Source of the DNA: a bacterium HR19
Lineage (GTDB): Bacteria; Calescibacteriota; Calescibacteriia; Calescibacteriales; Calescibacteriaceae
Length of the DNA: 64,000 nt
NCBI GenBank assembly: GCA_002898315.1
Contig: BEHV01000002.1
Location: 1 to 64,000 of the forward strand
Reading direction: 5' to 3'
In this document: one piece after another, positions 1-64,000 of the stretch
How the letters are laid out: each line of letters starts with the position of its first letter
Position numbering within the stretch: the stretch's first letter is position 1
Translations under genes and position numbers: made by a program
Notes under the pieces: generated by a model
The model's input: only the letters and a program-made list of their open reading frames with translations
Database searches by the model: none
What the model was told of the DNA's origin: nothing

Positions 1-203
1 TCTTTGACAGTTCTTATTTTGTCAAGGTCTTCGTCTGGTATAGAAATTCCGAACTCCTCTTCAAGTTTCATTATCATATCAACGAGGTCAAGGGAGTCAA
101 GTCCGAGGTCCTCAATAAATGTCGCATCATCTCTTATCTCGTTTGGGCTTTTTCCTATTTTTTCTGCTATCACACCTTTGACTTTTGCCTCTATTTCATC
201 CAT
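1..203 (-). CDS. acpP: Acyl carrier protein, 3' end cut by window
   Basis: Carries growing acyl chains on a 4'-phosphopantetheine arm in cytoplasmic fatty-acid (and lipid A) synthesis. The 67 visible codons begin MDEIEAKVK and contain the attachment motif LGLDSLD, with Ser37 in the usual ACP position, inside an acidic helical protein. ACPs are normally about 77-80 aa, so only around 10 residues are lost past the window edge. The start is fixed by a very strong Shine-Dalgarno (AAAGGAGGTG) 7 nt upstream. It lies downstream of, and on the same strand as, the ACT-domain gene, with a 106-nt gap that may hold its own promoter. Identification is secure from the motif alone. Confidence 0.95.
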
Positions 204-309
204 GTTCTTTCACCTCCTTTTAATTAAACTCTATCACAAAAAAATTATTGATAGAAATCATAGACAAGATTTATTTTATCTTTTCAGATTTTTATTTTTT
301 CAGTTGTTT

Positions 310-843
310 TTACTTCCGTGTTAATCCGAAGGTTTCACATAGTTCCCTTACCGCAAGTTCAACATACTTTTCTTTTATGACACAGGAAATTTTTATTTCC
401 GATGTGGATATCATTTCAATGTTTATACTTGCTTTTGCGAGTGTGGAGAACATTTTCGCTGCTATTCCAGGTCTGTCTCTCATTCCAGTTCCGACTATTG
501 AAACCTTCGCTATATCATCTGCATATTTCACATCTCTGAAATTCATCTCTTGGGCGATTCTTTTCACTATTTCAAAGGCTTTTTTAACTTCTTTTCTCTT
601 TACGGTGAATGTTATGTCGGTGAGTCCATCAAGTGAGACATTTTGAACTATCATATCTACACTTATCCCGGCTTCTCCAAGCGGTGTGAAAATTGCGCTG
701 GCTATTCCCGGTCTATCTGGGACTCCGACTATTGTTATTTTTGCCTGATCTTTATCATAAGATACCGCTGTCACGGGGCTTTCGCTTTCAATCTCTATCT
801 TTTTTTCTCTTTTTCTCTCTCCGCTTGTCTTTTTTCTTTTCAT
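310..843 (-). CDS. Stand-alone aspartokinase regulatory (ACT-domain) subunit
   Basis: This 177-aa protein consists of two ACT domains (about residues 37-105 and 110-177) that match the C-terminal regulatory half of aspartokinase. It has the diagnostic YDKDQAKITIVGVPDRPGIA and MIVQNVS segments, which in the family bind threonine/lysine for feedback control of aspartate phosphorylation. A Lys/Arg-rich leader of about 20 residues precedes the first ACT domain. In many bacteria such a beta subunit is produced from an internal start inside the full aspartokinase gene. Here no catalytic kinase domain is present: upstream lie 155 nt of non-coding sequence and then divergent prfB. It is either a true split subunit or a remnant. 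The family call is firm; the role in trans is inferred. Confidence 0.85.
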   Translation of the reverse strand: MKRKKTSGERKREKKIEIESESPVTAVSYDKDQAKITIVGVPDRPGIASAIFTPLGEAGISVDMIVQNVSLDGLTDITFTVKRKEVKKAFEIVKRIAQEMNFRDVKYADDIAKVSIVGTGMRDRPGIAAKMFSTLAKASINIEMISTSEIKISCVIKEKYVELAVRELCETFGLTRK

Positions 844-998
844 GTTCTTATACCGAGTTTTGAATTTGTGATGATAATTTTATAGTTTTGAAATTGAGTT
901 ATAGTTTTGCAAAAATCAGTTTTTTGCTCCCGCATAATTTGTGCGAAAGCATTCTTTAAAATGTCTTTTTGAACCCTTGTATTTCCTAAATTTTTAAT

Positions 999-2153
999 AT
1001 GTTGAAAACATACGAAATAGTCCAGAGCGACATAGAAGAGATAGAAAAAGAGTTCAAAGATATAAAGTCAATTTCAGATTTTGATTCTCTTATTCTTGAA
1101 AAAGAGAATATAGAAAACGAGCTCCAGAAAAATCCAAGCTACGAAGTCATATCTTCGCTTCTCAAAAGAAAATCAGAGATTGAAAAAAAGATAAACTCCT
1201 TTTTGGAAATCCAGAGAGATATAGATGACCTGAAAGCTCTTTTTGATATATGGAGAGAGCAGGGTGATGAGGAAGCTTACTCCGAGCTTGAAAAAACTAT
1301 TTTAGTTGTGAGGAAGAAATTGAGAAAACTCAAAGTTGAGACATTTCTTTCAGATGAATACGATAAAGAGAATGCTATTTTGGAGATAACTCCCGGTGCG
1401 GGTGGGACAGAAAGTATGGACTGGGCTGAGATGCTTATGAGAATGTATATCAGATGGGCAGAAAGTTCTGGATTTGATGTGAAGATAATAGATAAGATGC
1501 CGGGTGAGCAGGCAGGAATAAAGAGCGCTACGATTCTGATTGAAGGAAAATACGCATACGGTTATCTCAAAGGCGAATCGGGCATACACCGCCTTGTCAG
1601 AATCTCTCCTTTTGATGCGAATAGAAGAAGACATACATCATTTGCTGCTGTCACGGTTTATCCTGAATTCAGTGAAGAAGTGAAAATCAATATAGACCCC
1701 AAAGACCTTGTCATAGAGACATTCAGAGCTTCGGGTCCTGGAGGACAGCACGTGAATAAGACCGATTCCGCTGTTAGGATAAGGCATATTCCAACAGGTA
1801 TTGTTGTCACATGCCAGTCGGAGAGGTCTCAGTACAGAAACAAGCAGATCGCACTGAGAATTTTGCAAGCTCGCTTATATGAACTTGAAAAGAAAAAGAA
1901 GGAGGAACAGATAGAAAGCCTTGTTGAGAAAAAAGATATATCTTGGGGGAACCAGATAAGAAGCTATATTCTCCATCCTTATAAGCTTGTGAAAGACCAC
2001 AGAACCGGTTATGAGACACCGCTTGCTGAAAAGGTTCTTGAAGGAGAAATTGATGACTTCATAGAAGAGTATCTCAAATTTATCTCAAAAAACAGAGGTC
2101 AAAAATCGGGAAAAAACGCAATTTCTCATCAGGAGATTACAAATTCTGAATAA
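999..2153 (+). CDS. prfB: Peptide chain release factor 2
   Basis: Recognises UGA/UAA stop codons on the ribosome and triggers peptide release. The 384-aa product has the RF2 tripeptide anticodon SPF (203-205), which distinguishes it from RF1 (PxT), and the catalytic GGQ (248-250) in SGPGGQHVN. The N-terminal coiled region matches other RF2 proteins. The reading frame is continuous: at the position where many prfB genes carry the programmed CUU-UGA-C frameshift, the codons read AGT-free sense (K-S-I-S-D-F-D), so that autoregulation is absent. The C-terminal tail is about 20 aa longer than in E. coli. ileS starts 4 nt after the stop, so the two are probably co-transcribed. Confidence 0.96.
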   Translation: MLKTYEIVQSDIEEIEKEFKDIKSISDFDSLILEKENIENELQKNPSYEVISSLLKRKSEIEKKINSFLEIQRDIDDLKALFDIWREQGDEEAYSELEKTILVVRKKLRKLKVETFLSDEYDKENAILEITPGAGGTESMDWAEMLMRMYIRWAESSGFDVKIIDKMPGEQAGIKSATILIEGKYAYGYLKGESGIHRLVRISPFDANRRRHTSFAAVTVYPEFSEEVKINIDPKDLVIETFRASGPGGQHVNKTDSAVRIRHIPTGIVVTCQSERSQYRNKQIALRILQARLYELEKKKKEEQIESLVEKKDISWGNQIRSYILHPYKLVKDHRTGYETPLAEKVLEGEIDDFIEEYLKFISKNRGQKSGKNAISHQEITNSE

Positions 2154-2157
2154 AAAT

Positions 2158-4902
2158 ATGAGAGAGAGCGAGAAAAAGGATTTCAAAGACACTATCTTTT
2201 TGCCAAGGACTGATTTTCCGATGAAGGCAAATCTGCCCGAGCTTGAACCAAAGATAATTGACTTTTGGGAAAAAAACAAGATCTACGAAAGAGCCCTTGA
2301 AACAAAGAGCGAAATTTTCTCGGTCCACGACGGACCTCCTTACGCGAACGGGAACATACACCTCGGACACGCCCTGAACAAAATCATAAAAGATATAACC
2401 GTAAAATACAACCTTATTTTCGGCAAGAAAGCAGATTTCATTCCCGGCTGGGATTGCCATGGATTACCCATAGAAAAGGAGGTTGAAAAAAGAATAGGAA
2501 AAAATTCTTCTCCGACAGAGATAAGAAGGCAGTCAAGAAAGTATGCTGAAAACTTCATCGGAATTCAGCGTGAAGAGTTCAAACGGCTCGGAGTGTTCGG
2601 AAAATGGAATGAACCATACATAACTATGTCTCCCGATTACGAAGCGATGATAATAGATTCAATAAACGAGATATGGAAAAAGGGAAGGATTTACAGCTCG
2701 TATAGACCTGTTTTCTGGTGTCCCGTTTGCTCAACAGCGCTTGCAGAAGCGGAGGTTGAATACAAAACCAAAAAGTCCCCTTCAATATACTTTCTTTTCC
2801 CGGCAAAGTTTTCCGAAATAGAAGGAGAGAGATTTGAAAAACTCTTTGCGGTGGTTTGGACAACAACTCCCTGGACAATTCCTGCTAACTTTGCTCTTGC
2901 TTTCAACCCTGAAATAAACTACATCATAGCTAAAAAAGATTCACGCTATCTTATAGTGGCAGAAGACCTTGCATCCCAAGTCCTCGGTGATTTTGAAAAA
3001 GTAAAAGTACTCAAAGGATATTTTTTTGAGAAGAAGGTTTTTTCTCATCCGCTTTTTGACAGAGATTCACTCGGAGTTATCGCTGAATTTGTCAGCAAAG
3101 AAGAAGGTACAGGAATAGTTCATATAGCTCCGGGACACGGAGAGGAGGATTTTGAGGTAGGGAAAAGATATGGTCTTCCTGTGGAAAGCGTCCTTGACGA
3201 GTTCGGAAGAGGAAATGAAAACGCAAAGCAATACAAATCTTATTTTTACACAGAAATCAATCAAAAAGTTATTGAAGACATTGAGAAGAAGAATTTGCTT
3301 TTGAAAAAGGGGGAATACGAGCATTCATACCCACACTGCTGGAGGTGTAAAAACCCGATAGTTTTCAGAGCGACAAAGCAGTGGTTTATAAAAGTTCAAG
3401 ATATAAAAGATAAGTTTATAGAAAATATCCGCAGGGTCAAGTGGATTCCTGATTGGGGAATTACCAGAATAGAAAGCACTGTTATGGCAAGACCAGATTG
3501 GTGTATATCTCGCCAGAGAGCTTGGGGAGTTCCTATTCCTTATATCATATGTAAAAACTGCGGTGAATATATATGGAGCGAATATACCGCAGAAAAAATA
3601 AAACAAGATATACTCAGCGGAAGGGGGGAATCATGGTGGGAGGAAGATATAACATACTTTATTCCCGAAAATATGACTTGTCCCACTTGTAAATCTAATT
3701 CGTTTGAGAAAGGTAAAGATGTTTTTGATGTGTGGATAGATTCAGGGTTGAGCTTCAGGTATATGAAAACCAAGTATGGTGATAATTTTTCTTTCCCTGC
3801 TGATGTTTATATAGAGGGAACGGATCAGCACCGCGGGTGGTTTCAGAGTTCTCTCATACTATCTGTGATTCTTGAAGGAAAGGCACCTTATAAATCTGTT
3901 TTCACTCACGGTTTCATTTTAGATGAGTTCAAAAGGAAGATGTCAAAGTCGCTCGGCAATGTTGTTTCTCCATCTGATATTATAAAGGAGAGTGGAGCAG
4001 AAATAGTTAGAGTCTGGGCTGTTTTCTCTGACCCTTCCGAAGATGTCAAAATCTCGGAAAAAATACTCTCTGAGGTTGTAGATATTTACAGAAAGGTAAG
4101 GAATACAATAAGGTTTATGCTTGGAGCTTTGGGAGATAATCCGCAGGTTGTCCCAGAAAAATTGTTCCCGCAAGACATATACTTTTTGAGAAAGCTTGAA
4201 GAAATGGAAAAGGAAATTGATTCTCATTACAAGAATATGGAGTATCATAAAGTTTTGCGTAAGGTTCATTTTTTTGCAGATAAGATACTTTCGGGATTAT
4301 TTCTTGATATACTGAAAGATACTTTGTACTGTGATTCTCCCGATTCTCCAAGGAGGTTGAGTGGGCAGTTCGCTATATTTACAATCTTGAAATCATTTTT
4401 ATTTTTGATTTCACCAGTTTTTTCTTTTCTCTCCGAAGAAGCTTATCAGCATCTCCCTGAGGTCTTCGGGTTCAAAAAGAGGGAGAGTATTTTCTTTGAG
4501 TTGCCAGATAGAATGCTGATTTCTTTCTCAAACTTGTTGGAAAGATACGAGAAGGAAAAAAAATATGCGGAGGAACTTTTTTCTGTTCTAATTCCTTTGA
4601 GAGAAAAGCTCAATGAGGTTACAGATAAGATGAGGAAAGAGAAAGTGATAGGTAGCTCCCTTGAACTGAAAGTTTTCATTTCTCTGCCAGATTTTCCGTA
4701 TTTTGGAGCAGAATTATTGAAAAGCATAGTAGAGGAGCTTTTTATAGTTTCAAAGGTTTTTATTACTTCTGGTGAGCCAGCTCTTCTCAAAGTTGAGAAG
4801 TATTCAGAAGCAAGGAAATGTTTGAGATGTTGGAGATATTTTGAGGGTGAGAATGATTTATGCGTGAGATGCTCAGATGTTGTTTCAAGGTTTTATTCTT
4901 GA
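2158..4902 (+). CDS. ileS: Isoleucyl-tRNA synthetase
   Basis: Charges tRNA-Ile with isoleucine using ATP in the cytoplasm. The 914-aa length is normal for bacterial IleRS. It has the class-I HIGH-type motif HLGH (68-71), the KMSKS loop (594-598), a CP1 editing region with the TTPWTIPAN segment, an internal zinc-binding region with CxxC pairs (about 395-400 and 462-530), and a C-terminal zinc finger with Cys888, Cys891, Cys902 and Cys905. The C-terminal finger marks the bacterial type. It follows prfB by 4 nt, with the start chosen at the first ATG after the prfB stop. No T-box leader is possible at this spacing, so control would be through the prfB promoter. Confidence 0.97.
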   Translation: MRESEKKDFKDTIFLPRTDFPMKANLPELEPKIIDFWEKNKIYERALETKSEIFSVHDGPPYANGNIHLGHALNKIIKDITVKYNLIFGKKADFIPGWDCHGLPIEKEVEKRIGKNSSPTEIRRQSRKYAENFIGIQREEFKRLGVFGKWNEPYITMSPDYEAMIIDSINEIWKKGRIYSSYRPVFWCPVCSTALAEAEVEYKTKKSPSIYFLFPAKFSEIEGERFEKLFAVVWTTTPWTIPANFALAFNPEINYIIAKKDSRYLIVAEDLASQVLGDFEKVKVLKGYFFEKKVFSHPLFDRDSLGVIAEFVSKEEGTGIVHIAPGHGEEDFEVGKRYGLPVESVLDEFGRGNENAKQYKSYFYTEINQKVIEDIEKKNLLLKKGEYEHSYPHCWRCKNPIVFRATKQWFIKVQDIKDKFIENIRRVKWIPDWGITRIESTVMARPDWCISRQRAWGVPIPYIICKNCGEYIWSEYTAEKIKQDILSGRGESWWEEDITYFIPENMTCPTCKSNSFEKGKDVFDVWIDSGLSFRYMKTKYGDNFSFPADVYIEGTDQHRGWFQSSLILSVILEGKAPYKSVFTHGFILDEFKRKMSKSLGNVVSPSDIIKESGAEIVRVWAVFSDPSEDVKISEKILSEVVDIYRKVRNTIRFMLGALGDNPQVVPEKLFPQDIYFLRKLEEMEKEIDSHYKNMEYHKVLRKVHFFADKILSGLFLDILKDTLYCDSPDSPRRLSGQFAIFTILKSFLFLISPVFSFLSEEAYQHLPEVFGFKKRESIFFELPDRMLISFSNLLERYEKEKKYAEELFSVLIPLREKLNEVTDKMRKEKVIGSSLELKVFISLPDFPYFGAELLKSIVEELFIVSKVFITSGEPALLKVEKYSEARKCLRCWRYFEGENDLCVRCSDVVSRFYS

Positions 4903-4951
4903 CGACTTTTTTCTCTTTTTTCTGTGAGTTTTTTGATCTGCTCGGGAATTT

Positions 4952-5626
4952 TCACTTTTCTTCTACTATTTTCCCATCTGCTAATCTGTATATTTTATCC
5001 ATTTTTTTTGCGATTTCTGTGTTGTGAGTGACGACCACCATGCTTAATTTATTTTCTCTGCATATTCTTATTACCTCTTCCATTACTGTTTCTGCGGTTT
5101 TGCTGTCAAGATTTCCTGTTGGTTCATCTGCAAGAAGAATTTCTGGCATAACAGATATTGCTCGTGCTATTGCGACTCTCTGGTACTCTCCGCCAGAAAG
5201 TTCCCACACATTTGCTCTTTCTGGGACTCCGAAATCGCTCAGTATTTTTCTGGCTATTTCATATGATTTTTTACCCAAAGCTCTTGACGATATTATCTCT
5301 ACGTTCTCCAAAGGTGAGAGTTCTTCTATGAGGTATCCGTTCTGGAAGACAAAAGATATTTTCTTGCCACGAATTTTTTCAAGCTCTTTTTCGCTCATAT
5401 TTGATACATCTTTCCCGTCTATTATGACTTTTCCTGATGATGGTTTCAGAATTGTTCCCATTATAGAAAGGAGGGTTGTTTTACCTGACCCGGAGGCACC
5501 GACTATTGCTATAAGTTCTCCCCGATAGACCCTGAGGTTTATACCCTTCAGTACATCTATGACTTTCCCACCACTTACAAAAGATTTTTTTATGTCTATA
5601 AGTTCAATAACTACCTCATCACCCAT
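4952..5626 (-). CDS. ABC transporter ATPase, LolD/MacB-like
   Basis: This 224-aa cytoplasmic ATPase probably powers a LolCDE-like lipoprotein release system or a related MacB-type exporter. It has Walker A GASGSGKT (43-50), Q-loop Gln95, the signature LSGGEYQR (143-150), Walker B ILLADEP followed by TGNLD, and switch His201. The sequence LADEPTGNLDSKT is characteristic of the LolD/MacB/FtsE branch. No membrane component is adjacent: it converges on ileS and diverges from rpsP. The assignment to LolD rather than another member of this branch is therefore uncertain. Start ATG at 5626; no good Shine-Dalgarno is visible. Confidence 0.85.
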   Translation of the reverse strand: MGDEVVIELIDIKKSFVSGGKVIDVLKGINLRVYRGELIAIVGASGSGKTTLLSIMGTILKPSSGKVIIDGKDVSNMSEKELEKIRGKKISFVFQNGYLIEELSPLENVEIISSRALGKKSYEIARKILSDFGVPERANVWELSGGEYQRVAIARAISVMPEILLADEPTGNLDSKTAETVMEEVIRICRENKLSMVVVTHNTEIAKKMDKIYRLADGKIVEEK

Positions 5627-5729
5627 GCTGTAAAATAGTAATTCTCTTGAAATTTATGGGTTCAAAATCAGGAACAAAAAATTTGTTTTTTTCTTTCAGA
5701 TTGGCTTTCTGGATAAAAATTTAAAAATC

Positions 5730-5990
5730 ATGGTTAGAATAAGGTTGCAGAGGTTCGGAAAGAAGAAGAGTCCATTTTACAGAATAGTTTGTGCCGATTC
5801 TCGTTCTCCAAGAGATGGAAGGTTCATAGAAATAATCGGACACTGGGACCCAAAAAGGAAAATTTTTGACATAAACAAAGAAAGATATATTTACTGGATA
5901 CAGAGAGGAGCTCAACCAACAGATATAGTTGAGTCGCTCGTGAGAAACTTCAAGGTCTTTGAGAAAGAATCATCTCAATCACAATCATAA
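5730..5990 (+). CDS. rpsP: 30S ribosomal protein S16
   Basis: Structural protein of the 30S subunit. The 86-aa product matches S16 from its first residue ([20 protein letters not shown]) through the RDGRFIE and GHWDP motifs and the QPTDIV segment. In many bacteria rpsP heads an operon with rimM, trmD and rplS, but none of these follows here; a Nudix hydrolase comes next after 70 nt. The ATG lies directly behind an AT-rich stretch without a Shine-Dalgarno, consistent with the leaderless pattern seen elsewhere in the window. Divergent from the LolD-like gene. Confidence 0.97.
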
Positions 5991-6060
5991 TTTTTGAATG
6001 ATATACTTTCAAGTTTGAAATTCTTTATTTTACATTACTCAAAACCTAAAATAATCTTTT

Positions 6061-6495
6061 ATGAGAAGGGAGTTCTCTGCTGGTGGCGTTGTCATAAAAG
6101 ACGGAAAACTTCTTATGATAAAGGTTAAAACCTTGTCAGGAAAATTCGTCTGGACTTTCCCGAAAGGACACATAGAAAAAGGAGAGACAAAAGAGTTGGC
6201 AGCTATAAGAGAGGTTGAGGAGGAAACAGGAGTAAAAGCAAAAATAAGAGATTTTATAGGAGATTTCACTTATTACTTCAAAGATAGAGACGGGGTCGTA
6301 GTGAAGAAAACGGTCTATTGGTATCTTATGGAGCCAGAGGACAGTTTTGAACCTAAAATCTCAGATGAAATCGTGGATGTGAGGTGGGTGTATTTTAAAG
6401 AAGCTGAACAGATGGTAAGCTACGACTCTGATAAAAAAATTCTATCTATAATCAGAGCGAAATTTATCAATCAATCGGAAAAAAACGAAACTTAA
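6061..6495 (+). CDS. Nudix hydrolase
   Basis: A 144-aa single-domain Nudix enzyme that hydrolyses a nucleoside diphosphate linked to another moiety. The Nudix box is complete: G36, E42, R50, E51, E54, E55, G57. The N-terminal RREFSAGGVV and the FPKGHIEKGET context resemble small diadenosine-polyphosphate or MutT-like hydrolases, but the substrate cannot be read from sequence. It ends 14 nt before lpxB and may share its transcript. A TAAAAT box at 6047-6052 ends 8 nt before the ATG, suggesting a leaderless message. Confidence 0.9.
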   Translation: MRREFSAGGVVIKDGKLLMIKVKTLSGKFVWTFPKGHIEKGETKELAAIREVEEETGVKAKIRDFIGDFTYYFKDRDGVVVKKTVYWYLMEPEDSFEPKISDEIVDVRWVYFKEAEQMVSYDSDKKILSIIRAKFINQSEKNET

Positions 6496-6509
6496 AACTT
6501 TTTTCATTT

Positions 6510-7577
6510 ATGAAAAAGATATTCATTTCTGTATTAGATAGTTCTGCTGAGCTATACATATCAAGAGTATCTTTTTTTATAGATAAGAAAACGGTTATAT
6601 ATTCAACTTCTCCTAAGATAAGAAGAAGTGAGAAGGTTTTAGATATTACAGATTTATCTACTGTGGGTTTGCCAGATTTCAGGAGGGTTTTTTTTCGCAT
6701 TATCTTTTTGCTCCGCTTTATCGGAGAGATAAAGCCAGATAAATTTGTTTTCTGTGATTCTCCTGACCTGCACATACCAGTGGGAATAATCGTGAAGTCG
6801 CTATTAGGTGAGAAGGTAAAGAACATCTATTTTATTCCCCCGACTGTTTGGGCTTGGAGGAAACACCGAAAGGAAATTGTTGAAAAATTCTTTGACAGGG
6901 TTATTTTCATCTTCCCATTTGAAAAAGATATATGGACTAAAAATGGTGTTTATGTTGGACATCCGCTGTGCAAAATAATAAAAGAAGAAAATATTTATTC
7001 TGATTATGGAATTCAAATTCGGGGTTCAGATTTACCTTCACATAAAGGTGTTATATGTTTTCTGCCGGGTTCAAGGTATTCGGAGGTGAAAAATCATCTT
7101 AACCTTTTGATTTCTCTTGGCAGAGAAATGAGGGATTATGTTTTTCTTGTTCCCACGAGGTTTTCTCCGCTGATTGAGATATGCAGAGGAGATTTCAGCT
7201 TGAAGGTTGTTCCGCAAGAGCTTTCAAGGTTTGCGATGCGTATTTCTGATTTTGTAATTTCTGCTTCGGGGACTGCTACTTTGGAATCTGCTCTTATTGG
7301 GAAACCAACGGTTGTTTTCTACAAACTTCCTTATCTTTCTTTTGAGTTAGCAAAGAGAATGATAGAAAAAGACATCAGGTTCATATCTTTGCCTAACATA
7401 ATTTTGGGTGAGGAGGTTTTTCCAGAACTTATTCAGGAGGACGCAACAGCAGAAAAAATCATCAATGCCCTAAACTTTGTGAAGGAGAAAAACTTTGAAT
7501 CTGTCTCAAAAAAGCTATTTGAAAAGCTGGAGTTTTTTGATTTCCTTGATATAGCAAAGATTATAGATGATGTATGA
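6510..7577 (+). CDS. lpxB: Lipid-A-disaccharide synthase
   Basis: Family-19 glycosyltransferase that joins UDP-2,3-diacylglucosamine to lipid X, giving the lipid A disaccharide at the inner face of the cytoplasmic membrane. The 355-aa protein carries the LpxB hallmark PPTVWAWRKHR followed by VIFIFPFEKDIW and, in the donor domain, FLPGSRYSEVKNH and SASGTATLESAL. It is somewhat shorter than typical LpxB (about 380 aa). No other lpx genes are adjacent. Its presence is direct evidence for an LPS-type outer membrane in this organism. Confidence 0.9.
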   Translation: MKKIFISVLDSSAELYISRVSFFIDKKTVIYSTSPKIRRSEKVLDITDLSTVGLPDFRRVFFRIIFLLRFIGEIKPDKFVFCDSPDLHIPVGIIVKSLLGEKVKNIYFIPPTVWAWRKHRKEIVEKFFDRVIFIFPFEKDIWTKNGVYVGHPLCKIIKEENIYSDYGIQIRGSDLPSHKGVICFLPGSRYSEVKNHLNLLISLGREMRDYVFLVPTRFSPLIEICRGDFSLKVVPQELSRFAMRISDFVISASGTATLESALIGKPTVVFYKLPYLSFELAKRMIEKDIRFISLPNIILGEEVFPELIQEDATAEKIINALNFVKEKNFESVSKKLFEKLEFFDFLDIAKIIDDV

Positions 7578-7655
7578 TATTAGTTCATAATGCATATTCT
7601 AACCTAATAATCTATTAGCCCATTTAGTTGCTAAATTATTATTTGGAATTAATCT

Positions 7656-10600
7656 ATGTGGAAGAGAAAGCTTGTTCTATTCACCTTTTCTTTTATATCT
7701 ATGAGCTTTCTTCTTGGGGGAGGACTTGTAAATCAGGGATATTTTACAATTGCAACAGGAAGCATAGGAGGTTTCGCTTCAGATTTTGATTCGCAAAATA
7801 AAAGATGGTTGATAATATATAGAGAAGGTAATGACATAAAATACAGGTTCCAGTATCTTTCAAACCTTGTAACAGATCTGCCAGTTACCTTAATTCCTAA
7901 CAAGCCGCAAGCCGAAAACTTCTCTTTGGTCTTTGGATGTTATAGTGGGACTTGTAGATACGGATTTTCCTTTGAGTACGGCTCCTATACAACTTTTGCT
8001 GTGTTAGACCAGAATGCGAATTTGTTGAACCAGTATCAAATCCCTGTTGAAAGCAAAAATCCAAAAGTTGCTTTTGATAATGAACATGGAAGATTTCTTG
8101 TTGTTTTTGAGTATTCAGATGATATATCGGGAGCTCTCTTTGACTTCGGAGGAAGCTTTCTCAAATCTATCACAATATCTTCTGCTCAGGGCGAGCAAAA
8201 AAATCCCTCTGTTGCTTATGGTCAGGGGTATTACTTGGTTGTCTGGGAAGACAAAAGGGTAGATATCGCAAGAGACCTATACTTTCAGGTTTTAGATTAT
8301 CAAGGTAACACTTTGGGAGATAACGCAGCTGCTTTGTTCGTTCCAAATATGTCAGAGGAGAAACCAAAGGTTTTATTTTACGGTGGGAATTTTCTCATCT
8401 TTCATATCAATAGTTTTTACTGTGATGGAGTTCCTCTTGACCCGGCAGTAGTGGCTTCAAAGAAAATTTGTATCCAGAAAATTCTTATACCATCTTTTAC
8501 TCCTGCTTTTCCTCAATATCTGATGTTTTTTCCGGGGTTAGAAGATTTTTATGTCGCTCCCGTTTCAGATAGCTATTTTGCTATATTCTTTAAGGCAGAT
8601 AACTCGCTGAATTTGGTTATTGCCGAAAGTGATTTTTCACTTCTGGGCACTCCGCCGACTTTGTGGTTCCCATCAAATTTTGAAAACTGCTCTGAAAACG
8701 AAGAAGATTCTTATGCTTTTGTTGTCTCTGGAAGTATCGGAGTTTTCTTTTTACCAAGAGCAAATTATCCGGGAATTACCACTGGACTACTTCTTTTTTC
8801 TTTCCCGGGAAACCTTTCATATTTAAATTTTGATGCGTTTCCTATAAAGATAACTACATCTGAACTACCGAATGCTGTCACAGGCAGAGCTTATCCAGAC
8901 CCTTATACCTTTCAATACCCAACTGAACCCAATAATTACTTCCCGATTTTTGCAACAGGGGGAAGCGGTAGTTATAGATGGTATGCTGTATGGGGAGAGC
9001 TACCCTCTGGTTTAACATTGTCAAGCGATGGTAAAATCTATGGAATTGTCAGTTCCTCTGCTCTCTCAAGGTGCGGTGGAGATTATCCCTGTCCATACAC
9101 ATTTTCGGTTTTTGTACATGATTTTTCTTCTCCAATATCAAAGACCGCATGCAGGAAGATGACGATGAAAGTTTTTCCATTCCCGAAACCAGATATTGTT
9201 ATATCTCCGAACCCTGTTATAATTTGTGTGAGACCTGAGGAGGTTTTCTCGCAGGATATTCAGGTGAGCAATCAGGGTTCTATTGCTTATCTTGCTATTG
9301 AGTATCCGCCGGGGCTTTCACCCGCAAAAACTTTTCCATCAGTATGTACAACAGGTCGTGAAGATAATGGACCATTCCATGTTGAAATATTACCTTCTTC
9401 TGTTTATGTGGATTATGATGAGTTTTCTGCTGTTGCTACTGATGATACAACCTGCTGGTGGAAAGTTGGGAATTGGAAAACCGATAGCTTCACTTTTAGT
9501 TTGAAAGTTACATTTATTTCAGACATACAGGGTAGCTTTAATCAGAAAATCACTTTTGTCATCTTTGAGCCAATTTTGAAACGCTTTGACGATAAAAAAT
9601 ACACTATTGAGATCACCGCAGAGGTTTCTGAACCAGATATAGCCGTGAGTTCGGGAAGCGGAATCTTCCCCTCAAACTGCTCTTATTTTTCATATATCAC
9701 GACCTGTGTGGTGGATTTAGGAGATGTTCCCGTAGAGTTCTCAAAGACGGTATCTATAAATATTCTGAATATTCCACCATTTGATACAGCTTTTTGTGCT
9801 TCTGCTGCTTATCCGATTTTGATATCAAACATATATTCTCCACTTCCGCCGTTTTATCTTATCTTCCCAAAACCTAATATTTCAGGTGTCGCAAAAGTTA
9901 ATACTTCTATTCCTGCTGGGCTTACCTACCCGGTTCAGGTGAGTTTTGCTCCTTCTGATTCGGGAGATTTTGAAGGTTATTTGGTTGTAGAAAATAACGA
10001 TGTTGATGAAGGGGAGCTTTATATAAAGCTCAGAGGAAGGGGGGTAAGACCTGATATAGAAATTGTTCCGGATCAGATAAACTGTGGAACAGCTATAAAG
10101 GGTGTCTCAAAACCCTGTGGTTCAATAAAGGTAAAAAATAAAAGCCCATACAATTTGAGGATAAGCAGAGTGACGCGAGTCGGCTCTTCTTTCTTTTCTA
10201 TATTTCCTTCTCCTCCTATAAATGTCTTTCCGAACTCCGAAGTGAGCTTGAATGTGAATTTCTCTCCTTCTGCAACTGGGATTTTCTCCGCCACATTCTC
10301 TATATATTCCAACGCTAATACTGGTGTTGTTTCTTTCAATGTTTTCGGCGAAGCTCTGGAGTATGGTAGAATTTTCAGTATATATCCGAGGTATGTTGAT
10401 TTTGGAGAGGTTATATTAGGAAATGTTCAAAGGAGAGTTGTATCTGTTTCAAATCTTTCTTCTATGGTGGGCTTTTGGGTGAGGATTGATGAGCCGAATT
10501 TGCCATTTTATTCTGGGCAGGTATCTTTCTTTGTTGAACCGAAAGGAACCGCAGAGTTTGATTTATTTGCTTTACCGACAACAAGAGGAAATTTTTCTTC

Positions 10601-13600
10601 AAATCTGAGTTTAAGGTTTCAAGATGAATTTCAGACGATAAACTTTGAAGAAAATCTAACTCTTTATGTCAAAGGTGTGACTCCTGAGGTAAAAATTATT
10701 CCAGATGGGTTAGATTTTGGGTCGGTTAAAGTTGGGGATACGAAGACGGGAGTTATAGGCGTTGCGAATTTTGGAGATTACCAGCTTTTGATAACAGGAA
10801 TAAAGATGAGCAGTAATTTTTCATCTGGTGTATCTTTTCCTATCTCAATACCTCCGCTCACTTCTTCTAATTTCATTCTGATATTTTCTCCTAAGGTTGA
10901 GGGCAAGGTTGAGGAAGGAGCGGTCATATACTCTAATGCTGGAACTTATGTCATATCTTTGACTGGAATCGGTGTGTCGGAAAAAGTTGAAAACGCTCCT
11001 TCTATAAAAGTTGAGCCAAGAGAAATTGATTTCGGGAAAGTTAGATTAGGGAGGTCAGAAAAAAGATATTTTGCAATTTCTAATGTTGGAGCGGAAACTC
11101 TATTTGTCAGCTCTATATCATCGCTATCGGAAAGCTTCAAAGTGATATTACCTTTATCTTTACCTTTGAGGTTGAATTACGGTGATAGCGTATCGGTCTC
11201 GGTTGAATTTCAGCCGGATTCTGAAAAAGATTTTTCCAGCTCAATTCAGATAGTTTCAAACTCTGTTTCTAATCCTCAAATAGGTGTTTTGGTTCATGGA
11301 GTAGGTGCTGAACCTCATATCTTTGTTGATGAGATTATTGATTTTGGTGGAGTAAAAGTCGGAAAAACAGTTAAAAAGCAGTTGATAGTGAGAAACATAG
11401 GTTCTTTCCCTCTTTCTGTGTCAGATATTGTGCTTTCTGGTTCAGATGTGTTCTTTGTATCTAATCCCGGCTCATTCATTGTGTCTGAAAATCAATCTTA
11501 CAGTATAGAGGTTTCTTTTACTCCAAGTGATTTTGAAAGTTATGAGGCAGAGCTTATCTTGTATTCAGATGATATAACAAAGAATGTTGTTAAGGTTAAG
11601 CTTTTGGGGAAGGGCGGAATGCCTGTGATCGTAATACCAGAAAAAATTATAAGATTCAAGACAATATTTTACGATGAAAGAGATTCTTATCTTCTGCCTG
11701 TTTCAAATATTGGTTCTGCTGCTTCTGATGTTTTCTTGAAGGGTCCTCATCTTCCCGTATTTTCGGCTTCGCAGACATATTTTTCTGTTCCACCTCAATC
11801 AAGCTATTCTCTTGAATTAGTTTTTGCTCCATCTTATATCAGCGGTTTATTTTCAGATAAGGTGACGATTTTCACAGAAGACCCGAAGCTTCCTGAATTT
11901 GAGCTGGAAATTTACGGAGAAGCAAGGAGATTTTTATTCAAGCCAGCTGGTGGTGGATGCTCGTGCTCCTCTTCTTCTCCCGTAGATTTAATTCAATTTC
12001 CTGTGTTGCTTATTCTGATTGCTTTTTGGTTGAGGAGGAAAAAACTTTTTATCTTGACTTTTTCCTTCTTGATTTTTTCCTCTTTTCTTTCAAAAACTCT
12101 TTACTCGCAGATTTCTCAGGATTCAGAAATAAGATCTGATAGCTTCAAAATAGATTTGCAGAACTTCAAACATCAACAAGATATAGCTTCTTTTTCTTTT
12201 TTGAGGGTTGGAAATGTGAGACCAAGAGGGACTTTCGGGTTCACTGTTTTTTCAGGTTTTGCCGAAGCCCCTCTCAGATTGAAAATACTAAAAGGTTCAA
12301 AAGAAATATCATCTCAGATGCTTATTCCTAACTTCTTTTCTGCTGGATTCATTATTTCTGCTGTCCCACTGAATAACCTTGAAGTTTCAGTAGGTGTCCC
12401 TTCTGCTTTTTTTAAATCTTCCTTTGTTCTTTCTGATATATACCTTGAAGCGAAGTTTAATCTGATAAACTATAAGAGTTTCAATCTGTCTCTTTTGCCA
12501 TATCTGAGCTTCCCGACAGGTAAAGCTCCTTTTTCTTATGGTGTTATAATACCTAAAATATCGCTTCTGCCAACTTATGAATTGAAATCAGGTAGTTTCA
12601 AGGTGGTCTTTGCGGGTGAAATTGGTATAAGGTATATTCCAGATGTGAGGGTAGGTGATGTCCTTCTGACCTCGGGAAGTACTCTGGGTCTGGGTTTATC
12701 TTTGTCTTATTTGGGTTTTTCTCTGGCTCCCGAAGTATTTTCTATCTTGCCTTTCAGAGAATTAACCAAAGAAACAGTTCCCGCTGAGTTTTTCTTTTCT
12801 GTGGGGTATAAGTTCCTTCCTGTCTTTCTTTTCAGAATAGGAACCGGCTTTGGAATTTCAGAAGGGATAGGTTCTCCGAGGTTCCGAGTGTTTTCTCTTG
12901 CAACATATGAGATAAAACCTTTGGAGAAACCAAAGAGAAAACTCATCTTCGGTGAGGTGAAAGATAAAGATACTGGGGAACCAATATCTGAGGGATTAGT
13001 TGTTGTTGACAATGCCGGAAGTTTTGCAGAGGTTAAAGATGGAAAGTTTCAGGTTTATTTACCATCATCAGAAGAAAGAAGAAAATATACCTTTTCGGCT
13101 TTTTCTCCCGGATATAAAACAGTTCGCGCTGAATTTTCAGAAAGTGATAAGATTGAGATTTTTATGGAAAAGATTCAACCTCGTCTCGCTCTGAATTTTG
13201 TAGACCGACTGGGTATATCAACAGAAGGAGAGGTAAAGGTGAGATATGAAGATAAGTATTTTTTACTGCGGACAAAAAGCAAGGTTTTTACAGAACCCGG
13301 TCATTATACATTTGAAATTGCGGACCTGAAAAAAGATATATATCTTTCAGATAAAGAGATATCCTGGATCAACATTTTGTATTCTAATCCTCAATTTGAA
13401 GAGAGAGAGCAAAAACAGCTTGCAACAAAGAGCGATGTAAAATCCCGTAAAGGTAAAACAGATAAATCGAAGGATTCAAAGAAGGTTGAAAAGAAAGGTA
13501 AGTCATTTGAGAGTGAAGTTGAAAAAGAACAAAAGCAAGCTCGTCAGGAGATTGCTCGTTATGAAGAACCTTCGGAAAAGAAATCCGATGATTTAGTTTC

Positions 13601-14390
13601 TTCGGAAGAAAGTTCAAAAGAGGTTTTTCAGACCAGGGGAGAAAGAGGAGTTCAAAAAAAATCCACATCAGGAGGTGAAACTGAACAACCTGAAAAAGAT
13701 GTTACCGTTTCGGTAGGAAGTGGGGTGATTTATGAACCAATAGGAAAAGAAAAATCAGGTCATTCAGAAGCTCAAAAAGCTCGCCGTGAAAAAGAGATTT
13801 CATCTGAAACAGTTAACCCGGAAGAGTTGAAAAACGCTCCAGAATATATTCCGGGAGAGAAAACTTTTCCCGGTCCCGCTCAAAAAGGTGTTTTGAGCTC
13901 ATCAAAAAAATTCTATCAGAAAGAAGTTTTATCTTCCGAGAAAGAAAATTTTGAAGCAGGAGAAAAGGAGGTTTCTAAATACATCTACCATGAACTTAAA
14001 TCGCCTCCAAAAGCAGAAGAAGTAGAGGAGAAGATAACTTCTCTTTTTGAGAAGGTTTTAGACAGTTTTCAGGTAAATAGATGGGATATTCCTTCTGCTT
14101 CACTTCCTATGTTAGATGAGATAGCAAAAACGATAAATGAGAATCTTGATAAGATAAAGAAAATTTCAATATTTGGACATGCAGATATTACGGGACCTGA
14201 GGACTGGAACATAGAATTATCTTATCTGCGCGCCTTGGAGATAAGAAGATATCTTTTGAAAAAAGGGGTGAGGATTCCTATTGAACTTGTTGGATTTGGC
14301 TCATCGGTCCCGATCGCTCCGAACGATACTCCAGAAGGAAGAAGAAAAAACAGGAGAATTGAGATAAAAATATACTTTTCGGGAGAGTAG
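7656..14390 (+). CDS. Giant secreted protein: propeller, Ig and ASH repeats fused to OmpA-type barrel protein
   Basis: 2244 aa. In order: signal peptide (about 1-22); beta-propeller-like blades with WEDKR-type motifs (about 25-390); a putative Ig (He_PIG-like) domain (398-510); eight or so tandem modules of about 104 aa with the ASH/choice-of-anchor-D signature DFG-VxxG, starting near 515, 662, 801, 910, 1014, 1119, 1223 and 1326; a Cys1435/Cys1437-Ser stretch, hydrophobic helix and RRKK (1460-1463) resembling a MYXO-CTERM sorting tail; a second signal-like segment (1464-1483); a beta-barrel region (1490-1755); a carboxypeptidase-regulatory-like domain (1765-1845); a charged linker (1920-2115); and a C-terminal OmpA peptidoglycan-binding domain (2130-2244). 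The two halves look like two genes fused in frame. Probably outer-membrane and surface located. Confidence 0.85.
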   Translation: MWKRKLVLFTFSFISMSFLLGGGLVNQGYFTIATGSIGGFASDFDSQNKRWLIIYREGNDIKYRFQYLSNLVTDLPVTLIPNKPQAENFSLVFGCYSGTCRYGFSFEYGSYTTFAVLDQNANLLNQYQIPVESKNPKVAFDNEHGRFLVVFEYSDDISGALFDFGGSFLKSITISSAQGEQKNPSVAYGQGYYLVVWEDKRVDIARDLYFQVLDYQGNTLGDNAAALFVPNMSEEKPKVLFYGGNFLIFHINSFYCDGVPLDPAVVASKKICIQKILIPSFTPAFPQYLMFFPGLEDFYVAPVSDSYFAIFFKADNSLNLVIAESDFSLLGTPPTLWFPSNFENCSENEEDSYAFVVSGSIGVFFLPRANYPGITTGLLLFSFPGNLSYLNFDAFPIKITTSELPNAVTGRAYPDPYTFQYPTEPNNYFPIFATGGSGSYRWYAVWGELPSGLTLSSDGKIYGIVSSSALSRCGGDYPCPYTFSVFVHDFSSPISKTACRKMTMKVFPFPKPDIVISPNPVIICVRPEEVFSQDIQVSNQGSIAYLAIEYPPGLSPAKTFPSVCTTGREDNGPFHVEILPSSVYVDYDEFSAVATDDTTCWWKVGNWKTDSFTFSLKVTFISDIQGSFNQKITFVIFEPILKRFDDKKYTIEITAEVSEPDIAVSSGSGIFPSNCSYFSYITTCVVDLGDVPVEFSKTVSINILNIPPFDTAFCASAAYPILISNIYSPLPPFYLIFPKPNISGVAKVNTSIPAGLTYPVQVSFAPSDSGDFEGYLVVENNDVDEGELYIKLRGRGVRPDIEIVPDQINCGTAIKGVSKPCGSIKVKNKSPYNLRISRVTRVGSSFFSIFPSPPINVFPNSEVSLNVNFSPSATGIFSATFSIYSNANTGVVSFNVFGEALEYGRIFSIYPRYVDFGEVILGNVQRRVVSVSNLSSMVGFWVRIDEPNLPFYSGQVSFFVEPKGTAEFDLFALPTTRGNFSSNLSLRFQDEFQTINFEENLTLYVKGVTPEVKIIPDGLDFGSVKVGDTKTGVIGVANFGDYQLLITGIKMSSNFSSGVSFPISIPPLTSSNFILIFSPKVEGKVEEGAVIYSNAGTYVISLTGIGVSEKVENAPSIKVEPREIDFGKVRLGRSEKRYFAISNVGAETLFVSSISSLSESFKVILPLSLPLRLNYGDSVSVSVEFQPDSEKDFSSSIQIVSNSVSNPQIGVLVHGVGAEPHIFVDEIIDFGGVKVGKTVKKQLIVRNIGSFPLSVSDIVLSGSDVFFVSNPGSFIVSENQSYSIEVSFTPSDFESYEAELILYSDDITKNVVKVKLLGKGGMPVIVIPEKIIRFKTIFYDERDSYLLPVSNIGSAASDVFLKGPHLPVFSASQTYFSVPPQSSYSLELVFAPSYISGLFSDKVTIFTEDPKLPEFELEIYGEARRFLFKPAGGGCSCSSSSPVDLIQFPVLLILIAFWLRRKKLFILTFSFLIFSSFLSKTLYSQISQDSEIRSDSFKIDLQNFKHQQDIASFSFLRVGNVRPRGTFGFTVFSGFAEAPLRLKILKGSKEISSQMLIPNFFSAGFIISAVPLNNLEVSVGVPSAFFKSSFVLSDIYLEAKFNLINYKSFNLSLLPYLSFPTGKAPFSYGVIIPKISLLPTYELKSGSFKVVFAGEIGIRYIPDVRVGDVLLTSGSTLGLGLSLSYLGFSLAPEVFSILPFRELTKETVPAEFFFSVGYKFLPVFLFRIGTGFGISEGIGSPRFRVFSLATYEIKPLEKPKRKLIFGEVKDKDTGEPISEGLVVVDNAGSFAEVKDGKFQVYLPSSEERRKYTFSAFSPGYKTVRAEFSESDKIEIFMEKIQPRLALNFVDRLGISTEGEVKVRYEDKYFLLRTKSKVFTEPGHYTFEIADLKKDIYLSDKEISWINILYSNPQFEEREQKQLATKSDVKSRKGKTDKSKDSKKVEKKGKSFESEVEKEQKQARQEIARYEEPSEKKSDDLVSSEESSKEVFQTRGERGVQKKSTSGGETEQPEKDVTVSVGSGVIYEPIGKEKSGHSEAQKARREKEISSETVNPEELKNAPEYIPGEKTFPGPAQKGVLSSSKKFYQKEVLSSEKENFEAGEKEVSKYIYHELKSPPKAEEVEEKITSLFEKVLDSFQVNRWDIPSASLPMLDEIAKTINENLDKIKKISIFGHADITGPEDWNIELSYLRALEIRRYLLKKGVRIPIELVGFGSSVPIAPNDTPEGRRKNRRIEIKIYFSGE

Positions 14391-14441
14391 ATTCCGACAC
14401 TTCAAGATCACGAACAACTTTTTTATCATTACATTATATCT

Positions 14442-15266
14442 ATGTTTTGCAAAAGTATAAAACTTGCTTTCTCTTTTTTTGCTGATATGTTCATACCCGC
14501 AATAGGTTTTCTTTTCCTTTTCTCTTTCCTATTCCTTTTTAGCGTTCTGGGAGTTATAAGCTGTATGTATCTTCTGCCAAGTATTAAAGTCGGCTATTCT
14601 GTATATGATGGTAAGTTAGTAAGGGTTGGAGAAGTTTATCCTTTCTCTGTATCTACACAAGATAATTTCCTCCACATATCTTTTTTCTTTGAGCCAGATA
14701 ATCTATGCTACTTTATTTTGTATCCGAGGTCTCATATTGTCTTTGAAGATTCAAGGAAGTATGCTGAATCTCGTGTGTTTGTAAAGGTTAGTAAGTTTGA
14801 GGGTAGAGCAGATGTGAGAGCAAAAAACTGTGATTTTTTCTTTGGAGATTTTTCTATGTCTTCTGGTGAGGTGAGATTATTTAAAAATAAAATAGATATA
14901 GTTGAGGGTAGCGGAAATTATAGAGGAAGAAAGCTAGAAAGAGGGAAGGGTATAGTTTCTGGAAAGATATATGACCTTTTGTCTCCTCCTTCAGTTCTTC
15001 TGCCAAAAGATGGCGATGAGCTTCCGCGTTTTTATTTCAGTTTTGTCCCAGTTGACAGAGCAAAAAAGTATTACATTGAGATATCTGCGGATAGGAACTT
15101 TCAATTTCCGTTTTTGTTTCAGGAATTAGAATCTTACAGATTTTTTCCGCAAGAGATTACAATCATCGCTGTTTCAGATGAGTATTTTTTCAGGTTATGG
15201 TATGAGGATTCGGAAGGTTTTTCTTCAATGTATTCTGAGGTGAGAAAGTTCAGGTTGCCAAAGTGA
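14442..15266 (+). CDS. FecR-like membrane-anchored protein
   Basis: 274 aa with one N-terminal membrane segment (about 17-45) and an extracytoplasmic remainder. The middle region has the beta-rich pattern of FecR-type domains. It is followed by a VSGKIYDLLSPPSVLLPKDG hinge and an Ig-like piece containing AKKYYIEISADRNFQF, as in FecR-domain proteins that accompany OmpA-family genes in spirochaetes and deltaproteobacteria. It lies 51 nt after the giant OmpA-fused gene, so a functional pairing at the cell envelope is likely. A TACATT box ends 6 nt before the ATG. Similarity is weak, so the family call is tentative and no regulatory role is claimed. Confidence 0.5.
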   Translation: MFCKSIKLAFSFFADMFIPAIGFLFLFSFLFLFSVLGVISCMYLLPSIKVGYSVYDGKLVRVGEVYPFSVSTQDNFLHISFFFEPDNLCYFILYPRSHIVFEDSRKYAESRVFVKVSKFEGRADVRAKNCDFFFGDFSMSSGEVRLFKNKIDIVEGSGNYRGRKLERGKGIVSGKIYDLLSPPSVLLPKDGDELPRFYFSFVPVDRAKKYYIEISADRNFQFPFLFQELESYRFFPQEITIIAVSDEYFFRLWYEDSEGFSSMYSEVRKFRLPK

Positions 15267-15273
15267 TGTTTTT

Positions 15274-15738
15274 TCACCTTTGGATTTTTTGTAGTTCTTC
15301 TCTCAATCTCAGGTGTTCCCTGAACATACATCTATCTTGAACGAATAAGATTCCGTTTTCTTCTGCTAATTTCTTTGCCTCGTCATTTACTATTCCTTCT
15401 TGGAGCCAGATTGCCTTTATATCTCCTCTTTCTTTTTTTCTTTCTATCGCTTCTTTCACAACTTCAAGGGCTTGTTCAGGTCTTCTGAAGACATCTACCA
15501 CATCTATTTCTTCATCAACTTCTCTGAGAGATTTATAAGATTTCAATCCCATTATCTCTTCTTTTGTGGGATTTACAGGTATTATTTTGTATCCCTGTGT
15601 CATAAGGTATTTTGGGACTCTGTTTGATGGTTTTTCAGGGTTATCGCTCATTCCCACGACTGCAATTTTTTTGAATGAGAGAATTTTTAAGATTTTTTGG
15701 TCTTCTTGAAGTTCTTTTTCTTGTTGGGTTTCAGTCAT
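15274..15738 (-). CDS. CoA-binding protein (YccU-like Rossmann domain)
   Basis: 154-aa cytoplasmic protein with the CoA-binding Rossmann fold shared with the succinyl-CoA synthetase alpha subunit: KKIAVVGMSDNPEKPSNRVPKYL, then IIPVNP, VDVFRRPEQ and WLQEGIVNDEA, the usual order in the YccU family. These proteins bind CoA in vitro; their function is unknown. The open frame continues upstream into tRNA-His, so the start is set at ATG 15738, which leaves 9 nt after the tRNA 3' end. It has no Shine-Dalgarno and is probably released by tRNA processing from a shared transcript. Confidence 0.85.
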   Translation of the reverse strand: MTETQQEKELQEDQKILKILSFKKIAVVGMSDNPEKPSNRVPKYLMTQGYKIIPVNPTKEEIMGLKSYKSLREVDEEIDVVDVFRRPEQALEVVKEAIERKKERGDIKAIWLQEGIVNDEAKKLAEENGILFVQDRCMFREHLRLREELQKIQR

Positions 15739-15747
15739 TTTTTCAGG

Positions 15748-15821
15748 GGCGGACGACGGGGCTCGAACCCGCAACCCCGGGAGCCACAGTCCCGTGCTCT
15801 TCCAGTTGAGCTACGTCCGCC
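15748..15821 (-). tRNA. tRNA-His (GTG anticodon)
   Basis: Cloverleaf reads clearly on the minus strand: acceptor stem GCGGACG/CGTCCGC, D-stem GCTC/GAGC, anticodon stem CGGGA/TCCCG with loop CTGTGGC giving anticodon GTG, and T-arm GCGGG-TTCGAGC-CCCGT. The gene encodes the extra 5' G (position -1) opposite C73, the identity element for histidyl-tRNA synthetase, giving the unusual 8-bp acceptor stem. The CCA end is not encoded (CCT follows C73), so a CCA-adding enzyme is required. It sits between rsmI and the CoA-binding gene on the same strand. Confidence 0.97.
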
Positions 15822-15881
15822 GTACCTAATCATAAAAATTTATAAAATCCATACACACCTTTCCCAAATTCAAAATTTTTG

Positions 15882-16604
15882 CTATTTTTCTCCTCCCGCT
15901 AACTCTCTTCTTATTTTCCTCTGATGTATCACAATAGTTATCTCTCCTTTTATCCTCTCTCTTTTGCTCATAATGTCTCTGATTTCTTTTATTCCCCCGA
16001 AAAGATATTCTTCGTGAATCTTGGTCATCTCCCTCCCTAAAAATACCTCCGTATCTTCTCCGAATATCTTCTCTATTTTCTCCAATGTATCTTTTATTCT
16101 GTGTGGGGACTCAAATATAACTATTGCTGGATTGAAGGGAAGTTTTTCAACTCCTTCCTTCACCTTTTTCAGAAAACCTTCTTTTCCTTTCTTCGGTAAA
16201 AAACCTAAAAATAAGAATCGCTGTGATTCTATGCCTGATACAGATAGAGCTGATGTCATGGCTGATGGACCGGGTATAGGTACGATTTTTATTCCTTTTT
16301 CTCTGCATTTTTTTACAAGTGTGGAGCCGGGGTCAGAGACCGCGGGTGTTCCAGCTGATGTTATGAGGACTGCTTTGAGATTATTTTCTTTTATTTCCTC
16401 GGCTATCTTTTCTGCTTTATTTTCCTCCTGTGGAGCTGGCATGTAGAAAATTTTCTTCTGTTGAGCTCCTATGTGATTGAGTATTTTCAGCGCTCTTTCT
16501 TTTGACTCACAAACTACCACATCACAGTGCATCAGGACCTCTCTCGCCCTTTCGGTTATGTCTTTGAGATTCCCTATTGGAGTTGATACGACATATAGAA
16601 CCAT
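15882..16604 (-). CDS. rsmI: 16S rRNA (cytidine-1402-2'-O)-methyltransferase
   Basis: SAM-dependent enzyme that 2'-O-methylates C1402 in the decoding centre of 16S rRNA. The 240-aa protein has the tetrapyrrole-methylase-type fold signatures of RsmI: VVSTPIGNLKDIT at the N-terminus, SAGTPAVSDPG, PIPGPSAMTSALSVSG, FLGFLPKKGKEG and FESPHRI, followed by REMTKIHEE. It is shorter than E. coli RsmI (286 aa) because it ends soon after the conserved GEITIVI strand. It lies 27 nt downstream of a lipoprotein gene on the same strand. Confidence 0.95.
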   Translation of the reverse strand: MVLYVVSTPIGNLKDITERAREVLMHCDVVVCESKERALKILNHIGAQQKKIFYMPAPQEENKAEKIAEEIKENNLKAVLITSAGTPAVSDPGSTLVKKCREKGIKIVPIPGPSAMTSALSVSGIESQRFLFLGFLPKKGKEGFLKKVKEGVEKLPFNPAIVIFESPHRIKDTLEKIEKIFGEDTEVFLGREMTKIHEEYLFGGIKEIRDIMSKRERIKGEITIVIHQRKIRRELAGGEK

Positions 16605-16631
16605 ATCAAGAATGAAGTATAAATTATGTTT

Positions 16632-17024
16632 TTATTTTTTGTCTTCCGAAATCAAGATGTTTTTCAGTTTTTCGCGGGATACAGAGAAAGAAATTTTCAT
16701 CTTCACATTGCGGTCCTCATTTTCTTCTGAAAGGATTTTGTATGCTTCTATTAATTCATCTAACTTTTTGATTTTTTTGTAAAGGTTTTGAGATGTATCA
16801 GAGGAATTTGATATTTTTTTGCTGGCTTCTTCTACCGCTTTGATTTTTGCTCTTTGCAGGACTTTTTCTCTCTTCTTCCCTTCAACTTCTACGACAACTA
16901 TTATTCTTTCGGGGAAGGCATATTGAATTTCAGCAGATTCCCAGAATATATCGGGGCTTTTCTGGCACCCAGATATACTTCCAAGTGTTAAGATAACCAG
17001 AAACAAAGTTTCTTTTGATCTCAT
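16632..17024 (-). CDS. Small lipoprotein of unknown function
   Basis: 130 aa. The N-terminus has a hydrophobic segment ending in the lipobox ISGC (Cys20), so the mature protein should be lipidated and periplasm-facing. The mature part begins with a short beta region (FPERIIVVVEVEG) and continues as a charged, mostly helical stretch. I recognise no family. It sits between def and rsmI on the minus strand, probably in the same transcript, with short gaps of 72 and 27 nt. A TAAATC-like box ends a few nt before the ATG, so it might also be expressed separately. Confidence 0.75.
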   Translation of the reverse strand: MRSKETLFLVILTLGSISGCQKSPDIFWESAEIQYAFPERIIVVVEVEGKKREKVLQRAKIKAVEEASKKISNSSDTSQNLYKKIKKLDELIEAYKILSEENEDRNVKMKISFSVSREKLKNILISEDKK

Positions 17025-17096
17025 AATTAATGATTTAGGTATTTTTTGTTTTACTTTTTTAGTTAATTTTGAAAAATTTTTGAAATAGCTGAAATT

Positions 17097-17579
17097 TTAA
17101 AGCTCAATAATCTCTTTTATTATTCTTTTTCGTTCTTCTTCTGGGAGTTTATCTATTATGAGTTTCCCTTCAAGGTGGTCTATCTCATGCTGGAAAAGAA
17201 CGCTTTCAAGTTCTGAAAGCTCTTTTTGAATTTCATTTCCTTTTTCGTCTATCCATTTTACAAATATCTTTTTACTTCTTTCAACAGGAACTCTTAACCC
17301 GGGAATAGATAAACATCCCTCTCCAAAGACAATTTTTTCGTCGCTTTTTGAGATTATGATGGGGTTTATAACGACCTGCGGTTTTCTTTCTTCTTTTGAT
17401 AGGTCAAATACAAAAAATCTGAGGTCTATTCCTACCTGTGTTGCTGCGAGCCCAATACCATCTTCTTCATACATAAGTTCTTTCATCTGCCCGAAGATTT
17501 TTCTTGTCTCTTTATCTATTATTTTCAGCTCTCTCGCTTTTACTCTGAGCCGTGGATCAGGAAACCGAAGAACCTTCAT
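17097..17579 (-). CDS. def: Peptide deformylase
   Basis: Metalloenzyme that removes the formyl group from nascent N-formyl-methionine. The 160-aa protein has all three motifs: GLAATQVG (motif 1), EGCLSIPG (motif 2, metal Cys) and HEIDHLEG (motif 3, two metal His and the catalytic Glu). The length is typical. It heads a minus-strand group running def, lipoprotein, rsmI, tRNA-His and CoA-binding protein. fmt, the usual neighbour, is not present. The TAAGAT box on the minus strand (plus coordinates 17586-17591) ends 6 nt before the ATG, suggesting a leaderless mRNA. Confidence 0.97.
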   Translation of the reverse strand: MKVLRFPDPRLRVKARELKIIDKETRKIFGQMKELMYEEDGIGLAATQVGIDLRFFVFDLSKEERKPQVVINPIIISKSDEKIVFGEGCLSIPGLRVPVERSKKIFVKWIDEKGNEIQKELSELESVLFQHEIDHLEGKLIIDKLPEEERKRIIKEIIEL

Positions 17580-17585
17580 AAATAA

Positions 17586-17591
17586 ATCTTA
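17586..17591 (-). promoter_or_regulatory. Putative -10 box of def (leaderless)
   Basis: TAAGAT followed by 6 nt and the def ATG. At this distance transcription would begin at or next to the start codon. No convincing -35 hexamer is visible. Confidence 0.4.
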
Positions 17592-17677
17592 ATAAATCCT
17601 ATAGATTATTTATTGATTTTTCCTTTTATTTCTGAAAAAGGTTTCTGAACTATCAGAACTTTTAATTTTGATTTTTC

Positions 17678-17683
17678 TAAAAT
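17678..17683 (+). promoter_or_regulatory. Putative -10 box of alr (leaderless)
   Basis: TAAAAT followed by 7 nt and the alr ATG; there is no Shine-Dalgarno between them. Same arrangement as at guaB, 57234 and 34292. Confidence 0.4.
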
Positions 17684-17690
17684 CGTTTTT

Positions 17691-18812
17691 ATGTCCGCAC
17701 CAGCTAGTACTTTGAATAAAGAAAGCAAAATCGTAAGAAAATTTGAGAAAGGGAAAATAATTGAAATAAATGTTGATAATCTCATTCATAATATTGGAGT
17801 TATAAGGTCGCGTCTTTCGGAAGGGGTGAAGATCTTTCCAGTCCTCAAATCAAATGCTTACGGACACGACATCACCACTATATCACAGCACATTGAGGGT
17901 TTTGTAGATGGATGGTGTGTCGCTAATTTAGAAGAAGCAGAAAAACTCTGGAAGATCTCAAAAAAACCAATCCTCATCATGAAAGGGACTTTGACAGATG
18001 AAGAAGATAAAGAGGCGGTATCGCGTGGGTTCTGGGTTGTTGTAAGAGATGAACAAGACCTGAATTCAAAAATAAAAAAAGGAGTAGGGAATTTGTTTTT
18101 GAAGGTTGATACAGGTATGGGAAGGTTAGGAGTTTTGCCTGATAAGCTCAAAAAAGTTCTGGAGAGTATAAAAAAGAATGGAGCAGGTCAGCTTTTCAGG
18201 GGTGTGATGTCTCATTTTGCTTATTCTGACCTTCAAGATAGAGATTTTGTGAATTATCAGTTTCGCGTTTTTTCTGATTTTGCGAGCGAATTTGAGAAAG
18301 CGATGGAAAAGAGATTATTGAGAACATTATCTAATTCTGCTGCCTCGCTCTCTTTCAAAGATGCGCACTTTGATTTTATAAGACCCGGAATAGCTATATA
18401 CGGTATATCACCATTCGGTAAAGACAAAACATTTGACCTCAAACCTGTTCTTACAGTAAAAACAAAGGTGATAGCAATAAAGAGTATTCCAAAGGATTGG
18501 TCTGTGGGATATTCTCGGAAGTTTATAGCAAAAGAAGAAGTTAAAATAGCTATACTTGATGTTGGTTATTCTTCGGGAATACCACGTTCTTGGTGGGAAA
18601 AGGGTTATGTCTATGCTGGCGTGAGAAAGCTAAAAATTGTAGGTCTCATATCAATGGATATGATGGCGGTCTTGATTGACAATGTAGATCTAAGTGTTGG
18701 AGATGAAGTTATAATTTTGGGGGATGTAGATGGTATAACCGCGTACGATATAGCTTCCTCGGTGGGTTCTATTCCTTATGAGATTTTATGTTCTTTTGGT
18801 TTGAGAAGCTGA
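17691..18812 (+). CDS. alr: Alanine racemase
   Basis: PLP enzyme that interconverts L- and D-alanine for peptidoglycan. The 373-aa protein has the cofactor lysine in VLKSNAYGHD (Lys53), the TGMGRLG segment of the barrel domain, RPGIAIYGISPF, and in the C-terminal domain the second catalytic residue Tyr274 in VGYSRKF. An N-terminal extension of about 20 residues precedes the family start (IIEINVDNLIHNI). It converges on galK, with only 27 nt between stops. It is not linked to other cell-wall genes here. Confidence 0.96.
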   Translation: MSAPASTLNKESKIVRKFEKGKIIEINVDNLIHNIGVIRSRLSEGVKIFPVLKSNAYGHDITTISQHIEGFVDGWCVANLEEAEKLWKISKKPILIMKGTLTDEEDKEAVSRGFWVVVRDEQDLNSKIKKGVGNLFLKVDTGMGRLGVLPDKLKKVLESIKKNGAGQLFRGVMSHFAYSDLQDRDFVNYQFRVFSDFASEFEKAMEKRLLRTLSNSAASLSFKDAHFDFIRPGIAIYGISPFGKDKTFDLKPVLTVKTKVIAIKSIPKDWSVGYSRKFIAKEEVKIAILDVGYSSGIPRSWWEKGYVYAGVRKLKIVGLISMDMMAVLIDNVDLSVGDEVIILGDVDGITAYDIASSVGSIPYEILCSFGLRS

Positions 18813-18839
18813 AAGATTTTTTCTGAATCAAATTTGATT

Positions 18840-20048
18840 TCAGGTTAGTTTTATTGCCCACGCTCCACTGCTCGGTTTCACAACTCTTACAGATGTTTCT
18901 ATACCTGTTTTTGTTCTGTATTCTTCTTTTATGTAGTCGGAGAATTCTTTTTCTTTTCCTTTTTCAACTATTGCTATTATGTTGCCACCGAATCCTCCGC
19001 CTGTCATTCTGGCTCCTATGATGTTTTTGAATGACCACGCTATTTCAATAAGAATATCAATTTCTCTGCAAGAGACCTCATAAAGATTTTTCAGTCCAAG
19101 CTGTGATTCCAAAAACAGCTTGAAGATTTTTTCCTTGTTCTTCTCTTTTATATACTTTTTTGCTTCTTTGACTCTCTGATTTTCTTCAATTACGAATTTT
19201 GCTCTTTTGAAGATTTTTTCTGGCATGATGTCTTTGATTTTTTCAAGCATTTTGATGTTTGCGGAAGATAAGCTTTCTACACCGAAATTTTTCCGAAGAA
19301 TTCTGAGCGCCTCTTCGCATTCTGCTTTTCTCTTTGAGTATTCAGATGAACCAAGTGAGTGTTTCACTCCGCTATCACATACCAAAAACGACCAGTTTTC
19401 CGGAAGGTCTATATACTCTACTTTCAGGTTTTTGCAGTTTACGAGCATGGATTTATTTTCTTTTCCGAAAACCGATGCCATCTGGTCCATTATACCGCAT
19501 GGGACACCTACAAACTCGTTTTCTGCTTTTCTGCCCAGAACCGCTACCTCTTTTGGTGGAATTTTCAGATTGAACATAGCCGATATAAGTTTTATAGTTG
19601 AGATTTCGCATGATGCAGAAGAGCTCAATCCCCCACCCATAGGAATACTGCTATTTACAATCATCTCTAATCCCTCTATTTTGAGCTTGTATCTTTTTTG
19701 CATAAGGTATATGGGTCCGAGGAAGTAATCTGCCCAGTTTTTCTGTGGAGTTATTTTATCAGAGTCCACTTCTTTTTCTTCGTTTTTGTTGATGCTGATT
19801 ATTTTTATCTTCCCGTTTTTTGTTTTTCTTCCGACTATTACGGTTCGCAGGTTTATAGCCATGGGCATCACAAGTCCGAGGTTGTAATCTGTGTGCTCTC
19901 CTATAAGGTTTACTCTCCCCGGAGCCGACGATATAAAAATTTCTCCTTCTTCCTTTATTTCTTTGAGAGCTTTTTCGGCTAATTTTTTTGTTTCTATGTC
20001 TGATATGTTTTCCAACGGTATTTCTTTTTTATCTGCTGGCTTTTTCAT
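18840..20048 (-). CDS. galK: Galactokinase
   Basis: GHMP-family kinase that phosphorylates galactose to galactose-1-phosphate with ATP. The 402-aa protein shows the galactokinase signature PGRVNLIGEHTDYN (about 44-57), the ATP-binding GHMP motif PMGGGLSSSASCE, GIMDQMASVFG, and the C-terminal MTGGGFGGNIIAIV. The GEHTDYN signature separates it from other GHMP kinases. It begins 30 nt after the cheB stop on the same strand, an unusual partnership; no other Leloir genes are nearby. It may serve surface-glycan precursor supply, which is inference. Confidence 0.94.
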   Translation of the reverse strand: MKKPADKKEIPLENISDIETKKLAEKALKEIKEEGEIFISSAPGRVNLIGEHTDYNLGLVMPMAINLRTVIVGRKTKNGKIKIISINKNEEKEVDSDKITPQKNWADYFLGPIYLMQKRYKLKIEGLEMIVNSSIPMGGGLSSSASCEISTIKLISAMFNLKIPPKEVAVLGRKAENEFVGVPCGIMDQMASVFGKENKSMLVNCKNLKVEYIDLPENWSFLVCDSGVKHSLGSSEYSKRKAECEEALRILRKNFGVESLSSANIKMLEKIKDIMPEKIFKRAKFVIEENQRVKEAKKYIKEKNKEKIFKLFLESQLGLKNLYEVSCREIDILIEIAWSFKNIIGARMTGGGFGGNIIAIVEKGKEKEFSDYIKEEYRTKTGIETSVRVVKPSSGAWAIKLT

Positions 20049-20078
20049 TTTGTTATTGTTATTTTGAGGAGTTTTATT

Positions 20079-21140
20079 TTATTGTGCGACAAGTTTTTCT
20101 ATTATATTTGGGATTCTGTGAGCGTCTTCTATGTAGTCAGCGCAGCCGGTTTCTATTGCGGAGTGTGGCATACCGAATACTATCGCGCTCTTTTCATCTT
20201 CTACAACCACCTTACCGCCAAACTCTTTCACTTTTCTAACTCCCTTGCTTCCGTCATTTCCCATTCCCGTCAGAATTACCGCTATTGTGTTTTCCCTGAA
20301 GACCTCCGCTGCTGTTTCTATTGCTATGTCTATTGATGGTTTGTATATGGCATCATATGGTTCGTCGGTTATTTTCACTATTCCTCCTTTCAATACTCTT
20401 ATATGTTTGCCGCCCGGTGCTACGAGAATTTTTCCTGCTTCAAGTTTGTCTCCGTCTCTTGCTTCTTTTGCTGGGAAACCGCTCTTTTCTTCTAATCTCT
20501 GCGCGTATGTTTCAGTAAATATAGGTGGCATATGGATAACAACTAAAAAAGCAGCTGGGATTGGTTGTAGCAGTGAGAAAATGTCCATCACAGTGTTTGG
20601 TCCTCCTGTTGAAGCACCTATTACAACGAGCTTTTTGAACGATTTTTCTGTTATGGTTTTGGGAGCTAATCTTTCTGCTCTTGCCTGATAGTCAATCTGA
20701 CGCGTGGTAATTTGTTCTGGTATTTTTATCTGCTTTATTTTGGCTCTTGCTGCGTTCTTTATCTTATCTATTATCTCTTTGCCTTTCCTTATTATTTCAA
20801 GGCTCCCCTTTTCTATGTCTTTTGATATAAAATCCACCGCTCCTTCTTCAAGGCATTTTAAGGTTACTATTGAACCTTCTTTTGTGTATGACGAGACCAT
20901 GACTATGGGGGTGGGTTTTATTTTCATTATCTCTCTTATGACTTCTATGCCGTTTTTCTTCGGCATCTCGTAGTCAAGAGTTATCACATCTGGCATTAGC
21001 TCTTTGAACTTTTGTATGGCTTCCTCTCCGTCTCTTGCTTCCCCTACTATCTCTATTTCTCTATCTTTTTTGAGAATCTCTCCTATTGCTTTCCTTATGA
21101 AAGTTGAATCATCTACTATGAGAACCCTTATTCCCATCAA
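20079..21140 (-). CDS. cheB: Chemotaxis protein-glutamate methylesterase CheB
   Basis: 353-aa two-domain response regulator. The receiver domain (about 4-120) has the acidic pair Asp10/Asp11, phospho-acceptor Asp56 in LDYEMP and a lysine in the KDIEKG region. The C-terminal methylesterase/deamidase domain (about 165-350) has catalytic Ser in GASTGG, His in VIHMPP and Asp in LTGMGNDG, in the right order. It removes methyl groups from chemoreceptors when phosphorylated by CheA. No cheA, cheR or receptor gene lies in the window; its only same-strand neighbour is galK. Confidence 0.95.
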   Translation of the reverse strand: MMGIRVLIVDDSTFIRKAIGEILKKDREIEIVGEARDGEEAIQKFKELMPDVITLDYEMPKKNGIEVIREIMKIKPTPIVMVSSYTKEGSIVTLKCLEEGAVDFISKDIEKGSLEIIRKGKEIIDKIKNAARAKIKQIKIPEQITTRQIDYQARAERLAPKTITEKSFKKLVVIGASTGGPNTVMDIFSLLQPIPAAFLVVIHMPPIFTETYAQRLEEKSGFPAKEARDGDKLEAGKILVAPGGKHIRVLKGGIVKITDEPYDAIYKPSIDIAIETAAEVFRENTIAVILTGMGNDGSKGVRKVKEFGGKVVVEDEKSAIVFGMPHSAIETGCADYIEDAHRIPNIIEKLVAQ

Positions 21141-21277
21141 TTTAAAAATTTCTTTGTTTTTTCAGTTATTGAAAAAAATCAGTCATTTTTCTTTTTTTGA
21201 TTTTATCTTTATTTATCGGTTTTGTATTTGTTGAGAAAATCTCAATTAGTTCTTTGCTGATAATAATTTAAATTACT

Positions 21278-23071
21278 ATGGCTATGAGAAAAGAGAAGGG
21301 TTTGAGGAAAGAGGGAGCAAAAATTGCCAAGGGCAGAAGCAGAACAAAAAGTCGCCATTCAGATAAAAAAGATACAGCAAAGAAGAACTCATCTCAAATC
21401 CAGAGCGTAGATAAAAAAGAGCTTATTCAAAGGAAACTCAAAGAGTGGGAGGAGAATGTCCTTAAAAAATCACTCGAGAGGATGCCTGAAAGACAAGAGA
21501 AATTCTACGCAACAAGCGGTATAGAGATACCTCGTTTTCTTCCTTACTACGAGCCAGAGGGCGGGCTTTTGAGCTTTCCGGGTGAATTCCCTTTCACCCG
21601 GGGGGTTCAACCGACGATGTACAGGGCAAGATATTGGACTATGCGACAGTACTCTGGTTTTGGAACTCCTGAGGAGACGAACGAGAGGTTCAAGTTTCTT
21701 CTGAAAGAGGGACAGACAGGGCTTTCTATGGCTTTTGACCTGCCAACTCAGATGGGATATGATTCCTCAGACGAGATTGCTTATCCAGAGGTAGGGAAGG
21801 TTGGGGTAGCAATAGATACGGTTGAAGATATGAGAGTTGTTTTCAGAGATATTCCTCTTTCAAAGGTTTCGGTATCTTTTACCATAAACGCTACCGCTCC
21901 GATAATACTTGGGATGTTTTATTTGGTTGGGCAAGAGCAGGGGGTTTCGCCATCGCAGCTTAGAGGAACTGTTCAGAACGACATACTGAAAGAGTTTGCA
22001 GCTCGGGGGACATATATTTATCCTCCCGACTTTTCAATGAAGCTTGTTATAGATGTTATTGAGTTTTGTGCGAAGGAGATGAAGGAGTTCAATCCGATTT
22101 CTGTTTCTGGTTATCATATTCGTGAGGCGGGGGCAACTGCTGTTCAGGAGTGTGCTTTCGCTATATGTTCGGGAATAGAGTACGTTTCAAGGGCTATTGA
22201 AAGAGGGCTTTCACCTGACGATTTCGGAAAGAGAATAACATTCTTCTTTTCTGTTCATAACAATTTCTTTGAAGAGATAGCGAAGTTCAGGGCTGCAAGA
22301 AGGGTTTGGTCTAAGATTATGAGAGATAGGTTCGGGGCGAAAAACCCCGAGGCGATGAAACTCAAATTCCACGCTCAAACTTCTGGTGTCACACTTGTCG
22401 CACAGGAGCCGATAAACAATATCGTAAGAGTTGCTTATCAGGCAATGGCTGCGGCTCTCGGGGGAGCCCAGAGTATCCATACAAACTCCTACGATGAGGC
22501 GCTTGCTCTTCCAACAGATGAGTCGGTCAAAATCGCTCTCAGAACTCAGCAGATACTCGCTTATGAAACATTCATTGCAGATACCGTAGACCCTCTCGGT
22601 GGCTCATACTATGTTGAATATCTTACCGATGAGATTGAAAAAAGAGTTTGGGATTATATCAAGAAAGTAGATGAACTCGGAGGTATGAAAAAAGCAGTTG
22701 AGGTCGGATTTATTCAGAGAGAAATAGCAAGAAGCTCATGGGAATATCAGAAACTTGTTGAGGAGAAGAAAATTCTTATTGTTGGTGTGAATTCTTTTCG
22801 TGAATCAAACGGAGCTCAGAAAGTGAAGATATTTCGTCTGAACGAAGAGGCAGTGAGAAGGAAGATTGAGCAACTTATGAGGTTCAAGAAAGAAAGAGAT
22901 GAGCAGGCGGTTGTTTCTTCTTTGAGACGCCTTGAAGATTACGCAAGAGATGGAAAGACAAACCTTATGTATCCTATTATTGAGTGCCTTAGAGCGAACT
23001 GCACACTTGGAGAAATATCCCGCGTCTTTGAAAAAATATACGGAAGGTTTAAGGGTTTTACTTTCTTCTGA
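21278..23071 (+). CDS. Methylmalonyl-CoA mutase, large-subunit catalytic domain
   Basis: Adenosylcobalamin-dependent mutase that converts methylmalonyl-CoA and succinyl-CoA. The 597-aa product contains the substrate-binding TIM barrel: RARYWTMRQYSGFGTPEETN, SMAFDLPTQMGYDSSD, SGYHIREAGATAVQE, QTSGVTLVAQEP and NSYDEALALPT. It stops before the C-terminal B12-binding domain, which must be on a separate small protein, as in archaea and many bacteria. Unusually, about 45 Lys/Arg/Ser-rich residues precede the family N-terminus. This fits a propionyl-CoA to succinyl-CoA route; sucCD and the cobalamin kinase cobU are elsewhere in the window. holA follows after 31 nt. Confidence 0.94.
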   Translation: MAMRKEKGLRKEGAKIAKGRSRTKSRHSDKKDTAKKNSSQIQSVDKKELIQRKLKEWEENVLKKSLERMPERQEKFYATSGIEIPRFLPYYEPEGGLLSFPGEFPFTRGVQPTMYRARYWTMRQYSGFGTPEETNERFKFLLKEGQTGLSMAFDLPTQMGYDSSDEIAYPEVGKVGVAIDTVEDMRVVFRDIPLSKVSVSFTINATAPIILGMFYLVGQEQGVSPSQLRGTVQNDILKEFAARGTYIYPPDFSMKLVIDVIEFCAKEMKEFNPISVSGYHIREAGATAVQECAFAICSGIEYVSRAIERGLSPDDFGKRITFFFSVHNNFFEEIAKFRAARRVWSKIMRDRFGAKNPEAMKLKFHAQTSGVTLVAQEPINNIVRVAYQAMAAALGGAQSIHTNSYDEALALPTDESVKIALRTQQILAYETFIADTVDPLGGSYYVEYLTDEIEKRVWDYIKKVDELGGMKKAVEVGFIQREIARSSWEYQKLVEEKKILIVGVNSFRESNGAQKVKIFRLNEEAVRRKIEQLMRFKKERDEQAVVSSLRRLEDYARDGKTNLMYPIIECLRANCTLGEISRVFEKIYGRFKGFTFF

Positions 23072-23102
23072 TAGCTTGTCAACAAGACCATAATTTATTT
23101 TT

Positions 23103-24071
23103 ATGCTCAGGAAGTATCAACAGCTGAAGGTTGAGCTGAGCAAAAAGGAGCTCAAACCTGTTTATTTTTTTGCGAACTGCCCGAAAATTATTTTCCGCGA
23201 CCTCCTTTCATCTATAAAAGAGAACATGGGAAAAAAAACGGAGGTTTTTTCTTTATCCTCCCCAAAAGAGAAGATTTCAGATTTTTTCTACTCGCAGGGT
23301 TTTTTCTACTCAAAAAAGATTGTTATTTTAGACCTTGAAAATTTTTCTCCATCTTCTCATCAGCTTGAAGAGATATACAGTATATTGAAAAAATACAGTA
23401 GATCGGAGAGAAGTTCAGAGAGGGTTCTTGTTGTAAGAGCTGAGAGAAAGCAGGTTCCAAAAAACATATCTCAACTTGCAGAGGAGTTGCAGGTTCTTTT
23501 CTGGGTTATATGGACTTATGAAGACATTATGTTCATTTTAAAATCGCTTTTTCCTGATGTGAAGCTGACAGATGATGCGGAAGCGTTTTTGAAAAACCTC
23601 TTTCACTTTAATGTTGACCCCGTTTCGGTTCTCCAAAAGGCAGTTATACACTCATATCCGAAAAAATACCTGAACAGAGAAGATATTGCAAGTGTTCTTT
23701 CAGATGAGCTATCTATGAACATAAGAAAGTTTGCGCTTCAGGTTCTTGAAGGGAATTACAAGAATTTCCCATTGATTGAGAGGTCAGAGGATATTAATGT
23801 GATTTTATCTACGCTTTCACATTACTTTTTTTCATTTGTGAGGTTGAAGGTTGAGGGTTCTGCAAGAGGTTCGTTGAAGAAGATCCAGATAGAAAATGAG
23901 TTCAAAACCAAAGATATAGATAAGATAATAGCTTCTATGAAGAGGGCGAATTTATCTGATGTTATTCACGGTTTTCTTGATGTTCTTTTCAAGTCCCGTG
24001 TGGGAAATTATTCTCCTTCTTTTTACCTTTTCAGATTTCTCAAAGATTTTTCCGATACAGTAAAAACCTGA
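23103..24071 (+). CDS. holA: DNA polymerase III delta subunit
   Basis: Clamp-loader subunit that opens the beta sliding clamp. The 322-aa sequence aligns in outline with HolA: a divergent AAA-like N-terminal region (KPVYFFANCPKIIFRDLLSSI, then KKIVILDLENFSP), the middle WVIWTYEDIMFILKSL segment and a helical collar domain with the KAVIHS and SFVRLK region. HolA proteins are poorly conserved, so this rests on overall pattern and length (E. coli 343 aa). CATAAT at 23089-23094 ends 8 nt before the ATG, suggesting a leaderless mRNA. Confidence 0.7.
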   Translation: MLRKYQQLKVELSKKELKPVYFFANCPKIIFRDLLSSIKENMGKKTEVFSLSSPKEKISDFFYSQGFFYSKKIVILDLENFSPSSHQLEEIYSILKKYSRSERSSERVLVVRAERKQVPKNISQLAEELQVLFWVIWTYEDIMFILKSLFPDVKLTDDAEAFLKNLFHFNVDPVSVLQKAVIHSYPKKYLNREDIASVLSDELSMNIRKFALQVLEGNYKNFPLIERSEDINVILSTLSHYFFSFVRLKVEGSARGSLKKIQIENEFKTKDIDKIIASMKRANLSDVIHGFLDVLFKSRVGNYSPSFYLFRFLKDFSDTVKT

Positions 24072-24117
24072 TTTTTCAATTGATTTCTGTGGGGGGAGCG
24101 AAGCGGGGTTAATATTT

Positions 24118-24303
24118 TTAATCAATACACGTTGGAAGTTCTGATAGTGGGGGTTTGGACTTATTTTCTATGACATACTTTGCCTGTTTTTCCTGCCTTT
24201 CCCATCCGCATAAAGTATGCGCCTGTTTCAGATAACCAAATGGATAGATTGTCGGATTTTTATAGGAACCTATTAACCTTTCTAACGGAAATCTGTAATA
24301 CTT
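24118..24303 (-). pseudogene. Frame-shifted C-terminal extension of the glycosidase-like lipoprotein
   Basis: Just beyond and overlapping the 3' end of the upstream lipoprotein gene, the neighbouring frame stays open for about 60 codons to a TAA at 24118-24120. It reads YYRFPLERLIGSYKNPTIYP, then FGYLKQAHTLCGWERQEKQA, and ends SELPTCID. The composition is protein-like and it joins smoothly after LHSFKLYKK if one A is added in the A-run at about 24300-24305. It is most likely the true C-terminus, lost to a 1-nt deletion or a sequencing error. Programmed slippage on the A-run is possible but less likely. Confidence 0.65.
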
Positions 24304-26195
24304 TTCTTGTAAAGTTTGAATGAGTGCAGAAGACGAAGGCGAACAATTTTTATACCGTCTGAAATTTCAAGACACCACGGTTTGATAAATTCGTCAGAAC
24401 TATCGCAGAGTTTTTCTGTTTCTTCTTCAAGAGGAATTATCTTTTGAACCATCTCATAAATTTTTTTCAAAACTTTCTCTTCAAATGAATTAACTTCATC
24501 TTGCCTCATAGATAAAATTTCTTCAAACTGAACCCTTTTTGGGTGGGTTTCAATTCCAGCCATGTATCCTATGTCATCATAAAAATCCTCATATGATATA
24601 TATGGTACAAGTCTGTTTTCAAAGAGATATTCAGTTTGCAGGTTGATGAATTCAAGAAGAATTTTCTTCATCTTTTCCCCGCATTTTCCGTAGATATCTG
24701 CATAATATTCTATAAAGTGTTCAAAGTTTTCCTCTGATTCCCATAGCATTTTTGCTGTAAGATAATCTGTCATCCAGTATCCCCATTCGTGTCCCGACGA
24801 GAATATAACATGTCCTTCAATCATGGGTAATCCCTTTTCAGATATTTCTTTTACAAGTCCGTTTATGTCAATCCATCTTGAATAAATGTATTCGGGTAAG
24901 AATGCTGGGACATCAATATCGGCAGTAGCCCAGTAAGCTGACTCGGGTTTATATCTTGCCACCCTTGATTCTCTGAGCAGTTCCATCATGTATTCTCTCT
25001 GGAAGTGAAAGTCCGGATGATTATAGCCACCCCAATCTCTGTAAAGGTCAAAGAAGAACACAGTATGAACATTATTGATGATTCTTGGGTCTGCAAATTT
25101 AGGCAGGTGATAGTAAAATACCGTCTCGTTGTTGTATTTAACCCAAAGTTTCGGATAGTTTCCGACATGATTTACGACAGATACTGTGGTTTTAGGATGA
25201 TTTTTGTTCATATAATCGGCGATGAAGTTAAGCATCTCAACGACTTTCTCTGGTTCTCCAGCTAAAAATTCTCCGAATCCAATTTCTATATTATCCCACG
25301 GAACCTGCATTAGAAATTCAATTTTTGAGGTGATTTGTTCTTTCCAGTTGCTTTCTGATTCAACAAGCACATAAGAGTTCTGCAAAGATGATATACCGAG
25401 TAGTTGAATTTCTGCTCCAACACTTACTCCTCTTGCGTGTGCGTATTCAATTATTTTTTTGGCATGATCAAACCAAGTTGGAAAATCAAGAGTTTTAAGT
25501 ATAGACCATTGAATATAGTTTTGTCCTGTCTTTACGATGTAATCAATGAACTTTTTTGCTTCTTCAAGGTTTTCATCGCCAGCTATGTTAAATGAATTGA
25601 AGTATTCAATAGGATGTAGCAGATGAAGATGAATCCCGCGCGTCTTAAAGTGCGTTGAAATCTGCAGATTTATATCCCGGGGAAGATAAACATTTTTATA
25701 TTCTGGTATAAACTCCTTCATTGGATGAAAAAATCTGATTCCAAGAAGTTCAAGAAATTTATAAACCGCATAAGATAGATTTTTTTCATCAGGAGCATAG
25801 ATAATAAATAGCTTTTGTTTTCCAGATAAATTGACTTTTTTTATCAGGAATCCATCTTTTATATCGGTTCCTGTCAAATTTTTTGCATCTTGTGATGATG
25901 TAAACCATATAATTGTTTTGCCTTCCTGAACCGAGAAATCGGGTTTCTCTCTTATGATTTTGATTTCTTTTACGCCCCATATTCTTTCAAGATATGATTT
26001 GAGGTGTTCGTATGAGATTTCAAGGTTTCCATTAGATTTTTCGTCCGCATATATTATAACTTCTTCGGGTGAGAGTTTTTCCATGCTTGATGCGATTTCT
26101 GATGATTTACATTCGGGGGATGATTTTCCTTTTTCTAGGCTTTGAGAGCATGCTGTAAAGAATAAGAGCAAAATTTTGATAATTTTCCTCATCAT
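24282..26195 (-). CDS. Glycoside-hydrolase-like lipoprotein (GH67N/GH20b-like N-domain)
   Basis: 637 aa in the given frame. A short signal peptide ends in the lipobox FTAC (Cys16), so it is a lipoprotein. Residues about 45-175 resemble the N-terminal alpha-beta domain of GH67 and GH20 enzymes, with the typical YAVYKFLELLGIRFFHP. Residues about 180-520 look like a TIM barrel (TRGIHLHLLHP, GVSVGAEIQLLG, DNIEIGFGEFLAG, WATADIDVPAFLPEYIYSRW), as in DUF4838-type proteins. The paired acidic residues in EIGFGEF could be catalytic. No substrate can be assigned. The C-terminus appears frameshifted (see 24118-24303). It stands alone, divergent from the class-III aminotransferase. Confidence 0.6.
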   Translation of the reverse strand: MMRKIIKILLLFFTACSQSLEKGKSSPECKSSEIASSMEKLSPEEVIIYADEKSNGNLEISYEHLKSYLERIWGVKEIKIIREKPDFSVQEGKTIIWFTSSQDAKNLTGTDIKDGFLIKKVNLSGKQKLFIIYAPDEKNLSYAVYKFLELLGIRFFHPMKEFIPEYKNVYLPRDINLQISTHFKTRGIHLHLLHPIEYFNSFNIAGDENLEEAKKFIDYIVKTGQNYIQWSILKTLDFPTWFDHAKKIIEYAHARGVSVGAEIQLLGISSLQNSYVLVESESNWKEQITSKIEFLMQVPWDNIEIGFGEFLAGEPEKVVEMLNFIADYMNKNHPKTTVSVVNHVGNYPKLWVKYNNETVFYYHLPKFADPRIINNVHTVFFFDLYRDWGGYNHPDFHFQREYMMELLRESRVARYKPESAYWATADIDVPAFLPEYIYSRWIDINGLVKEISEKGLPMIEGHVIFSSGHEWGYWMTDYLTAKMLWESEENFEHFIEYYADIYGKCGEKMKKILLEFINLQTEYLFENRLVPYISYEDFYDDIGYMAGIETHPKRVQFEEILSMRQDEVNSFEEKVLKKIYEMVQKIIPLEEETEKLCDSSDEFIKPWCLEISDGIKIVRLRLLHSFKLYKKSITDFR

Positions 26196-26284
26196 ATTCA
26201 GATATTAAGGTTAATATTCAATGTGGTTTTATTCGTTTTATCGTCTGAAAATTTTTGATGAAAAAATTATATTTTTAAAGTGAG

Positions 26285-27571
26285 ATGAGTTTTATCGGAA
26301 GGATACCGAAAGACAAAGTAATAGAGTATTTCAGTCAATATGTATCTTATGGGAAAGCAAAATTTTTCACAAAGTTTGGTATGGACTTCGTTTTCGGAAA
26401 AAGAGAAGGTATATATGTGTGGGATATTGATGGTAAAAGAGAACTTATAAACTGCCACTGCAACGGCGGGGTCTTCAATCTCGGGCATAGAAATCCACAA
26501 ATAATTCAAACTCTAAATCAAGCTCTTTACGAATTAGATATAGGAAATCATCACCTTATAAGTGAGCATAAAGCACTTCTTGCGAAAAAATTAGCAGAAC
26601 TCACACCCGGAAATATAAAATACACCGTCTTTTGTGTCGGAGGAGGTGAAGCTGTTGACCTTGCCATAAAAATAGCAAGAGCTTTCACAAAAAGACCAAA
26701 AATCATCTCTGCTGTCGGGGGATACCACGGACACACCGGATTTGCGCTTGCTACCGGAGATGAAAAATACAAAAAACCTTTTGAGCCCCTTGCTCCGGAA
26801 TTTTATCAGGTCCCATTCAACGACCTTTCGGCTCTTGAAAAGGCAGTTGATGATAAGACCGCCGCAGTTATATTTGAGACCGTTCCCGCAACTCTTGGAA
26901 TTTATGTCCCTGATAAAAATTTCTTCAAAGGGGTTAGAGAAATCTGCGATAGAAAAGGAGCGCTTATGATAATAGATGAAGTTCAAACGGGACTTGGCAG
27001 AACCGGGAAGCTCTGGGGTATTGAGCACTTCGGAGTTGTTCCAGACATAATGATAATAGGGAAGGGGTTAAGTGGGGGAATCTACCCTATAACTGCTACC
27101 TGTTTCAGAGAAGAACTTGAAAGTGTCTTTCATGATGACCCTTTTATTCATATCTCAACTTTCGGAGGAGCAGAACTCGGATGCGTTGTTGCCGAAAAGG
27201 TTCTTGAAATTTCGTCTTCTTCTGATTTTCTAAATCATGTGAATGGACTTGCAGATTTTTTCGCAAAAGAGCTCCAAAGATTGAAAGAAAAATTTTCAAG
27301 TATAGTGGAATCTATAAGACAACTTGGTCTTATGATGGGGATAAAGATGCATAATGAATTTTTGGGTATGATGGCTCCTCTTGCGTGTTATCAAGAGGGA
27401 CTGCTCTGCGTTTATGCGAATAACGATAGGTCTGTTTTGCAGTTTTTGCCCCCTCTTATAACTACGAGCGAGCAAGCCAAAGAAATAATCAGACGACTTG
27501 AAAGATCCTTACTCCTTCTCTCCTCCGAAGAATTTCAGAAAAAGATTTTTCAAAAGGTTATGGAGAGCTGA
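26285..27571 (+). CDS. Class-III PLP-dependent aminotransferase
   Basis: 428-aa enzyme of the omega-aminotransferase/acetylornithine/glutamate-semialdehyde aminotransferase group. Visible motifs are NCHCNGGVFNLGHRNP, CVGGGEAVDLAIKIAR, GGYHGHTGFALATG, IIDEVQTGLGRTG and the PLP lysine Lys260 in IIGKGLSGGIYPI. The amino donor and acceptor are not readable. The next gene starts 1 nt after its stop with its Shine-Dalgarno inside this gene, so the two are translationally linked. The ATG follows an AT-rich region with TTATAT about 12 nt upstream. Confidence 0.9.
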   Translation: MSFIGRIPKDKVIEYFSQYVSYGKAKFFTKFGMDFVFGKREGIYVWDIDGKRELINCHCNGGVFNLGHRNPQIIQTLNQALYELDIGNHHLISEHKALLAKKLAELTPGNIKYTVFCVGGGEAVDLAIKIARAFTKRPKIISAVGGYHGHTGFALATGDEKYKKPFEPLAPEFYQVPFNDLSALEKAVDDKTAAVIFETVPATLGIYVPDKNFFKGVREICDRKGALMIIDEVQTGLGRTGKLWGIEHFGVVPDIMIIGKGLSGGIYPITATCFREELESVFHDDPFIHISTFGGAELGCVVAEKVLEISSSSDFLNHVNGLADFFAKELQRLKEKFSSIVESIRQLGLMMGIKMHNEFLGMMAPLACYQEGLLCVYANNDRSVLQFLPPLITTSEQAKEIIRRLERSLLLLSSEEFQKKIFQKVMES

Positions 27572-27572
27572 T

Positions 27573-28511
27573 GTGAAGAATTTTAATATAAACCCGCTTG
27601 TTCTTAAAGAGTTTGAAGAAAATCTTGACACGCTCAATCCTCAGAGAAGTCCTATCCCAGCGAAAGTTATAGGTTTTGGAGAGATAAGTTCGGTCTTTGT
27701 TATAGACCATCCAGAACTCAAAGGTTATGCCTTTAAGCGACTTCCTATATTTTCAAATCAAAAAGAAGCAGAGGAGTATGAAAAAATTCTGAAAGAATAC
27801 ATAAACATTTTGGAAAATGAAGTGGGAATAAAAGTCGTACAGACCGATGGTTTGATTGTAGAAACTTCTGATGGAAGAACTATATATTATGTAATTCAGG
27901 AACTTTTGCCCCCGGAAAGTATAGGAAACAAATTCATAAAGAATGCAGATAGAAATGAAGCTATTGATTTTTTCAAAGAGGTCATTCGGAGATTAGCAAA
28001 AGTTGAGAAGTTTAACGAAAAGAGTGAGAAAATAAAGGTAGGTATAGATGGTCAGATTTCAAACTGGGTAGTTTTCAAACGGGAGCGCGGTATAAATCCC
28101 GCATACCTTGATGTTTCTACTCCTCTTTACAGGAAGGAAGGTAAAGAGATGCTCAAAGCCGACCTCTTTCTCAAAAGCGCTCCCCCACTTGTGAAGCAAA
28201 TACTCAAATTCCTTTTCCTTGAAAAAGTCCTTAATAGATACTACGATTTACGCCTTATCACAATAGATTTGATAGCTAACCTGCTTAAAGAAAAACTTGA
28301 TGAGAATGAATTTATTCCAGAGCTTATTGAAATCGCTAACCGCGAATTACCCATAGATAAAATAACCTTTGAAGAAGTGAAATCATATTACAAAGGAGAT
28401 GCTTTTATATGGAGTTTGTTTTTATCTTCTAGGAAGTTTTACAGGTTTATTAAGACAAAAATTTTTCGCTCCCGCTACGATTTTATATTACCTGAAAAAA
28501 TAGAAAGATGA
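27573..28511 (+). CDS. Unknown protein with kinase/aminoglycoside-phosphotransferase-like features
   Basis: 312 aa from GTG 27573, which has a GGAG Shine-Dalgarno 7 nt upstream and starts 1 nt after the aminotransferase stop; a longer open frame overlapping the upstream gene by 74 nt is unlikely. The N-terminus shows a Gly-rich strand-turn (VIGFGEISSVFVI) followed by GYAFKRLPIF, like the P-loop and VAIK lysine of protein kinases and APH enzymes. Later ISNWVV and YLDVSTPLYR could be catalytic-loop and DFG equivalents. It resembles an uncharacterised family (I think of DUF6206, unverified). Coupling to the aminotransferase suggests both act on one metabolite. Confidence 0.6.
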   Translation: MKNFNINPLVLKEFEENLDTLNPQRSPIPAKVIGFGEISSVFVIDHPELKGYAFKRLPIFSNQKEAEEYEKILKEYINILENEVGIKVVQTDGLIVETSDGRTIYYVIQELLPPESIGNKFIKNADRNEAIDFFKEVIRRLAKVEKFNEKSEKIKVGIDGQISNWVVFKRERGINPAYLDVSTPLYRKEGKEMLKADLFLKSAPPLVKQILKFLFLEKVLNRYYDLRLITIDLIANLLKEKLDENEFIPELIEIANRELPIDKITFEEVKSYYKGDAFIWSLFLSSRKFYRFIKTKIFRSRYDFILPEKIER

Positions 28512-28514
28512 GTT

Positions 28515-28874
28515 TTATACTCGTTCAAATTGAATACCTGCTAATGTATCGCATAAACTTCTCCAATTTCCTGCGGGTATGTGGAGAAGGAAACCGGTGA
28601 GTGGGGATATGAACCCCATAATCCACCTTAATGCAAGTTTCAGGTGAATTGCCCCGTGTTTTTTCTTTGAAATTCTTATTCCGAAGATTATGTCCCCTGG
28701 AGTTCTTTCAAAAGCCCATCTGAACATCACAGAAGTTGTAAAATCAAAAAAGAGGAACATCAAGATGAAACCTAAAAAGTTTATTTTCCCGACGAGTGAT
28801 ATGAGTGCCGATATGTATATTATAACGCTTCTATCAAGAGTATTAGCTAAAATCCGTCTTATGAAAACATCCAT
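28515..28874 (-). CDS. RDD family membrane protein
   Basis: 119-aa membrane protein with about three hydrophobic segments (18-50, then around 84-100). RDD-family marks are the N-terminal RRILANTLDR, the central RTPGDIIFGIRISKKK (equivalent of GxTPGK-xxG-xxV) and the terminal LCDTLAGIQFERV (usually WHDxxAGTxVV). RDD proteins are small, mostly uncharacterised integral membrane proteins. It is tail to tail with the kinase-like gene (3 nt between stops) and divergent from the Wzz-like gene. Confidence 0.8.
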   Translation of the reverse strand: MDVFIRRILANTLDRSVIIYISALISLVGKINFLGFILMFLFFDFTTSVMFRWAFERTPGDIIFGIRISKKKHGAIHLKLALRWIMGFISPLTGFLLHIPAGNWRSLCDTLAGIQFERV

Positions 28875-28978
28875 CAGAAATGAAATTTTAAAAATTAGAA
28901 CGGTTTTACTTGTGTGTTTTTGAATTTTGGTTATATTTCTGGTTTTATTGCTAAAATTACTGATTTATCGGCTTTTTT

Positions 28979-30283
28979 ATGGGTGATGAGAAGAAATCAG
29001 AGCTGGAAAACGAAGAAAAGGTCAGAGAAATCAGAGGTAAGAATGTTCAAAGTTATGTGCAGGGCGAGGTGGGATTAGCAGAGGACGAAATAGACCTCTT
29101 TGAGCTTGCCGGCATTATATGGAAAAGGAGGAAGCTTATTTTTCTCATCACGATTTCCGCTACTTTTTTGGGACTTCTTGTTTCGTTCATCATGACGCCA
29201 AGATATAAGGCGACTGCTAAGATAATTCCTATAACATCGCAGAAATCTTTTGTTCTTCCTTTTGCTACTTCTGAGTTTGCAAACCTCGCGGGGCTTTTGG
29301 GAGTAAATTTGCCATCTGGCTCAAACACTTTGAGAGCTGTTCTTGAATCTCGCGACCTCGCAAAAAGAGTCATAAAAAAAACAGGAATAGAAAAATACCT
29401 CTATGGGAAACTCTGGGATGAAAAGACGAACTCTATAAAAAAAGGTGTTGACCCGAGAAAAATTCCATCTGATGATGAACTTGCCGAAAAATTCATAAAG
29501 TCGTTTCTCAAAATTAATGAAGACAAAAAAACAGGCGTTATAGAGATTTCAATTATATTTCCGAAAGAACCCACGCTGTCTGCTTTGATTGCGAACGAGT
29601 ATGTTTCAGAGCTATCAGATGTTCTCAACGAAAAAGCATATACTATATCTAAAAAAAACAGAATATTCATAGAGGAGAGGGTTAAGCTTGCTGAAAAGAA
29701 CCTCCAAGAAGCAGAAAAGGAGTTCAAGGAGTTTCAGGAAAAGTATAATGTTGTCGCTATTGATAAGCAGATGGAAGAGGGATTGAAAATATATGCTGAA
29801 CTTGTTGCTCAGCTTGCCGAAAAAGAGATGAAACTTGAAGTTCTCAGAAAAATAACAACCCGTGATAATCCAGAAGTCGTCACCTTGATGTATGAGATAA
29901 ATGAGCTGAAAAACAAGATAAGAGAGCTTGAAGGTGGTCAGAAAAATTTCAAGGGATATATACTTGATACATCTAAAAGATTGCTTATACCGCTTGAATC
30001 TGTTCCAGAGGTTGCTATGGAGTATCTGAGGAGAAGGAGGAATTTTGAGATACAGAATCAGATTTACAAAACCCTTCTTCAAGCGCTTGAGCAGGCGAGA
30101 ATAGAGGAAGAGAAAGAAGATATAACTTTTGAGATAATAGATTATGCGTATCCGCCTAAATACAGGTATTCTCCGAAGAGAAAGCTTATCGTTGCGGTAT
30201 CATTTACATCTGCGATGTTTTTAGGGGTTTTTCTTGCGTTTTTACTTGAAGCGATAGAGAACAGAAGAAAAGAGCAGAGTTAA
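28979..30283 (+). CDS. Wzz/chain-length-determinant-like polysaccharide co-polymerase
   Basis: 434-aa inner-membrane protein with the Wzz topology: a charged cytoplasmic N-terminus (about 1-45), TM1 (about 51-70), a large periplasmic region with long coiled coils (about 225-330) and TM2 (about 408-428) preceded by the Pro-rich YPPKYRYSPKR motif typical of Wzz/GNVR proteins. Such proteins set the length of O-antigen or exopolysaccharide chains in Wzy-dependent systems. No Wzx, Wzy or tyrosine kinase is adjacent; the glycan genes at 52-57 kb could be functional partners. Confidence 0.88.
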   Translation: MGDEKKSELENEEKVREIRGKNVQSYVQGEVGLAEDEIDLFELAGIIWKRRKLIFLITISATFLGLLVSFIMTPRYKATAKIIPITSQKSFVLPFATSEFANLAGLLGVNLPSGSNTLRAVLESRDLAKRVIKKTGIEKYLYGKLWDEKTNSIKKGVDPRKIPSDDELAEKFIKSFLKINEDKKTGVIEISIIFPKEPTLSALIANEYVSELSDVLNEKAYTISKKNRIFIEERVKLAEKNLQEAEKEFKEFQEKYNVVAIDKQMEEGLKIYAELVAQLAEKEMKLEVLRKITTRDNPEVVTLMYEINELKNKIRELEGGQKNFKGYILDTSKRLLIPLESVPEVAMEYLRRRRNFEIQNQIYKTLLQALEQARIEEEKEDITFEIIDYAYPPKYRYSPKRKLIVAVSFTSAMFLGVFLAFLLEAIENRRKEQS

Positions 30284-30310
30284 TTTGGGTTTTAGAGGAT
30301 TTAACATCTT

Positions 30311-30432
30311 GGTTTTTGAGCGACTTCCTTTTCTTTTTCCCGAGAGAGTGGCAGACCTTTGGGGATGAAGAACCTTCATCAATATCACGATTAGGTGTGG
30401 TTCTGCCTGGAAAAATGTTTCAGGTGAAAAAC
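30311..30432. other. Structured intergenic element, candidate ncRNA or bidirectional terminator
   Basis: Between the convergent Wzz-like and sucD genes, nested complementary segments occur: GTTTTT (30312-30317) with AAAAAC (30427-30432); TTTTTCC (30334-30340) with GGAAAAA (30409-30415); GGCAGACC (30350-30357) with GGTTCTGCC (30399-30407, one bulge); and a perfect GATGAAG-AAC-CTTCATC hairpin (30364-30380). Together they form an extended rod with internal loops. The region is non-coding in all frames I checked. It is not a tRNA, SRP RNA or riboswitch that I recognise. Strand is unknown. Confidence 0.4.
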
Positions 30433-30443
30433 TAATCCAAATT

Positions 30444-31331
30444 CTATTTTATTCCGTATTTTTCTACGACCTCTTTTACTTTCAAGCCGATTTCAGAAGG
30501 GCTTTCTGCGATGTGAGCTCCTGCATCTTTTAAAGCGTCAACTTTATCTTGCCACCTTCCGGCTCTCCCCATAATTATCGCTCCTGCGTGTCCCATTCTT
30601 TTGCCGGGTGGAGCCGTCCTCCCTGCTACGAACGCAACCACTGGCTTTGTCATGTGCTTTTTTATGAACTCCGCTGCTTCTTCCTCCGCATTCCCACCTA
30701 TCTCCCCAATCAAAATGACAACTTTTGTTTCCGGGTCCTTTTCAAACATCTCAAGAACTTCAACGAATTTTGTCCCAACTATTGGGTCCCCTCCTATACC
30801 TACACAGGTAGATTGTCCAAGCCCTTCTTTTGTCGTCTGCCACACCGCTTCATAAGTCAAAGTCCCGCTCCTTGAAACTATTCCTACTATACCTCTTTTG
30901 AATATGTATGGTGGCATTATGCCTATTCTGCATTCTCCGGGAACAAGTATGCCCGGGCAGTTTGGACCAATTATTCTTGCCCCTTTTCGTGTTGCATATT
31001 CCTTTGCTTTTATAAAGTCAATAGTTGGTATTCCTTCTGTTATGACGACTATGAGTGGTATTCCGCTATCTGCTGCTTCTACTATTGAGTCGGGAGCGAA
31101 GGGAGCTGGGACGAAGATACATGTTGCATCTATTTTCCCAAGTTCGCTTATCGCCTCTTCACAGCTATTGAAAACAGGAATCCCATCTACATTTTGCCCT
31201 CCCTTGCCCGGAGTTATTCCCCCGACTATTTTTGTTCCATAATCTTTTGATATTTTCGCGTGAAATGAGCCGTTCTTACCCGTTATTCCCTGAATGATAA
31301 CTCTTGTGTCTTTGCCAACCAGTATAGCCAT
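30444..31331 (-). CDS. sucD: Succinate-CoA ligase (ADP-forming) alpha subunit
   Basis: With SucC converts succinyl-CoA, ADP/GDP and phosphate to succinate, CoA and ATP/GTP in the TCA cycle. The 295-aa protein has the CoA-binding N-domain (VIIQGITGKNGSFHA), GPNCPGILVPGECRIGIMP, RSGTLTYEAVW and GIGGDPIVGT, and the phosphohistidine His248 in MGHAGAIIMG. An AGGAG Shine-Dalgarno lies about 8 nt before the ATG, in the 43-nt gap after sucC, as expected for the second gene of an operon. Confidence 0.97.
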   Translation of the reverse strand: MAILVGKDTRVIIQGITGKNGSFHAKISKDYGTKIVGGITPGKGGQNVDGIPVFNSCEEAISELGKIDATCIFVPAPFAPDSIVEAADSGIPLIVVITEGIPTIDFIKAKEYATRKGARIIGPNCPGILVPGECRIGIMPPYIFKRGIVGIVSRSGTLTYEAVWQTTKEGLGQSTCVGIGGDPIVGTKFVEVLEMFEKDPETKVVILIGEIGGNAEEEAAEFIKKHMTKPVVAFVAGRTAPPGKRMGHAGAIIMGRAGRWQDKVDALKDAGAHIAESPSEIGLKVKEVVEKYGIK

Positions 31332-31374
31332 TTTTTCAATCTCCTTTCTTTTTTATTTTTGGTAAATCTGTTTT

Positions 31375-32571
31375 TCAGACATAAGTTTCTTTCTTTTTGC
31401 TTCTTCTCTTTTTTGCTTCCTGTTCAAACTCTTTTACTTTTTCCACTGCGAGTTTTGCTCCTTCTCTCATATCGTTTGCAGTGATTATGTTGAGCTGTGA
31501 TTCGTTCAGTATTTTTCTACCGAGTTCAACATTCGTTCCTTCTAATCTGACGACTATTGGAACTTTTATTCCCATCTCTTTTGCTGCTTGAACGAGTGCT
31601 GTTGCAACTACATCGCATTTCATGATTCCGCCGAATATGTTCACAAATATTGTTTTTACTCTTTTGTCTGAGAGCAAAATTGAGAATGCGGATTTTACCT
31701 GCTCCAGAGAGGCACCGCCCCCCACATCAAGGAAGTTTGCGGGTTTTCCTCCTGCAAGCAAAATCTCATCCATCGTAGCCATAGCAAGTCCCGCACCGTT
31801 TACAAGACAACCTATGTTGCCGTCAAGTCCCACATAAGATATTCCTATTTTTTTTGCTTTGACATCTCTTGGGTCCTCTTGGCTCGGGTCATATAGCTGG
31901 GCGATTTCTTTGTGTCTGAAAAGAGCATTATCATCAAAGTTTATTTTTGCATCAAGAGCGAGAATTTCTCCATCTTCTGTCTCAACAAGAGGGTTTATCT
32001 CACATAAAGAACAATCTAACTCAAAGAACATTCTGACAAGGTTCTTGACTATGTTTTCTGCTGGTATTCCGAGAAATTTTGCGATTTTCTTTGCTTTATA
32101 ATCTGCTATTCCCCAGAAGCTATCTATGTATTCTGTCATGATGAGATTGGGATTTTTTTCCGCAACTTCTTCTATTTCTACTCCGCCTTCTGGATTTGCT
32201 ATAACGCAGACCTTTTCTTTTGACCTATCTATTACTACTCCAAGGTAATACTCTTTTTTGGCTTTGACACCTTTTTCAACGAGGACTTTTTTGACGATTT
32301 TTCCTTCTGGACCTGTCTGGTGTGTGACAAGTTTTTTACCTATCATATTTTTTGCTATTTCATAAACTTCGTCTGGGGAGTGAGCGACTTTTATTCCTCC
32401 TGCTTTGCCTCTTCCACCTGCGTGCACCTGGGCTTTGACGACGAACGAATTTCCGCCTATTTTCATCGCTATTTTTTTTGCTTTTGCTGGGTTTGATGCG
32501 ACTTCCCCTTCTGGGACGGGTATTCCGTAGTTTTTAAGTATTCTTTTCGCTTGGTATTCGTGTATGTTCAT
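31375..32571 (-). CDS. sucC: Succinate-CoA ligase (ADP-forming) beta subunit
   Basis: 398-aa nucleotide-binding partner of SucD. It has an ATP-grasp N-terminal part (MNIHEYQAKRILKNYGIPVP, VVKAQVHAGGRGKAGG), CEINPLVET and LALDAKINFDDNA for Mg-nucleotide binding, and the C-terminal GLDGNIGCLVNGAGLAMATMD and NIFGGIMKCD. It precedes sucD on the same strand, the usual operon order. The ATG follows TTTAGG-TTTT without a Shine-Dalgarno, unlike sucD, in keeping with leaderless first genes. It supplies or consumes the succinyl-CoA handled by the mutase at 21278. Confidence 0.97.
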   Translation of the reverse strand: MNIHEYQAKRILKNYGIPVPEGEVASNPAKAKKIAMKIGGNSFVVKAQVHAGGRGKAGGIKVAHSPDEVYEIAKNMIGKKLVTHQTGPEGKIVKKVLVEKGVKAKKEYYLGVVIDRSKEKVCVIANPEGGVEIEEVAEKNPNLIMTEYIDSFWGIADYKAKKIAKFLGIPAENIVKNLVRMFFELDCSLCEINPLVETEDGEILALDAKINFDDNALFRHKEIAQLYDPSQEDPRDVKAKKIGISYVGLDGNIGCLVNGAGLAMATMDEILLAGGKPANFLDVGGGASLEQVKSAFSILLSDKRVKTIFVNIFGGIMKCDVVATALVQAAKEMGIKVPIVVRLEGTNVELGRKILNESQLNIITANDMREGAKLAVEKVKEFEQEAKKRRSKKKETYV

Positions 32572-32649
32572 AAAACCTAAATTTTGGCTTGGTTTTCTTG
32601 TTTTTGTTTAAATCTGAAATTTTTCAGAGCGTTTTCGTTTTCCTGTATC

Positions 32650-32677
32650 TTGGATTTTGCCAAATTCTATTTATAAA
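32650..32677 (+). promoter_or_regulatory. Putative sigma-70-like promoter of the Fur-controlled operon
   Basis: TTGGAT (32650-32655), 16 nt, TATAAA (32672-32677). The expected start site falls within the first Fur box just downstream. Position fits the only operon on this strand that follows. Confidence 0.45.
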
Positions 32678-32678
32678 T

Positions 32679-32693
32679 TGAGAATAAATATCA
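32679..32693 (+). promoter_or_regulatory. Fur box 1 upstream of porin operon
   Basis: TGAGAATAAATATCA matches the 7-1-7 Fur consensus TGATAATnATTATCA at 12 of 14 defined positions. It lies directly after the putative -10 box, where a repressor would block transcription start. Confidence 0.7.
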
Positions 32694-32705
32694 ATTAAAA
32701 ATAGG

Positions 32706-32718
32706 TTTTGATATTCTC
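32706..32718 (+). promoter_or_regulatory. Possible degenerate third Fur half-site
   Basis: TTTTGATATTCTC, read on the other strand, is GAGAATATCAAAA and repeats the GAGAAT and ATCAA halves of the flanking boxes without the central spacing. It may extend a Fur array; weak on its own. Confidence 0.3.
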
Positions 32719-32760
32719 TTTGTAAGTATAGGAGGAGAAAAATTTTTTGAAAAATGAAAA

Positions 32761-32775
32761 TGAGAATAATTATCA
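32761..32775 (+). promoter_or_regulatory. Fur box 2 upstream of porin operon
   Basis: TGAGAATAATTATCA matches the Fur consensus TGATAATnATTATCA at 13 of 14 defined positions. It lies 30 nt before the porin ATG, and the following bases (ATTAAA/G) match those after box 1, so the two boxes look like duplicated operators. Confidence 0.8.
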
Positions 32776-32805
32776 ATTAAAGTTGCAAAATGGGAGGTGA
32801 AAAAA

Positions 32806-34284
32806 ATGAAAAACCATTTCAACTCAAAATCAACGATGAAAAAAGGCAACTCGGATTCACACAGATGTCAGAACAAAAAAAGAGCAAAAATCGCTCTTTT
32901 AATAGGAGTAGCATTACTTCTATCCACACCAACTCATCTTTTTGCTTATGAAAGACAAGGAGGAATAAGCGTCGGCGCATACGGCTCAACACGACTTGAA
33001 ATAGGCAAAGACATAATCTCGGGCAAAGATAAACTCACCTTCACTCTCCGAAGAATCGTCCCCACATTCTCTGCCACAATAAAAGAAAGATTGAGATTCT
33101 ACACAGAGCTTGAGTTTGAAAGATTCGGATTACTTGAACTCCAAGAGGACTTCTCTCAAAACCCAGAAAAAGGATACTCCATACTTCACAAAACAGAGAT
33201 AGAAGGTTCTCGCGGTTCTGAAATAAAGCTGGAGCAGATGTGGGGTGAGTTTGAGATAGCAAGACCTCTCCGCTTCAGAGTCGGTGCGGTTCTTCCGCCG
33301 GTCGGAAGATTTAACATACTCCACGATGATGATATCTGGGAGCCAGCGAGAAGACCTCTTTCTGTCAGAGACCTCACAGTCCTACCTGAAAAAACTGCTT
33401 GGACAGAACTTGGATTGGGTTTTACAGGAAACTTTGACCTCGCTGATTACCTCGCAGGGTACGAGCTATATCTTGTAAATGGGGTTTCATTAGAGCATGA
33501 CCTTGAAGTGTATCTCATAAGACACAATCTTTCCGATGAGCCAGCTCATAACATGCTAAAAGTTGAAAGCGTTGTGAAACCGAGGTTCGGCAATTTCAGC
33601 GAAGACCTGAAAAGAGAAAAAGCAATTGTGGGAAGGTTCTTTTTCTCCCCAGCTCTTGGACATGAAATCGGAATATCTGGATATGCGGGAAGATATACTC
33701 CGTCTTTCCTTCCTAACGCTGTTTTGTGGTCATCTGCTCTTGATTTCAAAACTCAAATATCTCAAAACTTTGAAATAGAGGGGGAGTATGCTTTTACTCA
33801 GTTTTCTCAGCTCGGAAGAGTTGTGGATTCTCTTGCTCATAAAATTTACCATAAAGAAACCGAGGCACTCTTTTCGGGAAATGTGACGGGAGCACTTTCT
33901 ACCGAGGGAAATACCGAAGTTGAACTTGAAATGACTCTTTCTAAAAATGTTCTTGCCGATTTCAAACACGGCGGTTGGTTGCTTTTCAGATTTAAGTTCT
34001 TCCCTTCTTTCCTCAAAAATTCTCCACTTTACCTTGATGAATCTTCAAAGTTTGTTCTTTTCCTGAGACCTGAGATTGTATCTTTGCAGAATGTTATTGC
34101 TGGTGTTGAGATTGAAGATGGAAAAGCTGAGCTGAAAAAAGATAGCAAAACCGTTTTCAGATTAACTCCCGGGATAGCTTATAGACCTACCGAGACGTGG
34201 GTTTTTTCAATTTCTTATGAGCTGACCGCTACTCGTAAAGATTTGGGTAATATGGTTCTTTTTGGTTTTGCTTTTGGTTTGTAA
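32806..34284 (+). CDS. Outer-membrane porin-like beta-barrel protein, Fur-controlled
   Basis: 492 aa from ATG 32806, which has a GGGAGGTG Shine-Dalgarno 6 nt upstream; the in-frame GTG at 32797 is less likely. A long charged n-region and hydrophobic segment (about 27-44) end at a probable signal-peptidase site near HLFAYE. The mature part alternates polar and hydrophobic residues as beta strands and ends in a Phe-rich strand (LFGFAFGL), as porins do. Segments such as RLRFYTELEFE and PPVGRFNILHDDD resemble outer-membrane porins of phosphate- or iron-related type. Two Fur boxes upstream predict expression under iron limitation. It leads an operon with a flavin/ApbE protein and a cytochrome. Substrate unknown. 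Confidence 0.75.
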   Translation: MKNHFNSKSTMKKGNSDSHRCQNKKRAKIALLIGVALLLSTPTHLFAYERQGGISVGAYGSTRLEIGKDIISGKDKLTFTLRRIVPTFSATIKERLRFYTELEFERFGLLELQEDFSQNPEKGYSILHKTEIEGSRGSEIKLEQMWGEFEIARPLRFRVGAVLPPVGRFNILHDDDIWEPARRPLSVRDLTVLPEKTAWTELGLGFTGNFDLADYLAGYELYLVNGVSLEHDLEVYLIRHNLSDEPAHNMLKVESVVKPRFGNFSEDLKREKAIVGRFFFSPALGHEIGISGYAGRYTPSFLPNAVLWSSALDFKTQISQNFEIEGEYAFTQFSQLGRVVDSLAHKIYHKETEALFSGNVTGALSTEGNTEVELEMTLSKNVLADFKHGGWLLFRFKFFPSFLKNSPLYLDESSKFVLFLRPEIVSLQNVIAGVEIEDGKAELKKDSKTVFRLTPGIAYRPTETWVFSISYELTATRKDLGNMVLFGFAFGL

Positions 34285-34291
34285 GAATCTT

Positions 34292-34297
34292 TAAAAT
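34292..34297 (+). promoter_or_regulatory. Putative internal -10 box before the FMN-binding/ApbE gene
   Basis: TAAAAT ends 8 nt before the ATG at 34306, in the short gap after the porin stop. It could give an additional leaderless transcript; alternatively the gene is only read through from the porin. Confidence 0.3.
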
Positions 34298-34305
34298 AAA
34301 CTGCT

Positions 34306-35493
34306 ATGGTTGGAGTAGCAATATGTCTTTTTGTTCTGGGGAATACGCTCTTTGGGGAAAAACTTTCTGATGTCTCAAGGAGTGTGTTCCCCGCTTCTTC
34401 TTCTCTCGTATATGGAGTCGTAAATATCAGAGATTACGGCGGTTTTTTAAACTTCATGTCTCCCGCAAAACCAACTGTTGAGGAAAAATCTTTTGAGTCG
34501 GTCCTGGCTTATGATGGCGATAAAATTTTTGGACTATGTTCTGTTTTGAACGAGATAGGTAAAGAGATGCCCATTACCTTTATCGTCTGTATTTCAGAAC
34601 CCGGAAAGCTCAGAGTTGATTACATAGATGTGTTGGTTTATAGAGAGACAAGAGGAGGTGAGATAAGGTCAAAGATTTTTTTGAATCAATTCAAGGGTAA
34701 ATCTGAGCAGGACCAGATTTCTGTTGGAAAAGATATAAGAAATATAAGGGGGGCGACTTTATCTGCTTGGGCTACGACTCGTGTTGTGAGAAAAACCTTT
34801 GCTTTGTTCAAAACCCTTATTTCAGGTGGGGCAGATTTTAAATTCATCAGGCAATTTTCAAGCCAGAGCGAGCGTGAAAAATTTATCAGAAGATGTTTTT
34901 TGGTAGGGGATTCCTACTTATGTGTTGGTTTCAAAGATAAGGGTGAAAGCGATTTATTTCTTGAGGAGCTGAAAAGTTTTTCGGAGAAAATTTCAAGAGA
35001 TTTTTCTGACTTTTACTTCTTCAACAAAAACACTCCATACATCAGGGAGCTTATATCAAAGTACTCCCGTTTATCATCAGAGCTTGGCTTTTTCAACATA
35101 TGGTGGCGTGGAGATGGTAAGGCGGACCTAGGTGGAGTGTGGAAGGGCTATGTTGTTGACCTTATCAGAGATTTCTTTCAGAAGAACAACATAAAAGATT
35201 ATGAGATATCCTTCGGTTGGTCAACTTTTTACTTCTCACAAGAAAATCCGGTTGATGTCTTTGGCAAAGTCATAAATATCTCGGGAGCTATATCTGTATC
35301 TGATACTTGGTCTGGATACAGTGTTATCTTCAATCCCGTAGAGGGAAACTTTGTCAGGGAGAGGAGAAGAGTTGCTGTTATTCATCAGAGTGCGGAGTTC
35401 TCAGATTTTGCTTCAACTTTATGTGCGGTGTGGGGTGAGGATTGCGTAAAATATGTCTCACAACATGGTGGGAAGGTTATTTTCATCTATTGA
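34306..35493 (+). CDS. Secreted FMN-binding domain fused to ApbE-like flavin transferase
   Basis: 395 aa with an N-terminal signal or anchor segment (about 1-16). Residues about 90-170 match the FMN-binding domain of NqrC/NosR type: YRETRGGEI, NQFKGK and the acceptor motif GATLS with Thr151 as probable covalent FMN site (R replaces the usual S before GAT). Residues about 195-395 resemble ApbE, the FAD:protein FMN transferase: LGGVWKGYVVDL, FNPVEGNF and AEFSDFASTLCAVWG follow its conserved order, though the usual His before DPxTG is Asn. A carrier fused to its own transferase suggests self-flavinylation outside the cytoplasm. Second gene of the Fur-controlled cluster. Family calls moderate, function inferred. 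Confidence 0.65.
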   Translation: MVGVAICLFVLGNTLFGEKLSDVSRSVFPASSSLVYGVVNIRDYGGFLNFMSPAKPTVEEKSFESVLAYDGDKIFGLCSVLNEIGKEMPITFIVCISEPGKLRVDYIDVLVYRETRGGEIRSKIFLNQFKGKSEQDQISVGKDIRNIRGATLSAWATTRVVRKTFALFKTLISGGADFKFIRQFSSQSEREKFIRRCFLVGDSYLCVGFKDKGESDLFLEELKSFSEKISRDFSDFYFFNKNTPYIRELISKYSRLSSELGFFNIWWRGDGKADLGGVWKGYVVDLIRDFFQKNNIKDYEISFGWSTFYFSQENPVDVFGKVINISGAISVSDTWSGYSVIFNPVEGNFVRERRRVAVIHQSAEFSDFASTLCAVWGEDCVKYVSQHGGKVIFIY

Positions 35494-35518
35494 AAATATT
35501 GCTTTGGGGGGTGAGAAA

Positions 35519-35983
35519 ATGAGAGTTGGTCAAAAACTTGTGCTTTTTGCTCTTTTATTTTTCCCCTTCATTTTAGCGTGTTTTTGGGTTTTCGGGGTGA
35601 AGACCAAAGTTCAGGAAAAAAGAATTGTAATTTTCTTGAAAGAGGAAGAAAAGGAGCTCGTTCTGAGGGAGATGAGGGAACTCCTGCGTTCAGTTAATAT
35701 GATACTTTACGGAATTTCAACGGGAGATTACGATTTGGCTCACCGCTATGCTAAATCATCTGGAATGGATATGGTAGAAAAATTTTCAGCGGTAGAAAAA
35801 ACACTTCTTCTCAAACTTCCAGATGAGTTCAAAAAATTGGGATTTGCTACTCATAAGGGTTTTGATGAAGTTGCGGAATTAATAAAGTCCAGAGAAAACC
35901 AAAAAATATTGAGCGCTCTTGCGGAGCTGACATCAAAATGTGTTGCCTGCCACGATATTTATAGCATTCAAGCTGAAAAATAG
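35519..35983 (+). CDS. Membrane-anchored cytochrome c'-like monohaem protein
   Basis: 154 aa from ATG 35519, with GGGGGGTGAG just upstream; an upstream extension overlapping the previous gene is rejected. An N-terminal hydrophobic segment (about 6-28) anchors it in the membrane. The remainder is helical and ends with a single C-type haem site CVACH near the C-terminus. That position, after a four-helix-like region, is typical of cytochrome c'/c556. Its place between the flavin protein and a His-containing membrane protein suggests electron transfer in the periplasm. The axial ligand other than the CxxCH His is not evident. Confidence 0.7.
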   Translation: MRVGQKLVLFALLFFPFILACFWVFGVKTKVQEKRIVIFLKEEEKELVLREMRELLRSVNMILYGISTGDYDLAHRYAKSSGMDMVEKFSAVEKTLLLKLPDEFKKLGFATHKGFDEVAELIKSRENQKILSALAELTSKCVACHDIYSIQAEK

Positions 35984-36029
35984 AAAAACCAAAACACCGG
36001 AATAAAAAATTCAGGAGAGGTTTTTAACT

Positions 36030-36500
36030 ATGTTTCCGAGAATAAAAGATTTTCCCGCAGAGTTGAAGTTGCCAGTATTTTTTTTCTCCCTATACTGCTT
36101 ATTTGGACCTTTTGTGAATCTTGCTTATCATATCAGCAAGAAAGGTGTTGGTATTGATAATGCTTTGAGGTATTACTTTGGGAGCGAGGCGGAGATGATT
36201 CCCCCTCAATCTCTTGTATCTTTCCTTGAAGTTATGCATTTTCACACCTGGGCTCAGGCATCTGTGATTTTCATTCTTTCTTCTCTTCTTGGTCTTTCTT
36301 CTGCTGGAAGAAAAATCAAAATGTTTTTAATTCTTTCTCTTTTCGTTTCGTCTATGGGTCATATATTTTTGCCGTCTCTTATGAGATTCATAAGTGCGAA
36401 GCTGATTTATCTTCTATTTTTAGATACCGTCTTTTTTTCTGCTTCTATAATTTTTTCTTCTCTCATTTTGCTCAAAGATGTTTTTTCAAAGAAGGAGTGA
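36030..36500 (+). CDS. Four-TM membrane protein with conserved-looking histidines
   Basis: 156 aa with four hydrophobic segments (about 13-36, 72-94, 100-118 and 123-150). Histidines lie at or within helix ends: LAYH (about 33), VMHFHTW (about 70) and SMGHIF (about 111), compatible with b-haem or metal ligation. I recall short membrane proteins with similar YH and HFH patterns beside FMN-binding proteins in other proteobacteria, but cannot verify this. It is last in the Fur-controlled cluster, 46 nt after the cytochrome, with AGGAGAGG upstream. It could pass electrons from the quinone pool to the cytochrome or flavin; this is inference. Confidence 0.5.
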   Translation: MFPRIKDFPAELKLPVFFFSLYCLFGPFVNLAYHISKKGVGIDNALRYYFGSEAEMIPPQSLVSFLEVMHFHTWAQASVIFILSSLLGLSSAGRKIKMFLILSLFVSSMGHIFLPSLMRFISAKLIYLLFLDTVFFSASIIFSSLILLKDVFSKKE

Positions 36501-36619
36501 GCGAATTTTCCTTCTTTCCCTATTTTTTCTGTTTTAAAAGATAACCATGTTGTTTTTCCTTAAATTCTATTCAATTTAGTTGTGATTTTATTTTCTGGTT
36601 ATGTTTGAGTTTTGTGGAA

Positions 36620-39379
36620 ATGAGCAGTTTTTACTCTATGGAATACGGAGGGAGTGGTGATTTTCCGCTCCGTGACCTTATTGCTGATGTAGAGCGTAAA
36701 AGAGGTATCACTCTTGACGATTTTCAGAAGGAAGCCATTTATTACCTTTTTCAAGGTTTTGATGTTCTGGTTTCTGCTCCAACCGGCTCTGGAAAAACGC
36801 TTATAGCCGAGGTGAAAATAGAAGATGTCCTGATTCGGGGAGGAAGAGTATGGTATGCTTCTCCTCTCAAATCCCTTTCAAACGATAAATACAGGGACTT
36901 CAAAAAGCTTTTTGGTCAAGATAGAGTCGGAATTCTCACAGGGGATAGGAAAGAAAATCCACAAGCAGATTTGCTTGTTGGAACGACGGAGATTTTCAGA
37001 AACATAATAATAGAAAGCGGTATAGGTAGTGAGGTTGATGTTGATTTCGTTGTCTTTGATGAAGCGCACTGGATAAAAGATAGAGAAAGAGGTGTAGTTT
37101 GGGAAGAAGCTATAATCTTCGCTCCAAAAAAAACTCAGCTCCTTCTTCTTTCCGCAACTTTTCCTAATGTTGAAGAAATAGCTCTGTGGATTTCAAAGAT
37201 CAGAGAAAGAGAGGTTAAGGTTGTTTATAAGACCGAAAGACCTGTCCCTCTGGAATGGTATTCAATCGGAAAAGACATAAAACCACTTTTCACGTATGAC
37301 GGTAAAGTCGGCAGTTCAAACTCCGTCAAAGTTGATTTATCTTCGGCAACATTGATTGAGAACACGACCGAGTTTTCTCTTATGAGGACTATTGCGATGC
37401 TGAAGAAAAGAGGAGTTCTGCCAGCTATATTTTTCTTATCTTCTCGTAGGGAGGTAGAGGAAAAATCAATTGAGATAGCCGAGCTTATAAAAGAGGGCAA
37501 AATCAAATTAGGAGATGAGAGCGAGGTTGAGAGAAGAAGGGCTTTCTGCGAACCATATTTTGACGCATTCCCTTATCTCATAGATAATATCTTCGTTGAC
37601 AATTTTATTCTCACAGGTGTAGCTCCGCATCACGCAGGTCTTATACCTGCTATGAAGATTCTCTTTGAAGATGCTCTGAAAGTGGGATTAGCTTACGCTA
37701 TCTTTGCCACAAAAACTCTCGCATCTGGTATAGATGTCCCTGCAAAGTCAGTCGTTATTGTAGATAAGTATACCTTTGACGGAGAAAAAGAAAGGTTGCT
37801 TTCTCCTTCTGAACTTATCCAGATGGCCGGAAGAGCGGGAAGAAGAGGAAAAGATGATATAGGATATGTTTTTATAAGCTCTCCACTGAGGAAGCACGAG
37901 ATAGGAAAACTTTTCGGAGAGATTGAGCCAATATCTTCAAGTTTTTATATAACTCCACATCTTACTCTGAACCTTCTCAAATCAATGGATGTTTCTCAAT
38001 GCATTCAGCTTATAAGAAAGAGTTTGAAATTTTTTGAAATATCAAGCAAGGTTGAAAGCTGGAGGAGAAAACTTGATGAACTAAAAGAAAAGAGAGAAAT
38101 TTTGCTCGCCTCGTTTTACAGAATAAAGCCCGAATATAAAAAGTGTTCTCTGAAAACAAATATATCATTTGTTAATACTAAAAATAACCTCAAAGAAGAT
38201 GAGAAAAAAATAAAGGAGATTAAGCTGAAAATATCTCTGCTCCAGAGGATAATTGAGGGTATTCAAAAATCAGCGTCCCAGAAAAGTCAGTTTTTGTTTC
38301 AGAATGATAGTTTGGAGAGAATTTTTTCCGAACGCTCTGGGAAAGAGGTTTTTCTTTTCTGTGTAGATAATAGAGGAAAACTTGGGTTTCTTGTTGTTGA
38401 GGAGAACAACACATATCGTTTTGAGTCATACAGAGAATCAAAAGCGGTATCTCCGAAGAAAGTTTCTTTTTGTTTTGAGGTTGATTTATCTTATGAGAAA
38501 TTACCAGAAGAAATTCAATACGATATTTCTGATTTTGTAAAAGATAATTTACTTATTCATTTTCACGGCAGGAGTTTCAAGAAGATATACGAGGTGGAAG
38601 AGCATGCAACAGGTATTGTGAGAAAGCTTTCAAAGATAAAATCAAAGTATATAGAGAAGAACATTAAGAGAGCAGGGGAGATTGAGAGGTTCCCTTGTTT
38701 TGACTGTCCTGTTTTTTCCGAGTGCTCTGCTATATCTTCTGAATTTTTGCAAAGAGAGAAAGAGATTGAGATTTTGGAGAGGAAGAATCCAGACGAGGTT
38801 GAAAGGGAGTTCAGGAACATGCTGGAATTTTTAAGGTATCTTGGGTATTTAGATGAAGATTATATGCTTACAGAGAAAGGTTGGAACGCTGCGGAGATAA
38901 AAAATCCAAGGTCTATATACATTTACGAAGCGATAGATAAGGGGGTTTTAGGTTATGATCCTGTTGAGCTTGCGGCGAATACTGCTCTTATTCTTTCTGA
39001 GCCGAAGCCACCATTTGTGAAGCCACCTGAAAAGATAGAGCGTGATATAATGGAAAGGATATATAAGCTTGAGCTGAAGTTCAACCTTCCGCCGAAGGTA
39101 AAGCCGGCCGAAATAATTGTTCGCTCAAAAGGAGGAAAACAGAAAAAATACGCTTTCTGTGATGGGAAAATTTATAAGGCGGTCAATCTCTGGGCAAAAG
39201 GATATGATATAGATTTCATTGAGGGAGAGGTAGGAGTAGAGGTGGGAGATTTTTCGCGCATGATAACTCAGGTTGTGGAGGTCTTGCGTCAGCTTGAAAA
39301 AATATACGGGTATAAAGAACCTTCGCGTGTTGCTGTTCAGAAAATTTATAGGTCTCCTGTAAGTGATTTTGTTGATTGA
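36620..39379 (+). CDS. Ski2/Mtr4-like superfamily-2 helicase with DSHCT-like C-terminus
   Basis: About 919 aa from ATG 36620 (in-frame TTG at 36605 and GTG at 36614 are alternatives). An ATP-dependent RNA helicase: Q-type DDFQKEAI, Walker A APTGSGKT, DEAH box in VVFDEAHW, motif III SATFPN, and motifs V/VI TKTLASGIDVPA and QMAGRAGRRGKDDIGY. Unlike simple DEAD-box proteins it continues into a long helical region and a C-terminal domain like DSHCT of Ski2, Mtr4 and actinobacterial HelY (WAKGYDIDFIEGE, SRMITQVVEVLRQLE). A Cys cluster (CFDCPVFSEC) may bind metal. Probably RNA surveillance or degradation. It stands alone. Confidence 0.88.
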   Translation: MSSFYSMEYGGSGDFPLRDLIADVERKRGITLDDFQKEAIYYLFQGFDVLVSAPTGSGKTLIAEVKIEDVLIRGGRVWYASPLKSLSNDKYRDFKKLFGQDRVGILTGDRKENPQADLLVGTTEIFRNIIIESGIGSEVDVDFVVFDEAHWIKDRERGVVWEEAIIFAPKKTQLLLLSATFPNVEEIALWISKIREREVKVVYKTERPVPLEWYSIGKDIKPLFTYDGKVGSSNSVKVDLSSATLIENTTEFSLMRTIAMLKKRGVLPAIFFLSSRREVEEKSIEIAELIKEGKIKLGDESEVERRRAFCEPYFDAFPYLIDNIFVDNFILTGVAPHHAGLIPAMKILFEDALKVGLAYAIFATKTLASGIDVPAKSVVIVDKYTFDGEKERLLSPSELIQMAGRAGRRGKDDIGYVFISSPLRKHEIGKLFGEIEPISSSFYITPHLTLNLLKSMDVSQCIQLIRKSLKFFEISSKVESWRRKLDELKEKREILLASFYRIKPEYKKCSLKTNISFVNTKNNLKEDEKKIKEIKLKISLLQRIIEGIQKSASQKSQFLFQNDSLERIFSERSGKEVFLFCVDNRGKLGFLVVEENNTYRFESYRESKAVSPKKVSFCFEVDLSYEKLPEEIQYDISDFVKDNLLIHFHGRSFKKIYEVEEHATGIVRKLSKIKSKYIEKNIKRAGEIERFPCFDCPVFSECSAISSEFLQREKEIEILERKNPDEVEREFRNMLEFLRYLGYLDEDYMLTEKGWNAAEIKNPRSIYIYEAIDKGVLGYDPVELAANTALILSEPKPPFVKPPEKIERDIMERIYKLELKFNLPPKVKPAEIIVRSKGGKQKKYAFCDGKIYKAVNLWAKGYDIDFIEGEVGVEVGDFSRMITQVVEVLRQLEKIYGYKEPSRVAVQKIYRSPVSDFVD

Positions 39380-39480
39380 GTTAAAAACAAAAATGAAATT
39401 TCTGTCTGATTTTCACAAAACAGAAAAAAACAGATTAAATTTGTAAGTGGGAAATTTGAGATTATGGGAGGAAAACTGAA

Positions 39481-39930
39481 GTGAATAAGGAAGGGTTGGG
39501 GGCGTTTTTATTTTGGCGGTCGGTTTTCTCTCCGCTTCTCATCTCTTTACTTGCGATAACCATTTCACTTGGTTCAGGTTGTGAGAGAAAAAAGCAGGAA
39601 ACAGGTGTTTTACCACCATCATCTGAAAATAAAGAGTATCAAGGAGAGGGGGTTGCTGTTCGTTATGAGCTACCGCATCAGACGGCATTGAAAAACATTT
39701 CAGAAGGTGGGAACACATCAGATCTTATCACAGCGAGGATACTCACAGGAAGATACAGGGCTGAACTTATTACGGGAAGAATAATAACGGGGAGGTCTCC
39801 GATTTTTGTGAGAGTATCCACGGAGCAGAATCAGGATTCAGCAGAGTACTGGGGAGAATTGAAGTTTGAAGAGAAAGAAGGGAAAATTTTTGCATATTTT
39901 AAGTTGCCGTTTTCAGAGGGTGAGTGGTAG
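39481..39930 (+). pseudogene. Lipoprotein, N-terminal part of a gene split by an in-frame amber codon
   Basis: 149 aa from GTG 39481, preceded by GGGAGGAAAA. The signal peptide ends in lipobox GSGC (Cys34). A Gly/Thr/Arg-rich stretch with repeated LTGRY/ITGR motifs leads into a beta domain (FVRVSTEQ, YFKLPFSEGEW). It stops at TAG 39928-39930 and the same frame continues at once with LEITFYAKG, which completes the beta strand pattern. It therefore looks like the start of one 664-codon gene covering 39481-41475. Real nonsense mutation, phase-variable stop, readthrough or sequencing error cannot be told apart here. Confidence 0.6.
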
Positions 39931-41475
39931 TTGGAGATAACCTTCTATGCAAAAGGCATAACTATAATAGAAGCAAAAGGGAAATTTCCGGGTTCCACAA
40001 CAGATAAGCTTGATATAACTCAATCTATGGAAGAGGAGTTAGTTGATACAGATGGAGACATGATACCAAATTTAGCGGAGATACTGAGCGGTTCGGACCC
40101 TGTGAAGAAAGATGAGTGCGAGAAGAAAGTATTTTATGAAGACGGAGACGGAGATGGATATGGGGAAGCGATAACGCTTGTGGCTTGCTCAAAACCGAAA
40201 GGATATGCAGATAAAGGCGGAGATTGTAATGAAGGGAATGCATCAATTTATCCAGGTGCTCCTTTGAACTGCAACAACTCACAAGATAATGACTGTGATG
40301 GGCAAATAGATGAAGTGAAAACAACATTTTACAGGGATGCAGATGGGGATGGATATGGTTCTCCTTCTTCAACAACTCAAGCTTGTTCTCAACCTTCTGG
40401 CTATGTATCAAATTCTGGTGATTGCAACGATTCTAACCGATGGATTAATCCCGGTGTCAAAGAAATATGTGATGATAGTATAGATAATAATTGTAATAGT
40501 CAAACAGATGAGTTCCCGTGTATAGTGCAACAAAAGGTTTCTGGAGGGGATTGGCATACTTGTGCGATAAAATCAGATGGTTCTCTTTGGTGCTGGGGAT
40601 GGAATTTTTATGGACAGCTTGGGTTGAGAGATACCATAGATAGGAATTACCCAGTGTGGGTGAGTGATATAACAGATGTAGTTCAGGTGATTGCGGGGTC
40701 GGAACATACCTGTGCTGTAAAATCAGATAAATCACTCTGGTGCTGGGGATGGAATTTTTATGGACAGCTTGGGTTGAGAGATACCGCGAATAGGAATTAC
40801 CCAGTGTGGGTGAGTGATATAACAGATGTAGTTCAGGTGGTTGCAGGGGCGGAACATACCTGTGCTGTAAAATCAGATGGTTCTTTGTGGTGTTGGGGAA
40901 AAAATGCTAATGGACAGCTTGGAGTAGGAGATACTACAAATAGGACTTCCCCAGTGCAGGTGAGTGGTATAGCGAATGTAGTTCGTGTTGGTGCAGGAAA
41001 TTATCATACTTGTGCAATAAAATCAGATGGTTCTCTTTGGTGCTGGGGATGGAATAATTTTGGAGCTCTTGGATTAGGAGATACCACAGATAGATATTAC
41101 CCAGCATGGGTGAGCGGTATAACGAATGTATTTCGTGTGGGTGGGGGAGATTCTTACACCTGTGCGATAAAATCAGATAATTCTCTCTGGTGTTGGGGAT
41201 ATAATTTTTATGGTCAGCTCGGTTTGGGAGATACCATAGATAGGTATTCACCTACACAGGTAAGTAGTTCATGGGGAGCTCCGAAAATATCTGTTTCTGT
41301 TCCTGATAAGTTTGAGAAGAGCGAAGAATTTTACGGCGGAGAAAATAGATGGTATGGATGTAATGCTGTATCGGTTCTTTCAGAATCAGCAATTTTTGCC
41401 CTGCCGTATATTTACTACTTACTGCGAAGAAGAATAAGAAGAAAAAATACAAGAAAACCTTTCGCCTTGAAATAA
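39931..41475 (+). CDS. MopE/RCC1-repeat surface protein with C-terminal sorting tail (downstream part of split gene)
   Basis: 514 codons in frame with the upstream lipoprotein fragment, directly after its TAG; if translated separately the first ATG is 40027. In order: end of a beta domain; a Ca-binding-type DTDGDMIPN; two MopE repeats (FYEDGDGDGYG, GDCNEG, NCNNSQDNDCDG; then FYRDADGDGYG, GDCNDS, DDSIDNNCNS); five RCC1 repeats of 50 aa (HTCAIKSDGSLWCWG); and a C-terminal Gly-Cys, hydrophobic helix (about 480-500) and LLRRRIRRK cluster like a MYXO-CTERM anchor. Probably exposed on the cell surface. The full-length protein would have both an N-terminal lipobox and a C-terminal anchor, which is odd. 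Confidence 0.7.
   Translation: MEITFYAKGITIIEAKGKFPGSTTDKLDITQSMEEELVDTDGDMIPNLAEILSGSDPVKKDECEKKVFYEDGDGDGYGEAITLVACSKPKGYADKGGDCNEGNASIYPGAPLNCNNSQDNDCDGQIDEVKTTFYRDADGDGYGSPSSTTQACSQPSGYVSNSGDCNDSNRWINPGVKEICDDSIDNNCNSQTDEFPCIVQQKVSGGDWHTCAIKSDGSLWCWGWNFYGQLGLRDTIDRNYPVWVSDITDVVQVIAGSEHTCAVKSDKSLWCWGWNFYGQLGLRDTANRNYPVWVSDITDVVQVVAGAEHTCAVKSDGSLWCWGKNANGQLGVGDTTNRTSPVQVSGIANVVRVGAGNYHTCAIKSDGSLWCWGWNNFGALGLGDTTDRYYPAWVSGITNVFRVGGGDSYTCAIKSDNSLWCWGYNFYGQLGLGDTIDRYSPTQVSSSWGAPKISVSVPDKFEKSEEFYGGENRWYGCNAVSVLSESAIFALPYIYYLLRRRIRRKNTRKPFALK
40530..41270 (+). repeat. Five tandem 150-bp RCC1-coding repeats
   Basis: A 150-bp unit recurs with near-identical stretches: the segment beginning TGCTGGGGATGGAATTTTTA at 40591 recurs at 40741, exactly 150 bp later. 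Later copies are more diverged. Each unit codes one RCC1 blade. High identity between the first two units suggests recent duplication or conversion. Confidence 0.8.
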
Positions 41476-41494
41476 GCATTTCTAAAAATATTCT

Positions 41495-41525
41495 CTGATA
41501 AATCTATCGGACCTAACTTTATCAG
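41495..41525. promoter_or_regulatory. Inverted repeat upstream of sufC, putative operator
   Basis: CTGATAAA (41495-41502) and TTTATCAG (41518-41525) form a perfect 8-bp inverted repeat with a 15-nt spacer, ending 3 nt before the sufC ATG. Such a placement suits a repressor site over the promoter (suf genes are often controlled by Rrf2-type regulators). The regulator is not identifiable. Confidence 0.4.
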
Positions 41526-41528
41526 GTT

Positions 41529-42299
41529 ATGTTGAAGATAGAAAACCTTGAAGTATCTGTTGATGGGAAAAAGATTCTGAAAGGAATAAATTTTTCTGCA
41601 AGAAGGGGTGAGATACACGCTATAATGGGACCGAACGGTTCTGGCAAATCTTCGCTCGCATTCACTATAATGGGAAACCCAAAATACAAAATTGAAAATG
41701 GCTCAATACTCTTTGATGGTAAAGATATAACTCATCTCAAGCCAGATGAAAGAGCAAAAGCGGGAATTTTTCTCGCCTTTCAGTACCCTCATGAAATTCC
41801 CGGAGTCCCTCTCGGAAAGTTCCTGTGGACAATAGCCGGTGGTGGAAGAAATTTCGCAGATTTCTCAAAGGAGTTCAAAGAGAAGATGTCACTTCTCAAA
41901 ATACCAGACGAGTTCTCAAAAAGAGAGATAAATAAAGGTTTTTCAGGTGGAGAGAAAAAAAGAACAGAAATCCTGCAAATGCTCATGCTCAAACCAACCC
42001 TTGCCATACTTGATGAAATTGACTCAGGTCTTGATGTTGATTCTCTCAAAATTGTCTCCCAAGCCGTTCTTGAATTTACCCAGAGCAAAGATAAAATCGT
42101 CCTCATCATAACTCACTACCCAAGAATACTCAATTACATAAAACCAGACAGAGTCCATGTCATTTTTGATGGAAAAATAGTCCTGAGCGGAGATTACTCT
42201 CTCGCAACAGAAATTGAAGAAAAAGGATATGAGAAAATTCTCAAAGAGATCGGGTTCCACATACAGAAAAAAGACATCACTGCAAAAGATGTTTTGTGA
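41529..42299 (+). CDS. sufC: Fe-S cluster assembly ATPase SufC
   Basis: 256-aa soluble ABC-type ATPase that drives the SufBCD scaffold. Walker A GPNGSGKS (34-41), SufC-typical FLAFQYPHEIPGVPLGKFL after the Q-loop, signature FSGGEKKR, Walker B LAILDEIDSGLDVDSL and the ITHYPRIL switch all match. The FQYPxEIPG and DEIDSGLD wording separates SufC from transporter ATPases. sufB and sufD are not adjacent: guaB follows and the RCC1 gene precedes. The inverted repeat just before the start may be an operator. It may cooperate with SufB encoded elsewhere. Confidence 0.93.
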   Translation: MLKIENLEVSVDGKKILKGINFSARRGEIHAIMGPNGSGKSSLAFTIMGNPKYKIENGSILFDGKDITHLKPDERAKAGIFLAFQYPHEIPGVPLGKFLWTIAGGGRNFADFSKEFKEKMSLLKIPDEFSKREINKGFSGGEKKRTEILQMLMLKPTLAILDEIDSGLDVDSLKIVSQAVLEFTQSKDKIVLIITHYPRILNYIKPDRVHVIFDGKIVLSGDYSLATEIEEKGYEKILKEIGFHIQKKDITAKDVL

Positions 42300-42368
42300 G
42301 ATGAGCTCAGCAACTATCAAAATACACCGCCAAATTTTTACCAAAAAAGAAAAACTCTGCTAAAACAC

Positions 42369-42374
42369 TATAAT
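42369..42374 (+). promoter_or_regulatory. Putative -10 box of guaB (leaderless)
   Basis: Perfect TATAAT followed by 6 nt and the guaB ATG. Transcription would start at the initiator codon; no Shine-Dalgarno is present. No clear -35 hexamer 16-18 nt upstream. Confidence 0.5.
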
Positions 42375-42380
42375 TTTCCT

Positions 42381-43838
42381 ATGGAGGACTTTCCCTTATA
42401 TTTGACTTTTGACGATGTCCTTTTGTTGCCGGCTTACTCTGAAATCCTCCCTTCTGAGGTAGATATAAGCTCAAAACTCACAAGAGATATAAAATTAAAC
42501 CTCCCGCTTTTGTCTTCTGCTATGGATACAGTCACCGAAGCAGATATGGCAATAGAACTTGCAAAAGAAGGAGGCATAGGTATAATTCACAGGAATCTCT
42601 CAATTGACGAGCAGGTGAAGGAAGTTGAGAAGGTCAAAAAGTATAGTTCGTGGATAATAAAATCCCCCATATTTGTTGATGAGGAAACAACTGTTGGCGA
42701 AGCAATAGAGATAATGCGTAAGAACAACATCTCCGGTCTCCCCGTTGTGAAGAACTCATACCTTGTGGGAATAGTCACAAGCCGAGACCTGAGGTTTGAG
42801 ACCGACAAGATGAAAAAAATAAAAGATGTTATGACTCCAAGAGAAAAGCTCGTTGTTGTCAAAGAAGGAATAGATCAGGAGACCGCAAAAGAGATAATGC
42901 ACAGACACAAGATAGAAAAACTTCCCGTCGTAGATGATGATTTCAAACTGAAGGGATTGATAACTCTGAAAGACATAAGTAAAGCGGAGGAGAATCCCCA
43001 AGCTCTGCGTGATAGGTCCGGGCGCCTTATGGTCGGAGCTGCTGTTGGAGTTGGACCAAAAGAAATAGAGAGAGCAGATGCTCTCGTAAATGCAGGTGTA
43101 GATGTCATCGTCATAGATTCAGCTCACGGACACTCAAAAGCTGTCCTTGAAACCCTCAAAGAGATAAAAAAGAAATTAGATGTTCAGGTGATAGCTGGTA
43201 ATGTAGGAACTTATGAGGGGGCTTTGTTTCTTGCAAATGCTGGGGCAGATGCGGTCAAAGTCGGAGTCGGTCCAGGCTCAATATGCACTACAAGAGTCGT
43301 CACAGGTGTCGGAGTACCTCAGATTTCAGCAATAATTGAGTGCAGGAGAGCGCTGAAAGATTTTGGAATCCCTCTTATAGCAGATGGAGGAATAAGGTAT
43401 ACGGGAGATATTGTTAAAGCCCTTGTTGCGGGAGCCGATTCTGTTATGCTCGGCAATATGCTTGCCGGAGCAGAAGAAGCACCCGGTGAAAAAGTCATAA
43501 GAGATGGCAGACCTTACAAAGTGTACAGAGGAATGGGTTCCGAAGATGCTATAAGAGATGGAATGAAAAAAGGTGTCAGATCAAGATACCTTACAGGAGA
43601 TGATATTCTGCCTGAGGGGGTTGTCGGGCTCGTCCCCTATAAAGGTCCAGTCCGCTTCATTCTCTCAAACATCGCAAAAGCTATCAGAGCTGCTTTCGGC
43701 TACATAGGAGCTAAAAACATTGAAGAAGCAAGAAAAAAAGCAAAGATGATAAGAATAACAGAAGCAGGATACAAAGAATCACATGTCCACGATGTTCAGG
43801 TCATAAAAGAAACATTCTTCCCTGTTGGAGAAAAATAA
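42381..43838 (+). CDS. guaB: IMP dehydrogenase
   Basis: Oxidises IMP to XMP with NAD, the committed step to GMP. The 485-aa protein has the TIM-barrel start ([14 protein letters not shown]), two CBS domains inserted at about 93-200, the active-site loop GPGSICTTR with catalytic Cys302, [12 protein letters not shown] for phosphate binding, and [10 protein letters not shown] with the flap following. Length is typical. guaA is not adjacent. Perfect TATAAT 6 nt before the ATG indicates a leaderless transcript. Confidence 0.97.
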
Positions 43839-43852
43839 ACCCCACTCTCAAA

Positions 43853-44620
43853 TCAGTATGCACCTCTATACCTTCTTGATTCAAGTGTGGCAACAGTCAG
43901 AAAAAGCATAACAATAATAAATGAAATATAATACACTAAATCCCGCGTATCTATTATCCCTCTTGTGAAGTTCTGAAAGTGGTCCATAAAAGAAAGGTAA
44001 GCTAAAACCTCTTTTATCTGCCCTTCAAGTGTCCCTCTTACCCATCCAAGAACCCAGAAGAAAAGCAAAATCCCGAAAGAAACTATTACCGATATAACCT
44101 GATTTTCTGTTATTGATGACGCAAATATTCCTGCTGAAATGAAAGCTATTACCATAAGAAATAGTCCAAAATATGAAGATATTATAACACCTTTGTCCGG
44201 CTCTCCATACTTTATCAGCGGTATCATAAAAAGAAATGAAATCAGAAGAAGAAGGAGAATAAAAAATGCTGTCCCTAAAAATTTCCCCAAAACTATCTCG
44301 GTTGTTCTTATGGGAGAAGTGTATATCAGCTCAAATGTTCCAAGTTTCTTTTCTTCTGCAAATGTTCTCATCGTTATCATCGGAACAAGAAAGAGCATTA
44401 TCACGCTCATATTGCTAAGCAGAGGTCTTATGACAAGTTCCTGCATATTTATTCTCTCTGCGAGCCATGGTAATCTGAGGACCTGAACGCTCAAAATAAC
44501 ATACAGAGCTACCACATTTATGAAAAACCATGCGAGAATGATGCAGAAAACCCCTATGATGATATACGCTATCGGTGAAAGAAAAAGAGACCTTATCTCC
44601 CTTCCCGCTATCGTGAACAT
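43853..44620 (-). CDS. ABC-2 type transporter permease (GldF/NosY-like)
   Basis: 255-aa integral membrane protein with six hydrophobic segments (about 14-45, 70-85, 106-132, 145-165, 172-192 and 230-247). The cytoplasmic loop MRTFAEEKKLGTFELIYTSPIRTTEIVLGK is characteristic of ABC-2 permeases of the GldF/NosY kind, where this loop contacts the ATPase. No ATP-binding gene is adjacent on this strand, so the partner must be elsewhere. It converges on guaB (14 nt between stops) and diverges from dnaK. Substrate unknown; gliding cannot be inferred from this gene alone. Confidence 0.8.
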   Translation of the reverse strand: MFTIAGREIRSLFLSPIAYIIIGVFCIILAWFFINVVALYVILSVQVLRLPWLAERINMQELVIRPLLSNMSVIMLFLVPMITMRTFAEEKKLGTFELIYTSPIRTTEIVLGKFLGTAFFILLLLLISFLFMIPLIKYGEPDKGVIISSYFGLFLMVIAFISAGIFASSITENQVISVIVSFGILLFFWVLGWVRGTLEGQIKEVLAYLSFMDHFQNFTRGIIDTRDLVYYISFIIVMLFLTVATLESRRYRGAY

Positions 44621-44747
44621 ATTTTTTATTTTTACTGATGGTTTTTCAATTTGTCAATTTACTTAATTTCTTTTTCATTCTGAAAAATTCCACACAGCAG
44701 ATTGACATAACTATTTTTGCAAAAGCGAAAACTGAAAACCTCCTCAT

Positions 44748-44753
44748 TATAAT
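44748..44753 (+). promoter_or_regulatory. Putative -10 box upstream of dnaK
   Basis: TATAAT about 110 nt before the dnaK ATG, giving a long untranslated leader with a strong Shine-Dalgarno (AAGGAGG, 44848-44854). The matching -35 position (GCGAAA) is poor. TTGACA at 44703 is too far upstream to pair with it. No CIRCE element is visible. Confidence 0.3.
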
Positions 44754-44863
44754 ATATAAAAATTGAATTTTTACTTTTTTGATAGGTTTAACTTTTTTGA
44801 GGTTTTTTGCTTCATGACCGAATTTCTTTTGCTTATCAGATTTAAAGAAGGAGGAAAAGAGCT

Positions 44864-46768
44864 ATGGCGAGAAAAAGACCAATAGGAATTGACCTTGGAA
44901 CCACTAACTCGGTTATCGCAACTATGGAAGGAAGCGATGTTAAGGTTATACCATCAGCAGAGGGTCCCACTACTGTTCCATCTTGTGTTGCATGGACTCG
45001 TGAGGGAGAAGTTATCGTCGGGATTCCGGCAAAAAGGCAGGCGATAGTAAATGTAGAAAACACAGTATACTCCATCAAAAGGTTCATGGGAAGAAGCTAT
45101 GATGAAGCAGCGGAGGAAGCAAAGAGAGTGCCGTACAAAGTTGTGAGAGGACCTCACAACGATGCCAGAGTTTATATACCGGCGGTCGGAAAGGAATTTT
45201 CTCCACCGGAAATATCTGCTTTCATCCTCAAAAAACTCGTGAAAGACGCCGAGGCGTTTTTAGGAGAGAAAATTCAAGATGTCGTCATAACTGTTCCCGC
45301 TTACTTCAACGATGCTCAAAGGCAAGCAACAAAAGCAGCAGGAGAAATCGCAGGACTTAATGTCCTCAGAATAATAAACGAACCAACAGCAGCTGCATTA
45401 GCATACGGATTTGAGAAAAAAAAGAAAGTCAGAGTCGCTGTGTATGACCTCGGAGGCGGTACTTTTGATATAACAGTACTTGAAATGGGAGAAGATGTCC
45501 TTGAAGTTAAATCAACAGGTGGAGATACACATCTTGGAGGAGATGATTTTGACCAGGAGATAATAAACTGGCTCATAGAGGAGTTCAAAAGAGAGACAGG
45601 AATAGATCTATCAAAAGATAGGATGGCTTTGCAGAGATTAAAAGAAGCTGCTGAGAATGCTAAAAAAGAGCTTTCGTCAAAGCTTGAGACGGAGATAAAT
45701 CTTCCTTTCATCGCAGCAGACGCGACGGGACCGAAACACCTTGTTAGAAAACTCACACGCTCGCAGTTTGAAAGGATGATAGAAAAATACATAACAAGAA
45801 CCTTAGAAATAATAGACAGAGTCATAAGAGATGGGGGATTTAAACCGAAGGATATTGATGAGGTTATCTTGGTCGGTGGCTCAACGCGTATCCCGAAAAT
45901 TCAAGAAGAACTCAAAAACTTCTTCGGAAAGGACCCTGTGAGAGGAATTAATCCTGATGAAGTCGTTGCTGTGGGAGCTGCAATTCAGGCGGGAATAATC
46001 CTCGGAACCGCAAAAGATATACTCTTGCTTGATGTTATTCCTATATCTTTGGGAGTTGAAACCTACGGTGGCGTCTTCACAAAAATAATAGAAAAAAACA
46101 CCACAATACCCATAAAAAAATCAGAGATTTTCACCACTGCGGAAGATAATCAGACGGTTGTTGAGATACACGTTCTGCAAGGCGAGAGACCGCTTGCAAA
46201 AGATAATAGGAGCTTGGGAAGATTCTACCTTGAAGGCATACCTCCCGCTCCTCGTGGAGTCCCCAAAATTGAAGTCACATTTGATGTAGATGTTAATGGA
46301 ATTCTCACGGTCTATGCCAAAGAGCTCTCAACAGGAAAGCAAGCTTCAATAAGAATAGAGGGCTCAACAAACCTCACAAAAGAAGAAATCCAAAGAATGA
46401 CAGAAGAAGCAAAAAGATATGAAGAAGAAGACAGAAAGAAACTTGAGCTCATTCAGGAAAAGAATAAGTTAGACAACCTTGTGTATCAGCTTGAAAAAGC
46501 GTTGAAGGAGTTCAAAGATAGGGTTCCAGCAGATATTGTTTCAGAAGCCGAAAGAGTTGCTCAAAGAGGAAGAGAGGTTTTCAGAAATTCAAACGACATA
46601 AACGAAGTGAGAGGAATGATGAGAGAAGTGGAAAGCGTGATGGCTAAGGTCTCATCTGCTATATACTCGCAAAATGTATCATCTTCAACTCAGGGACAAG
46701 GTGGAGGAAGCGGTGGTTCCGAAGGACCTGATGGTGGCTCTGTTGTGGATACGGAGTGGAAAAAGTAA
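44864..46768 (+). CDS. dnaK: Molecular chaperone DnaK (Hsp70)
   Basis: ATP-dependent chaperone, 634 aa. The nucleotide-binding domain begins [13 protein letters not shown] and includes [32 protein letters not shown] and [12 protein letters not shown]; the substrate-binding domain has the [13 protein letters not shown] and ENTTIP-like segments and the helical lid. The C-terminal tail is Gly-rich and ends VVDTEWKK instead of the more acidic usual tail. AAGGAGG 9 nt before the ATG is one of the best ribosome sites in the window, fitting high expression. grpE and dnaJ are not adjacent; a TetR regulator follows. Confidence 0.98.
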
Positions 46769-46846
46769 CGGCTTGAAGATTTTCTACTCCATCAATATTA
46801 AACTAAAAAAATAAATACCCCTACGCTCGTTGCTAATTTTTTTCTT

Positions 46847-47545
46847 ATGAAAATTCATCAGAAGGTCAATAAGGTTAAGTTGAAGGGGAAAAGGACTCGT
46901 GAGAAGATTTTGAAAGCTGCAACTCATCTTTTCGCTAAGTACGGCTTTGCAGGAACAAGTATGGATGATATTGCCGATATGGTGGGAATAAAAAAAGCAT
47001 CTTTATACCATCACTTCCCGAGCAAACACGATATATATAACGAACTCATAAATCAAACCCTTAAAAAAATAATAGAGATTTTCAGGTTGTCTTTTTCTTC
47101 GGGGGATATAATAAAAGACGCAAGAAACTTTGTAAAGCAGATAATGTTCTTCATAAGAGAAAACGAAGAATATGTGAAAATTCTTATGAGAGAACTACTT
47201 GATGAAAATGTCCCCATAAGAAAACTTGCCCAAGAGCATGTTCCGCAGATTCTCTCATTTGGTTCCCAAATACTTGAAGAAGGAAAAAAACAGGGTGTTT
47301 TCAAAAGAGATGTTGACCCGATTCAGCTATCTATTACTCTCACAGGCGCTATAATAATATACTTCATCTTCAGACCACTTATAGAACCATTTATAAAAAA
47401 ACCGATGAGCAGTAAAGCTATTTACGAACGCATATCTCACATAATTTCTGTTATCTTATACGGAATACTTGAACACAATAAGGCAGAATCTGACAAAAGT
47501 AAATCCCATACCAATAAAAAATCAAAAGACAAAAAAGCGGGGTAG
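46847..47545 (+). CDS. TetR/AcrR family transcriptional regulator
   Basis: 232-aa one-component repressor. The N-terminal helix-turn-helix (about 17-65) is clear: REKILKAATHLFAKYGFAGT, then SMDDIADMVGIKKASLYHHF and SKHDIYNEL. The C-terminal ligand-binding part is helical and the tail is Lys/Ser-rich. Ligand and targets are not readable; it is not next to an obvious target operon. In comparable genomes such proteins often control fatty-acid or efflux genes, and two acyl-CoA synthetase genes lie 10-15 kb away, but this is only a suggestion. Confidence 0.9.
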   Translation: MKIHQKVNKVKLKGKRTREKILKAATHLFAKYGFAGTSMDDIADMVGIKKASLYHHFPSKHDIYNELINQTLKKIIEIFRLSFSSGDIIKDARNFVKQIMFFIRENEEYVKILMRELLDENVPIRKLAQEHVPQILSFGSQILEEGKKQGVFKRDVDPIQLSITLTGAIIIYFIFRPLIEPFIKKPMSSKAIYERISHIISVILYGILEHNKAESDKSKSHTNKKSKDKKAG

Positions 47546-47547
47546 AT

Positions 47548-48087
47548 TTATTTTATTTTCTGTGGAATTCCCGCGAGCATAAAATACACTTCGTCTGAAA
47601 TAAGAGAGATTCTTCTGTTTATCTGTGAAAGAATGCTTTCCCATTTTCTCAACGACTTTTCCTCTGGTATTATTCCAAGTCCGCACTCATTTGAAACAAC
47701 AATTATATCTCCTTCAAACTTTGAAAGTTCATCTAAAAAATTTTCTATCTCGCTTTTTATTTTTCTCTCAGAGTTTTTATGAACAAAAAGATTTGTCAGC
47801 CAGAGTGTGATTGAATCTACTATGACAACAGAGTTTTTTCCTTCTTTCCTTATATCTCTTATCACTTTTGATATTTTAGTAGGTTCTTCTATTGTCTGCC
47901 ATCTCAACCCTTTTCTCTCATTCTTGTGCTTTTTTATTTTTTCTTTTAGTTCTTCATCTATTGGCTCGCATGTTGCTATGAAATATTTTTTCAAATTGTC
48001 TTTATTTTTTTTTGATATTTTTTCTCCTATTTCAAGTGCAAATGAGCTTTTTCCGCTTCCGTTCCCGCCTATTATAAACACCTTCAT
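47548..48087 (-). CDS. cobU: Adenosylcobinamide kinase/guanylyltransferase
   Basis: Phosphorylates adenosylcobinamide and transfers GMP to it in the last part of B12 assembly or salvage. 179 aa from the Met starting KVFIIGGNGSGKSSFALE (P-loop), a start chosen because family members begin right there; a 35-residue upstream extension is rejected. YFIATCEPIDEELKEKIKKH, RWQTIEEP, VDSITLWLTNLF, VSNECGLGIIP and the terminal MLAGIPQKIK match the CobU/CobP order. It provides cofactor for the B12-dependent mutase at 21278. Other cob genes are not nearby. Confidence 0.88.
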   Translation of the reverse strand: MKVFIIGGNGSGKSSFALEIGEKISKKNKDNLKKYFIATCEPIDEELKEKIKKHKNERKGLRWQTIEEPTKISKVIRDIRKEGKNSVVIVDSITLWLTNLFVHKNSERKIKSEIENFLDELSKFEGDIIVVSNECGLGIIPEEKSLRKWESILSQINRRISLISDEVYFMLAGIPQKIK

Positions 48088-48172
48088 TTTTTCGGCAAAA
48101 AATTTTGTCAAAAACTTCAAAAAATTTTTATTTGTGATTATCTTTATCAAAAATAAAAGGGAGGTTTGAAAA

Positions 48173-49099
48173 ATGAACATAAAGAGAAACACTTTGAGCT
48201 ACTTGGTTCTTCTGTCTTTGGCAGTTTTTGTTTTCTCTTTCTCCCGTCTTTCTTATGTGATAGCTCAGCAGGAAGGGGTCACCCAGGCACCCGGAACCAC
48301 CACTCAGGTTCAAGAGGAAGCTACTTCTCCTGCTACTCCTGCTGTGGGAAAAGAAGAAGCTCCTCCTTCGGGTCAAGAAGGTGAGAAAAAAGAAGAGAAA
48401 GGAGTTATAGGTAAGCTGATTGAAGCTTATAAGGTGGGCGACTGGCCAATGCATCTTATTTTGCTCATGTTCCTTGTCATAATAGCTCTTTCTGTTGAAA
48501 GAGGTATAGCTATCTGGTTTGTTTACGGAAAAGACCCCGCTAAAACTTTTGAGGAGGTGAAGTCAGCTTTTGAAGAAGGAGGTCTGAAAAGAGCTATTGA
48601 GGTTGCTGAACAAAATTCAAAATTACCAATAGGAGCGGTCCTCTATTCCGCTCTCCGTGTCCTTGAAAAAAGCAATTTGTCTGAACTTGACGAAAAAGAA
48701 ATAAAAGAGCTCGTCACCTCTGCTGTTGAGGAAGAATACCTCAGGTTTATTCCCAAGATACAGAACAGAGTTCCACTTATACATATATTTGCTAATACTG
48801 CTGTTCTTTTGGGACTGCTCGGAGCGGTTATTGGTCTTATTGAAGCTTTTTCTGGTGTCGGAGGTCTTGACCCAGCTCAAAGACAAATATACCTTTCAAA
48901 ATCAATAGCAATAGTCATGCACTCCACTGCTTTTGGACTTATAGTTGCTATTTCGGGAGTTGTCTTCTTCGCTGTAATATCCTCACGAGCAAATAAACTT
49001 GTCTCTGCTCTTGAAGAGTATTCTGTGAGAGCTGCGAACTGGGTTTCGCTTATGGCTATTGACTCCGCAAGAAAATCAAATAAAGAGAAATCAAAATAG
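48173..49099 (+). CDS. MotA/TolQ/ExbB proton-channel family protein with N-terminal signal and linker
   Basis: 308 aa. A signal-like hydrophobic segment (about 11-30) is followed by a Pro/Thr/Glu-rich periplasmic linker (about 31-75). Then comes the ExbB/TolQ core: TM1 around 83-105, a cytoplasmic domain, and TM2/TM3 around 200-225 and 245-270. The core carries the family pattern FANTAVLLGLLGAVIGLIEAF and the Thr/Ser-containing STAFGLIVAISG. It would form a proton channel that energises outer-membrane processes. An ExbD/TolR partner normally follows, but a lipase gene does. GGGAGG precedes the ATG. Confidence 0.88.
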   Translation: MNIKRNTLSYLVLLSLAVFVFSFSRLSYVIAQQEGVTQAPGTTTQVQEEATSPATPAVGKEEAPPSGQEGEKKEEKGVIGKLIEAYKVGDWPMHLILLMFLVIIALSVERGIAIWFVYGKDPAKTFEEVKSAFEEGGLKRAIEVAEQNSKLPIGAVLYSALRVLEKSNLSELDEKEIKELVTSAVEEEYLRFIPKIQNRVPLIHIFANTAVLLGLLGAVIGLIEAFSGVGGLDPAQRQIYLSKSIAIVMHSTAFGLIVAISGVVFFAVISSRANKLVSALEEYSVRAANWVSLMAIDSARKSNKEKSK

Positions 49100-49192
49100 A
49101 TAAGTTCTTTATTCAGATGGACTTGAAAATTTGAACCTTATTTACCGCTGAAAAAATCTTTAAGATGGAGGAATTTCTTTTTTCTGCAAAGT

Positions 49193-50053
49193 ATGAGATT
49201 ACTGATAAAAATAATCTTTTATCTGTCTCTTCTCTTCACTCTTTTCCCGTATATCATTTTCGCTTATGAAAACATCGGTTATGGAAAGAAACTCAACCCA
49301 AAAGAACTCCTCATCTCCTTCACAAAAGAGTTCTTATCTTACATTTATTTGTTTTCAACATGGATTTTCGGTTTTTTCAAGATTGAAAATTATATACCGA
49401 GAAGAACAGGAATAAAAACACCGGTGTTTATAATACCGGGATATTTCCTCAACAGGTCATCTGTCTTTTTTCTGTTCTATTTTTTGAGAAACAGAGGATT
49501 TGAAAACATATTCATAATAGTACCTACTCCCTTTACTGATTCGGTTGAGAACCTTTCTTATAAATCCGCAAAAATGATAGATGAAAAGCTTGAAAATATT
49601 CTCGCCGACTCAAAAGAGATATTCATTATAGGGCATTCTCTCGGGGGTATAATCGCAAAATACATAACAGAAAACCAAGATAAATTTGATTTTGAGGTGA
49701 AAAAATGTGTTACAATCTGCTCTCCGCACTCCGGAACTCGCCTCGCTCACTTTGGCATTGGAAAAAGCGCAAAAGATATAACCCCTCAATCAAACATAAT
49801 TCATAGTTTAAAGTATGTCAAAGAACCTTCAAAATACCTCTGCATATCAGCAAAGTATGACCAGCTCACCATTCCCTATGAAAGCTCTTTCATTGATGGA
49901 GCGGAGAAAAAAGAGTACCTCGCTTTTGGGCATTTTTCACTCCTTTTCTCTTCTGATTTAGCAGATACTATACACGAATTCTTTCAAAGAACTGAAAAAG
50001 TTTCTTATCAAGAAACTTACGAAGAAAAAAAACTCGTTCAGGAAGGAGCTTGA
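49193..50053 (+). CDS. Membrane-anchored alpha/beta hydrolase (lipase-like)
   Basis: 286 aa with N-terminal hydrophobic segments (about 4-25 and 44-62). The rest is an alpha/beta hydrolase: FIIPGYFLNRSS supplies the oxyanion-hole turn, the nucleophile is Ser149 in GHSLGG, and a late Asp (around 225-240) and FGHFSLLFSSDL offer acid and His. The TICSPHSGTRLAHFG segment after the nucleophile is typical of PGAP1/triacylglycerol-lipase-like proteins. Likely acts on lipid or ester substrates at the membrane; exact substrate unknown. It converges on the methyltransferase (4 nt between stops). Confidence 0.8.
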   Translation: MRLLIKIIFYLSLLFTLFPYIIFAYENIGYGKKLNPKELLISFTKEFLSYIYLFSTWIFGFFKIENYIPRRTGIKTPVFIIPGYFLNRSSVFFLFYFLRNRGFENIFIIVPTPFTDSVENLSYKSAKMIDEKLENILADSKEIFIIGHSLGGIIAKYITENQDKFDFEVKKCVTICSPHSGTRLAHFGIGKSAKDITPQSNIIHSLKYVKEPSKYLCISAKYDQLTIPYESSFIDGAEKKEYLAFGHFSLLFSSDLADTIHEFFQRTEKVSYQETYEEKKLVQEGA

Positions 50054-50057
50054 GCTT

Positions 50058-51212
50058 TTATTTTATAGCTACCCCGAATGTCGCTTTTCCTCCAAGACAT
50101 TTTACAATCTTGAAATCAGAAAATCCCCTTGAAATAACATATTCTCTCATTTCAGATTCTTTCCATCTTTTCCCTGAAAAGCTCACAAGCAGGTCAAGCA
50201 AAGATTCCTCTATTGGTCCGCTCGTTCCTTCGTCGCTTACTATTGCTTCCCATATAACCCCGTATCCACCCTTTCGCAAAACCTTATATGTTTTTTTCAA
50301 GAACTCATCTCCAAACTCACCGAGTTCTTTTAATGTGAGCTTTTTTGTGAGAAAAACAAGATCATACCCTCCTTCTTCTTCACCCCATCTATCCTCCGAT
50401 GGTATTCCTTTGTGCGGTTTCATCGTCTTTATATTTATCAATCCATATTTTTTTACAAGTTCGGGGACTCTTTCAATAAGATGAGGATAGCATCCTATAT
50501 GGACTTCAACTTCGGGAAATTTTTTCTGGATGTTCTTTGCAAAAGATATTCCCATTGAACCTATCATGATTTTTCTTATGTTTTTGAATTCAAACTTTCT
50601 CATCAGTTCCCGTGTTGCAATATAAAGAAAAGAGTTTACATTGTATAGCAAAGTAGCATAATCTCCTTCAAGATTGTAGATGTTGAGTATTTCCGAAGGT
50701 TTTCCGTTTTTCAGTATTATTGGAAGTTCAGCGAATGCCTTGAACTGACTCCACATAAATTTTAAGTAATCTCCCGATTTTTCAAGGGTTCTTTTGAATT
50801 TAGGTTCAAGCTGGTATTTTGAACCTTCTTTTTTTGCAAATCCGAAGTAGCAGAGCGCGTCAAGCAGGGTTTCGGTTCTCATTTTTTCTGTCCCAATTTC
50901 AGACGAAATTTCATCTGCGGTTTTTTTCTCGCCCGATATTCTCTCTACTATTCCAAGTTCTATGGCTGTCCCGAGACATACAAGCTCTAAAATGCTCTTT
51001 TGCGTGTTGAGAATTTTTCTTGTTTCAAAATAACTCATTAAATTCTCTTGTATCTTTTTTGGACTTTTGCTTTTTGATATTATGTATGCAAGAGGTATTA
51101 TCTCGCTGAGGATTTTTCCTGCTGTTGTGTTCTCCTCTATTTTTCTTTCCGAAAAATCATATATTCCCTTCAAAATATTTTCTCCTATTTTCTGGACTTC
51201 TATTTTTCTCAT
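50058..51212 (-). CDS. O-methyltransferase-like protein with winged-helix dimerisation domain
   Basis: 384 aa. Residues about 70-150 form the winged-helix dimerisation domain of acetylserotonin-type O-methyltransferases (SILELVCLGTAIELGIVERI, TADEISSEIG, LDALCYFGFAKKEGSKYQL). The C-terminal Rossmann region lacks the usual GGGxG SAM loop: the aligned stretch reads RKIMIGSMGISFAKNIQKKF. LRKGGYGVIWEAIV and the end of the fold are recognisable. It may bind SAM in a modified way or have lost activity. A TTAAAT box precedes the ATG. Neighbouring genes do not reveal a substrate. Confidence 0.7.
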   Translation of the reverse strand: MRKIEVQKIGENILKGIYDFSERKIEENTTAGKILSEIIPLAYIISKSKSPKKIQENLMSYFETRKILNTQKSILELVCLGTAIELGIVERISGEKKTADEISSEIGTEKMRTETLLDALCYFGFAKKEGSKYQLEPKFKRTLEKSGDYLKFMWSQFKAFAELPIILKNGKPSEILNIYNLEGDYATLLYNVNSFLYIATRELMRKFEFKNIRKIMIGSMGISFAKNIQKKFPEVEVHIGCYPHLIERVPELVKKYGLINIKTMKPHKGIPSEDRWGEEEGGYDLVFLTKKLTLKELGEFGDEFLKKTYKVLRKGGYGVIWEAIVSDEGTSGPIEESLLDLLVSFSGKRWKESEMREYVISRGFSDFKIVKCLGGKATFGVAIK

Positions 51213-51273
51213 ATAGAGAAATTTAATGCAAAAATAAAAATTTAAGAGAACGAGATTTTACTTTTGATTTTTT

Positions 51274-51750
51274 ATGGTTGTTCTCGTACAGCATGGGAAG
51301 GCGAAATCGGAAGAAGAAGACCCAGAAAGAGGACTGAAAGATGAGGGATTTTATGAGACAGAGAAAGTTGCGAGGTTCTTGCAAAATATTTTAAAACCAA
51401 GCAAGATATTCTGCTCTATGAAAAAGAGAGCGGTCCAGACAGCAGAGGTTATTGCAAAAATTCTCGGCGGTGAAATTGAAAAGTTAGATTACATAAACCC
51501 TCTTGATGACCCCAAAAAAGTTCTGCCACTTTGCGATGAGAGTCAAGAGAAAGTTTTTGTTATTGTTGGACATCTGCCACATCTTGCAAACCTTTTGAAA
51601 GAACTCACAGGTTCAGATTGCGTTAGTTTAAAATACTCTTCCTTCTGCGCTCTTGATAAAATAGAAGGGAAGTGGAAGATTCTCTGGTTTATAACCCCTG
51701 ATATAATAAACTCCTCAGATTTTCACTCAAAATTTAAGAAAAATTTTTAA
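51274..51750 (+). CDS. SixA-type histidine-phosphatase family protein
   Basis: 158 aa with the small histidine-phosphatase fold: LVQHGKA at the N-terminus (catalytic His7), ERGLKDEG, FCSMKKRAVQTAEVIA and the second His in VGHLPHLANLL. SixA proteins dephosphorylate phosphohistidine, for example on HPt domains or PTS components. The usual RHG is QHG here, so one phosphate-binding Arg is replaced; activity is likely but not certain. It is followed after 16 nt by a cupin and then a glycosyltransferase. Confidence 0.82.
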   Translation: MVVLVQHGKAKSEEEDPERGLKDEGFYETEKVARFLQNILKPSKIFCSMKKRAVQTAEVIAKILGGEIEKLDYINPLDDPKKVLPLCDESQEKVFVIVGHLPHLANLLKELTGSDCVSLKYSSFCALDKIEGKWKILWFITPDIINSSDFHSKFKKNF

Positions 51751-51766
51751 GTTTTACCTTGTGGTT

Positions 51767-52222
51767 ATGGTTAAGGAGAAAGTAGAGGAGGGAATAGAAT
51801 ACATATACTCTGGCGGTGAGCTTATATCTATAATACTGCGTTCAAATTTTCACAAAGATGAGATCACTTTTTTCACCCCTGATACTCTTTCTCAACAGCT
51901 CGGATACCTACCGCATAAAAAGGGAGATATTATTCAGGCACACAGACATATCTATAACAAAAGAGAAGTTCATTACACGCAAGAGGTTCTCTTTGTGAAA
52001 AAGGGCAAGGTGAAAGTTAATCTTTACGATAGCAGGAAAAAATATATAGGTTCAGAAATAATTCAGACGGGGGACTTCATTTTGCTCTGCGGAGGAGCTC
52101 ACGGCTTTGAATTCCTTGAAGATTCAATTCTCATAGAGATAAAGCAGGGACCATACACAGGAGAGCAAGACAAAGAGAGATTTCAAGGAGTTGAGAATGC
52201 AGGCGAAGAAAAAGAAAGATAG
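51767..52222 (+). CDS. Cupin-fold protein of unknown function
   Basis: 151 aa from ATG 51767 (in-frame GTG at 51761 is an alternative). The beta-barrel cupin pattern is visible: HRHIYNKREVHYTQEVLFV gives the first His/Glu metal set, KVKVNLYD and GDFILLCGGAHGFEFLED the second, with His in GGAHGF. Ends with IEIKQGPYTGEQDKERF. Proteins of this type often sit in polysaccharide loci next to glycosyltransferases, and one starts 11 nt downstream. Probably a sugar-nucleotide-related or regulatory cupin; no activity assigned. Confidence 0.65.
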   Translation: MVKEKVEEGIEYIYSGGELISIILRSNFHKDEITFFTPDTLSQQLGYLPHKKGDIIQAHRHIYNKREVHYTQEVLFVKKGKVKVNLYDSRKKYIGSEIIQTGDFILLCGGAHGFEFLEDSILIEIKQGPYTGEQDKERFQGVENAGEEKER

Positions 52223-52233
52223 AGTTAAAATTT

Positions 52234-53295
52234 ATGGTTTTCTTTCACATACTATCAAAGCGGTATGGATTTTTCTCTTCGTGCTTCCCGATGTATAATA
52301 TCATCAGGTTTCTTGCTGAGCGGGGAGAGAAAAATTATCTTCTTTCAGGAATTGAAGTTGATGATAAAGAGAGAAAATGGCTATACCAGATAAAAAGAGT
52401 GGAAATTAGCTTTTTCAGAAAGTTTCTTTTTCTGAACCGCTTTTTTCTTTCTTCTTCTTTGAAGGCAGATTTTATTTTCGTCTATGACCCAGCAGATGCT
52501 ATGGCTCTTTCTCTCTTTTCAAGAATCATAAAGAAAAAGATGAGAGCAAAACTCATTTACTATAACCTTGAACTCTTTGTTCTTGATTATAATAGCCATT
52601 TCAAAAGGTTGATTGGCAAAGTCTTAGAGCAGATTCTTATTTCAAACTCCGATTTTTTTGTCGCTTTGAGTCCAAAAAGGTTAGAGCTCGCAAAAAGTAT
52701 TTTCAAAATTTCCTGCCCAACATTTGTTATACCAAATAGCTACGACTTTGAAGCAGAAAACTTGAATTATTCCCCTTCTTATGCTCCGCGCGTTCTCCTT
52801 GCGGGTGGATTGGAAGAAAGTGTTCTTGCGGGAATTGAAAACGGACTTGATGGAAACTTCATTTTTGTGTTTCACGGAATTTCAAAATATGGCATAGAAA
52901 ATCTGAAGAAGAAGTTAGCTCACTTGAAAAATGTTGAGTTCTACGAAAGGTTTTTGGGCTACGATGATTTCAAAAACTTTGTTTCAAAACACGATATTGG
53001 TTTTGTGTGGTATGATAAATCAAATCTGAACGATAGGTTTGCTGGATGGTCTGCGAGCAAGTATTTCAGATACCTTTCTCTCGGAAAACCTGTGATAGTG
53101 AGAGACCTCCCAGAACTCAAAGAAACAACAGAAGAAAATAGCTTTGGAGTTGCTATATCCTCTTTTTCTGAAATAAAAAACGCGGTATCGGAGATTGTGA
53201 AAAATTACTCAAACTATGTCAAGTCAATAGAGCAGAACTACTCAAAATTTGAGTTCAGCCCAAACTTCAAAACTTTCTACGAGAAGATTATATAG
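52234..53295 (+). CDS. Glycosyltransferase, GT4-like
   Basis: 353 aa with a two-Rossmann (GT-B) pattern. The N-terminal half contains DFIFVYDPADAMAL and KLIYYNLELF. The C-terminal half has the donor-site region RVLLAGGLEES, VFHGISKYG, KNVEFYERFLGYDDF, HDIGFVWYDKSN and the LSLGKPVIVRDLPEL segment common to GT4 enzymes. It transfers a sugar from a nucleotide donor, probably in surface glycan synthesis. TAAAAT lies 2 nt before the ATG region. First of a cluster that includes methyltransferases, DegT and GT2 genes. Confidence 0.78.
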   Translation: MVFFHILSKRYGFFSSCFPMYNIIRFLAERGEKNYLLSGIEVDDKERKWLYQIKRVEISFFRKFLFLNRFFLSSSLKADFIFVYDPADAMALSLFSRIIKKKMRAKLIYYNLELFVLDYNSHFKRLIGKVLEQILISNSDFFVALSPKRLELAKSIFKISCPTFVIPNSYDFEAENLNYSPSYAPRVLLAGGLEESVLAGIENGLDGNFIFVFHGISKYGIENLKKKLAHLKNVEFYERFLGYDDFKNFVSKHDIGFVWYDKSNLNDRFAGWSASKYFRYLSLGKPVIVRDLPELKETTEENSFGVAISSFSEIKNAVSEIVKNYSNYVKSIEQNYSKFEFSPNFKTFYEKII

Positions 53296-53339
53296 CAATT
53301 CCAAACGTCTTCTGAATATCTTTTGGCTTCCTCCATTTA

Positions 53340-54059
53340 TTACTTTATATTTCTTGCGATGAATATGTTCAGGAGTGAAATTTGTGGAATGTTTGCAAAG
53401 TTCAGTAAAAAATCATGAACCAATTGCAACTTTTCCGGAAATACCGTCACAATCTGCCACAAAAAAGGTATTGTTATCGTTATACCATAAATTTCCTCCA
53501 CCTTAAATTTGTGTGATTCAAGAAGCGATTTATATTCTGGAAAAGGTCTTTCCCCTATGTGATTCCAATCCTTATCTCCTCTTGATAGTTTCCCAAATAA
53601 AGAAAACTTTATTCTTGATGTTAGATTTGCAAGGTTGGGAACAGACATAATGAGCAATCCATCTCTTTTCAATATCCTTTTTATCTCTTTGAGAGCAATA
53701 TACTGATCAGAATACGAAAGATGTTCAAGAACATCAAGAAGTAAAACTATATCAAAAGTGTTATCTTTGTAGTCTGTTTTTAGTATGCTTACTGTCTTTA
53801 CGAATTCGCTTTCGTAGTTCGGGTCTATTCCCTCTATGTCGTATCCTTTCTTTTTATATTTTTCAACAAGAACTCCTTCTCCACATCCCGCATCAAGAAT
53901 CTTTTTACCTTTCTGTTTATCAAGAAAATCTGTTATGAATTTCATCTTTTTTCTGAAAATAAGAAGATACCATTCTTTACCGATTTTACCTTCTTCTATT
54001 TTTTCCATCCATTCTCTGTGAATATCTCCTTTTTCATATATCCATCCTCTTTTGGGCAT
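53340..54059 (-). CDS. Class-I SAM-dependent methyltransferase
   Basis: 239 aa with canonical motif I ILDAGCGEGVLVEKY (about 55-69), acidic loop GIDPN, motif DIVLLLDVLEHLSY and LKRDGLLIMSVPNLANL. The SVPN wording after motif III is common in methyltransferases of polysaccharide loci. Substrate unknown; a sugar or lipid-linked glycan is inferred from its neighbours. It lies 45 nt downstream of another methyltransferase gene on the same strand. Confidence 0.85.
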   Translation of the reverse strand: MPKRGWIYEKGDIHREWMEKIEEGKIGKEWYLLIFRKKMKFITDFLDKQKGKKILDAGCGEGVLVEKYKKKGYDIEGIDPNYESEFVKTVSILKTDYKDNTFDIVLLLDVLEHLSYSDQYIALKEIKRILKRDGLLIMSVPNLANLTSRIKFSLFGKLSRGDKDWNHIGERPFPEYKSLLESHKFKVEEIYGITITIPFLWQIVTVFPEKLQLVHDFLLNFANIPQISLLNIFIARNIK

Positions 54060-54104
54060 ACAAAATTTAAGTTTAGCATATTTTTGTTTTTATATCCTTT
54101 GACA

Positions 54105-54935
54105 TTATTTTTTCAGAGATATAACTGTTATGTTCCAGTCGTTTTCGTTTGGCTCTCTTTCTGTTTCAAGGAACGGTAGAAGATAAACTCTTTTGAATCC
54201 TGAAATTTTCAGCATAAGTTCAAGCTCTTTCGGGAAGAAAAACCTCATCTTGTGATTTTCTTCAAAAATATGCAAATTGTCCTCTCTGGCGTATATGACT
54301 TTGAAATTCACTTCAACTATGTGTTTCATAACATCTAATTTTGGGGTTGTTATTCTGAAAATTTTTTCGCTCTCTTGAAGGTTTATTTCTTTTACTTTCT
54401 GCGTGGGTTTGAGATTTATCACAGCTGGACCGAACCACACATCAAAAATAAATATCCCGTCTTCTTTCAGATGTTCTCTGACATTATAAAATGTTTTTAT
54501 AAGGTCATCGTTTTCATTTATGTATCCGATAACTGCAAACATAGATATTACCGCATCAAACCTATCTTTCAAACTGAAATTTCTTATGTCATCTCTGATG
54601 AACTTTATTTTTTTGTTGTTGAGATTTTTCAGTTTTTCTGTTGCTATGTTAATCATCTTTTCTGATATATCTATCCCTACTACTTCATATCCTCTTTTGC
54701 CGAGTTCAATTGAGTGATTCCCTGTTCCGCATCCTAAATCAAGAATTTTTTTCACTTTGACCCTGAACATTTTGAATAGCTCTTCAAGGTAGTCGCACTC
54801 TCTCCGATAATCTTTATCTTTATACAGGGCGTCATATATTTGGGAGTAGAGCGGACCGAAGACCATTTGCTCTCTTTTTTCGTCTTCATAGCTTTTGCTT
54901 TCTCTTGAAGATTGTATCTTATTCTTTCCCAACAT
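54105..54935 (-). CDS. Class-I SAM-dependent methyltransferase
   Basis: 276 aa with motif I ILDLGCGTGNHSIEL (about 65-79), GIDIS, FDAVISMFAVIGYI and EDGIFIFDVWFGPAV. This pattern is that of small-molecule/sugar methyltransferases often encoded with DegT aminotransferases (for example N-methylation of amino sugars). The first ATG overlaps the 3' end of the DegT gene by 17 nt; an internal Met (MVFGPLYSQIYD, 54866) is an alternative start. Overlap and pairing suggest it methylates the amino sugar made by the DegT enzyme; inference. Confidence 0.85.
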   Translation of the reverse strand: MLGKNKIQSSRESKSYEDEKREQMVFGPLYSQIYDALYKDKDYRRECDYLEELFKMFRVKVKKILDLGCGTGNHSIELGKRGYEVVGIDISEKMINIATEKLKNLNNKKIKFIRDDIRNFSLKDRFDAVISMFAVIGYINENDDLIKTFYNVREHLKEDGIFIFDVWFGPAVINLKPTQKVKEINLQESEKIFRITTPKLDVMKHIVEVNFKVIYAREDNLHIFEENHKMRFFFPKELELMLKISGFKRVYLLPFLETEREPNENDWNITVISLKK

Positions 54936-56109
54936 TTTTCTCTATCTTTAATTCTTTGCTTTGAATTGTTTTTTTGTTTTCAATTTCATCTATGACTTCA
55001 TAGAATGCTTTGCATATTCTTTCTATTTTCTCATCGTTCAGGGTAAGTCCAGATGGAATGTAAAATCCGAACTCAGACAGAAACTCAGCAACTTCAAGTT
55101 TTTCTTCTCTGAACCAAGAGAACTTTTTGAAAGCAGGTTGAAGATGTAGCGGGTAAAAGAAAGGTCTTGTCTGCACTCCTCTTTCTTCAAGCTTTTTCAT
55201 AATAATATCTGCTTTCACCCCATTTTTCATGACTATTCCATACATCCAGTATGTGTTTTTAGCGTAGCTTTTTTGGGTAGGAAGTTTTAAAATGCCTTTA
55301 TCTTCAAGTTCCTTGAGCGTTTCTGAATATTTTCTGGCTATTTTGATTTTCTTTTCTATTCTCTCGCTCGCATTTTCAAGTTGAGCAAGTCCAATCGCTG
55401 CCTGAACATTTGTCATTCTGAAGTTGAACCCAAGTTCGTAGTGCAAAAATCTTTTTTCTGGGATAAAAGCTAAATTCCTCAATCTTCTCATTTTTTGAGC
55501 AAGTTTTTCGTCATCTGTAAGACACATTCCGCCTTCTCCTGTTGTGATGAGTTTATTCGCATAAAAGCTTGTGCAACTTATTACTCCAAAACTTCCGCAT
55601 TTTCTGCCTTTATACTCTGAACCTATCGCTTCTGCAAAATCCTCAATAACATAAAGGTTATATTTTTCTGCTATTTCAAGTATTTTATCTACCTCACATG
55701 GATGCCCATATGTATGAACCATAAGAATTGACTTTGTTCTTTCTGTTATTTTCTCCTCTATTTTTTCTGGGTCTATGTTGTAGGTTTCTGGTTCTGAATC
55801 AACGAAGACAGGTATAAGCCCGTTATATATAACCGCAAGAGCGCACGAGATTATGGTAAATGATGGAAGGATTACTTCCGAACCCTCTTCAAGTTCAAGA
55901 GCTCTTATAGCAAGTACAAGAGCGTTTGTCCCATTATTTACCGCTACTCCATATCTTCTCCCGCAAAATGAAGAGAATTTTTCTTCAAATTCTCTTATGA
56001 ACTTTCCTTCTGATGAGATAAAAGTGCTTTTTACCGCTTCAAGAACATACTCAATCTCTTTCTCGCCGATATATGGCTCATTTACAGGTATGAGTTCAGA
56101 TTCGCCCAT
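54919..56109 (-). CDS. DegT/DnrJ/EryC1/StrS family sugar aminotransferase
   Basis: 396-aa PLP enzyme that transaminates a keto-sugar nucleotide. It has VNEPYIGEKEIEYV, FCGRRYGVAVNNGTNALVLA (cofactor phosphate site), VHTYGHPCEVDKI, VIEDFAEAIGSEYKGRKCG (Asp for the pyridine N) and the PLP lysine in FYANKLITTGEGG, in correct order, plus the FNFRMTNVQAAIGLAQLE substrate loop. No sugar dehydratase is nearby. Divergent from the GT2 gene; its 3' end overlaps the downstream methyltransferase by 17 nt, indicating co-expression. Confidence 0.93.
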   Translation of the reverse strand: MGESELIPVNEPYIGEKEIEYVLEAVKSTFISSEGKFIREFEEKFSSFCGRRYGVAVNNGTNALVLAIRALELEEGSEVILPSFTIISCALAVIYNGLIPVFVDSEPETYNIDPEKIEEKITERTKSILMVHTYGHPCEVDKILEIAEKYNLYVIEDFAEAIGSEYKGRKCGSFGVISCTSFYANKLITTGEGGMCLTDDEKLAQKMRRLRNLAFIPEKRFLHYELGFNFRMTNVQAAIGLAQLENASERIEKKIKIARKYSETLKELEDKGILKLPTQKSYAKNTYWMYGIVMKNGVKADIIMKKLEERGVQTRPFFYPLHLQPAFKKFSWFREEKLEVAEFLSEFGFYIPSGLTLNDEKIERICKAFYEVIDEIENKKTIQSKELKIEKNVGKE

Positions 56110-56167
56110 TTCTTAAATCTTAATTTGAAAACAGATTTTTCATTTTTCTTTCTTTACATATTTTTTT

Positions 56168-57163
56168 GTGAAGATTTCTGTTGTTATTCCTACCGCACGT
56201 TATCCGAACGAAGTAGAGCTTTTGATTCAAAAACTTCTCCAGCAGAGTTATCCACCTTATGAAATCCTTGTAGTAGATAATTCACAGAAAGATGATCATT
56301 CTTTTCAGATAAAAAAGATTGTGGAGAAGTTTGGTAGCAGAAAATTAAAGTATATAAGAGAAAGAGAAGAAGGACTGCACAACGCAAGAAACAGAGGTCT
56401 TTTAGAGTCAAAAGGAGAAATAGTTTTGTTCCAAGATGATGATGCTTTGCCGGGTGATGGAAACCTTATAAAAGAAATTGTCTCTTCTTTTGAAAGGAAC
56501 AGCAATGTTGGAGCTGTTGGTGGAAAGGTTCTGCCAATTTTTGAATCTGAACTCCCTGAATTTTTCAAATACCTGAAACACTCGTATCTTTCTTTGTGCG
56601 ACTGGGGAGATGAAGAAAAGGAAGTAGATTTTATCAACGGAAACAACTTCGCAGTGGATAAAAAAATTGCTATTCATATAGGGGGATTTAATCCTGATTT
56701 ATTTATTTCTCAAAATAAGATTTGGCTCATAGGCGATGGAGAGAGTGGTCTTTGCATAAAAATAAAAAACGCAGGCAAGAGAATAATTTATAATCCCAGA
56801 GCAGTGGTTTACCACAAAATAGGTAGAGAAAGAATGAGCTTGCCGTACCTGAAACAAAGAGCATTCAAACACGGAATACAGATGTCTTACTCAAAGTTTC
56901 ACTGGGGGGAATTTCCGCAAAGACCTGTTTTGGCTCTCCGCTCTTTTGCTTTCCTATCACTACACATTATCTACAATATCATGGCTCGTTTAGATAAAAC
57001 AAAAAGAGAAAGGTATGAGGTTGAAAGCTCTCTGATGAAGGCGAGATTTTTATATGAGATGAAACTCATTTATGACAGGAAATTGAGAGAGCACGTGAAG
57101 AAAAAAGATTGGATTTCGGAGCTGAAAAAATTGAGAAAAACCCATCAAGATGCTCGTGAGTGA
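56168..57163 (+). CDS. Family 2 glycosyltransferase
   Basis: 331 aa from GTG 56168; the GT-A fold begins immediately with KISVVIPTARYPNEVELLIQ. ILVVDNSQKDD, HNARNRGLLESKGEIVLFQD and the DDDALPGDG cluster provide the nucleotide-sugar/metal site. EFFKYLKHSYLSLCDWGDEE, NGNNFAVDK and GEDG-like GDGESGLCIKIKNAG follow. Tail is helical with no TM segment. Likely adds a sugar during surface polysaccharide or glycoprotein synthesis. Divergent from DegT by 58 nt. Confidence 0.88.
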   Translation: MKISVVIPTARYPNEVELLIQKLLQQSYPPYEILVVDNSQKDDHSFQIKKIVEKFGSRKLKYIREREEGLHNARNRGLLESKGEIVLFQDDDALPGDGNLIKEIVSSFERNSNVGAVGGKVLPIFESELPEFFKYLKHSYLSLCDWGDEEKEVDFINGNNFAVDKKIAIHIGGFNPDLFISQNKIWLIGDGESGLCIKIKNAGKRIIYNPRAVVYHKIGRERMSLPYLKQRAFKHGIQMSYSKFHWGEFPQRPVLALRSFAFLSLHIIYNIMARLDKTKRERYEVESSLMKARFLYEMKLIYDRKLREHVKKKDWISELKKLRKTHQDARE

Positions 57164-57233
57164 AAATCAAAATTTTCTTTGAACGCTTGTTCAAATGTTT
57201 TGTTTTTTTATCAAAAAATTTTGCGTGTGATGT

Positions 57234-57239
57234 TAAAAT
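57234..57239 (+). promoter_or_regulatory. Putative -10 box of acyl-CoA synthetase (leaderless)
   Basis: TAAAAT followed by 7 nt and the ATG at 57247. Same spacing as at alr and guaB; no Shine-Dalgarno present. Confidence 0.4.
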
Positions 57240-57246
57240 AAAAACT

Positions 57247-59166
57247 ATGGAGAGATTGATATTGCAGTGGGGTAAAGAAAGCAAGATAAAAAATGTTCCC
57301 GAACTTTTTTACGAGAGAGTCAGAAGGTCTTACGGCAAATTAGCCTATAAATACAAAGGAAAAGGTGGAAAATGGATAGATGTCAGCTGGGGTGAATTTG
57401 GCAAGAAAGTAAGCTCTGTTGCAACATACCTTATAAAAAACGGAATACAGAAAGGGGAAAAGATTTCTGTTTTGTCTGATACAAGACCTGAGTGGGCTAT
57501 TGCTGACCTCGCTATACTCTCCGCCGGTGGAGTGACGGTTGGACTATATCCTACACTATCACCGTCTCAGCTTGAATACCTTATAAACCATTCAGATTCT
57601 GTCTGGCTCTTTGTAGAAAACTCGGAGAAAATGGAAAAGGTCTGGAAGATAAGAGATAAAATTCCGAACATAAGAAAAATAGTTATTTTTGACACCGAAA
57701 ACTGTGAGAGGTATTTTGATGACCCAAGAGTTGAGAGTTTTTCAAGATGTCTTGAAACTGAACCAGATGAAAAGCTTGTTTTTGATAGAATAAATTCTGA
57801 TGGAAAAGAAGATGTTGCCATAATAGTTTATACTTCTGGAACTACGGGAATGCCCAAAGGTGCGATGATCTCGCACGGGAACATAATATCTTTTTTATCT
57901 TCTTTTGATGACTTTGCAGAAGTTTTAGGTTTGGGAGACGACGACCTCAGCTATCACTTTTTACCAATGGCTCATGTCGCAGAACACATCGCAGGTTTTT
58001 TCGGAAGGATAAATCTCGGACTATCAGCAGCTTATGCGACAAGTATAAAGGCAGTCGTAGATGAAATAAAAGAGGTGAGACCGACTATTTTCGGTGGAGT
58101 CCCTCGTATTTTTGAAAAGGCATATTCAAGAATAAAAGAGGAAGTTGCAAAACTCCCCCAAAGGAGACAGAAGATTTTTGCTTGGGCAGAAAAAGTTGGA
58201 AGAGAATATGTGAGATATCTCAACCAGAGAAAACCTATCTCACTTCCCCTGAAAATAAAATACCAGATAGCTTATAACTTGGTTTTGAGGAGAATAAAAG
58301 AGGCGTTTGGGGGGCGTGTGAAATACTTTATTGCCGGAGCAGCACCCATTCCATACGAGATTTTGGAGTTCATGTGGGCTTGCCAGCTCAAAATATATGA
58401 GGTATATGGACTAACGGAGGCAACAGTTATAACCCACGCTAACACTCCGCTTGATTTCAAACTTGGAACTGTCGGAAAACCTATAAAATGTATTGAATGC
58501 AAAATCGCAGAAGACGGCGAAGTCCTGATAAAAGGTCCAACAGTTTTCAAAGGATATTATAAGAATGAAGAAGCAACACGAGAGGCGATAGACCAAGACG
58601 GCTGGCTACACACAGGAGACATCGGAGAAATAGATGAAGACGGCTTTTTAAAACTCAAAGATAGAAAAAAGCACATAATAATAACCGCCGGAGGAAAAAA
58701 TATAGCACCAGCAGAAATAGAAAACAAAATAAAAGCGCAAGATATACTGATTTCACAGGTTCATGTTCATGGTGAAGGAAGACCATACCTCACAGCGCTC
58801 ATAACTCTGAACCCGCAGGAAGCGCTTGAATTTGCGATTAAAAAAAATATCCTTGATGAGAATGAGAAAAAACTCGCACAAAATATACTTGAACAACTCG
58901 CTGAAAAACCGCTTTCAAGACCACATGGACTTGACGACCTTATGAAAAAAATATCAAAGCACGAGCTTATTTATAATAGAGTCAAAGAAGCCGTTGATAG
59001 AGCAAATCAAGAACTTTCTCGGGTTGAAAATGTGAGAAAATTCAGAATATTTGAGAGGGACTTTTACATAGAGGAAGGTGAAATAACTCCTACTTTGAAG
59101 GTCAAGAGAAACGAGATAGAGAAAAAGTTCAAACATATTTTTGAAGAGATGTATGCTGAAAATTAG
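57247..59166 (+). CDS. Long-chain acyl-CoA synthetase (AMP-forming)
   Basis: 639 aa. Activates fatty acids as acyl-AMP and then acyl-CoA. Begins MERLILQWGKESKIKNVPEL; an open frame 29 codons longer overlaps the GT2 gene and is rejected. Adenylation motifs: VYTSGTTGMPKGAMISHGN, the HFLPMAHVAEHIAGF segment typical of the long-chain (eukaryote-like ACSL/FadD15) branch, YEVYGLTEATVITH, and GWLHTGDIGEIDEDGFLKLKDRKKHIIITAGGKNIAPAEIE. The catalytic lysine region lies near TPTLKVKRN. Probably membrane-associated and feeding beta-oxidation or lipid synthesis. Confidence 0.93.
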   Translation: MERLILQWGKESKIKNVPELFYERVRRSYGKLAYKYKGKGGKWIDVSWGEFGKKVSSVATYLIKNGIQKGEKISVLSDTRPEWAIADLAILSAGGVTVGLYPTLSPSQLEYLINHSDSVWLFVENSEKMEKVWKIRDKIPNIRKIVIFDTENCERYFDDPRVESFSRCLETEPDEKLVFDRINSDGKEDVAIIVYTSGTTGMPKGAMISHGNIISFLSSFDDFAEVLGLGDDDLSYHFLPMAHVAEHIAGFFGRINLGLSAAYATSIKAVVDEIKEVRPTIFGGVPRIFEKAYSRIKEEVAKLPQRRQKIFAWAEKVGREYVRYLNQRKPISLPLKIKYQIAYNLVLRRIKEAFGGRVKYFIAGAAPIPYEILEFMWACQLKIYEVYGLTEATVITHANTPLDFKLGTVGKPIKCIECKIAEDGEVLIKGPTVFKGYYKNEEATREAIDQDGWLHTGDIGEIDEDGFLKLKDRKKHIIITAGGKNIAPAEIENKIKAQDILISQVHVHGEGRPYLTALITLNPQEALEFAIKKNILDENEKKLAQNILEQLAEKPLSRPHGLDDLMKKISKHELIYNRVKEAVDRANQELSRVENVRKFRIFERDFYIEEGEITPTLKVKRNEIEKKFKHIFEEMYAEN

Positions 59167-59193
59167 TTGAGAATTCAGTTCGCTTTGTCATCC

Positions 59194-60468
59194 TTATCCC
59201 AGAAATATAAACTTTGCAACAAATATAAGCGAGAGAATCACTACCGCAGGGTTGAGGTCATTCCATTTTCCTGAAACAAGCTTTAAAAAAGTCCATGATA
59301 TAAACCCGAAAGCTATTCCATCTGATATGCTCAGGGAGTAAGCCATAACCAAGATTGTTATGAAAGATGGGATTGCAGATGTGATGTCTTCTGTGTTTAT
59401 TTTGAGTGTGCTCATCATAAATATTCCAACGAATATCATCGGGACAGCTATCTGAGGGTAAAATTTTGAACCGTTGAACTCTATCCCTCCTGCGATTGCC
59501 TTTATGATGGGTGAGAGAAAAAGAGAAGCAATAAATAAGAGCGCTACCACTATTGATGTGATTTTTGTTCTTCCTCCGGCTTGTATTCCTACTGCTGATT
59601 CAACATAGGTTGTGAGTGTTGTTGTTCCGAGGAGAGTTCCGATAACTGCGCCGAGCGAATCAACAGTAAAGCACCGCCTTACAGTTTTTTTATCTGGCTC
59701 TATTCCGCTCACTTTGAAAAGTCCAACGAGTGTTCCAGCAGTGTCAAAAACATCAAGAAAAAGCAAAATAAAAAGTGCCTTTATAAGCACTCCTATATCT
59801 GGCTTGAAGAAATTCACATAAGGAAGTTCAGTCGGAATCTTCGGAATCTCAATTACTTTTTCAAAGCTTATAAAACCTTTTTGCCATAAAAACACTGCTG
59901 ATGCTGCTACTCCGAGTATTACTCCCCATCTTATTCCGAGCGAGTATGCTGCTCCTGCGACTGCTAATCCGAGTGCTGTTGCTAAAAAAGGTAAAGATGA
60001 TACATCTCCGAGTTTGACAAGAGCACCGGGATTTGATACAACTATTCCTCCCCATTGAAGCCCCACGAAAGCTATCAGCAACCCTATTCCTGCTGAGATG
60101 GAGTTTTTGAGTTCATCTGGTATGCTTCTTATTATATATGGCAGAACGTTTGAGAGAGATATAGCGAGGGAGATAAGAGCGGAAAGGAGGTTTATAAATA
60201 GGGCTTGTTTTATGTTCAGTCCAAGCGAGCTTACAACAAAGAGCGAAACAAAAATGTTGTGTCCCATCGCTGGTGCTACTGCAAAAGGGACTTTTGCCCA
60301 TATTCCCATAAGAAAAGTTGCTATCGCCGAGCTGACGCAAGTTGCAAAAAACACAGTGTAAAAATCAGCGTTCGCAGAAGAAAGAATTGAGGGTTGAACA
60401 AAAATTATATACGCCATAGCAGAAAAAGTTGAGATTCCAGCAAGTATCTCTCTCACTAACGCCAGCAT
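59194..60468 (-). CDS. NCS2/AzgA-family purine permease
   Basis: 424-aa integral membrane transporter with about 12-14 hydrophobic segments. Family marks are EILAGISTFSAMAYIIFVQP near the N-terminus, VAPAMGHNIF, LQWGGIVVSNPGALV, the conserved LFLDVFDTAGTLVGL, and TYVESAVGIQAGGRTKITSIV, as in adenine/hypoxanthine/guanine permeases (AzgA/PbuG group). It would import purine bases by proton symport. It converges on the acyl-CoA synthetase. Substrate choice among purines is not readable. Confidence 0.88.
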   Translation of the reverse strand: MLALVREILAGISTFSAMAYIIFVQPSILSSANADFYTVFFATCVSSAIATFLMGIWAKVPFAVAPAMGHNIFVSLFVVSSLGLNIKQALFINLLSALISLAISLSNVLPYIIRSIPDELKNSISAGIGLLIAFVGLQWGGIVVSNPGALVKLGDVSSLPFLATALGLAVAGAAYSLGIRWGVILGVAASAVFLWQKGFISFEKVIEIPKIPTELPYVNFFKPDIGVLIKALFILLFLDVFDTAGTLVGLFKVSGIEPDKKTVRRCFTVDSLGAVIGTLLGTTTLTTYVESAVGIQAGGRTKITSIVVALLFIASLFLSPIIKAIAGGIEFNGSKFYPQIAVPMIFVGIFMMSTLKINTEDITSAIPSFITILVMAYSLSISDGIAFGFISWTFLKLVSGKWNDLNPAVVILSLIFVAKFIFLG

Positions 60469-60534
60469 ACAACATTTATTTTTGTTGAGGGTTTAAATTT
60501 TTTGATTTTTCTTCTTTTTTGTCGTTTATCTGAC

Positions 60535-61251
60535 TTATTTTTTCTGATTCTGTATGTCTTTTGTTATCTCTTCAAGCTTTTCTATAAGAAATTTTTTGTG
60601 AAGGATTTTTATGAGTTCTGATGTTTTTTCTATGGCTATCTTTGCCATTTCCACTATTTTTTCCGGTGGTAGTTTCCCTATAACTTTTGAGTTGAATTCA
60701 GAGAACTCTATTTCTGTGAGTTTTTTGCATATATCTATGTAAGTTTTCATAAATTTTATGTTGAAACCGTTTTCTTCATTTATTCCGGCTTCTCTCATTT
60801 CATAAACGAGAGCGAGTATTTGATTATCAAATTCACCGCCATCTTTTATCATTCCTATTTTTTTGAGTTCTTCTAACACATTTTTTGGCAGGTCTATCTT
60901 TTTTTCTTCTTTTTTTTCTTTTTTGAACTCGTTAAGTATTCCCGCATCTATTCTTGTGAGAATCTCTTTTATGTCGATGTTTTTTTGGTCTTTGAGGATT
61001 TTTTTTATTTCTTTGAGTGGGAGAAATCTTTTTTGGAGCTGTTTTATTATTTTTATTCTTTCTACGGTTTCAGGAGGGTAGAGTGCCATTTGTTTTGATA
61101 CCATAACCGGCTTTGGCAGAAGACCTTTTGATATGTAAAAGTGTATTGTTGATTTCTCAACTCCTGCAAGTTCTGCTATCTTTCTTATGGGAATATAACC
61201 CATTTTTATCAGCTCTTCTTTTTTTGTCTTACTTGATTTTTCTCTGCCCAT
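60535..61251 (-). CDS. MerR family transcriptional regulator
   Basis: 238 aa. A basic leader of about 18 residues precedes the winged HTH: MGYIPIRKIAELAGVEKSTI, HFYISKGLLPKPVM, then RIKIIKQLQKRFLPLKEIKK as the helical hinge. The C-terminal region is long and helical, without the Cys residues of metal-sensing MerR proteins, suggesting an organic effector. It diverges from an acyl-CoA synthetase gene, with a 16-bp near-palindrome between them, so control of fatty-acid activation is plausible. Confidence 0.87.
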   Translation of the reverse strand: MGREKSSKTKKEELIKMGYIPIRKIAELAGVEKSTIHFYISKGLLPKPVMVSKQMALYPPETVERIKIIKQLQKRFLPLKEIKKILKDQKNIDIKEILTRIDAGILNEFKKEKKEEKKIDLPKNVLEELKKIGMIKDGGEFDNQILALVYEMREAGINEENGFNIKFMKTYIDICKKLTEIEFSEFNSKVIGKLPPEKIVEMAKIAIEKTSELIKILHKKFLIEKLEEITKDIQNQKK

Positions 61252-61322
61252 AACCTTTATTTTTCTTATTTTATTCTGTGTTCTTTTGATTGATAGTTTT
61301 TGCTATAATTTTTCTTGTAAAG

Positions 61323-61338
61323 AGTGTAAATTTATACT
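61323..61338. promoter_or_regulatory. Near-palindrome between merR-type gene and acyl-CoA synthetase, putative operator
   Basis: AGTGTAAATTTATACT is symmetric except for one G/T pair (positions 4 and 13). It lies in the divergent intergenic region, 13 nt after a TATAAT (61304-61309). A plausible site for the adjacent MerR protein on both promoters. Confidence 0.4.
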
Positions 61339-61386
61339 TTTCAGTTTTTGTTGAAATTGTTTTTCTGCTGATTTATTTTTTTATCT

Positions 61387-62928
61387 ATGGAAACAGTTGT
61401 GGAACTCCTTGAAGATAAAGCAAAAAGGTATCCGCAGAACAAAATTGAGGTCTACGGTGTTGAAACTATGACATTTCAAGAGTGGAATTCAAAATCAACA
61501 AAACTTGCAAACATTCTCTACTATGATTTTGGAGTGAGAAAAGGAGATAGGGTTGCGATTATGTTCTCAAATAAAGATGCGGTGTTTTTCAAAATATCAT
61601 ATTTTGGAGTTGTAAAGTGCGGCGCTCTTCCCGTTCCCGTAAATATCAGATTGCCCGCAGAAGGAATAAAATTTGTGCTGGAAAACTCAGAAGCAAAAGG
61701 TATTATTTTCGGAGATGAATTTTCAGAAAACATACAGAAGCTCAAAAAAGAAGTAAAACTTGGTTTTTATATTTCAAGAAGTCAAGCCGAAAACGCGCTT
61801 TCAAACAAAAAAGATGGTAATCCCCCGCCTGTTGAAATCAAAGGTTCAGACCACCTTGATATAATTTATACATCAGGAACGACGGGATTCCCAAAAGGTG
61901 TGATTTCTACTCACAGGTCTCTTTTTGTGAGAGATGACTCAATTTATGAATCCATGTACGCAGGAAGAACATTCTTACACGCTGTGCCTTTATTTACATT
62001 CGCTGGCTGTCATGCTATGATGCTCATACCATTGCGATACGCTCTTAATGCGGTGATACTTCCGAAATTTGATGCGAAACATTTCCTTGAAGTTATGAAG
62101 AGAAAAGGTATAGTGATGGTTTATGCTGTCCCGTTCCACCTTCTTTCTGTTATGAGAGAGGAGGAGTTTGAAAAATCTGACCTTGAACACATAAAGCTTA
62201 TTATGTTTGGAACCGCTCCGATGCCACCTTGGGCTGTAAAAAAACTCGCAGAAAAACTTCCATCAACATGGATTATGAACCTTTACGGAGCTACCGAAGC
62301 GGGAATGGCAGGGTGTTTCCTCCCACCGGGTATGGCTTCTCAAAAACCAGATTCTATCGGAATACCACTCCCCCCAACAGAAGTCAAAATATGTGATGAT
62401 GATGGTAATGAAGTGCCACGAGGACAGAAAGGAGAGATATGGATGCGTATCCCCGGAGTAGACCCGAGAAAATACTTCAAAGATGAAGAAAGCTCAAAAA
62501 AAGTATGGACGGAAGATGGATGGGTCAAGACAGGAGATATAGGATATATGGATGAAGATGGCTATCTTTATGTTGTTGATAGAAAAAAAGATATAATAAT
62601 ACGTGGTGGTTTCAATATATCGTCTGCGAAGGTTGAAGGTGTGATTATGTCTCATCCAGATGTTGTTGAGAGCGCGGTTGTAGGAGTTCCCCATCCACTT
62701 TTGGGAGAAGATGTCTTCGCATTCGTTGTCGCAAAAAGAAAAATATCTGAACAAGAACTTATAAACTTTCTCAAAGATAAGCTTGCAGATAATGAAATAC
62801 CTCGCTACTACGAGTTTGTAGATGAACTCCCTAAAAATGCAACGGGCAAAGTTTTAAAATACGAGCTCAGAGAGAGAGCGAAAAAAATATACGAAGAAAG
62901 AAGAAGGAAAGAAGGCAAGGAAGTTTGA
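61387..62928 (+). CDS. Acyl-CoA synthetase/AMP-dependent ligase
   Basis: 513 aa, medium-length class of adenylate-forming ligases. IIYTSGTTGFPKGVISTHRS binds ATP; AVPLFTFAGCHAMMLIP and MNLYGATEAGMAGCFLPPG follow; WVKTGDIGYMDEDGYLYVVD and RKKDIIIRGGFNISSAKVE form the hinge. The catalytic lysine is in PKNATGKVLKYELRER. Acyl specificity is not readable. Divergent from the MerR-type regulator; an acyl-CoA dehydrogenase lies downstream on the same strand beyond the TnpB remnant, so activation and oxidation of an acyl substrate may have been one operon before the insertion. Confidence 0.92.
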   Translation: METVVELLEDKAKRYPQNKIEVYGVETMTFQEWNSKSTKLANILYYDFGVRKGDRVAIMFSNKDAVFFKISYFGVVKCGALPVPVNIRLPAEGIKFVLENSEAKGIIFGDEFSENIQKLKKEVKLGFYISRSQAENALSNKKDGNPPPVEIKGSDHLDIIYTSGTTGFPKGVISTHRSLFVRDDSIYESMYAGRTFLHAVPLFTFAGCHAMMLIPLRYALNAVILPKFDAKHFLEVMKRKGIVMVYAVPFHLLSVMREEEFEKSDLEHIKLIMFGTAPMPPWAVKKLAEKLPSTWIMNLYGATEAGMAGCFLPPGMASQKPDSIGIPLPPTEVKICDDDGNEVPRGQKGEIWMRIPGVDPRKYFKDEESSKKVWTEDGWVKTGDIGYMDEDGYLYVVDRKKDIIIRGGFNISSAKVEGVIMSHPDVVESAVVGVPHPLLGEDVFAFVVAKRKISEQELINFLKDKLADNEIPRYYEFVDELPKNATGKVLKYELRERAKKIYEERRRKEGKEV

Positions 62929-63069
62929 GTCAAAAATTTTTATAAGCTGACGGGAGGGGCAATCAACAGTTAAAGGAAAATGTGCAATTTTGCGCAATTG
63001 GAGTTAAATGTTGCTAAGTGTGAAAAAAAGTTCAAAAACTTTATAATATCAAAAGAGGAAGAGAGAAAA

Positions 63070-63246
63070 ATGCTAACTGCTAAAACTACAATTCAAGCGA
63101 GGCTTTTGATTAAAGGAGAACGAAAACAAATACTTGATGACCTTATGAGACGGTGGTCTTCTTGTATGAGATTTGCATACAAAAGACTTCTTGAAGGAAA
63201 AACAAGAAACGAACTTAAACATATTTTTTACAGGAGAATTTTTCAA
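63070..63246 (+). pseudogene. tnpB: TnpB (IS605 OrfB) N-terminal fragment
   Basis: From ATG 63070 about 59 codons read MLTAKTTIQARLLIKGERKQ, ILDDLMRRWSSCMRFAYKRL, LEGKTRNELKHIFYRRIFQ, matching the N-terminal part of archaeal/thermophile-type TnpB (RNA-guided nuclease of IS200/IS605 elements). The RuvC and zinc-finger parts are missing: similarity ends abruptly near 63246. A second frame just after (KALSVSQGRCLGRPKEGTQA) may be a scrap of the C-terminus. The fragment cannot be an active nuclease. A predicted 205-aa frame starting at 62980 merely runs through this fragment and the RNA-like region. Confidence 0.7.
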
Positions 63247-63249
63247 AGC

Positions 63250-63600
63250 CCTCAGTGTGAGTCAGGGACGGTGTCTGGGGAGACCGAAGGAAGGAACTCA
63301 GGCACTGCGGGGCATCCAGGGAGGAGAGCCTTCCGAAATCTCTGGCAAGTGCTGAGGGTAGCGGTGCTAACAGCACTCTCTCCTGAGGGGCAAAAAGTTC
63401 CAAGATGCTTCTCTCCCTTGAAGCCTTTGATGGTTTCAGGGGAAGTGGGGAGAATCCAGAAAGGGCGTGAGTTCCTGCTACTTGGGGCGGGGGCTATGGG
63501 TGTCCAAATGCCGCCAGCCGGGTCTCTGGACACCCTGAACAGGCGGGGTATAAGTAACCCGGCACCCAAACTGTGTAAAACTGCACAGTTCGGGTAACCA
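63250..63600 (+). ncRNA. Omega-RNA-like 3' end of TnpB element (candidate guide RNA)
   Basis: In IS200/IS605 elements the omega RNA is made from the 3' end of the element and ends with a guide copied from flanking DNA. Here the region holds a perfect 8-bp stem GGGTGTCC (63498-63505) with GGACACCC (63528-63535), a GGCGGGG/CCCGGC-rich core, and a terminal hairpin ACCCAAACTGTG (63564-63575) with CACAGTTCGGGT (63584-63595, one mismatch), followed by AACC. The next bases, AGGGCAAGTTTATGATTGAC, would be the guide and include the start codon of the downstream gene. Identification is by architecture; sequence search would be decisive. Confidence 0.5.
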
Positions 63601-63610
63601 GGGCAAGTTT

Positions 63611-64000
63611 ATGATTGACCTAACACTGACACAGGAAGACAGAGAGCTTATAAAGAATATAAGGTTTTTGGGAGAGAAGTTCATGCGTCCTTTGGGAATA
63701 GAGTATGATGCAAAGGGCGAGCCAGTCCCACCAGACCACCCGTTCTTCAAGATGCTCGCTCAAATAGGATATCAGGAAAGAGTTGCCGGTATGGGAAGAG
63801 AGATGGACGACCTGAAAGACGAAAAGGGGAAAAAAGAGAGAACCTCTGCAAGAAGAGCCGTTCTTATCGGAGAGGAGACATCTTACTGGGATAGAGGTGT
63901 TGCAGTCGCTCTGCCGGGACCCGGTCTTGCCGGTCCCCCTCTTATGCTCATCGGTACTCCCGAGCAGAAAGAGAAGTATCTTTCTATTTTCAGAGATAGA
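63611..64000 (+). CDS. Acyl-CoA dehydrogenase, N-terminal part (runs off window)
   Basis: 130 codons visible. Begins MIDLTLTQEDRELIKNIRFL, with FFKMLAQIGYQERVAGMGRE, RAVLIGEETSYWDRGVAVAL and LMLIGTPEQKEKYL, the helical N-terminal domain of FAD-dependent acyl-CoA dehydrogenases. It oxidises acyl-CoA to enoyl-CoA. The active-site region and FAD motifs lie beyond the window. Its AGGG Shine-Dalgarno (63600-63603) sits immediately after the terminal hairpin of the TnpB remnant, so the insertion forms its 5' untranslated region. Confidence 0.85.
   Translation, partial: MIDLTLTQEDRELIKNIRFLGEKFMRPLGIEYDAKGEPVPPDHPFFKMLAQIGYQERVAGMGREMDDLKDEKGKKERTSARRAVLIGEETSYWDRGVAVALPGPGLAGPPLMLIGTPEQKEKYLSIFRDR

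Follow-up and report, generated by a model that had tools for sequence, protein, structure and literature searches.

An internal sorting-tail-like element and a second signal-like helix in a likely envelope polyprotein of bacterium HR19

MYXO-CTERM sorting tails are C-terminal as a rule; why, then, does a tail of this kind lie in the middle of an open reading frame in bacterium HR19? The locus is found in a stretch of 64,000 nucleotides (positions 1 to 64,000 of contig BEHV01000002.1, assembly GCA_002898315.1; hereafter the window), and the source of this DNA is a hot-spring bacterium. On the forward strand, to which all coordinates below refer, a single ORF opens with the ATG at 7656, ends with the stop at 14390, and encodes 2244 aa with no internal stop, exactly as the first-pass annotation had it, and the same frame is found in G002, G003, and G004. 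It is the predicted precursor of two envelope proteins. The annotation described a fusion of a sortable surface protein with an OmpA-type protein, and left two options: processing separates the halves, or the tail and the second signal form a membrane hairpin that tethers one half to the other.

Along the chain, a propeller and Ig-like repeats come first, then the GGGCSC-helix-RRKK tail and a second helix resembling a signal peptide, and last an outer-membrane barrel and an OmpA domain. The sequence begins with a hydrophobic export signal (7656–7730, end approximate), followed by a predicted beta-propeller at 7764–8627 (about residues 37–324); its AF2 model, built from 4 sequences, had a mean pLDDT of 65.4, and many Foldseek matches were propellers. 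A weak He_PIG Ig-like domain at 8880–9122 (Pfam E 0.0016, under the Pfam cut-off) and a stalk of ASH/HYDIN/choice-of-anchor D Ig-like repeats at 9936–11927 lead to the internal sorting-tail-like element at 11949–12044. Residues 1432–1463 of the 2244, GGGCSCSSSSPVDLIQFPVLLILIAFWLRRKK, make up this tail, with the GGGCSC motif, a first hydrophobic helix (TM1, 11979–12029, helical in the model), and RRKK at 12033–12044. A second signal-peptide-like helix (TM2, 12045–12107, residues 1464–1484), recognized in the sequence, alignment, and model, abuts the tail directly, so that the RRKK doubles as the n-region of TM2; the stretch ends in LYS|Q, a putative signal peptidase I site at residue 1484.

The predicted outer-membrane beta-barrel of about 12–14 strands occupies 12231–12911. 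Since its AF2 model, also built from 4 sequences, had a mean pLDDT of 56.6, the strand count and the fold matches (FapF as the best, COG4313, NanC, and KdgM) are indicative only. With PF13557, the COG4313/Phenol_MetA_deg barrel, the window gave 17.2 bits, below the cut-off of 22, versus 28.2 bits for a Myxococcota-type fusion barrel. Two Ig-like/CarboxypepD_reg-like domains (12936–13373; model and weak Pfam matches) and a charged, fast-evolving linker (13377–14000 in the alignment; Ka 0.217 at residues 1910–2110) precede the OmpA peptidoglycan-binding domain at 14067–14354 (residues 2138–2233; PF00691, E 2.8e-14). As previously annotated, the second half runs from a signal through a region resembling a barrel to an OmpA domain. 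The gene upstream is lpxB, and a lipoprotein-like gene with the lipobox GVISC lies downstream at 14442–15266; the latter is a conserved neighbor of both the fusion and its paralogue, with a homologue directly 3′ in seven of nine fusion loci, the window counted.

The family in which the joined frame was followed comprises five Candidatus Calescibacterium-type genomes, the window's own among these; the three named records differ in accession and in isolate name. When the relatives were checked for one gene versus two, the long fusion was found in four of the five genomes (the window, L041, L043, and L042) and a shorter, diverged paralogue in all five, with the frame open across every junction. 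In the alignment of these nine junctions (four long and five short), GxGC was invariant and was followed by a helix and then by basic residues, Lys as well as Arg, which together give the MYXO-CTERM signature of invariant Cys, TM helix, and basic cluster in all nine. The helices themselves varied, and only GxGC and the basic loop were conserved. The junction finder was loose, giving at least one hit in 68 of 500 shuffled proteins and missing L047, one of the nine. Over residues 1426–1490, the comparison of the window with its 81% relative gave a Ks of 0.569 and a Ka of 0.074, which shows that purifying selection acts on the joined frame. In L044, ATG, GTG, and TTG are absent for 75 codons past the GxGC motif, indicating that its second half is made by read-through only, and no start-codon position common to the nine junctions was found; an independent translation start of the C-half was ruled out on these two grounds. 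The in-frame junction shared by relatives and the coding-type substitutions through it confirmed that the fusion is real and not an error.

TIGR03901, the curated MYXO-CTERM profile, did not match the window tail at E 10, and was over its cut-off in none of the five family genomes. Because the profile fails to recognize the tail, it is MYXO-CTERM-like only: the Cys-helix-basic signature held up, and the term sortable, in the strict TIGR03901 sense, did not. Proteins of the same genome (L039, L048, L203, L209, L211, and L214) carry true C-terminal tails, and unfused proteins with the same Cys-helix-basic end as the junction occur. Every one of the five family genomes holds a single CPBP protease scoring over the Pfam cut-off; in G000, it lies near 107.9 kb on C2. 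MrtP, Mrt_core, MrtC, and MrtX were the best families for the three CPBP proteins scanned, and the Mrt_core (NF040914) scores of 92.9 (G000), 97.0 (G004), and 86.9 bits (G003) were all just under the cut-off of 100. Among 14 control genomes, CPBP exceeded the Pfam cut-off in 11, Mrt_core was matched at E 1e-10 in one, and its cut-off was passed in none. The catalytic motifs of CPBP proteases are EExxxR, FxxxH, and HxxxN, and L053, a CPBP protein of 233 aa outside the window, carries them as EELFFR, FMIVH, and HAIGN. GspD was over its cut-off in all five family genomes.

Of 50 places examined in the phylum of G032, 49 carried a junction of the window type, and these span at least 34 of its 97 genomes; the places were chosen, among the matches listed, as ORFs longer than 1200 aa whose match began no more than 7 residues from the start of the query, and G076, with a stop inside, was left out of the junction count. 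That this phylum is Myxococcota is suggested by the presence of TraB, by tails of the MYXO-CTERM type, and by the ftsA/ftsZ setting. L069 of G032 and G107:C1:6776222 sit between ORFs that we take to be FtsA-like and FtsZ-like from their N-terminal and GGGTGTG signatures. The profile–profile comparison of the window barrel with the Myxococcota-type fusion barrel (probability 98.9, E 2.6e-17) indicates that the two are homologous. The latter alone matched the TraB profile (NF033763) with an E of 1.6e-35; the window barrel alone gave no match to it, and the window fusion scored 58.8 bits versus a cut-off of 700, with the OmpA domain as the best stretch. Other large OmpA ORFs, in G018 (3006 aa), G053 (1793 and 1096 aa), G048 (933 aa), G021 (930 aa), and G039 (760 aa), were rejected as internal-tail fusions, as no junction was present in the parts examined.

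Homologous barrels occur as free proteins as well, beside free tail-bearing partners. The upstream ORF ended in a tail at all 17 TraB loci over the cut-off, its stop lying 8–20 nt ahead of the TraB signal core, and likewise at L130, L132, L138, and L123; among the unfused barrel/OmpA loci examined, 3 of 20 had a tail-ended neighbor. A different gene family is fused in L204, where the partner after the junction is a lipoprotein signal and not an OmpA barrel, and split in overlapping frames in L210 of the same genus.

We consider it likely that the ORF encodes a natural polyprotein, cleaved at the tail and after TM2 to yield a TraAB-like 1:1 pair of surface protein and anchor, the tail and TM2 region probably being the cut point of the chain. 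The first half would be exported by Sec until the GGGCSC-TM1-RRKK tail halts transfer with RRKK still cytoplasmic, and TM2, with RRKK as n-region, would re-insert as a second signal peptide. A myxosortase-type CPBP protease may then cleave at the Cys, probably after its lipidation, and signal peptidase I may cleave after TM2, the hairpin being discarded. The products would be a surface-anchored propeller/Ig-stalk protein of about 1,410 aa, possibly delivered by type II secretion, and a barrel with a peptidoglycan-binding OmpA domain, which most likely holds or positions the surface protein in a two-half complex, as TraB does for TraA. Tentatively, the back-to-back tail and signal peptide may be a recurrent splitting cassette of myxosortase-owning Gram-negatives, in which the tail would end and the following signal begin in a shared basic loop, so that any surface protein could be produced strictly 1:1 with its membrane partner. 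The cassette would occur in at least two phyla, its partner being either an OmpA barrel or, in L204, a lipoprotein signal, and would arise by simple in-frame joining of overlapping TraAB-like pairs.

If signal peptidase alone cut the chain, the C-half would be freed and the N-half would stay anchored in the inner membrane by TM1, in a periplasmic role. The tail without an exact profile match and the CPBP scores just under the Mrt_core cut-off are consistent with this, but we regard it as unlikely, given that the Cys is invariant in all nine junctions, that the unfused proteins end in the same element, and that the sole over-cut-off CPBP protein per genome is myxosortase-like where scanned. It is improbable that the chain stays uncleaved, with the TM1/TM2 hairpin kept and the N-half displayed while tied to the barrel and the cell wall. 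Selection on the open frame and the presence of both halves on one chain in nine of nine cases would suit such a tether; however, the short paralogues have about 25 residues between TM2 and the first predicted barrel strand (alignment and model), or about 9 nm at 0.35 nm per extended residue, which is less than the width of the periplasm, and the hairpin is disfavored because these residues are too few to cross it. Moreover, the helices are unconserved while GxGC and the basic loop are kept, and the split versions, TraA and TraB, function as two chains. Of the two options in the annotation, the hairpin thus lost ground, and processing gained support from the CPBP proteases, myxosortase-like where scanned, the terminal-tail proteins of the same genome, the small-residue cleavage-like site before the barrel, and the split two-gene versions in Myxococcota-type genomes. 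Export of the N-half through the barrel pore while still fused, as in autotransporters, would agree with the passenger-to-barrel order and with FapF, a polypeptide transporter, as the best match of the low-confidence model, but is very improbable with two hydrophobic helices and RRKK between passenger and barrel, and with homologous barrels that are also free. A sequencing or assembly artefact that fused separate genes can be dismissed, as can programmed frameshifting at AGGAGGAAAAAA, despite the run of six A after AGGAGG at 12033–12044 and the fused and split states of the L204/L210 family, as nine junctions in five genomes are in frame, the relatives rule it out at the window locus, and the substitutions are of the coding type.

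Bacterial surface protein complexes are thought to come from separate genes, and to our knowledge there is hardly any description of an envelope polyprotein that a pair of membrane proteases cleaves. Literature searches on envelope polyproteins or internal sorting signals with OmpA gave one relevant paper (PMC11980579), and those on internal signals in bacterial polyproteins yielded only papers on viruses or on unrelated subjects. The layout of internal tail and second signal, known from one Myxococcus protein, turns out to be widespread, occurring in two Calescibacterium-type paralogues and in the second phylum described above. With this spread over two phyla, the published MrtX/E. coli assay offers a direct test of processing, and the spread hints that TraAB-like pairs of surface protein and anchor are broader than kin recognition.

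Among known systems, Bradyrhizobium FbcH, the cytochrome b/c1 precursor, is a bacterial polyprotein separated via an internal signal sequence; unlike the window protein, it contains respiratory subunits and no sorting tail. Haloferax ArtA reportedly processes a tripartite tag away from the C terminus, an internal sorting tag as in the window, but this system is archaeal with another enzyme, and we know of no barrel that follows the tag. TraA/TraB is the kin-recognition adhesin of Myxococcus, and the traA and traB ORFs of M. xanthus overlap by four bases and TraA function needs TraB (PMC3325183, PMC6626042). The order of tail-anchored surface receptor and barrel/OmpA partner is that of the window; however, TraA and TraB are separate chains, PA14 and Cys-rich repeats are features of TraA, and the window data give no sign of kin recognition or outer-membrane exchange. 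The closest layout is MXAN_5598 of M. xanthus, encoded between ftsA and ftsZ, with an internal MYXO-CTERM, barrel, and OmpA in one ORF; its authors describe this layout as atypical and motifs at internal positions as rare, liken the protein to TraA plus TraB, and already propose processing into separate halves (PMC11980579), a further point for processing in the window. The window fusion follows this plan within one ORF: its N-half resembles an adhesin, an internal tail of the Cys-helix-basic kind and a second signal come next, and a homologous barrel and an OmpA domain complete it. The barrel found in L069, which lies at the MXAN_5598 position, and in the relatives of L069 is homologous to the window barrel. 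The window fusion differs in having a propeller and ASH repeats instead of TSP3 repeats, a tail that TIGR03901 misses, lpxB and a lipoprotein gene as neighbors in place of the ftsA/ftsZ setting, a second paralogue, and a Calescibacterium-type host.

The fusion is real and conserved. The ORF at 7656-14390 on the forward strand encodes 2244 aa with no stop, and the frame is retained across nine junctions (four long fusions and five short paralogues) despite their differing lengths, which bears out the in-frame fusion of the first-pass annotation. The protein carries an export signal at its N-terminal end, a predicted propeller (AF2 from four sequences, mean pLDDT 65.4; propellers were many of the Foldseek matches), and ASH/HYDIN/choice-of-anchor D repeats in the N-half. 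A GGGCSC-helix-RRKK tail at residues 1432-1463 precedes a second hydrophobic stretch (residues 1464-1484) ending in LYS|Q, followed by the barrel, two Ig-like domains, a charged linker, and OmpA (residues 2138-2233). When the own genome and four relatives were compared, the long fusion was present in four of the five, the own genome counted, and was not found in G001, a relative whose genome is 85% complete; a shorter diverged paralogue (1231-1357 codons) was present in all five. All nine junctions kept one order: GxGC, a first helix, basic residues, a second helix, and then a small-residue cleavage-like site ahead of the barrel. Both Gly and the Cys of GxGC were invariant, whereas the two helices diverge. 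Between the window and L041, its 81% relative, Ks and Ka were 0.569 and 0.074 for the junction, 0.454 and 0.070 for the barrel, and 0.513 and 0.217 for the linker. At the fusion locus L044, the 75 codons from the motif onward contain no ATG, GTG, or TTG, so the C-half there is obtainable only via read-through.

Relatives had been singled out earlier for a check of one gene versus two adjacent genes, and both fused and split states exist. All 17 TraB loci over cut-off, from 26 genomes searched, had an upstream ORF in another frame with a tail at its end, its stop lying 8-20 nt ahead of the TraB signal core. Such an adjacent ORF also occurred at 3 of the 20 unfused barrel/OmpA loci examined (L130, L132, L138), and additionally at L123. 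This coexistence supports two functional products. In the relative G002, one open frame (L204:757-4191, reverse strand) joins an unrelated protein with a GGGGCSSS tail to a lipoprotein signal (LISC). In the own genome, the counterpart ORF (G000, L210:88-2808, forward strand) ends once the tail is complete, and the lipoprotein is encoded by an overlapping ORF in the next frame. This contrast could be another case of fused and split states; alternatively, one of the two assemblies contains a frameshift.

Separation of the halves by processing, one of two fates suggested at first pass, is supported by the fused and split states. RRKK serves twice, as tail end and as n-region of the next signal. 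This requires TM1 to run out-to-in and TM2 in-to-out, so that both the Cys and the LYS|Q site of the hairpin would face the periplasm; cuts at both would release the barrel/OmpA protein and leave the N-half anchored at the cell surface. We infer cleavage, lipidation, and complex formation. The other fate, a hairpin left uncleaved, is disfavoured by spacing: in the short paralogues, alignment and model place about 25 residues between the second signal and the first predicted strand, so an uncleaved inner-membrane helix could not reach an outer-membrane barrel.

Directly downstream of the fusion, 14442-15266 encodes 274 aa with the lipobox GVISC. Homologues, each with a lipobox-like Cys close to the N terminus, lie directly downstream at seven of nine fusion loci, long and short, window included (e.g., L038:800-1576 and L059:12024-12809); none was seen at the other two, L060 and L044. 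The fusion and this gene seem to form a duplicated two-gene cassette, and the duplication makes the lipoprotein a likely third partner.

The annotated MYXO-CTERM-like tail stood as a Cys-helix-basic layout, but the MYXO-CTERM profile did not match it and gave nothing over cut-off in any of the five family genomes. A tail-based profile, used to search for further tail-bearing proteins, detected truly terminal motifs in the own-genome ORFs L039 (1472 codons), L048 (1369), and L214 (803), and also in L203 (1123), L209 (637), and L211 (643); these six tails could seed a new tail-variant model. The secretin GspD (type II) was over cut-off in all five genomes, as was one CPBP protease per genome by Pfam. 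The own genome's sole such protease, L053 (G000:C2:107937-108233), lies on the same contig outside the window and has the motifs EELFFR, FMIVH, and HAIGN. CPBP proteases from three scanned genomes, L053 among them, scored 92.9, 97.0, and 86.9 bits against Mrt_core (cut-off 100) and also matched MrtP, MrtC, and MrtX; the myxosortase-like L053 possibly represents a new myxosortase subfamily.

PMC11980579 describes MXAN_5598 as an adhesin with internal MYXO-CTERM, barrel, and OmpA, likens it to TraA plus TraB, and proposes processing of its N-terminal part. This architecture also occurs in G032, a genome inferred to be of Myxococcota (L069, 3001 codons). Among 97 genomes of that phylum searched, 49 of 50 chosen places inspected, in at least 34 genomes, had the Cys-helix-basic-helix-cleavage site. 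The junction finder was loose, matching somewhere in 68 of 500 shuffled sequences and missing the fusion locus L047, so the evidence is position, always immediately ahead of the barrel. In one genus of the phylum, L154, L155, L156, and L161 are internal-tail fusions of about 5,080-5,220 codons. The very long ORFs L070 (G018:C96, 3006 codons) and L071 (G053:C239, 1793) have OmpA in their interior, with no sorting tail seen in the portions examined. With OmpA excluded, the junction-plus-barrel profiles of the family and the Myxococcota-type fusions matched with a probability of 98.9 and E 2.6e-17, spanning the barrel. The Myxococcota-type barrel alone matched TraB (E 1.6e-35), and the window-type barrel alone gave no TraB match in the same test. 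In TraAB, attachment of TraA to the cell wall may be indirect, through TraB (PMC6626042); by analogy, we propose that the C-half may provide a cell-wall link as in TraB. The fusion is a variant of a published, little-studied architecture and extends it to another phylum that has a myxosortase-like enzyme of its own.

Follow-up and report, generated by a model that had tools for sequence, protein, structure and literature searches.

How iron crosses two membranes in bacteria that lack TonB receptors is poorly known. An operon in the genome of bacterium HR19 raises the question of whether a porin, a flavoprotein and a small membrane protein could together accomplish this by reducing iron on its way in. 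The operon lies within the window, by which we mean the whole stretch of 64,000 nucleotides that was analysed (contig BEHV01000002.1, positions 1 to 64,000). The original prediction described it as a Fur-controlled set of four genes that could reduce ferric iron, or an iron-bound compound, in the periplasm.

Fur boxes and probable iron control

Four co-directional genes on the forward strand, separated by gaps of 21, 25 and 46 bp, encode a porin, an FMN_bind-ApbE fusion, a c-haem protein and a protein with four transmembrane helices (4-TM), and direct reading of the sequence returns them in the order that was predicted. The porin gene (32806..34284) specifies an outer-membrane beta-barrel protein of 492 amino acids with an N-terminal signal sequence. 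No strong Pfam match was found for it, a weak OMP match being the only one, and its assignment also draws on relatives, which form a recognisable family common to related modules across phyla.

Direct reading likewise places two Fur boxes ahead of the porin gene, whose start is at 32806, with the positions and scores first reported for them. Box 1, TGAGAATAAATATCA (32679..32693), agrees with TGATAATNATTATCA at 12 of 14 positions and is kept in the congener G002, while box 2, TGAGAATAATTATCA (32761..32775), agrees at 13 of 14 and lies 30 bp before the porin start. The 19-mer Fur consensus GATAATGATAATCATTATC, with at most three mismatches allowed, occurs once in the 64 kb, at this promoter, against an expected 0.02. 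A genome-wide search with at most two mismatches gave 51 matches, both strands counted, versus 6 for a reversed control; the best placed of the 51 are the two boxes at this promoter, where top rank is partly by construction, the pattern having been written from the window's own box. All 12 of the other Fur-like sites whose context was inspected lie inside open reading frames.

Conservation extends these observations beyond the host. Boxes scoring 16-17 of 19 precede the porin in all five genomes of the family, and four of the five carry two. Across a wider set of loci, a scan of the 310-bp stretch at the first gene of each module found a site of at least 14/19 in 30 of 109 module loci, whereas 16 of 690 further genes in those loci had one (Fisher p 4e-17, a value that overstates the enrichment because the loci are related and not phylogenetically independent). 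About 70% of the 109 loci scanned have no clear canonical box.

The neighbours of the module point in the same direction. FeoB adjoins it in five loci (L022, L064, L067, L082 and L097), DtxR/IdeR-type repressor genes lie beside it in three, and plausible Fur genes are present in 12. Pfam confirmed all of the five Fur and four FeoB neighbours on which it was run. A FeoB label in L194 was rejected as a YchF-like GTPase, and Fur labels in L080, L122, L123, L136 and L138 were rejected because they look like frame artefacts; these are left out of the counts given here, while raw tallies of Fur neighbours include some of them. The host genome has one Fur gene. With this gene and with boxes at the promoter, the operon belongs by sequence to a predicted Fur regulon and appears to be Fur-repressed and made when iron is scarce, and the predicted iron control gains support from conserved boxes within the family, from their enrichment before the module in other phyla and from adjoining Fur, DtxR and FeoB genes in some genomes.

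The conserved unit and its distribution

Each of the four family relatives of the host has the 4-TM protein, at 54-88% identity, and a profile search recovered its family in 41 of the 386 genomes of a broad sample. Within 5 kb of the 4-TM gene in these 41 loci, FMN_bind occurs in 33, a porin in 28 and ApbE in 25; all three partners are present in 19 loci and none in five. The association is also seen in 80 loci from named genomes (FMN_bind in 78, porin in 69, ApbE in 49), whose records are labelled Deltaproteobacteria, Binatota, Rokubacteria, Myxococcota, Methylococcaceae and others. Throughout the recurring set, ApbE is either fused or separate. By comparison, 19 control stretches of the host genome held no porin, FMN_bind, ApbE or 4-TM gene, and a search of plasmids for the 4-TM family found none. 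Taken together, the neighbour counts in relatives and the empty control stretches point to a recurring unit made up of porin, FMN_bind, ApbE and 4-TM.

The cytochrome falls outside this unit. Its gene (35519..35983, forward strand) encodes a membrane-anchored monohaem c-type protein of 154 amino acids with a CVACH motif and one N-terminal transmembrane helix. It is c'-like, with a Pfam cytochrome c' match of 20.2 bits that lies below the cut-off of 26.5, and cytochrome c assembly proteins are present in the host genome. Only two of the five family genomes, the host and its congener G002, have it in the operon, and it was rejected as a core part on that count; it is a lineage-specific accessory. 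The four families of the original prediction are accordingly not the unit: on a neighbourhood search porin, FMN_bind and 4-TM recur, the cytochrome proves to be a local extra, and ApbE belongs to the recurring set.

Several methanotroph loci have di-haem peroxidase-like genes, with two CxxCH motifs, between porin and FMN_bind (L155 4425-5750, L162 4718-6151 and L187 4314-5525). Their products are proteins different from the cytochrome.

The original prediction named as its contrary case relatives in which the genes are scattered and lack Fur boxes. In the family, boxes are kept before the porin in every genome; the 4-TM gene, on the other hand, stands apart from the other module genes in G002 and on another contig in G004, in both cases without a Fur box of its own. 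The 4-TM gene of G003 diverges from the porin, and the Fur-box region is common to both.

Two further features were observed in passing. In G002, the cytochrome and 4-TM genes are separated by some 13 kb of CRISPR-Cas genes of type III (Cmr/RAMP; L099 6313-13001 and L017 1-6835), and a stretch resembling the 3′ end of the cytochrome gene is left upstream of the 4-TM gene. Elsewhere in the window, at 39481-41475 on the forward strand, an in-frame TAG (39928-39930) splits an apparent single gene into a 149-aa lipoprotein-like start and, in the same frame, 514 aa of MopE/RCC1-like repeats.

The flavoprotein and its putative membrane partner

The second gene of the operon (34306..35493, forward strand) encodes an exported fusion of 395 amino acids. 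Its ApbE half scores 31.6 bits in Pfam, above the cut-off of 25.6, while its FMN_bind half, at 17.9 against a cut-off of 22, falls below on its own. A profile built from an alignment of seven members identifies both halves: the N-terminal half matches RnfG (9eri_G; E 1.4e-6, profile positions 13-180) and the C-terminal half matches ApbE structures (E 3e-9). A further match to MftR is spurious. The fusion contains NIRGATLS, a flavinylation-type motif that includes the threonine, and G149, A150, T151 and S153 (alignment numbering) are invariant in all seven fusions aligned. The RnfG match and this threonine motif identify the FMN_bind domain, and the claim that the operon encodes a flavin electron carrier is supported.

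The ApbE half is divergent. It keeps the KGxxxD and D..ST motifs and departs from standard ApbE at the GGD and H..DP positions; relative to separate ApbEs, the conserved stretches are DLGGVWKGYVVD and the AEFSDFAST region. No second ApbE was found in the host genome, which is 82% complete. FMN is predicted to be attached covalently to the FMN_bind half.

The last gene (36030..36500, forward strand) encodes the 4-TM protein, 156 amino acids long, with an HxH pair (H70, H72), E67 and R119. It belongs to an unnamed family and has no match in Pfam or NCBIfam, and Pfam searches with 58 family members gave no PepSY, MsrQ, NapH, DsbD, NQR/RNF or DUF4405 match. Of 43 family sequences, 42 have H70 and 42 have H72, with G51, K97 and R119 next in conservation. 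The sole HxH exceptions come from a tandem duplication in a single genome (L084 4016-4960), whose two copies retain one histidine apiece, as though a pair of subunits shared the site.

A fold of a Methylobacter member made with the family alignment (pLDDT 92) is a four-helix bundle in which a short helix separates the first long helix from the second; a single-sequence fold of the protein in the window (pLDDT 58) was set aside. With the Methylobacter model Foldseek reached E 0.7 at best, and helical bundles of a generic kind gave middling Z scores; this amounts to no match and is no evidence of a new fold. No relative was found in the PDB by sequence or by fold.

The positive-inside rule predicts a periplasmic position for the HxH, E67, Y49-G51 and R119. 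The family-wide histidines are one HxH pair near one end of helix 2 and do not form bis-histidine pairs across the membrane, so the sequence gives no support to a transmembrane b-haem wire. The two, set two residues apart on one helix, are unlikely to ligate the same haem, and as no other histidine is conserved, a membrane-spanning haem wire like that of PepSY, MsrQ or DUF4405 is unlikely. The HxH region may instead form a quinol site, a metal site or a haem site at a dimer interface.

The metal site would suit a protein that acts as an inner-membrane iron permease or periplasmic-face metal receptor, its HxH, Glu and Arg binding the Fe2+ made by the flavoprotein, with flavin electrons coming from elsewhere. 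The HxH, the one near-invariant feature (each histidine in 42/43), is metal-like, the family conserves no histidine pairs within the membrane from which a haem wire could be built, and no FeoB was found in the host genome (82% complete). Four helices in 156 amino acids are few for a permease, however, and such a permease would be redundant in the five relatives with FeoB directly beside the 4-TM gene. We regard this explanation as unlikely.

A possible route for iron and its relation to known systems

The reading that we prefer, with a probability of about 0.58 to which the reduction and uptake of iron contribute most and the quinol step less, is a Fur-repressed, TonB-independent module in which electrons would pass from quinol through the 4-TM protein and covalent FMN to Fe3+, with entry by the porin and exit by a ferrous importer. 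When iron is low, Fur would leave the two boxes and the operon would be made. The porin would admit iron through the outer membrane as free Fe2+ or small Fe3+ chelates, and the ApbE half would attach FMN covalently to the FMN_bind half. The periplasmic-face site of the 4-TM protein (HxH, Glu, Arg) might then pass electrons from the membrane quinol pool to FMN, which would reduce Fe3+ to Fe2+ in the periplasm. Fe2+ would cross the inner membrane by way of a ferrous importer, which would be FeoB in several relatives and possibly a ZIP protein here, where an Nramp match is sub-threshold; in the host genus the c-haem protein could serve as an added electron relay.

This reading is favoured by the family-wide boxes and their enrichment, by the FeoB, DtxR and Fur neighbours, by the single Fur gene of the host, by the recurrence of FMN_bind, porin and ApbE beside the 4-TM gene, by the RnfG and ApbE matches and by a search of the whole host genome in which no TonB-dependent receptor was found (82% complete; the absence is provisional), the original prediction having noted none in the cluster. 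A published precedent also ties flavinylation to the reduction and uptake of iron (PMC8238504). Against it, FeoB was not found in the host (82% complete; weak GTPase matches alone, in frames of at most 527 aa), and the ZIP protein is unlinked to the module. Other points against it are the divergent ApbE half, the separate 4-TM genes of G002 and G004, the approximately 70% of loci without a clear canonical box, and a 4-TM protein whose haem, quinone and flavin sites are hypothetical and whose fold search returned nothing significant.

A broader proposal, which we offer tentatively, is that the 4-TM HxH family might form a new membrane electron-donor class, a quinol:flavoprotein oxidoreductase at the periplasmic face with no transmembrane haem wire, defining a widespread TonB-independent, porin-fed route of ferric reduction in two-membrane bacteria.

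Fur control would fit equally an iron-sparing electron set, in which envelope carriers based on haem or Fe-S give way to flavin ones when iron is scarce and iron uptake plays no part; flavin/cytochrome interchange has been proposed (PMC8238504). That the host operon itself adds a haem protein, and that porin and FeoB neighbours are left unexplained, make this account improbable. A redox system for respiration or stress, such as the detoxification of peroxide or metals, that is merely under Fur or a relative of the Fur family such as PerR or Zur is likewise improbable. In its favour, Fur and PerR boxes are alike, the Fur-family genes are assigned at family level, subtype aside, and di-haem peroxidase-like genes lie inside some methanotroph modules; against it, FeoB and DtxR/IdeR-type neighbours point to iron, and the peroxidase-like genes are confined to few loci.

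Set beside known systems, the preferred iron-reducing module differs from TonB/siderophore uptake in the receptor missing from the host genome (82% complete). Shewanella FeoE is a porin for ferrous iron, and the module resembles it in the idea of such a porin. The fusion halves match RnfG and ApbE structures, and unlike RnfG/NqrC-type proteins they are joined in one exported protein outside an Rnf or Nqr operon. DUF4405 membrane cytochromes have six transmembrane helices and four central histidines (PMC11334425); the 4-TM protein shares with DUF4405/FezC proteins conserved histidines and a tie to flavinylation or iron, but has four helices and one HxH near one end.

The closest comparison is with flavinylation-associated iron clusters. 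That flavinylated proteins take part in reducing and assimilating iron is an established proposal (PMC8238504, PMC11334425). Those described include PepSY-like, MsrQ-like with VIT1 and P19-associated clusters, and membrane partners of flavinylated proteins comprise PepSY, MsrQ, NapH, DsbD and NQR/RNF classes (PMC8238504). Like these clusters, the module brings together ApbE and an exported FMN_bind domain under Fur boxes, with FeoB linked in relatives though not in the host, and periplasmic iron reduction is proposed for both. Unlike them, it has a dedicated porin and a membrane partner that matches none of the listed classes, nor DUF4405, in Pfam and has no NCBIfam match; the words porin and FeoB are absent from the text of PMC8238504, and no description of a porin-FMN_bind-ApbE-4-TM set was found in the literature searched (subscription papers and supplementary tables lay outside its scope). 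The comparison suggests that flavin-linked iron reduction is the known element here and that the 4-TM partner and the porin composition are new. This Fur-linked set, which recurs with its unnamed membrane family in about one-tenth of the bacterial genomes sampled, among them methanotrophs, Deltaproteobacteria, Binatota and Myxococcota, offers a concrete and testable candidate. Present in many unrelated bacteria, it may be a common, undescribed route by which iron is reduced and brought in where TonB receptors are lacking, and it would give flavinylated proteins another kind of membrane partner.

What the first reader, a model, noticed from the sequence alone, without database searches (positions are those of the whole stretch)
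62950..63613. TnpB-deleted element with an omega-RNA-like end whose guide window covers the start of an acyl-CoA dehydrogenase gene
Seen: left-end hairpin, TnpB N-terminal fragment that stops abruptly, then a G+C-rich structured block ending in a 12-bp hairpin and AACC, 11 nt before an ATG. Known: IS200/IS605 TnpB uses an omega RNA from the element's 3' end, with the guide taken from flanking DNA; nuclease-dead relatives have been recruited as guide-RNA repressors. Inference: an orphan omega RNA may persist here, able to load a TnpB encoded elsewhere, with a guide matching the ribosome-binding site and start codon of the adjacent gene. Even without that, the remnant supplies the 5' UTR of a metabolic gene.
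Basis: partly seen in the sequence, partly recalled or inferred. Interest (0 to 1): 0.85.

Follow-up and report, generated by a model that had tools for sequence, protein, structure and literature searches.

The report
Guide-RNA relic splits gene's ribosome site
A jumping gene that lost its RNA-guided nuclease but kept the nuclease's guide RNA sits between the ribosome-binding site and the start codon of a metabolic gene, and related guide RNAs are found at the front of many housekeeping genes in heat-loving bacteria.

Summary
Window 62958-63602 is a TnpB element with about 970 bp deleted in frame. Its stub (63085-63219) and 3' block (63245-63602) match intact TnpB elements of Aquificales at 77-84% and 73-81% DNA identity; homology stops at 63602. 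The block forms 105 of 114 omega-RNA pairs predicted from seven relatives alone; randomised substitutions keep 83-85 on average.

Corrections. A relative carries an IS607 transposase, so this is not IS200/IS605. The family inserts after GGAGG: 24 of 29 left ends, 8 of 16 in a second set. A sister genome has an intact Shine-Dalgarno at the site. A guide over the start codon is therefore expected. No partner TnpB or transposase was found in this 82%-complete genome, so guided repression is unsupported.

Wider surprise: a model built only from transposon ends finds mostly TnpB-less omega cores before start codons of housekeeping genes (35 of 40). One single-contig genome has 35 motif hits but no family TnpB. 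No credible Rfam match. The window looks like an early step from guide RNA to mRNA leader; leader function is inferred.

The parts
61387..62928 (+). acyl-CoA ligase gene upstream in the same operon-like pair (context)
   Evidence: PF00501 E 5.6e-72; the same ligase-dehydrogenase order is seen upstream in L107 and L108
62952..62957 (+). GGGAGG: original Shine-Dalgarno of the dehydrogenase gene, now the left flank and target motif
   Evidence: sequence; sister genome L107 has AAGGAGG at this place before the same gene; GGAGG before 24 of 29 family left ends
62958..63602 (+). whole TnpB-deleted IS607-type element (exact exchange point within the GG dinucleotide is ambiguous)
   Evidence: left flank motif and right-end homology limit; empty site
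62963..63003 (+). left end, TCAACAGTT motif and following imperfect hairpin
   Evidence: left-end profile match, E 7e-5 (the window is one of its seeds)
63020..63047 (+). promoter-like site, GTGAAA-16-TATAAT
   Evidence: 10 of 12 consensus matches; 2 sites found in the region against 0.7 in shuffles; consensus only
62980..63597 (+). fused open frame (205 codons, or 175 from the ATG at 63070) running through the omega block to the TAA in the right end
   Evidence: the other two frames are open for 5 and 13 codons upstream of that stop
63085..63219 (+). tnpB 5' stub
   Evidence: 77-84% DNA identity to intact elements; TIGR01765 E 8e-13
63220..63244 (+). 25-nt filler at the deletion; 985-999 nt lie here in seven relatives
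   Evidence: origin not found
63245..63602 (+). omega-RNA (reRNA) scaffold, overlapping the TnpB C-terminal tail
   Evidence: 73-81% DNA identity to seven element 3' ends; 105 of 114 predicted pairs kept
63498..63563 (+). omega core: P1 63498-63505/63528-63535, pseudoknot PK1 63511-63515/63542-63546, pseudoknot PK2 63517-63522/63558-63563
   Evidence: covariation over 36 sequences including the window
63564..63595 (+). terminal right-end hairpin
   Evidence: fold; conserved in relatives
63595..63602 (+). TAACCAGG right terminus; TAA ends the fused frame
   Evidence: TAACCAGG or TGACCAGG in most family right ends; stop exactly 5 nt before the end in 17 of 48 relatives
63603..63622 (+). right flank that would be the guide: 8-nt spacer and first codons of the dehydrogenase
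   Evidence: position only; 20-nt length by analogy with PMC11061315
63611..64000 (+). acyl-CoA dehydrogenase gene (404 aa, continues past the window)
   Evidence: start conserved in orthologues

Best explanation
Shown: an IS607-family TnpB element inserted between the Shine-Dalgarno (GGGAGG) and the start codon of the acyl-CoA dehydrogenase, behind a ligase gene, and lost its tnpB core in frame while keeping left end, a promoter-like site, the omega-RNA scaffold and the right end. Inferred: it now acts in cis as the gene's 5' leader. Transcription would come from the ligase side and perhaps from the element's own promoter-like site. Because the gene lost its strong Shine-Dalgarno, ribosomes would reach the ATG by translating the fused frame to its TAA 13 nt upstream and restarting, helped by the weak AGG of the right end and perhaps by the folded RNA. 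It would be an early stage of a process whose later stages are the TnpB-less omega-core leaders before housekeeping genes of Aquificales and thermophilic Firmicutes.
For: Family and deletion. Target and empty site. Start codon 2-18 nt behind the right end in 28 of 48 elements (random 13.0%) and in 32 of 40 separately found copies. Shine-Dalgarno pairing falls from -10.8 to -3.9 kcal/mol, random mean -3.3. The fused frame stays open and three TnpB-less mini-elements (L197, L210, L211) also keep a frame through the block behind their own AAGGAGG. TnpB-less omega cores lie before start codons: 35 of 40, 29 of 33 in G129, which has no TnpB of the family.
Against: No transcript or translation data. 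The constraint test covers the element's whole lineage, not the time since the deletion; of 3 window-private substitutions in paired positions 2 break a pair. An in-frame deletion happens by chance one time in three. Many family TnpB frames end about 140 nt before the right end, so the stop there is not needed by all. The window still carries the long scaffold, unlike the trimmed leaders. No trimmed leader was found in the five genomes of its own phylum.
Confidence: 0.55

Rival explanations
1. Inert relic: a decaying transposon fossil. The gene is expressed adequately by chance and the structure persists only because the deletion is recent.
For: Single copy; TnpB core gone; Shine-Dalgarno pairing near random; 2 of 3 paired private substitutions break a pair.
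Against: Open frame of 207 codons through the block; recurrence of TnpB-less copies at gene starts; the model score of the window equals that of full elements.
Confidence: 0.28
2. Orphan guide RNA in trans: the omega RNA is made, loads a TnpB from elsewhere, and cuts empty copies of the site in other cells, so that the mini-element is kept or mobilised like a MITE.
For: Scaffold intact; TnpB-less copies with both ends exist in genomes that also hold full elements (L197 in G099, L210 and L211 in G104).
Against: No TnpB of the family and no IS607 transposase in the host assembly; assembly 82% complete.
Confidence: 0.12
3. RNA-guided repressor of the dehydrogenase.
For: The guide window covers spacer and start codon; nuclease-dead TnpB regulators exist (TldR, PMC13418256, passages).
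Against: No partner protein; the occupied site lacks the GGAGG motif next to the match; guide position follows from the target of the whole family.
Confidence: 0.02
4. Reverse direction for the wider class: the leaders are an old cis-regulatory RNA and the transposon captured it as its 3' end.
For: Leaders are widespread (46 of 61 genomes) and occur in genomes without the TnpB.
Against: Three leaders of TnpB-free G129 still end in TAACCAGG; the series full element, mini-element with both ends, leader without left end; leaders resemble the elements of their own lineage (by eye).
Confidence: 0.2

Closest known systems
IS607-family TnpB elements with reRNA (ISFba1 and others, PMC11061315, passages)
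   Same: TnpB with a 3' guide RNA, no target duplication needed, left flank motif AGGAG or GAGGG next to the left end, GG at the exchange point (PMC6188088, PMC4058570, passages)
   Different: The window copy has lost tnpA and the tnpB core; its TnpB group has a C-terminal tail encoded across the omega RNA; Rfam, which holds no match here, does not place it in RAGATH-18
TldR, nuclease-dead TnpB regulators (PMC13418256, passages)
   Same: Exapted TnpB-type guide RNA connected with a host gene
   Different: TldR needs a protein and a guide that matches a remote promoter; here there is no protein and the flank is the gene itself
Group B IStrons (PMC4227781, passages)
   Same: IS607-type element that inserts at GG-containing sites and softens its damage at RNA level
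   Different: IStrons splice themselves out by a group I intron; no intron here
Trans-acting orphan IscB omega RNAs (recalled, no call)
   Same: Guide RNA scaffold without its nuclease gene
   Different: IscB family; proposed to act in trans
Structured mRNA leaders of bacteria (ribosomal leaders, riboswitches; PMC7247131 and PMC2864571 seen as search listing)
   Same: Covarying RNA just before start codons
   Different: The genes are unrelated in function, the RNA matches a transposon end, and Rfam 15 has no credible match

Membership tests
IS607-family TnpB element | serine-recombinase TnpA | tested here: not met
   absent in the window copy and in G000; present in group member L062. The copy is a derivative, not an autonomous member
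IS607-family TnpB element | TnpB | tested here: not met
   only the N-terminal stub and the tail remain; catalytic core deleted
IS607-family TnpB element | GG at both junctions and at the empty site | tested here: met
   GGGAGG on the left, CCAGG at the right end, GGAGG in the sister genome
IS607-family TnpB element | 3' omega/reRNA scaffold | tested here: met
   105 of 114 pairs
IS607-family TnpB element | AG-rich motif next to the left end equals the TAM | tested here: inconclusive
   motif present in 24 of 29 and 8 of 16 left ends; TAM activity not testable here
IS200/IS605 element | Y1 HUH transposase or T-rich pentanucleotide target | tested here: not met
   target is GGAGG; group TnpA is IS607 type. 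A Y1 family search was not run
TldR regulator | nuclease-dead TnpB-like protein with guide RNA | tested here: not met
   no TnpB-like protein of this family in G000
omega-core leader (class proposed here) | P1/PK1/PK2 core directly before a start codon | tested here: met
   window core in the alignment; ATG 8 nt after the end
omega-core leader (class proposed here) | trimmed, no left end | tested here: not met
   left end and full scaffold still present: intermediate form
omega-core leader (class proposed here) | affects expression of the gene | not testable with these tools
   needs transcripts and reporters

The most novel reading that the evidence does not exclude
Guide-RNA scaffolds of an IS607 TnpB family have repeatedly been turned into 5' leaders of housekeeping mRNAs. 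The element's target is the Shine-Dalgarno, so each insertion lands its omega RNA between ribosome site and start codon. TnpB is lost, the left end erodes, the right end can mutate towards a new ribosome site, and a double-pseudoknot RNA of about 100 nt stays as a cis leader (hfq, rho, ilvC, ftsH, rpoA, fusA, mreB and others in Aquificales; by eye selD in two Firmicutes genera), also in genomes that no longer hold the TnpB. The window shows an early stage in another phylum.
Probability: 0.6. Interest if true: 0.93.

Novelty: new variant of a known kind. Interest (0 to 1): 0.8.

Why it matters
It gives a simple reason why some TnpB guides cover start codons: the insertion motif is the Shine-Dalgarno, so guide position alone must not be read as regulation. 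It also exposes an RNA motif without a credible Rfam match that is shared by a transposon's guide RNA and by the region just before core genes. That makes two things testable: whether scaffolds of RNA-guided nucleases can become cis-acting mRNA elements, and how a transposon that lands in ribosome-binding sites is tolerated by its host.

Tried and rejected
Rejected: (1) IS200/IS605 membership, in favour of IS607. (2) The clade of L010/L025 and Thermocrinis as the direct source: those TnpBs lie in elements with other ends (GAGGCTGTTCTAAAAAT repeats); the closest relatives are L104, L094, L090, L091, L081, L083, L093. (3) The other TnpB of this genome (contig C5) as partner: other family, in-frame stop. 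(4) A known RNA family: no Rfam hit on the motif is credible (the one overlapping hit in the window is a snoRNA model on the opposite strand, E 0.21). (5) 'Target is always a Shine-Dalgarno': not so in Thermus plasmids. There GGAGG precedes 7 of the 8 left ends found, but only 1 of the 9 elements with a right end found has an annotated gene starting within 20 nt (10 records fetched; ends).

Led nowhere: plasmid DNA search, viral contigs with the stub, origin of the filler. Literature searches for TnpB with leader RNA, for Aquificales leaders and for orphan or domesticated guide RNAs gave nothing on point; the one Aquificales ncRNA paper found does not contain the word leader in its main text (PMC4227106, passages). 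Most subscription journals are not in the library.

Caveats of method: two protein rows of an alignment file entered a nucleotide BLAST database by mistake; they show as 'nocore' and gave no reported hit. The left-end profile and the covariation structure were made from sequences on which they were then counted. The start-codon test was repeated on copies found by an RNA model built from other elements; 20 of those 60 copies had flanks already in the first set and were dropped before the count, but duplicates with a shifted end (for example L166 against L074) may remain. Of 150 model matches I fetched 100; of 35 in G129 I fetched 33.

Full report
Check of the observation. The stretch 62950-63613 was read directly. 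The ORF 62980-63597 matches the TnpB N-terminal model TIGR01765 (E 8e-13) and no Pfam family at E 0.001. The block 63250-63605 folds to -161.8 kcal/mol, z -5.16, 0 of 100 shuffles as good. In the host genome (1,875,992 bases, 82% complete) the stretch is single copy, and the 3'-end RNA model finds only it and the antisense of its own hairpin.

Host. A TnpB of a same-genus genome (G001) lies on a short contig titled Candidatus Calescibacterium nevadense (5% contamination is given for that genome, so the contig itself may be foreign). The phylum as held has five genomes. That TnpB searched against the window's genome returned two pieces, 63088-63219 (residues 3-46) and 63286-63453 (residues 445-496), both weak on their own (E about 0.1): the two sides of a deletion.

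What it is. A scan of genome contigs returned 80 loci with related TnpBs. BLAST of the window stretch against all loci then held matched seven elements over 63245-63602 at 72.8-81.4% DNA identity (L104, L094, L090, L091, L081, L083, L093; L086 is cut by its contig end), and six of these over parts of 63055-63219 at 77-84% (L104 lacks that side). Between the two sides six of the seven and L086 carry 985-999 nt where the window has about 25, a net in-frame loss of 969-972 nt. The protein of L094 hits TnpB models (TIGR01766 E 4e-17). L062, a more distant member of the group, has an IS607 transposase upstream (NF033518 E 1.5e-68).

Ends and target. Most relatives of this group end in TAACCAGG or TGACCAGG. 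A profile of the left end that leaves out the flank found left ends in 29 of 55 loci examined, the window included; 24 of the 29 have GGAGG within 17 nt around the junction, against 2.8% of random 17-nt windows. In a second set of 40 copies 16 left ends were found and 8 had GGAGG. A start codon with an ORF of at least 80 codons (or at least 40 running off the locus) lies 2-18 nt behind the right end in 28 of 48 elements, the window included, 22 of them ATG; random positions in the same loci give 13.0% and 4.9%. In the second, separately found set it is 32 of 40, 27 ATG. Thermus plasmids are an exception: GGAGG, but seldom a gene start.

Empty site. Orthologues of the dehydrogenase were found in 5 of 5 genomes. 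The sequence before the gene was shown for four of them; L110 did not fit the display pattern. In G002 (97% protein identity) the ligase stop is followed by 33 nt that hold AAGGAGGTGAACCTTTT and then the ATG. G001 has AAAGGAGG at the same junction. G003 has AAGGAGGGG behind another upstream sequence. The window has the ligase stop, 29 nt ending in GGGAGG, the element, 8 nt and the ATG. Joining the flanks gives Shine-Dalgarno pairing of -10.8 kcal/mol; the present site has -3.9, near the random mean of -3.3; over 15 elements with both ends and a start codon the means are -10.9 and -5.1.

Why the guide covers the start codon. Published IS607 TnpBs recognise AGGAG (18 of 22 strains) or GAGGG (4 of 22) (PMC11061315, passages), and IS607 exchanges DNA at GG (PMC6188088 and PMC4058570, passages). 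AGGAG is a Shine-Dalgarno core; Aquificales have GGAGG as theirs (PMC4227106, passages). The guide is taken from the right flank, in one IS607 TnpB starting one base later (PMC10711439, passages), hence spacer and start codon. The words ribosome, start codon and Shine do not occur in the main text of PMC11061315. IS607 with Shine-Dalgarno returned one paper, on TldR, where the two words are unrelated. IS607 with 'ribosome binding site' returned two; in the one I opened the phrase refers to a cloning construct. I found no statement of this link in the library searched.

Omega scaffold. A structure predicted from the seven relatives alone has 114 pairs; the window forms 105 and the relatives 106-114. 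In leave-one-out the relatives reach 91-99% and the window 92%. Placing the window's differences at random gives 83-85 pairs on average and at most 97 in 2000 trials against each of three references. This shows constraint over the element's lineage, not necessarily since the deletion. Of 14 substitutions private to the window 11 are unpaired; of the 3 paired ones 2 break a pair.

Open frame. In 17 of 48 relatives (Aquificales, Thermus, single others) the TnpB frame runs through the omega block to a stop exactly 5 nt before the end; in others, such as Caldanaerobacter, it stops about 140 nt earlier. The window's fused frame uses that same stop. Three TnpB-less mini-elements (L197, L210, L211) also keep a frame through the block, 123, 136 and 131 codons against 8-18 in the other frames, with a start behind AAGGAGG. 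This is the basis for proposing reinitiation; it is inference.

Wider class. R1, a model of 21 element ends without any leader, found 150 matches in 19 genomes that hold family members. I fetched 100 of the 150. Of the 40 fetched last (37-112 bits, nearly all under 87), 36 show no TnpB stretch upstream within the piece held (about 2 kb, less at contig ends) and 35 have a start codon behind them, 28 ATG. Many have lost CCAGG and carry another purine-rich stretch there. Genes named by NCBIfam: Hfq, L21, IlvC, LysA, MreB, FtsH, EF-G, thioredoxin reductase, Rho, S8; GlnA, RadA, YjbQ; thioredoxin, nucleoside-diphosphate kinase, S11, RpoA, EF-Ts, serine hydroxymethyltransferase. FabI, aconitase, DapF and SelD are my reading of sequences, not model hits. 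hfq, ilvC, ftsH and rho have the core at the same place in two genomes each. A hand-set structure of P1 and two pseudoknots gives 91.9% paired cells, 86 double changes against 27 in shuffles, covariation 0.358 against 0.129, and sliding the partners lowers all measures. It was chosen on the same alignment, which favours it, on paired cells above all.

R2, a model that includes leaders, matched 46 of 61 genomes of one order at E 1e-5 (the order of G099, whose TnpB locus is titled Aquificales). G129, one contig of 1,500,577 bases, has 35 matches and no TnpB of the family at E 1e-10; G156 has 18 and none; 28 of the 61 have such a TnpB or a piece of one. Of 33 G129 matches fetched 29 precede a start codon (27 ATG) against 15.8% and 6.4% at random; 3 still end in TAACCAGG; 12 have a -10-like box next to the core against 10.8% at random. 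A transposon end left in a TnpB-free genome, and the series full element, mini-element with both ends, leader without left end, favour a transposon origin. The reverse is not excluded.

Conclusion. The window holds a derivative of an IS607-type element, without tnpA and without the tnpB core, that split a Shine-Dalgarno and may serve as the gene's leader; guided repression is unlikely. I file it as a new variant of a known kind. The class of omega-core leaders, of unknown function, is the larger and less expected result.

Noticed in passing
L219-L258 and L289-L318 (genomes G099-G110, G129, G156): About 100-nt double-pseudoknot RNA motif, homologous to the omega core, directly before start codons of many unrelated housekeeping genes; no credible Rfam match.
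   Followed up: partly
L179 (Fervidicola genome G108) and L194 (Thermovorax genome G107): TnpB-less omega core before a gene that reads like selD with an in-frame TGA in two genera: 89% identity from the core into the gene, no long match further upstream.
   Followed up: partly
L197 (G099), L210 and L211 (G104): TnpB-less mini-elements of about 390 nt with a full omega scaffold at different genes; L197 and L210 keep a GGAGG-flanked left end.
   Followed up: partly
L026-L042, L010/L025, L088: A second TnpB clade (Thermocrinis, G001) lies inside elements with inverted repeats GAGGCTGTTCTAAAAAT, not IS607-like ends; L088 is an internally deleted copy.
   Followed up: no
G000 contig C5, L003 1386-2648: The only other TnpB found in the host genome: a different family with a zinc-ribbon domain and an in-frame stop.
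   Followed up: no
window 63224-63251 and L005: 28-bp, 93% match between the deletion junction and a distant genome, upstream of an unrelated gene; probably chance.
   Followed up: partly
window 15748-15820: tRNA gene on the minus strand, the only Rfam gathering-level hit of the window.
   Followed up: no
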